A stretch of DNA of 39,649 nt from positions 1 through 39,649 of the forward strand of contig CP046063.1 of assembly GCA_009676745.1 (NCBI GenBank), in the 5' to 3' direction. The notes beneath the pieces are model-generated. The model saw nothing but the letters and a program-made list of their open reading frames with translations, did not search any database and had not been told where the DNA came from. This stretch comes from Leuconostoc mesenteroides subsp. mesenteroides (lineage in GTDB: Bacteria; Bacillota; Bacilli; Lactobacillales; Lactobacillaceae). A program made the translations under genes and the position numbers. Below, piece by piece: positions 1-39,649 of the stretch. Position 1 is the stretch's first letter. Every line of letters starts with the position of its first letter.

Positions 1-1
1 C

Positions 2-91
2 TACATTAATCACTACGGCTTACCCTATCTAGCTCACATACCAATAGAATTCTTTAATGGGAACAGTCACATTGCTCATTATTTAAATTAA
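2..91 (+). pseudogene. possible C-terminal gene fragment entering from the left edge
   Basis: An open frame runs from the window edge to a TAA stop and encodes about 29 residues with natural-looking composition, starting YINHYGLPYL. No start is visible, so it would be the end of a gene lying outside the window or a remnant. I do not recognise the family. The 150 bases after it are AT-rich with no gene I can support. Confidence 0.25.
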
Positions 92-242
92 CGACCTTCT
101 TTTGGCTAAGTTTTAGCAGCAAATCTATAAATTTTTCTTATAATAAATTAATATGAAAATACCCCTATACTATATTTATGGACCGAATAAAATAGCCCAC
201 CTTCTTAGTATAAGAGCAGATATTAATAAATGAAAAATTAGG

Positions 243-860
243 TTAAGAATATACACCAACAATAGTATGGTTTTCAGGGTTGAAAATTTTTTCCACAAAT
301 GCATCTGCATAGTCTGAATAGCTGATAAAGCTTTTACCCTCAGCATTAACGCCTAACTTATTGCCAGAAAACGAGTGATTACCAGTATGAGGTGCGTCAA
401 ATTCCATAACTACAGGAGGTGCCATGTATGTCCAATCAAAATCTTTTACCTCAGCTAAAGCTTTAAAAGCAGTAACTTCAGCCTCAGCGATTGGCTTAAA
501 TTCAGCAGGTACTTCTGGTGTATCAACTAACATTGTATGCTCGTCCACTAATAATACACCTGCACCACCAGCAAATACTAACCGAGTCTTTGTTTCTTTT
601 AAAATTGAAATTAAATGTTCAGTAGATGTAATAAATTGTTTTGGATCATCAAGGGGCGCGTTAAAAGTGTTTACTAGTACGTCAAATTCTTTAATATCTT
701 CAGACGTTAGATCAAAGATATCCTTTTCAATTACGGGCACATTAGTTGTAAGTTTTGCTTTATTTCGTACGACTGCAGTAGGTTTTTCACCCTTAAGAGT
801 TAATTTTTCAACCAATAAAGTTCCTAATTTTCCAGTTGCACCAATAATGCCGATATTCAT
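243..860 (-). CDS. NAD(P)-binding oxidoreductase, NmrA/SDR-like
   Basis: The 205-aa protein opens with a Rossmann dinucleotide loop, GATGKLG, preceded by a short beta strand. This is typical of atypical short-chain dehydrogenase/NmrA-like proteins that bind NAD(P)H and often act as quinone or electrophile reductases or redox sensors. Length is normal for the small bacterial family. An AAGGAG-like ribosome site precedes the ATG. It is divergent from an HxlR-type regulator, the usual arrangement for quinone/aldehyde-inducible reductases (YodB/CatR/HypR style), so induction by electrophiles is inferred. The substrate cannot be told from sequence. Confidence 0.85.
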   Translation of the reverse strand: MNIGIIGATGKLGTLLVEKLTLKGEKPTAVVRNKAKLTTNVPVIEKDIFDLTSEDIKEFDVLVNTFNAPLDDPKQFITSTEHLISILKETKTRLVFAGGAGVLLVDEHTMLVDTPEVPAEFKPIAEAEVTAFKALAEVKDFDWTYMAPPVVMEFDAPHTGNHSFSGNKLGVNAEGKSFISYSDYADAFVEKIFNPENHTIVGVYS

Positions 861-896
861 AATAAATTCTCCTTTGAATTAATTTATTCTTTATAT

Positions 897-924
897 ATTA
901 TATGCTAAGATATAAAGTTGTAAA
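897..924 (-). promoter_or_regulatory. promoter of the NAD(P)-binding oxidoreductase
   Basis: On the minus strand TTTACA (919-924) and TATAAT (897-902) are separated by 16 bases and lie just upstream of the oxidoreductase ATG. Confidence 0.55.
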
Positions 925-950
925 TGTAAATAAAATATTGATAAATCACC

Positions 951-970
951 TAGTTACTCATCAGTAACTA
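951..970. promoter_or_regulatory. dyad operator, probably for the HxlR-type regulator
   Basis: A perfect 8-bp inverted repeat, TAGTTACT / AGTAACTA with a 4-base spacer, lies 17 bp before the regulator's ATG in the divergent intergenic region. HxlR/YodB-family dimers bind such palindromes near their own promoters. Assignment to this regulator is by position only. Confidence 0.55.
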
Positions 971-987
971 TAGAAAGGAAGCACATT

Positions 988-1326
988 ATGACAGAATTAA
1001 AATACCTAGAACTTCCCCCTTGCCCAGTTGCCACGACCGCACTTTTAATTGGAGATCATTGGAAGATACTGATTATTCGTGAATTGTTGAATGGTACAAG
1101 GAGATTTAGTGAATTAATAAAAGGATTAGATGGTATTTCAAATAAAGTTTTGTCACAGCATTTGAAAATTATGGAAATCCGTGGATTAGTTGAGCGTAAA
1201 ATATATGCAGAAGTACCAGTAAAAGTGGAGTATTCTTTAACTGATATTGGGTGGAAACTAAAACCAGTGATCCATGAAATGTGGCAGTGGGGTGAACTCT
1301 ATAAAGCTACAGAGGGAGAAAAGTAA
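988..1326 (+). CDS. HxlR-family winged-helix regulator
   Basis: The 112-aa protein has the HxlR layout: an N-terminal segment with Cys12 in PPCPV, then a winged helix (GDHWKILIIRELLNG, RFSEL, ISNKVLSQHLKIME). The conserved N-terminal Cys is the redox or thiol-reactive residue of the YodB/HypR/QorR members. A GAAAGGA ribosome site precedes the ATG. With the divergent reductase it probably forms an autoregulated thiol-stress switch. The family call is firm; the inducer is inferred. Confidence 0.88.
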   Translation: MTELKYLELPPCPVATTALLIGDHWKILIIRELLNGTRRFSELIKGLDGISNKVLSQHLKIMEIRGLVERKIYAEVPVKVEYSLTDIGWKLKPVIHEMWQWGELYKATEGEK

Positions 1327-1360
1327 ATACTTCAATATTACATCTAGAAAGGTATAAAAT

Positions 1361-1399
1361 ATGAACAGAATATTATTAGTTGGACTAATAGTGGTTTAA
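1361..1399 (+). pseudogene. 12-codon open frame, likely the start of a lost membrane-protein gene
   Basis: AGAAAGG followed by ATG starts a hydrophobic peptide, MNRILLVGLIVV, that meets a stop after 12 codons. It looks like the beginning of a signal or membrane segment of a gene truncated when the next gene arrived. A leader peptide is the alternative. Confidence 0.25.
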
Positions 1400-1455
1400 T
1401 AGTGGCCAGGGTATATAGACTTCTGGCATTGTAATAATATTAGGAGTTAGTCCAG

Positions 1456-3251
1456 ATGAGTAAAAATATAAGAAATTTAGCTATCATTGCACACATAGAT
1501 CATGGTAAATCAACATTATCTGATCGTATTATAGAGGTTACAAATACAATTTCTAGCCGTGAAATGGAAGATCAAATACTTGATGATTTGCAGGTTGAAA
1601 GGGATCATGGCGTAACCGTAAAAGCAAGAGCCATTCAGAATACTTATCTTGCAGATAATAATGAAAAATACGAAATTAATTTAATTGATACACCTGGGCA
1701 TGTTGATTTTCAAGATGAAGTTACTAAAAGTCTCACAGCTAGCGATAATGCAATTCTCTTAATCGATGCTACTCAAGGCATTGAAGCACAAACTTTAGCT
1801 AATTTAAGAATTGGTAAAAAACTTGGAGTAAAAATATTACCAGTGATTAACAAAGTAGATATAGCAGGTATAAATACTCATAAAATTGAAACAGAGATAA
1901 AGACGTTATGTCCAGAATATCAAAACAGAGATATTTTAAAAATATCTGCCAAGACAGGTGTTGGAATACATGAACTTATGGAAACAGTAGTTCTTAATCT
2001 TTTGCCTCCAGCAGGAAATGATAAAAAAAATTATCTGCTTTGGTTTTTGACTCTTATTATGATCCATTCCAAGGTGTTATTTTATATATTCGAATTGTCG
2101 ATGGTATTCTAAAAAATAATCAGAAACTGATGTTTTTATCAAAAAATATCACATTTCAAATCCATGAACTTGGTATTTTCACGACAATACGTATGCCTAA
2201 ATCACAGTTAAAATCTGGAGAAGTGGGATATTTGATTACAGGTATAAAAAATGTAGATACATCTTATGTTGGCGAAACGATAACAGATGCCAACGCACCA
2301 ACTAACTCACTTTTACCCACTATTAAAATGAGTCAAGTGACAGTATTTGCTGGAATATATCCTTTGGGAGACTATAAGTTGTTAGCCAAAGCGTTAAAAC
2401 AACTTAAACTTAATGATTCATCATTAAGCATCAAAGAGGAGTATTCAAATGCTTTAGGTATGGGATTTAGAGTAGGATTGTTAGGCATCTTTCATTTACA
2501 AATTATAAAAGAACGTTTAAAAAAAGAATTTTTGATTGATGTATTAATAACCTATCCAAATGTACCCTATCGCGTTTATCTTAAAAATAATGAAAATGTT
2601 ACAATTGTTAATCCGGCTACTTTTCCAAATTTTGAGATGATTGATCATGTAGATGAAATAATCATTAAAGCAACTATCATTACACCACAAAAGACAATTA
2701 ATGCAGTGATGAAATTACTTTCTGAAAATAGAGGCGAGTTTATAGGTATTGATAATCATAGTGATTTAGTTAGCTTATCTTATCGTGTGCCACTATCTAA
2801 GATTATTTATTCCTTTTTCAATAAATTAAAATCAATTTCACATGGTTACGCTTCTCTAGCAACAACATCTATAGGTTACTATCGTACGAATGTTGTTAGA
2901 CTTGATATTTATATTAACTACGTCAGAGTAGACGAATTAACGTCCATCACTTACAAATCGGAATCAGAATCCATTGCGCAAAAAATAGTTCACCAATTAA
3001 AATATACTATTCCCAAAAGATTATACCCACTACCAGTGCAAGTAATGATGGAGGGGAAAGTTATTGCAAGGGTAGATGTCCCACCATTAAGAAAAAATGC
3101 GGCAGTTAGTGGAAAGAATAATAGTATTTCCAAGCAACAAGAACTCCTCAGAAGGCAAAATATTAATCAAAGAAAAGCTGCATCCAATGATATAGAATTA
3201 CCTCAGAAAGTTTTTAGCACAATGTTTAAAATCGAGGATGAGGAGCTTTAA
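1456..3251 (+). pseudogene. lepA-like: diverged LepA/EF-4 paralogue, interrupted by a -1 frame change
   Basis: Two overlapping frames (1456-2112, and the second open through 3251) together give about 598 residues, the normal EF-4 length. All GTPase boxes are present: AHIDHGKST, the ERDHGVT switch, DTPGH, NKVD and SAKTG. The second frame continues with domain II (LVFDSYYDPFQGV), the EF-G-like domain and the LepA C-terminal domain. The frames switch at an A8 tract (2023-2030); one extra A restores the protein. The same place offers an A AAA AAT slippery heptamer, so -1 frameshifting could still yield full protein. The canonical YGGD-(S/T)-RK motif of the C-terminal tail is degraded (SGKNNSISKQQ). 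EF-4 acts on stalled or back-translocating ribosomes; this copy is probably an accessory paralogue. GGAG precedes the ATG. Confidence 0.8.
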
Positions 3252-3289
3252 AATCAGATATATTGATGGTTTGATGAGCATATTGTATT

Positions 3290-3335
3290 AAAAAGGTTGT
3301 TGTCTACACTATTATGCCTAGACAACAACCTTTTT
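3290..3335. terminator. bidirectional rho-independent terminator
   Basis: A perfect 17-bp inverted repeat with a 12-base loop begins with A5 and ends with T5, so it can terminate on either strand. It lies 38 bp after the lepA-like gene and closes transcription from it; the convergent MBL-fold gene ends at 3444. Confidence 0.85.
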
Positions 3336-3443
3336 AGATCACATTATTAATTTTTGGATTTATCAAAAATACTTGTTAAATCTACTAAAATTATATTAGT
3401 CTCCAAAGTATATTTAGTACCTTGCGCCTATTAACGATAATTA

Positions 3444-4223
3444 TTAAAGTACAAGACGTTCTCCATCATTCGGTATGATTAAACTATCAGCAAAATCATT
3501 TTCTTTTGCGACAGACAGCAATTCTGATTTAGAAGTTGTCCAATGATTCACAGCTTCCATATGACTTGCTATAAGCAGTGTCTTAGGAAGAGTTTTATGG
3601 ATTTCAACAACATCCTGTGCATCTAATATTAATCTCCCAGATTCAACTCCATTCCCTCCAGAATTCATTACAACGACACCTGGTTCTAGTTTTTCCAGGT
3701 TACTTTTTAACCCTTCAAACCAAATTGTATCACCAGTAAATAAAATCGATTTTTCGTTTACGGATTCAAGAAAAAATCCCATAGTATGACTGGTATCGGT
3801 ATAATTATCCAACAATTGCTTTACAGCGTCATTCTCATAGTGCTGACCTGTAATCTTTTTTATAATAACATCACCTAATTTTTCAGTAATACCTAAAATA
3901 CGTACGTCATTAAAACCAGAGTTTGCAATACTAATTTGATCACCACGATCCTGGACAAAAATGGGCGTGTTTTTATTAATCACCTCCATTGCTCTTGAAT
4001 CCCAATGATCTACGTGATTATGGGTAACAATCACAGCGGTAATACCTTCTAAAATAGAAGATATAGACTCAGTCAAATCTACAAGTGGATTTTTATTAGT
4101 GTTTCCATCCTTACTTGGAAATGGAGCCAGTGTTTCTTTTTTAGAAAGCATGGGATCCACTAAGAAGGTTTGATCACTATACTCTATTTTTACGGTGGCA
4201 TTTCTAATTTGTTGAATTTTCAT
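3444..4223 (-). CDS. MBL-fold metallo-hydrolase
   Basis: The 259-aa protein carries the metallo-beta-lactamase signature THNHVDH (His68, His70, Asp72, His73), a later FTGDTIWF strand and a SHMEAVNHW segment for the remaining metal ligands. It belongs to the Lactamase_B_2 / UPF0173-like hydrolases rather than the ETHE1 persulfide dioxygenases, as far as can be judged by eye. It is the last gene of the thioredoxin-reductase-CstR operon, 21 bases after the regulator, so a role in sulfur or thiol stress is inferred. The substrate is unknown. Confidence 0.8.
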   Translation of the reverse strand: MKIQQIRNATVKIEYSDQTFLVDPMLSKKETLAPFPSKDGNTNKNPLVDLTESISSILEGITAVIVTHNHVDHWDSRAMEVINKNTPIFVQDRGDQISIANSGFNDVRILGITEKLGDVIIKKITGQHYENDAVKQLLDNYTDTSHTMGFFLESVNEKSILFTGDTIWFEGLKSNLEKLEPGVVVMNSGGNGVESGRLILDAQDVVEIHKTLPKTLLIASHMEAVNHWTTSKSELLSVAKENDFADSLIIPNDGERLVL

Positions 4224-4244
4224 ATTAAATTTTAATGTTCCTAT

Positions 4245-4502
4245 CTATTTAGCTCTAACTAACAGTTCAAGTGCCTTTTGATATTGCTCAGATCCTGTTT
4301 CTGCTTCTGAACAATTTCTAATATTTTCAGCAATAACTAACTTTATTGCCTTATCAAGACTTGCTCTGACAGCAGATAACTGTGTGACGACCTCTTCACA
4401 AGGACGCTCTTCATCAATCATATTGACAATTCCATTTATTTGGCCTGCTGATCTCTTTAACCTATTTTGTATATTTTCATACTGATATGCTATTGTATTC
4501 AT
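4245..4502 (-). CDS. cstR: CsoR/FrmR-family repressor, persulfide-sensor (CstR) type
   Basis: The 85-aa all-helical protein has the DUF156 core, NRLKRSAGQINGIVNMI and QLSAVRASLDKA. It keeps the two family cysteines, Cys35 and Cys64. The copper-binding His four residues before the second Cys is Asn60. Two Cys without the His is the pattern of CstR, which senses per- and polysulfides by forming cross-subunit sulfur bridges and then releases DNA. It lies between a CoA-disulfide/persulfide reductase and an MBL hydrolase, matching that role. Its operator is probably the palindrome at 6541-6590. GAGG precedes the ATG. Confidence 0.85.
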   Translation of the reverse strand: MNTIAYQYENIQNRLKRSAGQINGIVNMIDEERPCEEVVTQLSAVRASLDKAIKLVIAENIRNCSEAETGSEQYQKALELLVRAK

Positions 4503-4522
4503 ACCTGAACCTCATAAGTCAA

Positions 4523-6166
4523 TTATTTTACAATGTTTTGTGGATACATCAACTGATACAGTGAAAACGCACCATCAAGATTTTTGACATTTCTGAATCC
4601 ATTATTAATAAATATTCGTTCAGCTGTATAACTTCGTTGACCTGTAGCACACGATACAATGATACCAGTATCTTTTGGTATTTGATTAATATGGTCTCGT
4701 ATTTTTTCTAACGGAATATTTATGAAACCATTAATTAATCCCATAGCTCTAATTTCCTGAGAAGATCGTACATCAATTAATAAGTAACCATCACGCCTGT
4801 AATTCTCTAATTCATTATATTGAATATTATGAGATCGACTATTAATAATATTTTCAGCCACATAACCGGAAATATGAACGGGATCTTTAGCTGCTCCGAA
4901 AGGAGGAGCATACGTTAATTCCAGTTCAGGTAAATCATCTACTTTCAGCCTAAATTTGATTGCCGTTGCAAGAAGATCAATACGCTTATCTACACCTTGA
5001 TTTCCAACAGCTTGGGCACCTATAATATCACCAGTATTTGTAAAAATAAGTTTCATCATAACTTGTGTTGCGCCAGGATAATAGCTTGCGTGATGATAAG
5101 AAAAAGTATGAGTCACATGATAATTTAAACCAAGTTGCTTTGCTTGTTTTTCATTAATACCTGTACTTGCAGCTGATTTAGAAAAAACCTTAACGATTGA
5201 TGTGCCAATCTCAGGTTTATTTTTAATAGATAAACCGTGAATAGCATCAGCAACTTGTCGCCCATGTCTGTTTGCTGGTCCCGCTAATGGAATTAGTGTT
5301 TCCTGTTCAGTAATTTGATGAATAACACTGATAACGTCACCAATTGCATAAATGTTAGAGTCACTTGTTTTAAAATCATGATCCACAACAATGCCTTTAT
5401 TGGGCCCAACTTTTAGGCCTGCAGCTATGGCTATATCAGAATTTGGTCTAATTCCTGCAGCAATAATAACAGCATCAGCTTGTATTGACATACCATTATC
5501 TAAATAAAGAATGTCTCTGCTCACCTTATTTATAGTAGTTCCCGTATTGATACGAACGTCATTTTTTATGAGCTCATTCGTAATCGACTGTGCCATCTCA
5601 ATATCAAGATTTGGCAATATTTGGTTAGAACGTTCAATAAGATTGACTGAAAAACCTCTCTTAATCAAATTTTCAGTAACTTCTATACCAATAAATCCAG
5701 CACCAAGTACCGCAACCGTTTTAATACTCTCATCTAAATGGCTCATAATGTTATCTAAATCAGGGATATTACGTAATTGAAAAATGTTTGATTGAGTATG
5801 AAGCCCCTCAATCTTAGGTATTACAGGACTAGATCCTAAAGATAATATTAATTTATCATAATATAGCTTCTCTTGTTGGTCATCATGATTGACAGATATC
5901 ATCTTATTATCTCTATCAATATGGGTCACTTCACTGTTAACACGTACATCTATATTAAACCTACTTCTTAAATCATCAGCGGTTTGCACAATTAATTGGG
6001 AGCGATGTTTAATCGTTTTGCTAATGTGGTAAGGTAACCCACAATTTGCAAAAGAAACGAAAGGGCCTTTTTCGAAGACTATAATTTCATCTTTTTCAGA
6101 TAGCCTTCGCAGTCTAGTAGCAGCTGACATACCGGCTGCTACCCCCCCCACTATAATAATCCTCAT
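4523..6166 (-). CDS. CoA-disulfide/persulfide reductase fused to rhodanese (CoADR-RHD)
   Basis: The 547-aa protein starts with the FAD-binding GGVAAGMSAA loop, then the single-cysteine active site SFANCGLPY (Cys42) typical of CoA-disulfide reductases. An NAD(P)H-binding GAGFIG loop, the TYAPPFG dimerisation segment and a C-terminal rhodanese domain with loop CATGQR (Cys506) follow. Such fusions (Npsr/CoAPR) reduce CoA-persulfide or polysulfide with NAD(P)H, the rhodanese passing sulfane sulfur to the reductase Cys. It sits 10 bases after thioredoxin and 20 bases before cstR, forming a reactive-sulfur detoxification operon. Full length, no missing residues seen. Confidence 0.92.
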   Translation of the reverse strand: MRIIIVGGVAAGMSAATRLRRLSEKDEIIVFEKGPFVSFANCGLPYHISKTIKHRSQLIVQTADDLRSRFNIDVRVNSEVTHIDRDNKMISVNHDDQQEKLYYDKLILSLGSSPVIPKIEGLHTQSNIFQLRNIPDLDNIMSHLDESIKTVAVLGAGFIGIEVTENLIKRGFSVNLIERSNQILPNLDIEMAQSITNELIKNDVRINTGTTINKVSRDILYLDNGMSIQADAVIIAAGIRPNSDIAIAAGLKVGPNKGIVVDHDFKTSDSNIYAIGDVISVIHQITEQETLIPLAGPANRHGRQVADAIHGLSIKNKPEIGTSIVKVFSKSAASTGINEKQAKQLGLNYHVTHTFSYHHASYYPGATQVMMKLIFTNTGDIIGAQAVGNQGVDKRIDLLATAIKFRLKVDDLPELELTYAPPFGAAKDPVHISGYVAENIINSRSHNIQYNELENYRRDGYLLIDVRSSQEIRAMGLINGFINIPLEKIRDHINQIPKDTGIIVSCATGQRSYTAERIFINNGFRNVKNLDGAFSLYQLMYPQNIVK

Positions 6167-6176
6167 GTTATACCTC

Positions 6177-6503
6177 TTAGATATACTTTTTTAAAGTATT
6201 TTCGATTTCATCTTTAGGATGAAATCCAACAATTTTATCAATGACTTGACCATTTTTCTTAATAATTAACGTGGGGATACCTTGAATGCCTAGTTGGCTG
6301 GCAACCTGTTTATTTTCATCGATATTTACTGAGGTAAACTTTATTTTACCGCCTAATTGATTTTCTTCTGATAAGTGTTGTAGTATAGGGTCCATCATCT
6401 TGCATGGCGGGCACCAATCAGCACGAAAATCGGTCAAAGTAACCCCTTCTTGTGTTTCATTTTCAAATGTACTATCAGTAATTTCTTTGATTGTTGCACT
6501 CAT
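6177..6503 (-). CDS. trxA-like: thioredoxin with WCPPC active site
   Basis: The 108-aa thioredoxin fold has the motif DWCPPCKMMDP (Cys31, Cys34) and the cis-Pro segment GIPTL. The usual WCGPC is replaced by WCPPC, which should change the redox potential. It leads the minus-strand operon with CoADR-rhodanese, CstR and the MBL hydrolase, suggesting that it reduces protein persulfides. GGAGG sits 8 bases before the ATG. A second thioredoxin, with WCAPC, lies at 38768-39094. Confidence 0.92.
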   Translation of the reverse strand: MSATIKEITDSTFENETQEGVTLTDFRADWCPPCKMMDPILQHLSEENQLGGKIKFTSVNIDENKQVASQLGIQGIPTLIIKKNGQVIDKIVGFHPKDEIENTLKKYI

Positions 6504-6540
6504 TTCTGCTTTCCTCCAAATATTCTAGGTTTCTATGATT

Positions 6541-6590
6541 AAGAAAGAAGGTAATATATACCCCCTAGGGTATATATTACCTTCTTTCTT
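6541..6590. promoter_or_regulatory. long palindrome with CsoR/CstR-type operator core
   Basis: Perfect 23-bp arms (6541-6563 and 6568-6590) flank CCTA, giving a core TATACCCCCTAGGGTATA. CsoR-family repressors bind AT-flanked C-tract/G-tract dyads of this kind. It lies 38 bp before the thioredoxin ATG, at the head of the operon that encodes CstR. It also follows the uvrA-like gene, so it could act as a stem-loop; however, no T-run follows it in that gene's direction. Confidence 0.7.
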
Positions 6591-6625
6591 AGTTTTTAGC
6601 AATCTCATCAACATAAGATAATTAC

Positions 6626-9133
6626 TTATTTCATACTTTTTTTAATCCATTTTCCAGTAACACTATGCGAATTAGAAATAATATCATCAACAGTACCTTC
6701 TGCTAATATTTCACCACCTCGAGTGCCACCCCCTGGTCCCATATCAATTATAAAATCAGCATTTCTTATCATATCTAAGTCATGCTCAATAGCAATAACA
6801 GTTGCGCCTTGCATAATTAACTTTTGTATTACTTTTATAAGTATCTGAACGTCTAACGGATGCAGCCCTATTGTTGGTTCATCAAAAATAAAAACACTGT
6901 TTTTTTGTGTTTTATTAATAAACTTTGATAACCTAAGTCTCTGGGACTCTCCACCTGAAAGAGCCATAGTACTTTCTCCTAATGTGAGATAACCTAATCC
7001 AATGTCCTCTAAGATCCTGAGAATCCTTAGTGTTTTGGGACGCTCACTAAATATTTTTTGAGAATCTTCAATATTTAATTTCAAAATATCGGCAATACTA
7101 TATCCTTGCCATTTAATTTTCAGAACATCTTTGTTATATCTGTCTCCATGACAGGCGGGACAAATTTCTTGCATATCGGGCAGAAATTGAATATCTAAAT
7201 TTACTTCTCCCGTACCATTACATGTGGGGCAGGCACCATCTTGTAGATTATAAGAAAAACTTTTTTTAGTTAATTTATTTCTTTTACTTTCAGCAAGGGA
7301 GGAAAAAATATCTCTCAGGTCATCAAGGATAGTTGTATATGTTGCCACCGTTGAGCGAATATTTTTTCCTATTGGTGCAGCGCTAATGGCAAAAGCATTT
7401 TTGATTTTTCCGGGATTAAATTTCGTGACAAAATTTGGGGTATTATTCTGCAGCGCTGGCATCAATGCATCAAACAATAAAGTTGATTTACCTGCTCCTG
7501 AAAAACCACTGATGACGGTAAATTTATTAACTGGGAAACCTGCAGATACATGTTTAATGTTGTGGTAATTGCTAATGGAAATATCAATTGAGCCCATGTC
7601 GTATAGAATCTTGTTATCTTCCCATATAGGTCGTTGGACAATCTGAGCAGTGCCATTTAAAAATGGTCTGATAAGAGAGTTTTTGTTTTCAATAGTTTCT
7701 GGTAACGTTCCTTGAGCAACAATTTCGCCACCTTCGGTTCCTGATTCAGGACCGATTTCCACGATGTAATCAGCAGAAGAAATAATTGAAGTGTCATGAT
7801 CAACTACTACCACTGAATTACCCTGTCTAACTAATCCTCTAATTATTTTTATTAATCCATCAACGTTTGAAGGGTGTAAACCGATTGAGGGTTCATCCAA
7901 TACATATAGCACACCAGTTGTTTCAGTTCGTAAGGTGCGGCTCAATTGAATACGTTGTAGCTCACCCGTTGATAAGCTACTTCCTGGTCTGGATAGTGTT
8001 AAATAATCAAGTCCTAAGTCTATTAAGGGCGTAATCAATTCTTTGAATTCATTTAACAATCTATTTCCAAGTGTAAAAACATCCTTTGGAAGCCATTGCT
8101 TAATTTTTTTTATAAATATTAGTAGCTGTGCTAGCTCCATATCACTTACTTCAGCAATATTCTTGTCGACTAATACTTGTGTAAATAATTCTGGGTTAAA
8201 TCTAGATCCATGACATGTAGAACAGGTTGATGTGCTGTAGAATTTTTCTAAACGCTGTAACGTTTTGGGATTATCTGTACTTTCGAATGTACGTATAATA
8301 GCATTTTTTGCATTTTCATATATTGCATTGTCCATATGAAATACTTTTCCAGATTTGGTTGGAATATTTATTTCATATTTTTGCTCTTGACCGTTTAAGA
8401 TAAATTCTTTATCTTTATCAGACAATTTTTCGTAAGGGGTATCAATGTTAATTCCTGCTTGTTCAACAACATAAGGCATGAAATTACGGCCAGGTACTTT
8501 CCATGATTCAACCGCGCCCTCTCTGATGGTTAGTTTAGGGTTGGAAATTAATTTTTCTATATCTAACTTTTTGGTTGTCCCAGAACCATTACATGTAGGA
8601 CAAGCGCCATATGAATTGAAAGCAAAATCTTCAGCAGAATATGCGTTAAATGCGACATGGCAAGTAGGACAAGTAATCTCCCCCATATGGCTAACACCAT
8701 CATTAGGTAGGTCCATAGCTCTTGCAATATCTATTGTGGGTTCCATACGGTGTCCATTTGGACACACGGGTGACCCTATTCTAGAAAATATTAAACGTAA
8801 GAGATTCAATGTTTCAGTCATCGTACCCACAGTAGAACGGACATCTGGGATTGAAGGGCGTTGTTTTAGCGCAATAGCGCTGGGAATGTTCTTAATACTT
8901 GAAACATTTGTTTTTTTAGCCTGAGCCAACCGTCTTCGCGTATATGTTGATAGTGAGCTAACATAGCGTCGCATACCTTCTGCATATAAGACACCCATAG
9001 CCAAGGAAGATTTTCCTGATCCGCTACGTCCCGAAATAACCACAAATTTATGCAGTGGAATATCTATATCAACGTTTTTTAAATTATTTACTTTTGCGCC
9101 TCGTACTTCAATGTTGGATGGTAATTTGATCAT
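6626..9133 (-). CDS. UvrA-like ABC ATPase, class II (UvrA2)
   Basis: The 835-aa protein has two ABC modules with Walker A loops SGRSGSGKSS (about residues 34-43) and SGFSGAGKST, signatures LSTGELQR and LSGGESQR, and CxxC zinc modules (CPTC, CSTCHGSRFN, CPTCNGTG with CPACHG). It is shorter than UvrA (about 940 aa). The segment after CPNGH runs straight into the zinc module, so the UvrB-binding domain appears absent, as in UvrA2/DrrC-type proteins tied to drug or DNA-damage tolerance. It follows an Lrp-type regulator by 15 bases, probably in one operon. Confidence 0.88.
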   Translation of the reverse strand: MIKLPSNIEVRGAKVNNLKNVDIDIPLHKFVVISGRSGSGKSSLAMGVLYAEGMRRYVSSLSTYTRRRLAQAKKTNVSSIKNIPSAIALKQRPSIPDVRSTVGTMTETLNLLRLIFSRIGSPVCPNGHRMEPTIDIARAMDLPNDGVSHMGEITCPTCHVAFNAYSAEDFAFNSYGACPTCNGSGTTKKLDIEKLISNPKLTIREGAVESWKVPGRNFMPYVVEQAGINIDTPYEKLSDKDKEFILNGQEQKYEINIPTKSGKVFHMDNAIYENAKNAIIRTFESTDNPKTLQRLEKFYSTSTCSTCHGSRFNPELFTQVLVDKNIAEVSDMELAQLLIFIKKIKQWLPKDVFTLGNRLLNEFKELITPLIDLGLDYLTLSRPGSSLSTGELQRIQLSRTLRTETTGVLYVLDEPSIGLHPSNVDGLIKIIRGLVRQGNSVVVVDHDTSIISSADYIVEIGPESGTEGGEIVAQGTLPETIENKNSLIRPFLNGTAQIVQRPIWEDNKILYDMGSIDISISNYHNIKHVSAGFPVNKFTVISGFSGAGKSTLLFDALMPALQNNTPNFVTKFNPGKIKNAFAISAAPIGKNIRSTVATYTTILDDLRDIFSSLAESKRNKLTKKSFSYNLQDGACPTCNGTGEVNLDIQFLPDMQEICPACHGDRYNKDVLKIKWQGYSIADILKLNIEDSQKIFSERPKTLRILRILEDIGLGYLTLGESTMALSGGESQRLRLSKFINKTQKNSVFIFDEPTIGLHPLDVQILIKVIQKLIMQGATVIAIEHDLDMIRNADFIIDMGPGGGTRGGEILAEGTVDDIISNSHSVTGKWIKKSMK

Positions 9134-9148
9134 TGCACCATAACCTTT

Positions 9149-9565
9149 TTAGAATTTTTCATCGAGAATATCAATAACTTCATATTTTGCAAACACTTCT
9201 AATTTATCTAAAAATAAATTGAACTCATAGGTATTTCTAAATGAACCTTCAAGCATATAATTAAAATTCCCAGTAGTTCGGTAATGATGTAAAATATATT
9301 TTTGATTATTGTTAATAAAATGTAAATACTGTCTTTCTTGTAAGTATGCTGTGTTAATTCTAATAAAAAATGGTCTAGTATACCCGAGTTTTTCTGGATT
9401 TACCGTAATTGTGTAGCGTTTAATAACACCTTGCTCCTTTAGTCGCTTAATTCTTTCGGCAGTTGCTGGAGCGCTTAAGTGTATTTTTCTTGCCAAATGC
9501 CTGACAACTATTTTAGAGTTGTATTTCAAAAGACGTAATATTTTAATATCAATATCATCTACCAT
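9149..9565 (-). CDS. Lrp/AsnC-family transcriptional regulator
   Basis: The 138-aa protein has the N-terminal winged helix of Lrp/AsnC (DIKILRLLKYNSKIVVRHLA, SAPATAERIKRLKEQGVIKRY) and a C-terminal RAM-like ligand domain. Length is slightly short of the usual 150 aa. GAGGAGGG precedes the ATG. It is the first gene before the UvrA2-like protein and probably controls it and itself; the effector is unknown. Confidence 0.88.
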   Translation of the reverse strand: MVDDIDIKILRLLKYNSKIVVRHLARKIHLSAPATAERIKRLKEQGVIKRYTITVNPEKLGYTRPFFIRINTAYLQERQYLHFINNNQKYILHHYRTTGNFNYMLEGSFRNTYEFNLFLDKLEVFAKYEVIDILDEKF

Positions 9566-9715
9566 TTTATTCCCTCCTCTTTATTATACCCACTAATATT
9601 TATATAAAGAACTTATAAAGTAAGGTTTTCTTCATAAAAAACCTAATATTATGTATTTAATTATTGATCACTTTCACCCACAATTATAGTTATTAATTAA
9701 AGGAGGACTCAAAAA

Positions 9716-9907
9716 ATGAATGAAAATCAATTTAATAAAGTAGCATGGTTTGAAATAGGTTCTTCTAATACTGAAGAAACACAGCAGTTTTTCAATAATG
9801 TTTTTGGCTGGGACTATAAAACGAATAATAACTTGAATGGTATTAATTATGGAAGATTGCAAGAATCATCCGAACACCACATGTTGCTGAAAGACTTTTC
9901 GCGGTGA
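9716..9907 (+). pseudogene. truncated VOC/glyoxalase-like gene (5' end only)
   Basis: AAAGGAGG precedes an ATG that starts a typical VOC-superfamily N-terminus, NKVAWFEIGSSNTEETQQFF, followed by VFGWDY. The frame stops after 63 residues where a VOC domain needs about 110-120. The last few codons probably belong to foreign sequence, so the break lies near 9885-9905. Immediately beyond it the minus-strand conjugation block begins. Confidence 0.75.
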
Positions 9908-9924
9908 TTGCCAGTTGAGCGTTT

Positions 9925-10227
9925 TCATTGGTCTGGCATTAACCCAATGATTAATTTGATCTCATAATTATAGTTCATTTCATTAAGCTGTACAGACACA
10001 AAATGATAATTGGCACCAGCATGTAAGGCAACACGTTTAATTTCATCTAAGCTCATTTGTGGTAACTGCTTTTCGTTTTCCTGATGTTTCACAGCTTCAC
10101 GATTAAACGCAGAAGTGTGATCACTTAGAAAAAAACCACGCCACTTTTTTATACCACGTTCCCTATAATCATGCTGAAAATAATTAGTGACCAGGGCACT
10201 AAACTCAGGTTCTATTTCTTTTACCAT
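9925..10227 (-). CDS. YolD-like family protein
   Basis: About 100 residues with the segment RERGIKKWRGFFLSDHTSAF, which resembles the YolD-like family usually paired with a Y-family DNA polymerase (UmuC/ImpB). No such polymerase gene is here; the gene ends 18 bases from the cut VOC gene, so the partner may have been lost at the junction. The ATG at 10227 with AGGAG nine bases upstream is a better start than the upstream TTG. Confidence 0.55.
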   Translation of the reverse strand: MVKEIEPEFSALVTNYFQHDYRERGIKKWRGFFLSDHTSAFNREAVKHQENEKQLPQMSLDEIKRVALHAGANYHFVSVQLNEMNYNYEIKLIIGLMPDQ

Positions 10228-10294
10228 AATCAAATTCTCCTATTAATTAGTATTTGTAATTAACATTATGCGAACACTTGTTCCTTGAAGCAAA

Positions 10295-10335
10295 TAAAAA
10301 AAGGTTAGCAACCACAATACTGTAATTACTAACCC
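10295..10335 (-). terminator. rho-independent terminator of the toxin-antitoxin operon
   Basis: On the minus strand GGTTAG and CTAACC pair across a 20-base loop and are followed by seven T. It stands 7 bases after the toxin stop. Confidence 0.8.
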
Positions 10336-10341
10336 TGTTTA

Positions 10342-10686
10342 TTAATTTAAATTAGATAAAAATTCTACGAACCTGGCTTCATCATTTGCTGACAAATAAC
10401 CAACAAATTTAATCACAACATACTGCTCATCTACTCGACGTATCTTAAATGTATCAATCCAGGACGGTTTTTTTAATCCAGCATACGCCCAATCTTTAAT
10501 TTCAAAATACTTATTTTGAAAATAATCAGACTTATTATTAAATTGACTCGTGACTTTATAATACGTAATCTTTTGATTATCATATTTCACAACAAATGCT
10601 GGACGTACCTTAGATCCTGCTTCACGCCCTTCATCATAAGCTAAATCAGCGATCATGATACTATGCTCACGAATATCACTACTCAT
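10342..10686 (-). CDS. PemK/MazF-like toxin of a type II TA pair
   Basis: The 114-aa protein has the PemK/MazF pattern: GREAGSKVRPAFVVKYDN near the N-terminus, a short beta-rich body with YKVTSQF, and the LKKPSWIDTFKIRRV stretch. MazF-type toxins are mRNA interferases. The start overlaps the antitoxin stop by 4 bases, so translation is coupled. The antitoxin is RelB/DinJ-like rather than MazE-like, a mixed pair found in lactic acid bacteria. The exact cleavage specificity cannot be predicted. Confidence 0.8.
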   Translation of the reverse strand: MSSDIREHSIMIADLAYDEGREAGSKVRPAFVVKYDNQKITYYKVTSQFNNKSDYFQNKYFEIKDWAYAGLKKPSWIDTFKIRRVDEQYVVIKFVGYLSANDEARFVEFLSNLN

Positions 10687-10985
10687 TGCATAAATTCCTC
10701 ACGGTCTTCTTTCTTAGATAAATCTAAATCCTGAATTGGTGATTTTTCGAATGCTAAACGCGTAATTTCATCACGATTGGCAATACGTTGCTCACTAAAC
10801 CAGTCATCAGGATAGGCATGTTTATTAGACTCTTGAACTGACAAAGGTATTTGCTGTTCGTAAGCTGTCTTAGTGATAAACATTTTAATGGCCGTCGCCA
10901 TATCTAACCCTTGACGTTCAAATACTTTTTGAGCAGACTCTTTTATGCTTTGATCAACCCGTGCAGATACTTGAATAGCTTTCAT
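10683..10985 (-). CDS. RelB/DinJ-family antitoxin
   Basis: About 100 residues beginning MKAIQVSARVDQSIKESAQ, a ribbon-helix-helix N-terminus, then GLDMATAIKMFITK, the RelB/DinJ signature. The C-terminal half is charged and probably unfolded until it binds the toxin. The ATG at 10985 with AGAGAGG upstream is preferred over an earlier start. It overlaps the toxin gene by 4 bases. Confidence 0.85.
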   Translation of the reverse strand: MKAIQVSARVDQSIKESAQKVFERQGLDMATAIKMFITKTAYEQQIPLSVQESNKHAYPDDWFSEQRIANRDEITRLAFEKSPIQDLDLSKKEDREEFMQ

Positions 10986-11011
10986 AACCAATACCTCTCT
11001 TACTTTATTTA

Positions 11012-11046
11012 ATACCATTATACCACTTTTTGTTAGATATTGGTAT
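11012..11046. promoter_or_regulatory. candidate TA autoregulation operator
   Basis: Two copies of ATACCA (11012-11017, 11020-11025) face one TGGTAT (11041-11046) just upstream of the antitoxin start. RelB/DinJ-type ribbon-helix-helix antitoxins bind repeated short half-sites in this position. The match is by position and symmetry only. Confidence 0.45.
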
Positions 11047-11071
11047 GTATTGTTATGATATGTTAATTCAT

Positions 11072-11737
11072 TTAATTATGAACTTGTTTACGATAAACGG
11101 CATTATCAACGACTAATCGCAAAAATGTATTAAACTGATCAAATCCATAATCAATCCGTTTTTGAATAAACTCAATCTCAATATAGTGTCGAATATACTT
11201 AATTGTTTGATCGTGAATATTTTCCAATTGTGCAAAAAATAACGCTTTGTTTTGAACCTGTAATTTACGATATTGACCATGAATATGATCTATTGCTTGA
11301 TTAACATGATCAATAACACTGCCGTCTAAGCCAACTTTTTCTAGCAATGCCTGATACTGTTTACGAATAGTTTTCATAGCGTCATTGATGACAGCTTCAT
11401 CTTCATATTGATGTTCAATTAAACTAATGGTCTGATCTAAATTTTCTAATGCCTGGTCACACGTTGTTAATAATGCTACTAAACGTTCTACCTGCTTAAT
11501 TTGCTCATATAAATCTTGCACTAAATAAGGTGTCATTTTATCGTCATACCGTTGATAGAAATGTGCCAATTCAATATAAACTGACTGCATAGCCTTGCTA
11601 CTTAACTTGTTTGAACTCTGATAAGCCGTATATAAATGTAGATAATCATTTTTAACGGTTATAAAGATTTCTCTCACCAAATGATAGGCACTATCTGGCA
11701 AAATACTAATATCTGATCCCACTTGTACTGCTGTCAT
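11072..11737 (-). CDS. hypothetical helical protein of the conjugation operon
   Basis: The 221-aa protein has no signal peptide or membrane segment. It is rich in Q, E, K and L with long helices likely to form coiled coils, for example around QYQALLEKVGLDGSVIDHVNQ. I do not recognise a family. AAAGGGAA precedes the ATG and it lies 16 bases after the lysozyme-CHAP gene, so it is the last conjugation-operon gene before the TA module. Confidence 0.7.
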   Translation of the reverse strand: MTAVQVGSDISILPDSAYHLVREIFITVKNDYLHLYTAYQSSNKLSSKAMQSVYIELAHFYQRYDDKMTPYLVQDLYEQIKQVERLVALLTTCDQALENLDQTISLIEHQYEDEAVINDAMKTIRKQYQALLEKVGLDGSVIDHVNQAIDHIHGQYRKLQVQNKALFFAQLENIHDQTIKYIRHYIEIEFIQKRIDYGFDQFNTFLRLVVDNAVYRKQVHN

Positions 11738-11753
11738 AATCTATTCCCTTTCT

Positions 11754-13013
11754 TTACCAATGTAATTTATACTTTGAATTGTCACCAGGATAAGCAAAAG
11801 TCATGTCACCATAACCAACGGCTTGACTGTCCTTAGCATACGATTTCTTAGGCACTAACGTAATTTCATAATCTTTACTAGTGCCTGCATTCTGTCCAGA
11901 TTTGACCGCATTTTGATTAGCAATAATTAAGTCACCATTTGCCAAAACATGTAACACCACGCCCGTATGATTAGGACGATCAGAAGAAAAAACCGCCCCA
12001 GCCTTTGGTGTTGTGGTAACCTTAGCACCAGTCAATTTTGCCACTGCTTCTGCCGTAACATTACCATTTCCTCTAAAGGTAAAATTTGGTGACCAAATCT
12101 CATTCATATAGACTTGTGAAAAACCAGCACACTGATTGTAAGCGTCTGGTGTTGTTAAACTCCAGTCTAGTTTTTTGGACGTAATATTATGCACGTAGGG
12201 CTTAATGTCATCTGGAATGCTGTTTTTGTCCCAAAATGATAGCCCACTCTCTTTAATCTTGCCTGTACCGTCAGCCGAACCACTATCATCAGTATTACAA
12301 TAAGCACTTTGATTATTGCTATCACTGTCTGCGCTATTACTTGCTGATGTATTACTATCACTAACAGCATTATTGCCACTGCTTAATGATCCCTCAAAAT
12401 TAAGATCATACGTTTTTTTAATTGACTCCGCCCAAGCCTTAACTTCGGACACTTTACGCTGTGGATCACTTGCCCCAACACCCTCAAAACCTGTGTCCCA
12501 GGCTAAAGCTGAACTATCAATATCTTTAGCATTTGCTAACCCCAATCTAGCAACGGTATGGCTACTTGCCAATTCTTTAAATGCTAAATCGACCTGGGCT
12601 TCAACTGTATCTGCCGTATTTTGATAGCGATTACCGTTGATACCACCAGCACCCCATTGCCAGATACCTTTAACAGAGCCAGCAGGATTAACCGCTTTAG
12701 GGTTTAAGTTACTTTCACGCCAACCAATCGCAATGATTGCTGAAATATTGTCCCCTGAATAACCAGCTTTTTTAAAACGATCAATAATATAGCTAACTCT
12801 TTTGCCAATATCTGAATTTTTATCAGTTAAGGATCCATTACTGGAACCACTATCTGAACTTGTCGTAGTGGTGGTTGTATCAGTCTGACAGACAACACTA
12901 GGATTGTTCATTGTTAGCGCAATGATTAAAAGCACTGGTATTAAAATGACAAGTAGTGGCGCACAATACAAGGCAATTTTCATCACAACTGCTTGTTTAA
13001 CTTTATTTTTCAC
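11754..13013 (-). CDS. VirB1-like cell-wall hydrolase: lysozyme-like plus CHAP domains
   Basis: About 419 residues: a membrane anchor near the N-terminus (VVMKIALYCAPLLVILIPVL), a Ser/Thr linker, a phage-tail-lysozyme-like domain (IAIGWRESNLNPKAVN with the probable catalytic Glu, then KGIWQWG), a second low-complexity linker, and a C-terminal CHAP amidase/peptidase with YNQCAGFSQ (Cys) and NHTGVVLHV (His). Two-domain hydrolases of this plan (Tn916 Orf14, ICEBs1 CwlT) open the peptidoglycan for the transfer channel. The GTG at 13013 with AAAGGAG five bases before it is chosen over an upstream TTG. Confidence 0.88.
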   Translation of the reverse strand: MKNKVKQAVVMKIALYCAPLLVILIPVLLIIALTMNNPSVVCQTDTTTTTTSSDSGSSNGSLTDKNSDIGKRVSYIIDRFKKAGYSGDNISAIIAIGWRESNLNPKAVNPAGSVKGIWQWGAGGINGNRYQNTADTVEAQVDLAFKELASSHTVARLGLANAKDIDSSALAWDTGFEGVGASDPQRKVSEVKAWAESIKKTYDLNFEGSLSSGNNAVSDSNTSASNSADSDSNNQSAYCNTDDSGSADGTGKIKESGLSFWDKNSIPDDIKPYVHNITSKKLDWSLTTPDAYNQCAGFSQVYMNEIWSPNFTFRGNGNVTAEAVAKLTGAKVTTTPKAGAVFSSDRPNHTGVVLHVLANGDLIIANQNAVKSGQNAGTSKDYEITLVPKKSYAKDSQAVGYGDMTFAYPGDNSKYKLHW

Positions 13014-13058
13014 ATGATCTCCTTTCTGAATTTTGACTAACAAAAAAATCCTTAATGA

Positions 13059-13688
13059 TTACTCATAAGGATTAAATGTGTTATAGTCTGTGCTTTGATT
13101 AACAGCTAATCGACCAATATAATCAAGACTAGTAATTTGATTATCACTGGCTTGATAGTCAATATTGAAATAGTAATAACGAGTCTCACCATTACCAACA
13201 TCACTATCATGTTTCGCATTCACAGCCACACCAACGACACCACTAGTTTGATCATCATTAGTTGTCTTTGGATAATATGCCACTTGCACCACACTAGATT
13301 TCAAGCCATTATTATCAATGTAATCAGTCGTGCCACCAACCTCTGGGAATAAATAATCATTGGCTAAAACTTGACTGGTTACTAATTTAGCTTGCTTAAT
13401 TTTCGTGATACGTTTTTTATAATCAGATCCAGATGACCAATTATAAGCAAGATCAAAGAATTGTTGACTAGTCTCACTAGCTTTCGTAATGGTACTTTTA
13501 GCAACCACCTGCTTCACTTTTTGCTGACTAATTCTAGCAATGGCTTGTTTATGTTTTAACTGCTTAGCTTGTTTCTGCAAATGTGATAAGGTTTGTTGTT
13601 GTTGCCACATCAATTGACCAAAGCGCAAACTACCAAGAATCAAAACCACTAGCAGGGCATAATAACCAATTTCTGTTTTACGTGTCAT
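13059..13688 (-). CDS. membrane-anchored conjugation protein, hypothetical
   Basis: The 209-aa protein has one N-terminal membrane segment (YYALLVVLILGSLRFG), a Gln/Lys-rich coiled stretch, and an outside domain that looks like an NTF2/VirB8-type alpha-beta fold by its length and pattern. It overlaps the previous gene by one base. Probably part of the channel scaffold; no family recognised with certainty. Confidence 0.72.
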   Translation of the reverse strand: MTRKTEIGYYALLVVLILGSLRFGQLMWQQQQTLSHLQKQAKQLKHKQAIARISQQKVKQVVAKSTITKASETSQQFFDLAYNWSSGSDYKKRITKIKQAKLVTSQVLANDYLFPEVGGTTDYIDNNGLKSSVVQVAYYPKTTNDDQTSGVVGVAVNAKHDSDVGNGETRYYYFNIDYQASDNQITSLDYIGRLAVNQSTDYNTFNPYE

Positions 13689-14218
13689 TATTGATCCCCC
13701 TTTGTGAGATTACCTAAAGTCAATGAGATGACCTCATTAGCTTTTGCATTCAATTGTCCCAATAATTGATAATTAACTGTCCGACCACCATTAGTTGCCG
13801 TTAAGGCACCAAAAAATAATATGCCGTCTTTTTGTTGGCTAAATTGCAATTGATTATCTGATACATGCCACTTTTTTGCTTGTGCTGGATCACTCTCTAA
13901 TTGCCCTAGAAATTGTTTAACAAATTGCCTGACCTTATCATTTGCCACTTTTGATAACACCTGTTTATCTGACACATAGCCTGCATTAAACAAAGCATTA
14001 ACCGTAGCTTTTGATTGGCTATTATCTGGCAATTGATTATCATTAGCAATCACTTTTGTGATCGTGCCACTATTGTTGATCAAGGTTTGTGTCGCTGACA
14101 ATTTAGCAACGGTGACAGTCGCTTGTTTGATTTGTGATTTCTGAAATTGTGTATAAAAAAAAGCGCCAATCAGGAAGAACCCAATAGCACTTAACACTTT
14201 AATTCTAGTGTTTGTCAT
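13688..14218 (-). CDS. membrane-anchored conjugation protein, hypothetical
   Basis: The 176-aa protein starts with an anchor (VLSAIGFFLIGAFFYTQF) followed by a Thr/Gln-rich exterior domain. Size and topology match its two neighbours, and stop and start codons abut or overlap, so the three are co-translated. A VirB8-like scaffold role is inferred from topology only. Confidence 0.72.
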   Translation of the reverse strand: MTNTRIKVLSAIGFFLIGAFFYTQFQKSQIKQATVTVAKLSATQTLINNSGTITKVIANDNQLPDNSQSKATVNALFNAGYVSDKQVLSKVANDKVRQFVKQFLGQLESDPAQAKKWHVSDNQLQFSQQKDGILFFGALTATNGGRTVNYQLLGQLNAKANEVISLTLGNLTKGDQ

Positions 14219-14220
14219 TT

Positions 14221-14745
14221 TTAAATTTTAATATTCCTTCCATACCACTCTTGTAGGATCATATAATCAGCGTTGAACTCAAAGGCGAATGGATATTTTT
14301 TATCCGTATCTTTGACAACAAAGTAGCCTTTAGCAACAAATGAATTGCCGTCTTTTTCCCACTTTGTTGTCAAATTTTCTATTTCATGTTCCTTGAAAAA
14401 AGTGCTATAACTTCCTGCTCCGTCACTAGGAATGTCCTTTTTAAGAGCACTAGAATAAACCATATCTGTTACAGACGCTTGCCTATTACCAAATTTTTCG
14501 CCGTCTATAAAAGTAGTATTATCTTCATTATCAACATTTTCTGTATAACGACCATCATTATTCATTGAAAATATTTCGTAATCAATACGTTTCATCACTT
14601 TAGCTTGATTGATTTTTGGTAATTTTGAACTACTAGATTGTGAGTTAGTTTTGTGTTGTCCCGTCATTACAAAGGCAATGATGATAATCAAAATGACTAA
14701 CACGCCCCCAATAGATCCCAATGTCAACGCTGATTTTTTATTCAT
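14221..14745 (-). CDS. membrane-anchored conjugation protein, hypothetical
   Basis: About 174 residues with a strong membrane segment (GGVLVILIIIIAFVMTG), then a polar linker and a beta-rich domain ending in FAFEFNADYMILQEWYG. The ATG at 14745, with GGAGAG just upstream, fits better than an earlier ATG that would overlap the preceding gene by 31 bases. Third of a series of small anchored proteins; function unknown. Confidence 0.72.
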   Translation of the reverse strand: MNKKSALTLGSIGGVLVILIIIIAFVMTGQHKTNSQSSSSKLPKINQAKVMKRIDYEIFSMNNDGRYTENVDNEDNTTFIDGEKFGNRQASVTDMVYSSALKKDIPSDGAGSYSTFFKEHEIENLTTKWEKDGNSFVAKGYFVVKDTDKKYPFAFEFNADYMILQEWYGRNIKI

Positions 14746-14764
14746 ATCTCTCCAATCAATTGAT

Positions 14765-15163
14765 TTATTCTCTCGCAATTTGTGCCATTTGTTCATGTGT
14801 TGGCTTCACAATTCGTTTGATGACTGCCCCTTTTTGTACCACTAAGACAGTTGGTGCCACTTGAACATGATACTGTTCAAAATATTGTCGTGTCACTAAA
14901 TTCATGTAATCAACGACAATGGTTGCCTGATTATTTTGATCACGCATTTTTTGTAATTTATTGACATCACCCGTCAACTTCTCACAGGTTGAACACCCCT
15001 TTTTATGAAAAGCGATCACGGTTTTATGCTTACCCAGGGTTTGATGAAACGCCGTTTTTAATTGATCATTTGGTGTATCATGATACTTATTATTATACCG
15101 TAAAAACGCCGTAGTTACTACTGCCACAACGATTGTAGCGATTATTAAGCTCATTTTTTTCAC
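14765..15163 (-). CDS. membrane-bound thioredoxin-like protein
   Basis: The 132-aa protein has an N-terminal anchor (residues about 4-20) and an external thioredoxin fold with CSTC at Cys57-Cys60 and a PTVLVV strand after VQVA. It starts at a GTG overlapping the VirB6-like stop by 4 bases. Thiol-redox proteins are found in several Gram-positive conjugation operons and may form or keep disulfides in channel or wall-hydrolase proteins; the CHAP enzyme and the lysozyme domain are possible clients. Confidence 0.8.
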   Translation of the reverse strand: MKKMSLIIATIVVAVVTTAFLRYNNKYHDTPNDQLKTAFHQTLGKHKTVIAFHKKGCSTCEKLTGDVNKLQKMRDQNNQATIVVDYMNLVTRQYFEQYHVQVAPTVLVVQKGAVIKRIVKPTHEQMAQIARE

Positions 15164-17232
15164 GAGTTATCCTTTCCAAATTTATTTTTTAACTGACTGC
15201 CTTTTTCATCACGTAACTTTTGTTTTTGTTCCTTTTGCTTATCACGTTCGGCTAATAATTCACGAGCTATTTTGTCACGATTAACTGTTTTTTTCTGATC
15301 ATTAGCGATTTCTTGACGTTTTGGTGTCTTTGATTGCTCAAAGTTATTATGATTATCAGGCACTTTATTAAGTGTCTTAGGTTGTGATTGTGTTGCTTGA
15401 TCACCATATAATTGACGCTTAATCGCTTCACGCTTTTTAGCCACTTCCTGTTGACTATCTGAACCATTATCCTTACTTTTTGGATTATTGACACGACTAT
15501 TAGGTTGTTTAGCTTCAAAGTTTGATTTTGGTAAATGAACACCGTCTTTTTCAACCGCTGACTGTTTTGGATCATCAGACTTTTTAGAATCCATTGGCTT
15601 TTTAAATTCATCAACCGTCAATGGTTTCTTATTTTTATCTGACAATTTTTGTGTTTTTGCCTGCTCTTTGCCTAACAACTGATCACGAACACGAGAAAGA
15701 TTTTGTTGTCGTTTTTCATCTGCCTGTTTGTTTTTCATCTCATCACGTACATCACGCCTTTGTGACATACGTTGCATTGGTCCCATTTGACTTATTTTTT
15801 GACCAACGCTAGACTGCTTAATACTCTGCCCCTTTTCACGTAGATTAGATAAGCGCATGGCTTGTGGCATTTGTCCCTCAATTCGTGAGTAACTAACCCC
15901 AACAAATTCAAATAGCTTACCACGATACTTATAGACGATAAAGACTAAGAAAAAGAATAGGAATGCGTTAACTGCGTATGAGCCGAAATTAATCGCTGGG
16001 ATAAAACTATCAGTGAACGCCTGTAAAGCCCCGACCAAAACAATTAAGAAACCAGCCCCAATTTTAGCAATACCCCACATAATTGTTGCGCCAACAATTT
16101 TATAACCGTTACGGGCAAATTGTGGGAATAACGCCATAACCAAAACAAACGGAGACAAGAGATACAAAGCCAATTCAATGACCATAACAAAGATATTAAA
16201 CAAAGCCACTGCGCCATAAGGAATAGCATTCACAACTGATACCACGATTGCTACTAAGCTCATACCCGCTTTATTAAAGGAATTGTTTTTACCTAATGTA
16301 GGGAAGACTTGTTTTAATTTTGTTACCTGTGTCTGAACCTTATCATCATCTCTTTTTTCATTAGTTGAAATAAACTGATAAGGATTTTGACCTTTTTTTA
16401 TAACACCATCAGCAATTGCCTTACCATAATTCATCAGGAAATAAGGGCGTTCAATTGATCTCTCAAAATACCCCACTCTTAACGTGTCCCCTGGTTTAAC
16501 ATTATCATTACTATTACCAATGACCTTTAAGACTTGCGCCTGTCCGGCATCACTGGCTTCATTGATTTGATTAAATAACTCATTACCATTGCCATACCAA
16601 AGCGTTGCGACTAATAAAATACCAACAAAATTAACCACCATTCGAACCGCTGATGACGTACGACCACTAGCAAAGTGCATGAACCCCGTAATTGCTAAGA
16701 CAATAATAGCTAATCCACCAAACAACAACTTGCCTTGATCAAAAATAGATTTTACTTTACCTGAAACAGCGTTCTGGGCTTGTGTAAAGGCTTCTGATAA
16801 ATTACCGTCATTTGATAAAGCACTTAATAACTCATCATTGATTTGATAAATCAAAGTATTCAAATACCAAAAAAACTTAGCTAAGCCCATACCCGTATTA
16901 TTGGCTAAGTCCGTCACACCAATTTTTTCTGAATAGGGTTGCCATGAAAACAGTGAGTCATTCAACTTATTGATATTTTGTGCGTCACTGGCTTTAAATG
17001 AGGTATCAGTGGTACTAGTATCGCCTGACTTTTTTTCTGCGTCACGTGTAACCTCATCTACCGCTTTATCAGCTTGTTTTGAAGCGTCATCAATTGCATT
17101 AAGCGTATCTTGATTAACTAACGTACTACTTGAACTACTGCTATCATCTGCGGACACTTGCGTTTGTGCAAAGCCTAAAACAAACAAAAAAGAAGCCAAA
17201 ATCATCAGCTTCCGACAAAATTTGATTTGCAT
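15160..17232 (-). CDS. VirB6/TrbL-like polytopic channel protein
   Basis: About 690 residues: a signal peptide ending near QVSADD, a Ser/Thr linker, then several membrane segments (LLFGGLAIIVLAITGFMHFA, VVNFVGILLVATLWYG, VALFNIFVMVIELALYLLSP, IAKIGAGFLIVLVGAL and others) and a long charged cytoplasmic tail rich in K, Q and D. This is the layout of Tn916 Orf15/ICEBs1 ConG. The ATG at 17232 with GAAAGGA upstream is preferred over one 30 bases earlier. The tail may contact VirB4. Confidence 0.85.
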   Translation of the reverse strand: MQIKFCRKLMILASFLFVLGFAQTQVSADDSSSSSSTLVNQDTLNAIDDASKQADKAVDEVTRDAEKKSGDTSTTDTSFKASDAQNINKLNDSLFSWQPYSEKIGVTDLANNTGMGLAKFFWYLNTLIYQINDELLSALSNDGNLSEAFTQAQNAVSGKVKSIFDQGKLLFGGLAIIVLAITGFMHFASGRTSSAVRMVVNFVGILLVATLWYGNGNELFNQINEASDAGQAQVLKVIGNSNDNVKPGDTLRVGYFERSIERPYFLMNYGKAIADGVIKKGQNPYQFISTNEKRDDDKVQTQVTKLKQVFPTLGKNNSFNKAGMSLVAIVVSVVNAIPYGAVALFNIFVMVIELALYLLSPFVLVMALFPQFARNGYKIVGATIMWGIAKIGAGFLIVLVGALQAFTDSFIPAINFGSYAVNAFLFFFLVFIVYKYRGKLFEFVGVSYSRIEGQMPQAMRLSNLREKGQSIKQSSVGQKISQMGPMQRMSQRRDVRDEMKNKQADEKRQQNLSRVRDQLLGKEQAKTQKLSDKNKKPLTVDEFKKPMDSKKSDDPKQSAVEKDGVHLPKSNFEAKQPNSRVNNPKSKDNGSDSQQEVAKKREAIKRQLYGDQATQSQPKTLNKVPDNHNNFEQSKTPKRQEIANDQKKTVNRDKIARELLAERDKQKEQKQKLRDEKGSQLKNKFGKDNS

Positions 17233-17276
17233 GTGTTTTCCTTTCATCATTTCAATCATCATGTTATAATTGTGTA

Positions 17277-17397
17277 TAGAAAAAGGAAGTAGCTCGAACT
17301 ACTCCCTTTAACATCAATAGCCTGCTAAGCAGTGACTATTCACATATTAAGTGTTTAATAACCACAACCGTGCAAAGTTGAGTGGTTATTTTTTTTG
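17277..17397 (+). ncRNA. antisense RNA antitoxin of a type I TA locus
   Basis: A plus-strand promoter, TTTCAT (17242-17247) and TATAAT (17265-17270) with 17-base spacing, starts an RNA that ends at a 9-bp hairpin AATAACCAC/GTGGTTATT followed by T. The RNA is fully complementary to the 3' end of the toxin message encoded opposite, including its stop codon. This is the design of holin-like-toxin type I systems (TxpA/RatA kind). Confidence 0.65.
17282..17309 (-). terminator. terminator of the type I toxin mRNA
   Basis: On the minus strand AAAGGGAGTAG pairs with CTACTTCCTTT (one G-T pair) across a 6-base loop, with further T after it. The toxin message would therefore end just where the antisense RNA starts. 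Confidence 0.65.
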
Positions 17398-17490
17398 TTG
17401 ACTTTTAATCAACTCAACAACCAATGCTAGTAAGGCAACTATAAAAGTGCCAAACATAAACATGAGCTGTAAAGCGTCTGAAACAGACAC
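17386..17490 (-). CDS. putative holin-like toxin (type I TA), 34 aa
   Basis: A GTG with AAAGGA eight bases upstream encodes a 34-residue peptide: a polar start, the DALQLMFMFGTFIVALLALVV membrane helix (written in parts: DALQLMFMFG then TFIVALLALVV) and a basic end, IKSQQKK. This is the typical putative holin-like toxin of lactic acid bacteria plasmids, which depolarises the membrane when its antisense RNA is lost. It lies between VirB4 and the VirB6-like gene, in the same direction as the operon. Only a short overlap with the antisense RNA touches the coding end; most pairing is in the 3' untranslated part. Confidence 0.8.
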   Translation of the reverse strand: MSVSDALQLMFMFGTFIVALLALVVELIKSQQKK

Positions 17491-17608
17491 CAGGCTTTTC
17501 CTTTCCTAGAGTTCGTGTTTATAGGTTTTACACCATAAGCACCACCTCTTTTCTGTTGAAAGAATAGCCACCACTTAACTTAACTATCGACTGTTCTATT
17601 TTAACATA

Positions 17609-20131
17609 TTAGCGATAAGCTTTTTCGGCTTGTGCCGTGTCACCAGCTTTAACTGTCTGATAAGCACGTTGCATAGCAACCAATGGCTCATCAACCGTTA
17701 TTTTTTCAACCCGTCCATAAATATCTTTCATGAAACACTGTCCCATGACCATATTACTTAATTCTTTGATGTTGTCATCATTAACTGGCAAACCAACATG
17801 TTGTAAAATATCTGGCTGTTCCTTATCCTCATCAAAGGCAAACAAAACACCAAAATTATCACTTTTAACATCATGAACTGATTGTGTCACTGGAATTAAC
17901 AAGTTATTGGCAGAACGTCCAATACGTGCCATTTCATTAAAAATACGACTACCAATATCAGACGTTGTAAACGTCCAAGCTTCATCAAATATTTCAACCG
18001 TTTTTTCATCATAATCCCGTGTCGCAAACGCCCGACTAAAGACCCCTAACACCGTCATTACAATCATACTTGCCACCTCAAATTCGGTGTAATCCTGTTT
18101 GGCTTTGTCATGTTGTGGCAATGTCAATCCTGCTGTTTCAAGAATAGTAATCCGATTGTTTAACTTCAATCCCTCACTTTCACCATGTGAAAAGACTAGG
18201 GACAATGAGCTACGAGTAACCTTACCTGATAAAAACTTAGCTAAATGTTTCACGTCTTCATCTTCATTTTGGGCTAATTTTTCAATGACATCTAACATAC
18301 CAACGGTTTCACCAGCTTGTCGCTTTTGAATAATTTTATTAATGGCAAGATCTAATTCTGTTTCGGCAATTAAGGAACCATAATCACGATAAATTTGTTT
18401 AAAAATTTCTTGTACCGTAGCCTTTAAGCTTTCTTCACCTGACTGTGTTTGTCCCATTGTATGCCGCACATCAATCACAATAAAGGGATCCAAAACACCA
18501 TAATTTGTTTTATCAGAAACATCAAGCGTCACAAAACGCACATTATTCAATAATGTATATTCATCTGGATAATCTGTCTTAAAAGTCTGATCGTTCAATA
18601 CCGCTGAATACCATTTACGCATTTCCTGCTTAGGATCAAAATAGATTGCTTTAGCATTTGAAAGTTGAATGATTTTCAAAATGATTTTAGTGAGGTAAGA
18701 CTTTCCTCTACCTGTTTTACCCGTAATCATAATATTAGGGCTGGTGGTGCTGGTGGATCCGTCTAAAATTTCGTTGGTAATCAACGGATTAAAAAAGACC
18801 AAGCGCTTTGAACTGTCTAATGCGTCCTGGGTACTATTAGCAACTGTTTTCGGCGCACCACGTCCAATATAAAAGCCAATGTTACTACCAACTTGTTGAT
18901 TGACGGCAAACAACAGCTCACCAATACCCTCACTGGTCAATAATTGCACCCAATAGCGGTTTTGGGACACATCAGAACCCATTAAATCATAATAGAAAAG
19001 ACGTTTTTGTTCACCGATTGGTTTCACAATATTCACGTCAATACTCCTAAATGATTCTATTAAATTAGCAACACGATCATGTAGGGTTTCAATATCTTCC
19101 GCTGATACCGTAAACGTGACTATGGTGGAAAAGAAGTTTTTCTTTTCTGAAATATGATCATTTAGCACTTCGGCAATTTCAATCGTTTTATCATCTTTAC
19201 TAGAAGAAAATCCCTCTGCCTGATAACGTTCTTCAACATTATTACTAGCTGTCTTTAACGATTGACTAGCACGAGTTGCTAAGCCATAGATACCCTCTGA
19301 CTTATAATAATGGGCTTTCAAATTGATGTCGATTGGATAACTCATATTTTGTACTAGTCGGAATAAATGAAAGCCTGTGATGTTTTCTGGCGTTGTCGAT
19401 AACACTAATTTGGCAACATAACGCACATTATCATCATTAACCAATTTAACGTAGCCACTCACTGCCCCATCATCAATCACAGTATCACTTAATTTGAAAA
19501 TATCACGTTCTTGTCCGACTTTTCTAAAATCATGTAGCTGTCCCTGGATAAAGTTATTACGCATTAAATGAACTAATTCATCAGTGGTCAAACGCCTGGT
19601 ATGATCCAAATAGCCAACTTTTTCATAAGCCTGTTTTTCACTAGTTCTAAAATCATCAAACAGTTTTTCGTCAAATGGCTTTTCATAATTAAACCAACCA
19701 GCCAACTCATCTACAAAGTTATTCATGGCATTAGTGGCTTGTTTAATCACTTTACCAGAATTTTGATTATGTAATTTGATACCCAAAACAAAACGTTCAA
19801 TCGTCTGTGACACACCAGTAGCAGTGATTGCACTAATTTCATCTACAATCATTTGAACGGGTGTCTCACCCATATCTGTTGCTAAAGACGGTTGCAATTC
19901 TTTATAACGATTGACCAAATCCAAATCACGATTATAAAGACGTAATTCAAAATCTTCAAAATCAGCGAGCCGATCAAATAACAGACTCAATTGTGTTTGT
20001 CGTTTAGAAATACCGGCCTCATCATTATCTGAAATACTTAGTGCTTCAATATTGAAATATGCCCAGGCTTCATTGTCCTGGGTTAATAAAATATTATCTT
20101 TCACGGCTTTAAATGGTACTGCTAGTTTCAT
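17609..20131 (-). CDS. VirB4-like conjugation ATPase (Tn916 Orf16/ConE type)
   Basis: The 840-aa protein has Walker A GKTGRGKS at residues 471-478 and Walker B VEIFDEAW (Asp716, Glu717), with an N-terminal half of the VirB4/TraE kind. It is the membrane-associated motor of the type IV channel. Length matches Tn916 Orf16 and ICEBs1 ConE. AAGGAGA precedes the ATG by 5 bases. It is followed by the type I TA locus and then the VirB6-like gene. Confidence 0.93.
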   Translation of the reverse strand: MKLAVPFKAVKDNILLTQDNEAWAYFNIEALSISDNDEAGISKRQTQLSLLFDRLADFEDFELRLYNRDLDLVNRYKELQPSLATDMGETPVQMIVDEISAITATGVSQTIERFVLGIKLHNQNSGKVIKQATNAMNNFVDELAGWFNYEKPFDEKLFDDFRTSEKQAYEKVGYLDHTRRLTTDELVHLMRNNFIQGQLHDFRKVGQERDIFKLSDTVIDDGAVSGYVKLVNDDNVRYVAKLVLSTTPENITGFHLFRLVQNMSYPIDINLKAHYYKSEGIYGLATRASQSLKTASNNVEERYQAEGFSSSKDDKTIEIAEVLNDHISEKKNFFSTIVTFTVSAEDIETLHDRVANLIESFRSIDVNIVKPIGEQKRLFYYDLMGSDVSQNRYWVQLLTSEGIGELLFAVNQQVGSNIGFYIGRGAPKTVANSTQDALDSSKRLVFFNPLITNEILDGSTSTTSPNIMITGKTGRGKSYLTKIILKIIQLSNAKAIYFDPKQEMRKWYSAVLNDQTFKTDYPDEYTLLNNVRFVTLDVSDKTNYGVLDPFIVIDVRHTMGQTQSGEESLKATVQEIFKQIYRDYGSLIAETELDLAINKIIQKRQAGETVGMLDVIEKLAQNEDEDVKHLAKFLSGKVTRSSLSLVFSHGESEGLKLNNRITILETAGLTLPQHDKAKQDYTEFEVASMIVMTVLGVFSRAFATRDYDEKTVEIFDEAWTFTTSDIGSRIFNEMARIGRSANNLLIPVTQSVHDVKSDNFGVLFAFDEDKEQPDILQHVGLPVNDDNIKELSNMVMGQCFMKDIYGRVEKITVDEPLVAMQRAYQTVKAGDTAQAEKAYR

Positions 20132-20193
20132 TGATGTCTCCTTATTTTTTTATTTGTTATGTACCTACAAAGTCTAGGCTTTGCAGATGATTG

Positions 20194-20385
20194 CTAATAA
20201 ACAATCACTTTTTTTGTATCTTCCAACACAAAACCATTCTTAATGCGCCACCTGATTTGAATTAAGCCATTCGCATCAAAATAGCGCAATTCAAGGGTAG
20301 TTTTGAGATACGTCCACTTAATATCAGTGACATTAAGGTCATAGAGGTAAGCATTATAAATCGCTTTAAATTCCGCAACTAACAC
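20194..20385 (-). CDS. small hypothetical protein
   Basis: A GTG start overlaps the ArdA stop by one base and gives 63 residues, rich in aromatic and charged residues (FKAIYNAYLYDLNVTDIKW). No membrane segment. The coupling to ArdA and the conserved operon direction support that it is real. No family recognised. Confidence 0.6.
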   Translation of the reverse strand: MLVAEFKAIYNAYLYDLNVTDIKWTYLKTTLELRYFDANGLIQIRWRIKNGFVLEDTKKVIVY

Positions 20386-20906
20386 TACAACCCTACATAA
20401 TCGCCATGAGGTAGCTTCGTGAAATCACCACCCAAAATCAGATCATGTCCGTATTTTTTGAAATCAAAATAATAATTGATGTCCTCATTCGATAGCTGAC
20501 CAACACCACCACGCGTTGAGATCACTTCGTTGGCTAAGTCATCTTCATCTTCTGCTTTGATAATTGTTAAATTTTCAACTTGGCTGTCAATCTGATTATC
20601 AAGTAAAACTAACCCTTGATCATATAAATCAGCTAAAGTTTGCTCATCAACACCATTTTCAACCGCTCTTTTGGCACTCTCAACCATGTTATTTAGCTTA
20701 ACAATCGACTCATAAGGATCTATTTTAAATGGTGCTTCATAATCACTAATCATGATTTCTTCGTTCCCAGTATCTGATCCAATCGCGCCTTTTTCAGTTA
20801 AAACTTGTGTTACCCGACTAGGTGACACAGGCAATGTAAACCATTGACCAAGAGACGGTACATTCACAGCGCCAACAAATATTTTAATTTCACTAAACTT
20901 AATCAT
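20385..20906 (-). CDS. ardA: ArdA-like antirestriction protein
   Basis: The 173-aa protein matches the Tn916 Orf18 (ArdA) pattern: a start like IFVGAVNVPSLGQWFTLP, the acidic ISDYEAPFKIDPYESIVKLN segment, and an end YFDFKKYGHDLILGGDF. ArdA is a DNA mimic that blocks type I restriction enzymes on entry into a new host. Acidic composition fits. AAGGGGGTG precedes the ATG. The ardA position in the conjugation operon is as in Tn916. Confidence 0.85.
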   Translation of the reverse strand: MIKFSEIKIFVGAVNVPSLGQWFTLPVSPSRVTQVLTEKGAIGSDTGNEEIMISDYEAPFKIDPYESIVKLNNMVESAKRAVENGVDEQTLADLYDQGLVLLDNQIDSQVENLTIIKAEDEDDLANEVISTRGGVGQLSNEDINYYFDFKKYGHDLILGGDFTKLPHGDYVGL

Positions 20907-20937
20907 TAAAAAAACACCCCCTTTAGGTGCGAACTCA

Positions 20938-22032
20938 TCAATTTTTAAAACGTTTGAATATCAATGCGCCTGTCATTGCCAAAACGCCTGAAACAGCACT
21001 TAAAATGCCAATTGATGATTTTGCTTGTGTTGCATGTGTTTCTGGTAAGGCTTTGGCAACAGCGTCATCTAGCTTTTGCTTTGCTTCAACTACCTTAGCA
21101 TTGCTAGCGTCCTTATCATTAGCTGTTAACGCTTGATTATAGGCTTCCATAGCACGGGCGACACTAGGAACACTAGCGACTTGTGTTGAGACTGAAACAA
21201 CATTACCAGAGCTATCAGGCGTTACTTCAACTGGTTTAACAGGATTGATTTCACCCTGATCATTCTTATCAGGTGTTGTCGGTGTCAAAGGTACTGTGTT
21301 GGTGTCGTTTGATGAACTTGATCCACCAGCATTTGAGTTATCTGTTCCACCATTATTTGATGAGCCACCTTGATCACTTGATGAATTTGAACCACCATTG
21401 TCTGATGATGAACTTGATTCAACGTTACCTGATGATGAACCACCATTATCACTTGATGAACTCGATCCACCATTATCATCTGGCAATGTTGAACCATTAT
21501 CGTCATCATCACCTGGTGTTGGTGTTGGCGTATCAGTATCACTATTATCATCTGATGAACTCGTTCCACCATTGTCTGATGATGAACTTGAACCTGTGTC
21601 ACCACCTGGCAAATTGCTATCATCATTATCGCCAAAATCATCACTTGATGATGTCGCACTTGCCACTGGATCAACACTAGACGTTAAGGCGACTGCTTTT
21701 ACTTGTGGCAATACAGTAGAAGTGGCTTGTATTGATTGTGCTGTACTAGTATCAGTTGTTGGTACAGTGCTTTTTTCATCCGTTGATGAAACGTTATCAG
21801 CCTTAGCCGTATCATCAGTTTTAGTCTGATCAGTTGATGAAGCAGTCAATTGCGCTTGCTTATCATCTTGTACTGTATCAGTCGTTTTCACGGCTTGTGC
21901 GTCAGTGTTTGAAACTGTGTCAGCATTGACTTGTGTGGTATTAGCACTCACAGCTACTCCAGCTACTGCAACGGCTCCGATTACCCACAACTTGCCTGAT
22001 TTGTACAACTTGTACGTCTTTGAATTTTTCAT
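20938..22032 (-). CDS. Ser-rich wall-anchored surface protein
   Basis: The 364-aa protein has a KxYKxGKxW-type secretion signal (KLYKSGKLW, cleavage near TQVNAD), a Thr/Ser/Asp-rich region with repeats such as SSSSDNGGSS over about residues 135-260, and a C-terminal sorting signal: LPETH, a hydrophobic stretch SIGILSAVSGVLAMTGALIF and KRFKN. The sorting box ends in His rather than Gly. Such proteins on conjugative elements help mating-pair contact or aggregation. It lies between TcpE and ArdA. The Ser/Asp repeats look like a stalk. Confidence 0.85.
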   Translation of the reverse strand: MKNSKTYKLYKSGKLWVIGAVAVAGVAVSANTTQVNADTVSNTDAQAVKTTDTVQDDKQAQLTASSTDQTKTDDTAKADNVSSTDEKSTVPTTDTSTAQSIQATSTVLPQVKAVALTSSVDPVASATSSSDDFGDNDDSNLPGGDTGSSSSSDNGGTSSSDDNSDTDTPTPTPGDDDDNGSTLPDDNGGSSSSSDNGGSSSGNVESSSSSDNGGSNSSSDQGGSSNNGGTDNSNAGGSSSSNDTNTVPLTPTTPDKNDQGEINPVKPVEVTPDSSGNVVSVSTQVASVPSVARAMEAYNQALTANDKDASNAKVVEAKQKLDDAVAKALPETHATQAKSSIGILSAVSGVLAMTGALIFKRFKN

Positions 22033-22049
22033 AATTTTTTGTAAATAAA

Positions 22050-22067
22050 AAGCGCTAATTTGCGCTT
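22050..22067 (-). terminator. hairpin/attenuator in the leader of the surface-protein gene
   Basis: On the minus strand AAGCGC-aaatta-GCGCTT followed by T-rich sequence lies between a distant GAAAGGA and the surface gene ATG at 22032. It could terminate part of the operon transcript here and lower expression of downstream genes. Confidence 0.5.
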
Positions 22068-22087
22068 ATCCTTTCTGATTTTTAACG

Positions 22088-22522
22088 TCAATCACGACTT
22101 TTAGATTTTTCAACAATAATTGGCGTATCTGCCATGTGACTCTCTTCAAAATAACCAGTTGGCAAGACACGATCATGATAATAAACCGTTCGATTAAGTA
22201 TTCTTTTAATACCAAATGTCACGATTGAAAGGGCATACTGCACTAATCCTAAGCCGTCAGGCTTCACTCTGTTTGCCAATGTGACTATCCCAAAAGGTAT
22301 AACACCATAAGTACCCAAATAAGCTATTTTTCCTAAATCTGGATTGGCATGATAAAAAATTCGCAACGGATCGTGAAAAATAAAATAGAGCACGATAAAA
22401 GAAACTATAAATATAACCGCTGGTTTCAAACTAATCCCAACAGGTAAACTCTTATCTTCTGAAATTTTGCGAATAACAATATCTTGCTTCAAGGCTTTTT
22501 GATAGTTATAAACTTCTGCCAT
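22088..22522 (-). CDS. TcpE-like conjugation membrane protein
   Basis: About 144 residues (start ATG at 22522) with two membrane segments (PAVIFIVSFIVLYFIF and YGVIPFGIVTLAN) and the RILNRTVYYHDRVLPT tail. Matches the TcpE family (Tn916 Orf17, ICEBs1 ConD). The start immediately follows the upstream stop, without a clear ribosome site, so translational coupling is likely. Confidence 0.8.
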   Translation of the reverse strand: MAEVYNYQKALKQDIVIRKISEDKSLPVGISLKPAVIFIVSFIVLYFIFHDPLRIFYHANPDLGKIAYLGTYGVIPFGIVTLANRVKPDGLGLVQYALSIVTFGIKRILNRTVYYHDRVLPTGYFEESHMADTPIIVEKSKSRD

Positions 22523-22523
22523 A

Positions 22524-22787
22524 TTAACTAAATAGAGATTTGAAGATACCACCCACAGAGTTAAGGACACTATCTGGATTTTTAACCACAAAGTAGACTA
22601 AACCACCAATTGCAATCGTTACAACGATTTGACCAACAGAACCCTTAAAGAAATGTTGTCCTACTTTCCACATAATAATCATGGCAACAATGGCTGATAC
22701 CCAACCTGCTACTTGACTTTGTAGCCCATTAAAACTAATCCCTAGTGTCGGAATTTGAAACATATAATTTGTGATGATTGCTTTCAT
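22524..22787 (-). CDS. TcpD/ConC-like small membrane protein
   Basis: About 87 residues with two membrane helices (VAGWVSAIVAMIIMWKVG and IVVTIAIGGLVYFVV). Size, topology and position between TcpC and TcpE match TcpD/ConC. AGGAGG is 5 bases before the ATG at 22787; another ATG lies 3 bases earlier. Confidence 0.75.
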   Translation of the reverse strand: MKAIITNYMFQIPTLGISFNGLQSQVAGWVSAIVAMIIMWKVGQHFFKGSVGQIVVTIAIGGLVYFVVKNPDSVLNSVGGIFKSLFS

Positions 22788-22799
22788 CATAACCTCCTG

Positions 22800-23771
22800 T
22801 TAATTTAATAAACCGCCTTGTGTATGGATCATCTTAACCACATAATAGGTTGATCCCTTTGGCGAAACGGTCAAGGTAATCTGTTCTGAATGTTCCAGCT
22901 TTGTCTCTGTGTCCGTTAGCGTCAATAAGTATTTAATGTTCATGTTATCCTTAGAACCTGAAACGTTGACTTGATCAATACTCTTAACGGCGTATTGTCC
23001 CTCTAGTCCCTCTGGCTCTTTCATGATTAAGGACATATCACTAGCTTTTGAACTCACATACTTCTCACTAAAGGCTTTGACAAAGGCTTGAACTTTATCA
23101 CTGCTTGCCAACGTGGCATTATTGGTGTCATCTTGATCAATCTTGCCAACATGTCCGACAATATCTTGTTCGGTTGTGGCATAAGGTAACGCCAAAACAG
23201 TGTACTGCCCTGCTTTTTGAGCAAAAGACAAATTAAAAACGCGAATAATTGTATTTTTATCGTTGCCAACTGTATAGCCAACTTGATACTGTGCAATCTT
23301 CACGTCATTTTTGGTAAACGTATTTAATAATCTGGATCCCACATACGTCTCTTTTTGTGAGTCCTGATTATCATAAATGGTGCTACTGATATTAGTGGCA
23401 AAATACTTTTTTAAGGCTTTCAAACGTTTTTGCTTATCATCATCATTATCTGACTGCGTGAAATAGGTTTGAAAAAAACCTTGCGCATAACGATTAAGAC
23501 TTGGTGAATAAACACTTTGTCCCATGCTAGCCTTTTCTAGCTTGTCATCATACGTTTTCATCTTAGCAATTAGCTTATGATTAGTTTGGCTCACATTACT
23601 AGCTTTAATAAAAGCAACTGCACCACTCAAACCAACTAACACGAGGGCAATTTTAACAAAACGCCTAATCCATTTGCCCCGTTTTTGGACTTTGGCATAA
23701 GGTAATGATTGATCTGGTTTATCACGAGATTTGACATAACCTTTTTTGATTGACTTTAACTTATCAAACAC
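22800..23771 (-). CDS. TcpC-like conjugation protein (VirB8-type)
   Basis: The 323-aa protein has a basic cytoplasmic start, one membrane helix (VKIALVLVGLSGAVAFIK) and a long exterior part that should form the paired NTF2-like domains of TcpC (Tn916 Orf13, ICEBs1 ConB). It is the scaffold of the channel. The GTG start at 23771 has only a weak ribosome site and lies 5 bases after the previous stop, so translation is probably coupled. Confidence 0.82.
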   Translation of the reverse strand: MFDKLKSIKKGYVKSRDKPDQSLPYAKVQKRGKWIRRFVKIALVLVGLSGAVAFIKASNVSQTNHKLIAKMKTYDDKLEKASMGQSVYSPSLNRYAQGFFQTYFTQSDNDDDKQKRLKALKKYFATNISSTIYDNQDSQKETYVGSRLLNTFTKNDVKIAQYQVGYTVGNDKNTIIRVFNLSFAQKAGQYTVLALPYATTEQDIVGHVGKIDQDDTNNATLASSDKVQAFVKAFSEKYVSSKASDMSLIMKEPEGLEGQYAVKSIDQVNVSGSKDNMNIKYLLTLTDTETKLEHSEQITLTVSPKGSTYYVVKMIHTQGGLLN

Positions 23772-23776
23772 AAATC

Positions 23777-24076
23777 TTACATACCCCCAAACCGATCTAC
23801 TTTTTGCGTAATTTCTTCGGCTAAATTGATGACGTTGTCCGCCACCTTTGGCAATGACTTGTATTGTTTGTTCAAAACAGCCAAGTTACGACGTAAACTC
23901 GCTAGGTCATCACCAATTAAATCGCTCCACTTTGGATCATTTTCCATGATTTCCTTAGCTTTGTTCACAGCAGCATACAAATTACCGTCTTCAATTTTTG
24001 ATAATGCCTTAAAATTAGCAACTTCGGTTGCAGTAGCGCTAAGTGCTTTTTTGAATTGTGTTCCTTGTTCTGACAT
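23777..24076 (-). CDS. hypothetical helical protein of the transfer operon
   Basis: About 99 residues, mainly helical, starting MSEQGTQFKKALSATATEV. The ATG at 24076 with GGAGG eight bases upstream is chosen over a TTG 15 bases earlier. It lies between relaxase and TcpC. No family recognised. Confidence 0.65.
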   Translation of the reverse strand: MSEQGTQFKKALSATATEVANFKALSKIEDGNLYAAVNKAKEIMENDPKWSDLIGDDLASLRRNLAVLNKQYKSLPKVADNVINLAEEITQKVDRFGGM

Positions 24077-24097
24077 CTGTGTGTCCTCCAAAATTTT

Positions 24098-25282
24098 CTA
24101 AAATGGTAAGTTGACCTTTTCGGCAACTGATAACAACTTCTTTTGACGTTGACTCAATTCCGTATCATCAAGAATTTCATCAATTTTTTCCTGACCATAA
24201 TATTCAATCAAGCCTTTTAATGTCGGTGCCACTTGATTTATAAACCAAGCCAGTGATCGATCCATTGACACCTCTTTTGGCTCTGCTTGAAAATCAACGA
24301 TACTGGCTTGTTCTAAAAATACTACCCAGGGTTGCCATTGATCTAATTTAGCAATTTCTTTTTTATCTAAACCAACTACGGGCTGATTGTAGAACTGTAA
24401 ATAATCACGCAAATAGGCTAACAACTCACTAGCAACATCTTTGCCATTAGCGACATGTTCTGCCATAGTTTGCGCACGTTTTTGCTTCAACTCAATTTCA
24501 TAACGATTTTTGACGGGAATAGCTTCTGGCTCAACAAAATGTTTTTTGGCTTGCTCTTTATCTTTTTCATAGAATCTAAAAAAGACTTCTGATGAACGTG
24601 AACCAAAATATATCGTTGAACCGCCATTTTTTCCGTCAGCATAATATTGTGGATCACTCTTAAACTTCTGCGTATACTCATCTGTCATAAGTTTTTGATA
24701 TAATTCTGGGATCTCAAACATACGAGACATATCATTAAACGCAAAATCCATACGTGTTGCCTTACCACCATTTGCCAGGGCAATATTGATAAAGTGAGAC
24801 CAAACCAACCCTTGCTCTATCAACAACATTTCCATTAAGCGAATACCACTACCCGAAAAGTCGATAAAACTTTCAGGGCTATCACGTTTACCGTAAATCG
24901 TAATGTAGGATAAGCCACCAAATGAATAAGCAACATTGTATCCGTATCGTCCACTGTCACGCTTAACAAATAGGTCAAGGCGATTATCAAAAAATAGCTT
25001 GATTAACGTTTCAGGCGTTCGCATTTTAAATGACATACCAAGATAATCCAACCAAAGTGACAAACCTTGACTACCGACATAGGTTTTCAAAACATATCGT
25101 TGATCAGCATTTAAAACTGTCATCAAACTATCCCCACTCATTTCCATACGCCCATAAGTACGCCTTGAAATCATCAAAAATGAAGCCATTTGGCTCTGCG
25201 TCAAATGATAATGAATACGAAATTGTACTAAATCGCAACCAGTCATCTGATCAAAATTTAAACTAGCGTAATTCTCTGACAT
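24098..25282 (-). CDS. mobT: MobT-type relaxase (Rep_trans family)
   Basis: The 394-aa protein has an N-terminal helix-turn-helix (FRIHYHLTQSQMASFLMISRRTYGRMEMS) and the replication-initiation-factor core of Tn916 Orf20/ICEBs1 NicK: ATRMDFAFNDM, STIYFGSRSSEVFFRFYEKDKEQ and RYEIELK. Such relaxases nick oriT and start rolling-circle DNA transfer and replication. The oriT candidate 440 bp upstream has the matching structure. The start overlaps the previous gene by 20 bases. Confidence 0.88.
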   Translation of the reverse strand: MSENYASLNFDQMTGCDLVQFRIHYHLTQSQMASFLMISRRTYGRMEMSGDSLMTVLNADQRYVLKTYVGSQGLSLWLDYLGMSFKMRTPETLIKLFFDNRLDLFVKRDSGRYGYNVAYSFGGLSYITIYGKRDSPESFIDFSGSGIRLMEMLLIEQGLVWSHFINIALANGGKATRMDFAFNDMSRMFEIPELYQKLMTDEYTQKFKSDPQYYADGKNGGSTIYFGSRSSEVFFRFYEKDKEQAKKHFVEPEAIPVKNRYEIELKQKRAQTMAEHVANGKDVASELLAYLRDYLQFYNQPVVGLDKKEIAKLDQWQPWVVFLEQASIVDFQAEPKEVSMDRSLAWFINQVAPTLKGLIEYYGQEKIDEILDDTELSQRQKKLLSVAEKVNLPF

Positions 25283-25580
25283 ATCTTAAACGTTCGGCAA
25301 TATCATTCCAATAATCTAATCGTTCAATACGCTGGTTATTATCAATAGGTTTAAATGACATCACCCAATCGCCACCTCCCTCCTGATAAACTTTTTCAGG
25401 TACAACAATATCCATTATTTCTAATTTTGGCGGTAACTTATCTGCTTCAACTAAATATGTTTGGGCTTGTTCTACCTCATCTGTCTTCTCATCAAAACGA
25501 CAAAATAAAAACGCATAACTAGAGTCATACGTTCTACCATTCGTCTCATGAGGTAACAGAGTTAAATACTTATACTTCAT
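25263..25580 (-). CDS. hypothetical protein upstream of mobT
   Basis: The 105-aa soluble protein begins MKYKYLTLLPHETNGRTYDS and is acidic, with no membrane segment. AAAGGAGCT lies upstream of the ATG. It overlaps mobT by 20 bases and is likely a relaxosome accessory, by position only. Confidence 0.65.
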   Translation of the reverse strand: MKYKYLTLLPHETNGRTYDSSYAFLFCRFDEKTDEVEQAQTYLVEADKLPPKLEIMDIVVPEKVYQEGGGDWVMSFKPIDNNQRIERLDYWNDIAERLRYVRELR

Positions 25581-25721
25581 ATCAGCTCCTTTAGGACTTT
25601 TATTACATTTTTTTAATATAAGGGGCAGATATTACAATTTTGCCCCTCAATACAAATGTGGTTTAAAAGTTACTCCCCCAGGCGTTGAGGAGGGGTTACC
25701 TGTCGGTTTATTTGTAAATTT

Positions 25722-25748
25722 ACCCCCCCTATTAGTAATTTGGGGGGT
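25722..25748 (-). other. oriT: oriT hairpin of the MobT family
   Basis: ACCCCCC (25722-25728) and GGGGGGT (25742-25748) flank a 13-base loop. On the minus strand it reads CCCCCC-AAATTACTAATA-GGGGGG. ICEBs1 and Tn916 oriT have the same C6/G6 hairpin with CTAACA before the G tract; here CTAATA is in that place. It lies between the coupling protein and relaxase genes as in Tn916. A second C/G-tract repeat flanks it at about 25674-25697. Confidence 0.8.
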
Positions 25749-25779
25749 TGGCGAATTTGATCAAGTGATTGTACGTTAT

Positions 25780-25960
25780 CCAGCGCACAATCGGCTACAA
25801 AGACACAACGGCACGTAATCCCCTTTTCCAACGCCACCAGTCGCGCACCAGCAGAGCTGGGCGCTTCCTTTTTCACAGCAGAGCTGTTCCATGGCTGAAA
25901 AGGGTCAACGTGCCGTAAGTGCTTTGCTTAACGCCTCATGCACCCCGACTGCCTACAATC
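25780..25960. other. candidate single-strand origin (sso), highly structured
   Basis: This noncoding, locally GC-rich stretch has a 9-bp inverted pair ACGGCACGT (25808-25816) / ACGTGCCGT (25908-25916), an inner pair CCCTTTTC / GAAAAGGG, and a direct repeat AGCAGAGCTG at 25850 and 25877. Long imperfect palindromes next to oriT are typical of sso elements, which are known in ICEBs1 and Tn916. Assignment is by structure and position. Confidence 0.45.
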
Positions 25961-26002
25961 ACTAAATCAAATTAGACCTGCCAAATAACTAATAGGGACT
26001 AA

Positions 26003-27097
26003 CTAAAAGTTCATTTCTACATATTTAGCGCTTTTACTATCCAAAAATTCCTTAATCTCACCCATCGGCTCAACTGGAACGGCTGGATATTGCTGACCTA
26101 ATTCATCAAAATATTTAAACGGGACAAAGTCTTTAGGAATAACAGGCGCAAAAAATGATCTGGCTTGCCCTGGTGTCATAGCTAAATAACCCCACCCCTT
26201 TAAATTCTTTGAGAGTTCCTTAAACTGCACTTCGTCAACATCATCAGGGAACATCATAGACAGTCCACTAGATTTCATCTTACCAAGTGCCACACGGAAC
26301 TGAAATTGATCACGAGACGCACTACCAATCGTATCAGCCGTTGGTTTCTGCATAGCAATCGCTACAAAGTAACCTAATTGACGACCTAACATGGTAATTT
26401 GTCCCAAAATTTGCTGTATCGCTTCACTTTCGTTATATTTCAACCCAGAAACAAACGCACCAAATTCATCAAAAACAAAAAAATGTGGTTTTAAACCATA
26501 CTTACGATAGTTCCCAACATTTTCTTCTAAATTATCATTCAATAGATCATGATATTCACGACCACGCTTAATCATTTCCAAATAAAAACGATAAAACGAT
26601 TTTAAAATACGATCACGACCATAAGTCACACGATATTTTAGGGACGCTGTTTTGCCAAGCACTGATAAATCAGTCTCTTTAGGATCTGCAACATCAACAA
26701 CCGCACCACTTTTAATCAGTCCATTCAATAGACTAAACAAAAAGAATGATTTACCAGAACCCGTGTCACCAGAAATAAGTGCCTGGGGATATTTTTCATA
26801 ATCCCAAACCACCCCTTTCATAATTTCAATCGTATGATCTGTTATAGTCATATCAGCTAATCCCAAACGTAATCCCAACGGATTAGAAATAAAGTCAAAT
26901 GACTTAAACCCAAATATATCATTTGTTCCCACACCGTCCGCAAACAACATAGCCGACATAGGTTGTGAAATACGTCGATCACGAAAACGATCTTGATACT
27001 TTTGTCCGTCCATTGGTAAATAGATTGAGAAACCAACCTTACCATTGTTCTTTAAACTGACTTTTGGTAGCTTAATTTTTTGTTTTACCAATGCCAA
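26003..27097 (-). CDS. FtsK/SpoIIIE-like coupling ATPase, catalytic part (Tn916 Orf21/ConQ type)
   Basis: The 364-aa protein has Walker A ISGDTGSGKSFF, Walker B HFFVFDEFGAF, and a later FRVALGKM and GWGYLAM region, as in Orf21/ConQ coupling proteins that push the nicked strand to the channel. The membrane domain is missing and is encoded by the overlapping upstream gene. Start is at a TTG; no good ATG is present near AAAGGTGG. Confidence 0.85.
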   Translation of the reverse strand: MALVKQKIKLPKVSLKNNGKVGFSIYLPMDGQKYQDRFRDRRISQPMSAMLFADGVGTNDIFGFKSFDFISNPLGLRLGLADMTITDHTIEIMKGVVWDYEKYPQALISGDTGSGKSFFLFSLLNGLIKSGAVVDVADPKETDLSVLGKTASLKYRVTYGRDRILKSFYRFYLEMIKRGREYHDLLNDNLEENVGNYRKYGLKPHFFVFDEFGAFVSGLKYNESEAIQQILGQITMLGRQLGYFVAIAMQKPTADTIGSASRDQFQFRVALGKMKSSGLSMMFPDDVDEVQFKELSKNLKGWGYLAMTPGQARSFFAPVIPKDFVPFKYFDELGQQYPAVPVEPMGEIKEFLDSKSAKYVEMNF

Positions 27098-27531
27098 CCA
27101 CCTTTCTCACCACCCAAATCAAAACTCAAACGGTGTTCTTTTTCATCAACTTCCTTAAACAAATAATATTGATTAGCAATTAGCCAATTAGATAGCCTTT
27201 CTAAGCGGAAAACAGTCGCCCAAAAACCTTGAAATTGATAAGTCTTCCAATACCAATAACTTGTACCAAGCACTAGGACAACCATAGCAATCAAAGTCAA
27301 ATAAAGACCTGGTAACAAACTATTGACGAAATCCAACCAATCAACTTGTGTGACTAATGCTTTGGTAAAGCTGACTAACCCTTTACTAGGTGGCATGATA
27401 GCAAGCAAACGAAAAACAATCGTGATCAAAAATATGACCACTGGCACAAGTCCAATCGCAATAAAAACATCACGTCTTAAATGCCTGTGCCAATAACGAA
27501 CACGGAAACCACGGGGAAATAATTTACTCAT
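27085..27531 (-). CDS. membrane domain of the coupling protein, separate gene
   Basis: The 148-aa protein has two membrane helices (FIAIGLVPVVIFLITIVFRL and LYLTLIAMVVLVLG) and then a cytoplasmic segment (RLERLSNWLIANQYYLFKE) that matches the position just before the ATPase in Tn916 Orf21. It ends within the start of the ATPase gene, 13 bases overlapped, in another frame. Either a natural split or a frameshifted gene; the two would assemble as one coupling protein. Confidence 0.75.
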   Translation of the reverse strand: MSKLFPRGFRVRYWHRHLRRDVFIAIGLVPVVIFLITIVFRLLAIMPPSKGLVSFTKALVTQVDWLDFVNSLLPGLYLTLIAMVVLVLGTSYWYWKTYQFQGFWATVFRLERLSNWLIANQYYLFKEVDEKEHRLSFDLGGEKGGWHW

Positions 27532-27552
27532 TGATTAACCCCTTTCCTGCCA

Positions 27553-28260
27553 TTACTTAGTTTTGGCTTCAGCAGGCTTAACAGTTGTTTGTGGCTTATT
27601 CTCAGCAGTTGCCTTTGAAATGCCACTAGCAGAGAAGAACAAAACATCTTGATCTGGATCATCATTGGTTGAACCGTCAAATAATGACACAACCAAATTT
27701 TCAAATTCAACCTTATCAAATGGCTTAAAGGCACCCTCTGGGAATACTTCAACAGGTACACGAACTGTTAATGCCTTACCATTTTCATCACTCACACGAA
27801 CATCTTTAGCAATCAAATCACCAACACGGGAACCACGATCTTGTTGTTCCTGATAAGTCAAAGTCTCAAAGACACCACGAGTGGCACCATACATAAATGA
27901 ACCAGTAAAGAAATCTGTATCAACAACAGGGAAATACTCACCCTTAACCACAACCATAGTACGGGCTGACTCATTCGCCCAGGTAGTCGCTACTGTTTCA
28001 TTTTCTTTCTTAATAACAGCAGTCAAACCAGAAACTTTAGTACGTGAACCACCAATTGACACCAAATCAAGCGTCATATTTTCAAACTTCACAATATCTT
28101 TTGGCTTCAATCCCTCTGGCAACTTACCAACTGGTGTAACAGTCAAAGCATCAGCGTCAGAACCTTCAATCAAAAACTGTGGTCGCCCATTATCAGGTGT
28201 TCCTAAATACAAAAACTTCAAGTTACCTTTTTCAGGTAACAACTTCAACATCTTACTCAT
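27553..28260 (-). CDS. tandem DUF961 protein (fused Orf22/Orf23 or YdcO/YdcP-like)
   Basis: About 235 residues with two related halves: LPEGLKPKDIVKFENMTLDLV and later FPEGAFKPFDKVEFENLVVSL. Each half is DUF961-like. Tn916 Orf22/Orf23 and ICEBs1 YdcO/YdcP (HelP, a helicase processivity factor) are separate single-domain proteins. The C-terminus is Lys/Thr/Pro-rich. The ATG at 28260 is chosen. A role in element replication with host PcrA is inferred from the family. Confidence 0.7.
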   Translation of the reverse strand: MSKMLKLLPEKGNLKFLYLGTPDNGRPQFLIEGSDADALTVTPVGKLPEGLKPKDIVKFENMTLDLVSIGGSRTKVSGLTAVIKKENETVATTWANESARTMVVVKGEYFPVVDTDFFTGSFMYGATRGVFETLTYQEQQDRGSRVGDLIAKDVRVSDENGKALTVRVPVEVFPEGAFKPFDKVEFENLVVSLFDGSTNDDPDQDVLFFSASGISKATAENKPQTTVKPAEAKTK

Positions 28261-28341
28261 AAAAATCAAAACTCGCTTTCTTAATCAAAATAAAAAGAAC
28301 ACTTTAGATTAAACAATCAACATGTCCTTACCAACACTACA

Positions 28342-28491
28342 TTAAATTTTAGTCTCAACCGACACATGGAACTCATATTTACCAGCCAATGGCTTTAAAT
28401 CATCTAACAATTCTGCATGTTCCTCTGCCGTTAAAGGCTTTTCAAAATCACCACGCAAGAATATTTTCGTCTTGCCCTCATCATTAGTCAT
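28342..28491 (-). CDS. small hypothetical protein
   Basis: About 49 residues starting MTNDEGKTKIFLRGDFEKPL. The ATG overlaps the previous stop in ATGACTAA, with AAAGGCGG upstream, which argues for this start rather than one further upstream. No family recognised. Confidence 0.6.
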   Translation of the reverse strand: MTNDEGKTKIFLRGDFEKPLTAEEHAELLDDLKPLAGKYEFHVSVETKI

Positions 28492-28675
28492 AATAACGTT
28501 TAAACCGCCTTTCATGATACGTTTGTTCATACTCACTAAGTGGGATATAATTTTCAGGTTTAATCAAACCTTTCAAAATTTGATTATTTTTTTCCTCAAA
28601 CCACTTAATTAGTTCAATGTCGGTTGTTAATAGACACTCATCATCTAATGTAAACCCATCAGGATATTCGTCCAT
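28484..28675 (-). CDS. small hypothetical protein, first gene of the transfer operon
   Basis: About 63 acidic residues starting MDEYPDGFTLDDE, ending in a basic RRFKRYYD. The ATG at 28675 with AGGGTGG upstream is preferred. It is the first minus-strand gene after the divergent ImmR-like promoter region. No family recognised. Confidence 0.6.
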   Translation of the reverse strand: MDEYPDGFTLDDECLLTTDIELIKWFEEKNNQILKGLIKPENYIPLSEYEQTYHERRFKRYYD

Positions 28676-28762
28676 AACCACCACCCTACAATAAAACGCC
28701 CTGATCAACTAAATTAGCTAAAAAGAACGTGTTTTATAAAAACTATAATTCATCAACAATAA

Positions 28763-28798
28763 GTTAAGTTGTAAAAAAAACCTAAAAAACAACTTAAC
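28763..28798. promoter_or_regulatory. inverted repeat in the leader of the transfer operon
   Basis: GTTAAGTTGT and ACAACTTAAC (perfect 10-bp arms, 16-base loop, A/T-rich) lie about 90 bp before the first transfer gene. It may be an operator or an RNA stem controlling operon read-through; there is no direct evidence for either. Confidence 0.45.
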
Positions 28799-29002
28799 CT
28801 ATCAATCCATATCTTTTTTGAACAACACCAGCGATAATCTCAAATGGATCATAACCAATAATTGCGAACGCTCACACTTTTAAAAAATGATCCTGGCATT
28901 CTTTATATCTACAATTTGTGTTCTGCCAAACGCCACTTGACGTTTAACTCCCCCACACTTTTCGCGCCTTTGAAACCGCTACGGGTTTGATTTCAGTAGT
29001 TA

Positions 29003-29055
29003 ATGATTAATTGACATAACGCAGTTAATCATCACGAGCTAGATATGAAAGCTCG
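29003..29055. repeat. two nested dyads in the control region
   Basis: ATGATTAA (29003-29010) and TTAATCAT (29025-29032) face each other across 14 bases that contain TTGACA. Next to them CGAGCT (29035-29040) faces AGCTCG (29050-29055). The 28.86-29.06 kb part is less AT-rich than its surroundings and noncoding. Possibly regulatory or an origin remnant; not assigned. Confidence 0.35.
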
Positions 29056-29142
29056 ACCCCATGACTACTCGCCAGGTAGCAAAACAAAATAATAAGCACA
29101 AAAAACTTGCATTATTTTAATATCTCACATACAATTATCTTG

Positions 29143-29237
29143 TCTAGAGGTAATTGTAAAAATGAATATAATTGTTATCTAAATGACTGTATATTCAGTT
29201 TTTATAACTTCGTCTGGTGCCTTGTGCACCTTTTTTT
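29143..29237 (+). ncRNA. candidate small RNA between the transfer operon and immR
   Basis: TTGCAT (29108-29113) and TACAAT (29131-29136), 17 bases apart, form a good promoter. The transcript would be about 95 nt and end at GGTGC-cttgt-GCACC followed by T7. It contains only a six-codon frame (MNIIVI). It could be a small RNA or an attenuated leader. Confidence 0.5.
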
Positions 29238-29294
29238 ATTCTCTCATAAGGATAGAAGATAAAAAATTAACTCAAATGGATAAAATTAAATGTC

Positions 29295-29317
29295 GCCCAA
29301 TTGCATGGGCTTTTTTT
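29295..29317 (+). terminator. rho-independent terminator upstream of immR
   Basis: GCCCA and TGGGC with a 6-base loop are followed by T7. A 16-codon frame starting ATGGATAAAATT overlaps it. Together with the terminator at 29216-29237 it insulates immR from plus-strand transcription. Confidence 0.7.
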
Positions 29318-29346
29318 ATCAACTAACTTACAAATACTATTTTAAT

Positions 29347-29390
29347 TGAAACTAGATTCAATGTCAATGTTTTTTTTGAAATTAAATTCA
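29347..29390. promoter_or_regulatory. two repeated operators upstream of the ImmR-like gene
   Basis: TGAAACTAGATTCA (29347-29360) and TGAAATTAAATTCA (29377-29390) share TGAAA-N5-TTCA symmetry and lie 30 bp apart, about three helical turns, ending 13 bp before the repressor ATG. Paired or triple sites of this kind are typical for Cro/CI-type repressors. Confidence 0.6.
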
Positions 29391-29403
29391 GGAAATTGAA
29401 AAT

Positions 29404-29760
29404 ATGGAAACTATACTAGATAGAACAAAAAAATTGGCAAAAGAAAAAGGTTTGTCATTATCCGAATTAGAGGAAAAAATTGGCATTGCCAAAACCTCAA
29501 TATATAGTTGGAAAAGTAACATTCCAAAGGGTGAAACGATACAAAAAACAGCCGACGTACTAGATACTTCAACAGACTATCTTTTAGGACGTACTGACGA
29601 TCCAACGCCAATTGATGTTTATTTTCGTATCGACATGAAAAATGTGCCAGAAGAAAAACGTGAAGATTTCAAAAAAGAACTCACAATGTTAAGGGATTTC
29701 GCCTTTAAGCGGTTACAAGAAGAAGAAAAGAAACTAGACGATCAGGAAAAAGATAACTAA
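29404..29760 (+). CDS. immR-like: XRE/Cro-CI repressor, ImmR-like
   Basis: The 118-aa protein has an N-terminal XRE helix-turn-helix (KGLSLSELEEKIGIAKTSIYSWK, TDYLLGRTDDP) and a charged C-terminus. It is immediately followed by an ImmA-like protease gene and is divergent from the transfer operon, exactly the ICEBs1 immR-immA layout. It probably represses the transfer operon until cleaved. Its own operators precede it. Confidence 0.85.
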   Translation: METILDRTKKLAKEKGLSLSELEEKIGIAKTSIYSWKSNIPKGETIQKTADVLDTSTDYLLGRTDDPTPIDVYFRIDMKNVPEEKREDFKKELTMLRDFAFKRLQEEEKKLDDQEKDN

Positions 29761-30417
29761 ATGAATACTGACGAGATAGAAAAATATACCGAACTTGAAA
29801 ATCAGGCAAACCAATTAATTGAAACGGTTGCAACAGAAAATAATTGTGATCCACAAGACCTGAAATGGTGGCATATATCAAACTATTTTGAAAACAACCA
29901 TAAAATTGTTCTCGTCCCACTCAATAAAAACGAATTTAGTACGATAATCGCAGATAACTATGGCATTTATGGATTAACTTTGAAAGATAGTCGTATGGCC
30001 ATGATCTGTTACAACAATGAATGTACAGAAACCCGACAACATTTTACAATCATGCACGAAATCGGGCACTTTTTACTTCACAAAAATAATCAAACATACC
30101 CCTCTTTGATGCAGGAAAACGATTATACTGAAGAAGATCAAATCTTTGAAAAAGAAGCCAATAATATGGCTGGCATGTTATTGGCAAATAAAAAAGCCAT
30201 TCAATCATTACTGAATGAAAGAAAGCCTTTTAATTATTTATGCAAATATTTCGGAATTAGTAACCAAGCTATGAGAATCCGATTATTTAACTTATTTTAC
30301 TTTCAAACAGCTAAACAAGTCATTGAAGAAGAAAAACAAGTTAAGAATATTTTTATCTACTCACAGCAAACAATTGCCAACTATATTTATAAAAACTATC
30401 AATTAAATATCAAATAA
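29761..30417 (+). CDS. immA-like: ImmA/IrrE-family metallopeptidase
   Basis: The 218-aa protein has the zinc site HEIGH at His99, Glu100, His103, and a following Glu in the EKEANNMAG helix. In ICEBs1, ImmA cuts ImmR after RecA or cell-cell signalling and so turns on transfer. The ATG directly follows the immR stop. The integrase that follows immA in ICEBs1 is absent here. Confidence 0.88.
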   Translation: MNTDEIEKYTELENQANQLIETVATENNCDPQDLKWWHISNYFENNHKIVLVPLNKNEFSTIIADNYGIYGLTLKDSRMAMICYNNECTETRQHFTIMHEIGHFLLHKNNQTYPSLMQENDYTEEDQIFEKEANNMAGMLLANKKAIQSLLNERKPFNYLCKYFGISNQAMRIRLFNLFYFQTAKQVIEEEKQVKNIFIYSQQTIANYIYKNYQLNIK

Positions 30418-30737
30418 AATCTGCCACCAAACACGGAAACCGCGCGACAGCCAACCGCCACCACAACAGATAAGCTCGCCCGTGGTTATTATTATCATCG
30501 TGGCTTTTTTTATTGTCTTTAAATCTATAAAAATACAGAAAACTAAAAAAAATTGTTGACACAAGCAAGTCAAAAATGCTTGATTGAGAGTGAGGGAAGT
30601 TTAGAGCTGAAGATAGTTTTTCCCTTGTTTTTAGGAAGAAAAAAACTTTAATCAAACAAACACTTGACCGATCGTTCAGTCGTCCGTCACCTTATCCATA
30701 CAAGCTTTGGTTTTACCCACCTGCTTTAATCAATTAC
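30418..30737. other. intergenic stretch after immA, no gene supported
   Basis: About 320 bases. The first 80 are GC-richer and end in a weak hairpin with T7 near 30505-30515, perhaps the immRA terminator. A second stem AGGGAA/TTCCCT with a T-run lies near 30593-30632. TTGACA at 30556 has no fitting -10. No integrase or other coding remnant is recognisable. Confidence 0.5.
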
Positions 30738-31016
30738 TTAGTCATTGAACCAATAAAAAAACGCCCTTATTGGCGCTGTATCACTATATTTATTCTCTTT
30801 GTCACGATACAGCTTAAATACAAGCTCTGTGTCCTTTAACACCGTTTTACCTGCCGAGCCGTTAATGGTCGCTCTCACCCTACTACACGCCCAGTATGGA
30901 TTGTTTATGTAGCACCCAAATATTTTTGTACAGTAGTGTCTGGGAAAATGGCACTTGTCTATTTTTTCGTATACCTGATACAGCACTTTGGATCTACCGA
31001 GTTGTAAGAAACACAA
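30738..31016 (-). CDS. doubtful 92-aa open frame, may be part of a noncoding RNA
   Basis: The frame starts MCFLQLGRSKVL and ends KLYRDKENKYS...; composition is unusual, with several Cys. A good minus-strand terminator (CGCC-aataag-GGCG plus T7, 30754-30774) lies inside its last codons, which argues against a protein. A minus-strand promoter at 31216-31245 would produce a roughly 455-nt RNA across it. No family recognised. Confidence 0.25.
   Translation of the reverse strand: MCFLQLGRSKVLYQVYEKIDKCHFPRHYCTKIFGCYINNPYWACSRVRATINGSAGKTVLKDTELVFKLYRDKENKYSDTAPIRAFFYWFND
30754..30774 (-). terminator. rho-independent terminator
   Basis: On the minus strand CGCC and GGCG enclose a short loop and are followed by seven T. 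It would end the RNA started at about 31209 on the minus strand. Confidence 0.65.
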
Positions 31017-31122
31017 CTACCCCCTACCTGTCATATCAACCATACCCCTTAAAGTGTTTGGCTTCACTCTTTCTGAAATCATCCACATTTACAACACAAA
31101 GGTTATGTTGTATAATATATCT

Positions 31123-31190
31123 ACGTTAACCAGAACAAATAAGATTTACGTAGCTATCAAGGACTGCAATCCTTGGTGGCTTTTCTTTTA
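31123..31190 (+). ncRNA. candidate antisense small RNA
   Basis: TTTACA (31088-31093) and TATAAT (31111-31116) with a 17-base spacer form a near-consensus promoter. The RNA begins with CTACGT that can pair with ACGTAG 22 bases on, and ends with an 11-bp stem (31153-31163 / 31170-31180) followed by a T-rich run. It is complementary to the minus-strand transcript started at 31216-31245. Confidence 0.6.
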
Positions 31191-31215
31191 TTTTTTTTTC
31201 CTTAATTCAACTGTC

Positions 31216-31245
31216 ATTGTATCATCAACAAAAACAGAATGTCAA
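31216..31245 (-). promoter_or_regulatory. minus-strand promoter opposite the small RNA
   Basis: On the minus strand TTGACA (31240-31245) and TACAAT (31216-31221) are 18 bases apart. The transcript runs leftward across the small RNA region, so both RNAs overlap over about 90 bases. Confidence 0.55.
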
Positions 31246-31260
31246 AGCTTTTTTAATTAG

Positions 31261-31508
31261 CACTACTGCACTATTAGACTATTGAACTACTTGTTTCCTA
31301 GACTATCTATTACTAACACTAAATAGTCTAGGAACTACTTAGTGTTAGTATACTTGCACTGTTGCACTTTTATAAAATGCTGTTACAATAACATTATAAG
31401 AACTTATTTTTATTTATTTAGCACTATCGCACTATTATACTGTTTACCACTAGAACTACTAGACTATTGTGTGCATTAGTCTTAGTAATAAAGAACTACT
31501 GAACTACA
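31261..31508. repeat. centromere-like repeat region (parS/operator) before parA
   Basis: Short repeats fill the 250 bases before parA. GAACTACT occurs at 31284, 31332, 31453 and 31493, with a variant at 31501; AGACTATT at 31277 and 31461; and GCACTA-type units occur several times. Two interleaved dyads are present: CCTAGACTAT/ATAGTCTAGG (31297-31332) and TACTAACACTAA/TTAGTGTTAGTA (31311-31350). Such arrays bind the small ParB-type partner for partition and autorepression. Confidence 0.65.
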
Positions 31509-31524
31509 TTAAGAAAGGATTAAC

Positions 31525-32334
31525 ATGACACAGGTTATAACGTTCGGAAACTTTAAAGGTGGTGTTGGGAAAACTTCTAACTCCACAATGGTTGCACTAG
31601 AATTAAGTAAAAGGAACTTTAGAACTCTTTTAGTAGACTTAGACCCCCAAGGTAATGCAACAACTTTATATCTAAAAACAAAAGCAAATTTAACTGATAA
31701 AATGGTTACGTTTGATAAATCTTTAATGTCTAGTATAGAGGAAGGGGATTTATCTCATTCCATAATAAATATCATGGACAATTTGGATTTAATGGCTTCC
31801 GCTCCAGATTTCTCTTTATATCCAAGATATATGGAAAAATTTAAAGACTATAATGATCGAGTAAAACAATTTGATAAGCTATTAACTCCAATTAAAGAAA
31901 ATTATGACTATATAATAGTCGATATTCCACCAACAATATCATTAATTACAGATAGTGCTCTGTATGCGTCAGATTATAGTTTAATTGTCATGCAAACACA
32001 TGAAGCAAGTTTTACTGGAGCAGAAACATTTATTAAGTATATTCAAGACGAAGTAATAGACACTTACGAAGCACCTAGACTAGAACTAATTGGGATATTA
32101 GCTGTCCTAATGCAAGCTGGCGCGCCAGTTGATGAAGCAACTATTATCAATGCTACTGAAACATTTGGTGAAGGTAATATTCTTGATACTAAAATACACG
32201 CAATGCAACGAATAAAAAGATATGGTATCACCGGTATCACATTTAATAGTAAACACGACAAAAATGTCTTTGCTGTTTATGAAAAAGTAACAGACGAAAT
32301 GCTAAAAAGAATAGAGGATATTGAACATGGCTAA
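31525..32334 (+). CDS. parA: ParA-family partition ATPase
   Basis: The 269-aa protein has the deviant Walker A FKGGVGKTSNS, a LLVDLDPQGNAT Walker A'-like segment and DYIIVDIPP Walker B, so it is a Soj/ParA-type ATPase for plasmid partition. AAAGGA precedes the ATG. It overlaps the next gene by 8 bases and follows a centromere-like repeat array. Confidence 0.92.
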   Translation: MTQVITFGNFKGGVGKTSNSTMVALELSKRNFRTLLVDLDPQGNATTLYLKTKANLTDKMVTFDKSLMSSIEEGDLSHSIINIMDNLDLMASAPDFSLYPRYMEKFKDYNDRVKQFDKLLTPIKENYDYIIVDIPPTISLITDSALYASDYSLIVMQTHEASFTGAETFIKYIQDEVIDTYEAPRLELIGILAVLMQAGAPVDEATIINATETFGEGNILDTKIHAMQRIKRYGITGITFNSKHDKNVFAVYEKVTDEMLKRIEDIEHG

Positions 32335-32650
32335 TTCGCTAATCCAATCAAACAGAAATAAAAAAAATATTACCCCTAAAGTAATTGCAAAAGCAGAAGA
32401 CTTTACAACAGAAAAGAAATCAAATGTACCCGCTACTAGCGTATCATTCGATACAAACTTAAAAATCAGCAATCATTCAAGAAATAAACTACAAGCAATA
32501 GCCAACTTAGGATATGCGGATAGTCAAAAAAGCGCTTTAGATCTGGCTTTACAAGCGTTTGTAGACAATCTAAGTAGTAGTGAACAAAAGTCATTCGCTT
32601 TACAAACTAATACTTTAGAAGCGCGCGACGCACGCTTGAAAAATAAATAA
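32327..32650 (+). CDS. small ParB-type partner, DNA-binding
   Basis: About 107 residues with a disordered basic N-terminus and a C-terminal half (SFDTNLKISNHSRNKLQAIANLGYADSQKSALDLALQAF) that looks like a ribbon-helix-helix fold. Coupled to parA by overlap (ATG at 32327, AGAGG upstream). Probably the centromere-binding partner of ParA in type Ib-like partition; no close family recognised. Confidence 0.7.
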   Translation: MANSLIQSNRNKKNITPKVIAKAEDFTTEKKSNVPATSVSFDTNLKISNHSRNKLQAIANLGYADSQKSALDLALQAFVDNLSSSEQKSFALQTNTLEARDARLKNK

Positions 32651-32732
32651 AATAAATTAGTATAGACTTTGAAAAAGATGCAAAAATAATTTGTACTATG
32701 TGCAAAATGGGCAGGGACGCAAAAAACTCACA

Positions 32733-33590
32733 ATGATGAAACCAATTTTAAAATATCGTGGTGGTAAATCTAAAGAAATACCGTATTTTGTTGAATACAT
32801 ACCAAAATTCAGTACTTATTTTGAACCATTTTTTGGTGGTGGTTCTACTTATTTTTATCTAGAACCAGAAGATGCATTTGTGGGTGATATCAATTACTCA
32901 CTAATTGATTTTTATAAAGGAGTAAGTGGAAAGCATTTTTGTAAAATTAAAAAAGAATTAACAGACCTCCAAAATCAATATGAAGCCAACAGAAGTATTT
33001 TTATAAAGCGAAAAAAACTACAATTAGATACGATGAGAGTAGACGATCCAAATGAAACTCTCTATTATCAAATTAGAGATATGTTCAATGGTAAACAAAA
33101 GACAAAATATGAAAAAGCTACTCTGTATTTTTTTATTAACAAAACAGCTTATTCAGGAATGGTACGCTATAATTCTTTAGGTGAGTTCAATGTACCCTAC
33201 GGAAGATATGCAAATTTTAATACTCAATTATTGACAAAACAGCATCATAATTTGTTGTCAAAAGCAGAAATATATAACTCATCTTATGAATTTGCATTTA
33301 ACAAAGCTACTTCAAATGATTTTATTTTCTTGGACCCTCCATATGACACCGTTTTTTCCGAATACGGTAACGAAGCTTTTACTGGTGATTTTGGAGAACT
33401 AGAACATCGCAAGCTTGCTAGCGACTTTAAAAATTTATCTTCCCCTGCATTAATGATTATTGGAGAAACTGATTTGACAAAGGAGCTATACTCGGGTTTT
33501 ATTAAAGATGAATATGTTAAAAGGTACTCTGTTAACATTAAAAATAGATTTAAATCAGAAGCAAATCATCTAATTATCACAAATTATTGA
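32733..33590 (+). CDS. D12-class N6-adenine DNA methyltransferase
   Basis: About 285 residues starting MMKPILKYRGGKSKEIP, with the SAM motif FEPFFGGGS (about residues 30-38) and catalytic DPPY at 201-204 (FIFLDPPYDT). Dam/DpnM-type order of motifs. It precedes an AlwI-family endonuclease by 12 bases, so it is the protecting methylase of that enzyme, probably modifying adenine in a GGATC- or GATC-like site. No strong ribosome site precedes the ATG. Confidence 0.9.
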   Translation: MMKPILKYRGGKSKEIPYFVEYIPKFSTYFEPFFGGGSTYFYLEPEDAFVGDINYSLIDFYKGVSGKHFCKIKKELTDLQNQYEANRSIFIKRKKLQLDTMRVDDPNETLYYQIRDMFNGKQKTKYEKATLYFFINKTAYSGMVRYNSLGEFNVPYGRYANFNTQLLTKQHHNLLSKAEIYNSSYEFAFNKATSNDFIFLDPPYDTVFSEYGNEAFTGDFGELEHRKLASDFKNLSSPALMIIGETDLTKELYSGFIKDEYVKRYSVNIKNRFKSEANHLIITNY

Positions 33591-33602
33591 AAGGTAAAAT
33601 TT

Positions 33603-35336
33603 ATGGCAGTTTTTGGAGAAAGATTTATACTTGGATTTACAAGTCCAAGAAGTCCATATTTAATACAAGAATATATAAAAGTTATTGATAAAAATAAAAT
33701 GGATGATATTCCGTACAATAAATCCTTCCAAGAAAAATTCTATAAATTTCTTTCGAAGGCCCAGGTAGCTGGTGAAATGGCTGGAAATGCAAAAGATAAA
33801 GCCTTAGCAGGACGTGATAAACTAACCCGAATGCCTCAAGCCCTGGGGTTTTTTATCACACAAAAGGGACAAAATTTTAAAGTTACTGAAGCCGGAAAAT
33901 TATTAGAAGATAGTGCTTTGTTTGAAGACGTTTTGCTTCATCAAATGCTTAAATATCAGTTGCCCTCTTGCCTTCATAGAGAACGTAATACTAATAAAGG
34001 ATATTTTAAGATAAAACCTTTTTTGGAGTTAATAAGATTGGTTAACGTTCTTGAATATTTAACATATAAAGAAATGCTTATATTTGGAATGACTCTGACC
34101 AATTATAATAGGTTTGAAGAGACTGTTAATAAAATTAAACAATACAGAGTTGATCGTAAAAAAATAAAAAAGCAAAAGAAATCATTAAAAAGATTTGATT
34201 ATGAAACTCAACTTAATTTATTTACAAATTTGTACAAAGATATAATCGATTCAGGAAACATCGAAACACGTGAATCTAAAACTAAAACAGCGGAAGAATA
34301 TATGAAAAAAAAGATGAGTAATTGGAACGATTATACAGACTCTATTTTTCGTATTTTAAGAGCTTCTGGTATCTTTGTGTTTACAAAAGGACGATCATTG
34401 TCAATTAGCCCTAATCGGCAGAATGAAGTTGACTATATGCTTACGCACATAAAACGTGATATTGAACCAGTTGATATGAGTCGAAAAGATTTTGATGAGT
34501 ATATTTCAAATCCCTATATTCCTCAATTACTAAATGATAATAAAACAAACTTAATATCTAGTTTAAAAAAATTAGGCGGCTCCGGAAGTTTAGACGATAC
34601 AATTTATATGTTAAAGCATAATCTTAGTCAAAAACGTGAAGAGAGCAGGCAGCTAAAATTAGCAAAAAAACAATCCTCCTTAAAAGTACGAAGTAGACAA
34701 GATATCGATGATATTATTGATGTGTTCAATGACATTACTAACAATAATATCGAGCCTGCAAGTATGAGACCAACACTATTTGAATGGAATGTTTGGCGAG
34801 CAATGACTATGATAAATCATGGAAACATTCGTGGAAACTTCATTGTAGATGATTCGGGTATGCCTGTATCTACAGCTAGTGGCGGTCAAAGTGATATTGT
34901 AGGCGAGTATAGCAACTTCAATATTGGCGTAGAAGTCACTCTTTCAAAAGGAAAAAAACAATATGAAATGGAAAGTGAACCCGTAACACGCCATATTGGA
35001 GAAATGCAGATAAAAAAACCGAGCTTTGGAATATTTATAGCTGACAAATTACAGGAATCAGTAATAAACCATTTTTACACCGTTTCACACCAAAATTCTC
35101 GTATTTATAATGGTATTGTCGATATTATACCAATGGACACAAAGACATTCATAGATTTCTTTAAACAAGCGATTCAAAAAGATTTACACCCTGAAGAATT
35201 ATTTTCTATCCATGAATTTTCAAAATTAATATCCAAGCAAATGCTTTTAGACGAAAAAACTGAAGTTGATTGGCATGCAGCCGTCTTAAAAAAGGCTTTT
35301 AAAGTTACATCAATTGGAACAAACAATATAAAGTAA
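33603..35336 (+). CDS. AlwI-family type II restriction endonuclease
   Basis: The 577-aa protein shows the AlwI/PleI/Nt.BstNBI pattern: a DNA-reading N-terminal half, then FEWNVWRAMTMI and the nuclease core GGQSDIVGEYSNF-NIGVEVTLSKG (Asp431, Glu444) with ESEPVTRH after it. Such enzymes cut outside asymmetric sites such as GGATC or GAGTC. GAAAGG precedes the ATG. It sits directly after the methylase, making a complete restriction-modification pair. The exact site is inferred from the family only. Confidence 0.85.
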   Translation: MAVFGERFILGFTSPRSPYLIQEYIKVIDKNKMDDIPYNKSFQEKFYKFLSKAQVAGEMAGNAKDKALAGRDKLTRMPQALGFFITQKGQNFKVTEAGKLLEDSALFEDVLLHQMLKYQLPSCLHRERNTNKGYFKIKPFLELIRLVNVLEYLTYKEMLIFGMTLTNYNRFEETVNKIKQYRVDRKKIKKQKKSLKRFDYETQLNLFTNLYKDIIDSGNIETRESKTKTAEEYMKKKMSNWNDYTDSIFRILRASGIFVFTKGRSLSISPNRQNEVDYMLTHIKRDIEPVDMSRKDFDEYISNPYIPQLLNDNKTNLISSLKKLGGSGSLDDTIYMLKHNLSQKREESRQLKLAKKQSSLKVRSRQDIDDIIDVFNDITNNNIEPASMRPTLFEWNVWRAMTMINHGNIRGNFIVDDSGMPVSTASGGQSDIVGEYSNFNIGVEVTLSKGKKQYEMESEPVTRHIGEMQIKKPSFGIFIADKLQESVINHFYTVSHQNSRIYNGIVDIIPMDTKTFIDFFKQAIQKDLHPEELFSIHEFSKLISKQMLLDEKTEVDWHAAVLKKAFKVTSIGTNNIK

Positions 35337-35417
35337 GTGGTTTAATAAAATTCAACTACGAAAAAATCTTATTCGAATTAGACTTAAATAAATTAATAGC
35401 ATTCGTATTTTTATCTC

Positions 35418-35446
35418 TTGAAAATTTATAATATAATTTGTATAAT
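35418..35446 (+). promoter_or_regulatory. consensus promoter in the RT upstream gap
   Basis: TTGAAA (35418-35423), 17-base spacer and TATAAT (35441-35446). It starts transcription at about 35453, some 350 bases before the reverse transcriptase start, an unusually long leader that fits a noncoding RNA. Confidence 0.75.
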
Positions 35447-35452
35447 TAAACT

Positions 35453-35681
35453 ACCTAGAGTGGCCAGAAATAGCTTTAGACGAATTGATACAATGTTTCG
35501 AACATAAATGCAATAGCCTCCTGGTTTATAAATGTAATTGTGTTTGAATAATCAATTAGACTAAGAGTAATCAGCCCTATAAGTGTGAAACTAATACTGA
35601 ATAAGTTTAGGTTCTCAATGCAGGACTTCTCAAGTCTATTATACTTTTAGACAGCATAAGCGTTTTACGCTTATAAAATAA
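35453..35681 (+). ncRNA. candidate noncoding RNA partner of the reverse transcriptase
   Basis: From the promoter's start site a series of hairpins is visible: CCAG (35464) paired with CTGG (35521) enclosing ATGTT-tcg-AACAT (35493-35505); GACTT-ctc-AAGTC near 35623-35635; and ATAAGCGT-ttt-ACGCTTAT (35656-35674). No start-to-stop frame of note exists. Several defence RTs (DRT2, DRT3, DRT9) have such an RNA upstream as template or scaffold. The 3' end is a guess. Confidence 0.6.
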
Positions 35682-35729
35682 TAAAATATTTTATCAAGAA
35701 TTACTGGCAATTACAATTGATAATTAAGA

Positions 35730-35779
35730 AAAGCACCCCTGGTAGGATTCGTTGTCATCCATATATTCTCGGGTGCTTT
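35730..35779 (+). promoter_or_regulatory. long hairpin just before the RT ribosome site
   Basis: AAAGCACCC (35730-35738) pairs with GGGTGCTTT (35771-35779) and encloses an inner GGAT/ATCC stem (35745-35760). There is no T-run after it. It ends 9 bases before the AAGGA of the RT gene, so it could be the 3' end of the noncoding RNA or a control element for RT translation. Confidence 0.6.
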
Positions 35780-35801
35780 CGATATATTAAGGACTTTTAT
35801 T

Positions 35802-37307
35802 TTGGATCCAGATTATTTTTTCTCTAAAGTTAATAAAAATTACCTACACATTGATTTTCCATTATCGAAAAAAGAAGCAAGATTATTCTATAATGAATTA
35901 CTTGATGCCAAAAATATATTGTCCCACAGATTTCTTCCATTAATTCAATTTAAAATTCGCTTTAAAAAATACCCATCTAACCATAAACCTGTACTCAAAG
36001 AGAGAGAAATATCTCTAGTTTCACATCACGACTCAGGAATATACTCTTTTTTATCAAGTGTTATTAACGAAAAATATAATAGATATAGTAAAATTCACGG
36101 TATATCAGAATCATCAGTAGCCTATAGAACAATTAACCATCTTTCCAATATAACAGTTGCCAAAGAAGTTTTTGATTTCATAGACATGCAGAGCGAAGTA
36201 TTTGTCATGAAAGGCGACTTTAAAGGTTTTTTCGATAATCTAGATCATACTATTCTAACCAAACATATTTTTGAAGTTCTAGAATTACATAAAGATACTT
36301 TAGACTATAATGTTTGGTTAAAAATTATCAATAATATTGAAAATTTTCGTAAGATAGATAGAGATATCTTCACCCAAACATTTGAAAATGAAAATCTTCA
36401 TATTCAAAATAGGCATAATGTGAGCGCATACTTTAGTTCACGTAAAGATTTTGGAAGATTTATAAAAAAACATAAAGACTTAATAACTACCAATAAAAAA
36501 AATGGTATACCCCAAGGTACCGGAATAAGTGGCATTTTAGCGAATGTTTACATGGTAGAGTTTGACGAAATAATAGAAAAGTACTCATCTAAATATCAGG
36601 GTATATACAGGCGTTATTCTGATGATTTTATTATTGTTTTGCCAAAAAAATTACTAAATTACGAAACCTTCAAAATATTTGTCGACTATGTTATCAACCT
36701 AAGTCACAATATTGTTAATTTAACTATTGAAGAAAATAAAACAAAAATGTTTTCAGTGAGCAAAGGAAATGTTTTTGATATAAAAAGTAATAAGAATACT
36801 AGCTTAGATTACCTCGGATTTATTTTACAACAAAATACCATTGCTATTAGACCCAAAAGTATATACAAATTTTATTACCGTGGTCGTAGAGCTATTAAAT
36901 ACAGCACTATGGCCAGTAGACTTTACTCCATTTCAAAACAAAGAAGTAGAATAAGTAACCAAAAGATAAAAGATCTTCCTTTAAAAATCCGTTCTGATTA
37001 TAATAAAATATATGGTGGTAAAAATATTTTCACTGAAAATATTCACGAACAAAAAGCTAAAAATAATCGTGTAGAGCGAATAATTCATCATCAAAGAAGT
37101 AAAGTAGGATTACCAGAAATTAAAAAAGTCAAAAAGTCATATTTACAGAAAGTAGATAGAGCAAAACCAAGAGAGTCATTCTTGTCTTATGTAAAATTAG
37201 CAAACAAAATATTTAGCGAGGGAAGTTTTGGATATAAACTAGCATTTACAAAGCAAGCTAAAAAAACTAGAAGGAAATTTTATAAACTACGTAGAGATTT
37301 AACATAA
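35802..37307 (+). CDS. reverse transcriptase, defence-associated (DRT/Abi/unknown group)
   Basis: The 501-aa protein has RT motifs: REISLVSHHDSGIYSFL and SSVAYRTI (about 68-111), NITVAKEVFDFI, motif A GDFKGFFDNLDH (Asp139), IPQGTGISG (236-244) and YSDD (272-275), then the thumb LDYLGFI with IRPKS. The AYR...SN..AKEVF block occurs in defence RTs of the unknown-group/Abi kind. Group II maturase/endonuclease domains and retron-specific motifs are not seen. The basic C-terminal 150 residues (RRAIKYSTM, KKTRRKFYKLRRD) probably bind RNA. Start is TTG with AAGGA upstream. The subgroup cannot be named by eye. Confidence 0.85.
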   Translation: MDPDYFFSKVNKNYLHIDFPLSKKEARLFYNELLDAKNILSHRFLPLIQFKIRFKKYPSNHKPVLKEREISLVSHHDSGIYSFLSSVINEKYNRYSKIHGISESSVAYRTINHLSNITVAKEVFDFIDMQSEVFVMKGDFKGFFDNLDHTILTKHIFEVLELHKDTLDYNVWLKIINNIENFRKIDRDIFTQTFENENLHIQNRHNVSAYFSSRKDFGRFIKKHKDLITTNKKNGIPQGTGISGILANVYMVEFDEIIEKYSSKYQGIYRRYSDDFIIVLPKKLLNYETFKIFVDYVINLSHNIVNLTIEENKTKMFSVSKGNVFDIKSNKNTSLDYLGFILQQNTIAIRPKSIYKFYYRGRRAIKYSTMASRLYSISKQRSRISNQKIKDLPLKIRSDYNKIYGGKNIFTENIHEQKAKNNRVERIIHHQRSKVGLPEIKKVKKSYLQKVDRAKPRESFLSYVKLANKIFSEGSFGYKLAFTKQAKKTRRKFYKLRRDLT

Positions 37308-37406
37308 GTATTCATTTTCTAAAACCACCAGTTAATGTATAGTAATAGGACAACGCAAGGTACTTGTAAGAGGTTTGCACAATTTGAGTTTATTACCTAA
37401 AAAAAT

Positions 37407-37452
37407 AATAGCCTTATTATGATTAAAACTATTTAGTCATAATAAGGCTATT
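37407..37452. terminator. terminator after the RT gene
   Basis: Perfect 16-bp arms (AATAGCCTTATTATGA and its complement) flank a 14-base loop. A-rich sequence precedes and T-rich sequence follows, so it may work both ways. It closes the RT transcription unit. Confidence 0.7.
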
Positions 37453-37514
37453 TATGTTAAATAAGATGGGGTATAATTGTCCTGATTTTATATATACCAC
37501 CCGATCTATTACCT

Positions 37515-37688
37515 ATGACAAAAACATGTGTAGTAAAAATTTGTATAGCGAACCAGGTAGCGGGTCTTTACATTGGTTCAGAAGCATCACCTTATAAAAG
37601 CAACATTCCTCCGTTAAATATTTTTGTCAAAGAATTGGAAAAAATTGGAAGGAATGACATTGCTAATATAATTAGACAACATCTGTAA
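37515..37688 (+). CDS. 57-aa hypothetical ORF or gene remnant
   Basis: The frame begins MTKTCVVKIC and ends with an amphipathic helix, KELEKIGRNDIANIIRQHL, with protein-like composition. A strong terminator follows 7 bases after the stop. No ribosome site is seen before the ATG, so it may be the 3' end of a larger gene truncated upstream. Unknown family. Confidence 0.45.
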   Translation: MTKTCVVKICIANQVAGLYIGSEASPYKSNIPPLNIFVKELEKIGRNDIANIIRQHL

Positions 37689-37694
37689 AACAAT

Positions 37695-37725
37695 GCAAGA
37701 TACTTTTAAGTATCTTGCGCTTTTT
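37695..37725 (+). terminator. rho-independent terminator
   Basis: GCAAGATACTT and AAGTATCTTGC (11-bp perfect arms, 2-base loop) are followed by GCTTTTTATAT. It ends the short ORF or the gene it came from. Confidence 0.8.
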
Positions 37726-37748
37726 ATATCCCTTGATATAATAGGTTT

Positions 37749-37789
37749 TATAATATGCAATTTAATTATGCAAATTAATGAGGTGGAAA
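37749..37789. promoter_or_regulatory. promoter/res-like region of the resolvase
   Basis: TATAAT (37749-37754) overlaps two direct copies of TATGCAA (37754 and 37767) just before the resolvase. Resolvase genes usually sit next to their res subsites, which also serve as operator. Weak evidence: no full three-subsite res was made out. Confidence 0.35.
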
Positions 37790-38347
37790 ATGACAGTTTA
37801 TGGCTATGCACGCGTCTCAACAGCGGGACAATCGTTAAATGAACAAAAAGATACTTTGAAGAAGGCTGGTGCTGATATCATTATGAGTGAAAAATATTCT
37901 GGGACCACTACCACACGTCCCCAATTCGAAAAGTTAGTTCATTTAGTTGAACCAAATGATACTTTGATTGTCACAAAATTAGACCGTTTTGCCCGTAACA
38001 CGCGAGAAGCGCTAAATTTAATTGACTCCCTATTAAAAGAAAAAATCGTTATCAAAGTTTTAAACTTAGGAACGATTGATAACACTCCTATGGGTCGTAT
38101 GCTTGTTAGAACCTTATTGTCGGTTGCGGAGATGGAACGTGACATGATTATTGAACGTACACAAGCAGGAAAAATATTTGCTAAGCAACACAATCCTAAC
38201 TATAAAGAAGGCAGACCCAAAAGAAAAAAAGATAGCCGAAATACTGCTATCTTTGAATATTCAAAAACACATACTGTTAAAGTAACTGCCGAAGCATTCA
38301 ATATTTCACCTAGGACCGTGCAATATATTAAAAAACTATTCAGATAA
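37790..38347 (+). CDS. serine recombinase (resolvase/invertase)
   Basis: About 185 residues with catalytic Ser10 in YARVSTAGQS, the TKLDRFARNTREALN motif, MGRMLVRTLLSVAEMERDMIIERT long helix, and a C-terminal helix-turn-helix (VTAEAFNISPRTVQYIKKL). Small serine recombinase of the resolvase type, typically resolving plasmid multimers or transposon cointegrates. The ATG at 37790 with GAGGTGG upstream is the better start. Confidence 0.92.
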   Translation: MTVYGYARVSTAGQSLNEQKDTLKKAGADIIMSEKYSGTTTTRPQFEKLVHLVEPNDTLIVTKLDRFARNTREALNLIDSLLKEKIVIKVLNLGTIDNTPMGRMLVRTLLSVAEMERDMIIERTQAGKIFAKQHNPNYKEGRPKRKKDSRNTAIFEYSKTHTVKVTAEAFNISPRTVQYIKKLFR

Positions 38348-38356
38348 TCATGAATG

Positions 38357-38377
38357 CTAAACAACATTGTTGTTTAG
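38357..38377 (+). terminator. stem-loop after the resolvase
   Basis: CTAAACAAC-att-GTTGTTTAG, perfect 9-bp arms, 9 bases after the stop. There is no T-run, so termination is uncertain. Confidence 0.4.
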
Positions 38378-38379
38378 GT

Positions 38380-38508
38380 AACGGGAGAACAAATTAATAT
38401 AAATATTATCAATGACTCTGGTTCAAATTGGGATACACTTGTGGAGCAAACTAGCATTCAGACGATATACTTTAATAGGGGAGTTAAAGTAGTTTTCTGG
38501 CTAAAATG
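38380..38508 (+). pseudogene. open stretch without start, possible gene remnant
   Basis: After the stem-loop a frame of about 42 codons (…NDSGSNWDTLVEQTSIQTIY…, ending FWLK-stop) has protein-like composition but no start codon. It may be what is left of a gene next to the resolvase. Confidence 0.25.
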
Positions 38509-38572
38509 ATAAAAACATGAAACTATTACTATTATTGGTAAATTACTCAATTTTTTAAAAATTGAGGTATAA

Positions 38573-38719
38573 ATGATTTTATTGCAAAAATTTTATGTGC
38601 ATAGAGCGAAGATATACAAAAAATATTCCCTTTCAAATGATTTTAGATTGAACGAATATAAATATATGAAATACGCTTATAGAAAAATCAATACAATTAT
38701 CAGTCAAATAAAATACTAA
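38573..38719 (+). CDS. 48-aa basic small protein with sequestered ribosome site
   Basis: GAGGT four bases before the ATG starts MILLQKFYVHRAKIYKK…, rich in Lys and Tyr, 48 residues. The ribosome site lies in the 3' arm of a perfect dyad, CTCAATTTTT-T-AAAAATTGAG, so translation could be held back by that stem. No family recognised; may also be a chance frame. Confidence 0.35.
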   Translation: MILLQKFYVHRAKIYKKYSLSNDFRLNEYKYMKYAYRKINTIISQIKY

Positions 38720-38767
38720 ACGAAAAAATTAAGAAATATATTGAATATTACACATGGATATTGATCA

Positions 38768-39094
38768 CTATTTATTCAATGAACTATTTAACATACTTTT
38801 AACAGTATTCTTTGTTTGCAGACCTACTGATCTGTCAATAATTTCTCCATCCTTGTAAAATAAAAAAGTTGGAATCCCAGAAATAGAGTGACGAACATTC
38901 AGCTCCATATTTTTATCTACATTTACCTTACCAAATTTAACATTTTTGTATGATGGGTCTTCTGCTACCTTTTCTAGAACAGAATCCATCATTCTGCAGG
39001 GGGCACACCAATCCGCACGAAAATCAACTATGGTTATCCCCTTTGACACAATCTGTTCGTAATTTTCTGTTGTTAACTCAATTTCATTTACCAT
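38768..39094 (-). CDS. trxA-like: thioredoxin with WCAPC active site
   Basis: The 108-aa thioredoxin has DWCAPCRMMDS and the cis-Pro loop GIPTFLF. AAGGAG precedes the ATG. It resembles the WCPPC thioredoxin at 6177-6503 along its length (IVDFRADWC, MMD, IPT) but is not identical, so the two are old paralogues. No reductase or CstR-type operator is next to this copy. Confidence 0.92.
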   Translation of the reverse strand: MVNEIELTTENYEQIVSKGITIVDFRADWCAPCRMMDSVLEKVAEDPSYKNVKFGKVNVDKNMELNVRHSISGIPTFLFYKDGEIIDRSVGLQTKNTVKSMLNSSLNK

Positions 39095-39552
39095 ATTATT
39101 TTCTCCTTGTACTGGGATAAACTATCGCTACTGCATAAGCTTTGGTCACCTTTGAAAATTAATATTAAGAATATAAGTATTAAATTCATTTTAATTTAAT
39201 GACGTAACTGCAAAATTTGAATTAGAACATTAGCAACCTAGAGAATGGAGCTGACTATTTATTGCACTAAAAATTACTCAGACATCCAATGAACCGGATT
39301 ATTCCCATTCTGTTACTTTGTTATCATTTAAACTGCGCTTGTAGTTAAAAAAATTTTTATATCAACAAATCGTTGTTTAAAATTATATTAACGTACGGTA
39401 TTTCTTTCAGTGAACTGCTACACGATTCAAATTTAGATGAAAGATTTCTAAGTGGCTGTTATCATGATGCCTACAGACTAGATATTAATAAAATTAACCG
39501 TAGCCCATGCTGAACTTGATATGAAAACTATTATCTCTGGATCCAACACTGT
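39095..39552. other. intergenic stretch, no gene supported
   Basis: About 450 AT-rich bases before the thioredoxin. A short plus-strand frame around 39380-39510 (…SELLHDSNLDERFLSGCYHDAYRLDINK…) has protein-like composition but no proper start and stops early, so it may be a gene remnant. No promoter was assigned with confidence. Confidence 0.35.
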
Positions 39553-39649
39553 TCAATTACTAGTAATCTTACACGACAAATTTTCATTTTTACCTACTAG
39601 GATAACAGGAAACTTCTCTAGATGCTTGACATCCTTTACTATCTTGGAT
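39553..39649 (-). CDS. possible 3' end of a gene entering from the right edge
   Basis: On the minus strand an open frame enters from the window edge and ends at TGA after about 31 codons (KIVKDVKHLEKFPVILVG…). Composition is protein-like. No family can be named from so short a piece. Confidence 0.3.
   Translation of the reverse strand, partial: SKIVKDVKHLEKFPVILVGKNENLSCKITSN

Follow-up and report, generated by a model that had tools for sequence, protein, structure and literature searches.

A reverse transcriptase gene and its upstream RNA

The DNA that we analyzed (the window) is an entire 39,649-bp plasmid of Leuconostoc mesenteroides, contig 2 of its genome. Over 1,974 bases it agrees without a difference with CP042405.1, the circular plasmid, equally long, of Leuconostoc mesenteroides CBA3628 from kimchi. 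The locus of interest encodes a reverse transcriptase (RT) whose open reading frame starts with TTG and is annotated in CP042405.1 as a hypothetical protein. A protein that is 87% identical (P0002) starts at the same residue, with V; hence P0002 also lacks an ATG start. A Dam-family methylase and an AlwI-type endonuclease lie 5' of the RT gene, and a terminator-like hairpin lies 3' of it (37408-37451). A preliminary description of this DNA had placed a 501-aa RT directly after a restriction-modification pair, across a 465-bp gap, and had read in it YSDD and an AYR...AKEVF block. Profiles confirm the methylase and the endonuclease, the gap is the distance from the end of the endonuclease (35336) to the RT, and both motifs are seen in an intact frame.

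Table 1. Features of the RT locus, in window coordinates.
Feature	Position	Strand	Basis
Promoter of the ncRNA, probably also of the RT: TTGAAA (35418-35423), 17-bp spacer, TATAAT (35441-35446)	35418-35446	+	Consensus scan, 11/12
Putative DRT2-type ncRNA	35453-35783	+	Fold and layout common to relatives; ends inferred
5' handle, CTAGAG (35455-35460) with CTTTAG (35474-35479), one G-U pair	35455-35479	+	Inspection against L002, L007 and L045; no chance estimate
GCCAG, partner CTGGC (35704-35708)	35463-35467	+	Pair in fold
Predicted template, 153 nt; neo on the - strand	35488-35640	+	Sole pair from the frame-blind rule, open, in frame
Jump motif AUAC-1, 5' end of template	35488-35491	+	Pair scan
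Candidate neo ATG	35503-35505	-	11 nt after Shine-Dalgarno, in frame
Candidate junction promoter -35, TTGCAT	35508-35513	-	Frame-blind rule; 3/6 matches
Candidate neo Shine-Dalgarno, AGGAGG	35517-35522	-	In neo frame
Candidate junction promoter -10, TATAAT, spanning the jump site	35638-35643	-	Frame-blind rule
Jump motif AUAC-2, immediately 3' of template	35641-35644	+	Pair scan
ncRNA terminal stem, 35730-35738 with 35771-35779	35730-35779	+	Stem comparison
Shine-Dalgarno of the RT, AAGGA	35789-35793	+	Sequence
Reverse transcriptase, divergent DRT2, YSDD, 501 aa	35802-37307	+	Open reading frame, profiles, tree

Three further observations concern other parts of the plasmid. An ArdA antirestriction gene (20385-20906, minus strand) shares the plasmid with the restriction-modification pair and the RT locus. 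The Rfam family rli28, a Listeria sRNA, matches 17403-17613 on the minus strand (62.5 bits; gathering score 45), overlapping a gene annotated as a putative holin-like toxin. Finally, two plus-strand open reading frames in different frames, 1456-2112 and 2040-3251, overlap where CP042405 has no CDS; they look like a single split gene, presumably for a TypA/BipA-type GTPase.

The TTGAAA-N17-TATAAT promoter named in the preliminary description is present and is the best of 19 consensus matches in 35300-37800. Shuffles of this region average 15.6 such matches, so the support for the promoter is its place. Transcription would start near 35453. For the RNA 35453-35801 the fold has an energy of -74.4 kcal/mol (z -2.17), and 3 of 100 shuffles are equally stable. 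The earlier claim of a structured upstream RNA stands on this fold and on a layout common to relatives, while formal covariation was found only in a sister clade, with compensatory changes on both sides in 25 of 57 predicted pairs (8 sequences). In the window's own clade, the 3' domains of 12 loci resisted alignment with MAFFT, and no pairs came out of the consensus fold. No Rfam family matches the region directly 5' of the RT.

The nearest locus compared at the DNA level, L002, encodes an RT with 48% identity and by inspection also has both words GCCAG and CTGGC. For the terminal stem of the window, an equally good stem occurs in 29 of 100 shuffles. The corresponding number among the relatives is 0 for L042, L044 and L045, 1 for L026, 2 for L025 and L033, 5 for L003, 12 for L046, 13 for L002 and 59 for L041; in L004, L006, L007, L024, L037 and L038 the script chose a different stem. 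On inspection, L006, L007, L024 and L038 have between template and RT a strong hairpin and, right after it, a run of T, as at the end of an ncRNA; unlike these hairpins, the terminal stem of the window has no T run.

Placement of the RT among defense reverse transcriptases

Among the best 25 of 47 PADLOC families, Drt2 gives the top two matches of the RT (2.7e-99 and 1.3e-62), followed at a distance by RT_UG39 (3.2e-20) and Drt9 (4.8e-20). In NCBIfam the Drt2 equivalog model NF041746 also ranks first, with 260.3 bits, below its curated cut-off of 390. Against solved structures, Klebsiella DRT2 comes first (8.3e-38) and the next kind of RT reaches only 4.5e-4. Other memberships were rejected on scores. 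A group II intron maturase (TIGR04416) scores 66.6 bits against a cut-off of 300, and a St85-type RT, the sole retron model reported, 46 bits against 235; the RT core is common to these enzymes, and the window RT falls far below their NCBIfam cut-offs. DRT9 (UG28) was set aside on its PADLOC score relative to Drt2. Neither profiles nor structures group the RT with group II intron or retron RTs, the outcome that the preliminary description had named as evidence against itself.

We also built a quick tree of 51 rows with SH-aLRT support. The window RT pairs with P0002 inside an 11-row set (support 100). This set belongs to a Lactobacillaceae group, which is separate from the rows of Klebsiella type and also from a group that we label Enterococcus-like. 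Two distant DRT2-like rows, L019 and L020 from genomes G017 and G251, sit on a branch of 2.15 and have no open unit under either of the rules described below. In G251, contig C32 carries two DRT2-like copies (L020 and L022) about 5.7 kb apart, in one of which the match is interrupted by one TGA and two TAA stops.

Among the best 120 of 1013 protein matches (E<=1e-20), P0002 is followed by a protein with 49% identity. Relatives of the RT at E 1e-55 occur in 21 of 397 genomes of the family; a second draw of family genomes gave no additional locus. Only one of 19 Leuconostoc genomes, the window's own, has the RT locus, and the genus of L002 has it in 2 of 36. A search of genome contigs returned one locus. 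Viral contigs returned none for the window protein, and an alignment query gave three, all remote.

The preliminary description had proposed a new DRT-type system, possibly of an unclassified subgroup, in which the RT is paired with a structured upstream RNA. The pairing holds up. The novelty does not, since the RT falls in DRT2 by profiles and the upstream RNA has a DRT2 layout. Judged by profile and layout, the locus is a DRT2, although its score does not reach the NCBI equivalog cut-off and it does not belong to the ACA type.

A predicted template and an endless frame

The DRT2 system of Klebsiella pneumoniae, as described by Wilkinson et al. 2024 (PMC12039810) and in the preprint of Tang et al. 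2024 (PMC11100668), provides the frame of comparison. There the RT copies a 120-nt ncRNA template into tandem repeats, re-annealing at ACA. The repeat junction rebuilds a promoter, and the antisense transcript holds an endless frame, neo, the product of which arrests growth; repeat copying creates a gene that is absent from the genome itself. The Klebsiella neo start lies 13 nt after the -10 box (Wilkinson et al. 2024, PMC12039810). Tang et al. (preprint PMC11100668) describe ncRNAs as predictable in more divergent DRT2 clades and the annotation of Neo there as more challenging, and raise the possibility of alternative mechanisms. In the open-licence literature that we searched, we found no published description of neo in Lactobacillaceae.

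One scan looked for two copies of a short repeat that, joined head to tail, form a promoter at the junction and give an open concatemer. With no promoter mismatch it recovered units in two Klebsiella-type controls, L030 (111 nt, a length that also appears in Wilkinson et al., PMC12039810) and L031 (144 nt); the third control, L032, gave a unit only at 2 mismatches. The scan also found units in many Gram-positive loci. In the window it gave no unit with up to 2 mismatches in the junction promoter, and at 3 mismatches a 153-nt unit was one of 39 pairs. A template of the Klebsiella type was rejected: four ACA occur in 35440-35830, but no pairing of them yields a unit that is both open and a multiple of three.

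The 153-nt unit is singled out by a narrow rule that is blind to reading frame and asks for a repeat of at least 3 nt, a TATAAT or TACAAT at the junction, a TTG 16-18 bp upstream and a unit of 84-240 nt. In the 550 nt before the window RT exactly one pair satisfies this rule, ATAC at 35488 and ATAC at 35641. The predicted repeat unit, NRLEKSCIENLNLFSISFTLIGLITLSLIDYSNTITFINQEAIAFMFETLY, has 153 nt or 51 codons and is free of stops as a concatemer. TTGCAT and TATAAT are brought to a 17-bp spacing only after the jump; the -10 is perfect and the -35 matches at three of six positions. The distance from the Shine-Dalgarno to the neo ATG is long for such a spacing, and when read in genomic order the frame from this ATG closes after nine codons. 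L002 has the same order of elements as the window (AAGGAG, TTGAAA, ATG, TATAAT).

The template may still have been delimited wrongly. Repeat synthesis could be DRT2-like with ends other than 35488 and 35640, in which case Neo would have a different length or a partly different sequence. The weak -35 at the predicted junction fits this, as do the different jump motifs of different clades and the two further pairs that a wider rule finds in the window. Only one of the three pairs under that wider rule is open, however, and it is the 153-nt pair, which shares the geometry of the relatives and has a ribosome site and a start in frame. We therefore regard other template ends as unlikely.

Chance was assessed with shuffles and with the rest of the plasmid. 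Under the narrow rule, 1,912 of 4,000 dinucleotide shuffles of the window region contained a pair, 66 an open one, and none an open one with ribosome site and start. When shuffled alone, the 153-nt unit stays open in 4.5% of cases. The remainder of the plasmid, cut into 282 tiles and read on both strands, gave 54 tiles with a pair, 14 open and none with ribosome site and start; the wider rule raised these numbers to 75, 22 and 1. As 15 of 79 tile pairs were open, an open frame by itself says little in DNA that is rich in coding sequence.

We then turn to the Lactobacillaceae clade, with 20 loci including the window. Here 10 of 18 pairs are open under the narrow rule and 20 of 43 under the wider one. 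Counted by locus, the wider rule gives an open unit in 15 of 20 and one with ribosome site and start in 14, L041 being open without a ribosome site. The rule was chosen with these loci in view and the shuffles were run under the identical rule: 60 shuffled sets of 20 loci averaged 0.53 open loci (maximum 3), none with a ribosome site. The shared geometry is a short repeat that overlaps the junction -10, with a TTG about 17 bp upstream. No open unit was found under the wider rule in L003, L038, L040, L044 and L047, and in the first four of these open units appear under other filters. The count leaves aside L005 (short, the same as L025), L034, L035 and L036 (identical to L025 or nearly so), the duplicates L023, L028 and L029, the broken copy L022, L043 (no upstream region found), L027 (no anchor found), and L048 and L050-L057 (later additions or other groups).

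These counts bear on a different kind of product. The RT might make something else from the RNA, as DRT9 makes a homopolymer, and the open frame would then be a matter of chance. DRT9, a close kin, does work differently from DRT2 (PMC12483538), and the window RT is below the NCBI Drt2 cut-off. Against this stand the much weaker Drt9 profile match and the excess, across the clade, of open units that also have a ribosome site and a start, and we consider such a product very improbable. A decayed or inactive DRT2 copy is also conceivable given that the -35 of the window matches at three positions and that most relatives have TTGAC or TTGAA. The RT frame and YSDD are intact, though, the -10 is perfect, and an 87% identical protein is found elsewhere. 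In addition, L007 (TTGCTT) and L039 (TTGCGT) have an equally weak -35 and their units are open. Decay is thus very unlikely in our judgment.

Proposed mechanism and a second jump signal

Based on these data, we think it likely that the window locus is a divergent DRT2 (UG2) abortive-infection system that makes a tandem-repeat Neo by way of an AUAC jump. The DNA itself shows the family of the RT, the layout, the pair of motifs, the length of the unit, a candidate junction promoter with a weak -35, and the frame with its ribosome site and start. Copying, jumping, second-strand synthesis, expression, toxicity and phage defense are carried over from the Klebsiella system and would run as follows. 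One promoter would serve both the ncRNA and the RT gene, and the RT, bound to the ncRNA, would begin copying the template at 35640 and reach its other end at 35488. There the end of the cDNA, GTAT, would leave AUAC-1 and anneal to AUAC-2 for the next round, giving tandem 153-nt repeats with the predicted junction CATTGTAT/AATAGACTT. Every junction would set TTGCAT 17 bp before TATAAT. Once double-stranded, the repeats would give rise to an mRNA that is antisense to the ncRNA and carries AGGAGG...ATG. Its 51-codon frame, crossing every junction without a stop, would yield a repetitive Neo protein that may halt the infected cell. Because the start codon lies 15 nt before the next junction, a product of two repeats would have only about six residues. 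Given the described position of the Klebsiella start, we infer that Neo of the window would need more repeats than Klebsiella Neo.

The candidate system resembles the described Klebsiella DRT2 in its RT family, in a lone RT gene with an upstream ncRNA and a template in the middle of that RNA, in a unit divisible by three, in the 17-bp spacer of its candidate junction promoter, and in an antisense stop-free frame with ribosome site and start. It differs in the jump motif (AUAC rather than ACA), in the -10 box (across the jump site, versus 12 nt away in Klebsiella), in the start codon (near the end of the unit, versus shortly after the -10), in the unit (153 versus 120 nt) and in the RT (501 versus 425 aa, with about 75 window residues beyond the aligned part). 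With DRT9 it shares an RT and a structured upstream ncRNA; DRT9, in contrast, is described as making protein-primed poly-dA from a U-rich stretch (PMC12483538). The locus does not represent a new kind of system; the copies, though, seem to be re-joined at a different signal than in Klebsiella DRT2.

A sister clade of 14 Lactobacillales loci (L008-L021) is a second departure from the ACA rule. A GTT/GTT pair is open in nine of them (L008, L009, L010, L011, L013, L014, L017, L018 and L021), with units of 177-192 nt, a -35 that begins 15 nt before the junction and Neo sequences that can be aligned; L012, L015, L016, L019 and L020 lack an open GTT/GTT unit. The mean over 200 shuffled sets was 0.02 open, with a maximum of 1. 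Eight further loci (L027, L048, L050 and L053-L057) were unused in setting this geometry. Three of them, L053, L056 and L057, have the GTT geometry and an open frame, which extends the range of GTT units to 138-192 nt; L048, L054 and L055 have other open pairs only, and L027 and L050 have no open pair. A codon comparison of the sister-clade Neo sequences gave no clear sign of selection at the protein level: differences by codon position number 950, 774 and 975 over 2158 codon pairs, and single-base codon differences are silent in 204 cases and replacing in 500.

Taken over both clades, we lean towards the view that the re-annealing signal of Gram-positive DRT2 systems is clade-specific, that in Lactobacillaceae it is also the -10 box of the promoter made by the jump, and that in the window a start at the end of the unit makes Neo dependent on several repeats. 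If the signal is indeed clade-specific, ACA would be one solution among several, and neo would become predictable in clades that had been hard to annotate for it. Two Gram-positive groups now have concrete predictions of the template ends, the jump motif and the Neo sequence, so the question of alternative mechanisms is directly testable. The comparison also helps to separate what appears to be needed (a short motif that recurs, a unit length divisible by three, a promoter at the junction, a ribosome site and a start) from the ACA that is specific to Klebsiella, and it yields a varied set of Neo sequences with which the role of Neo can be explored.
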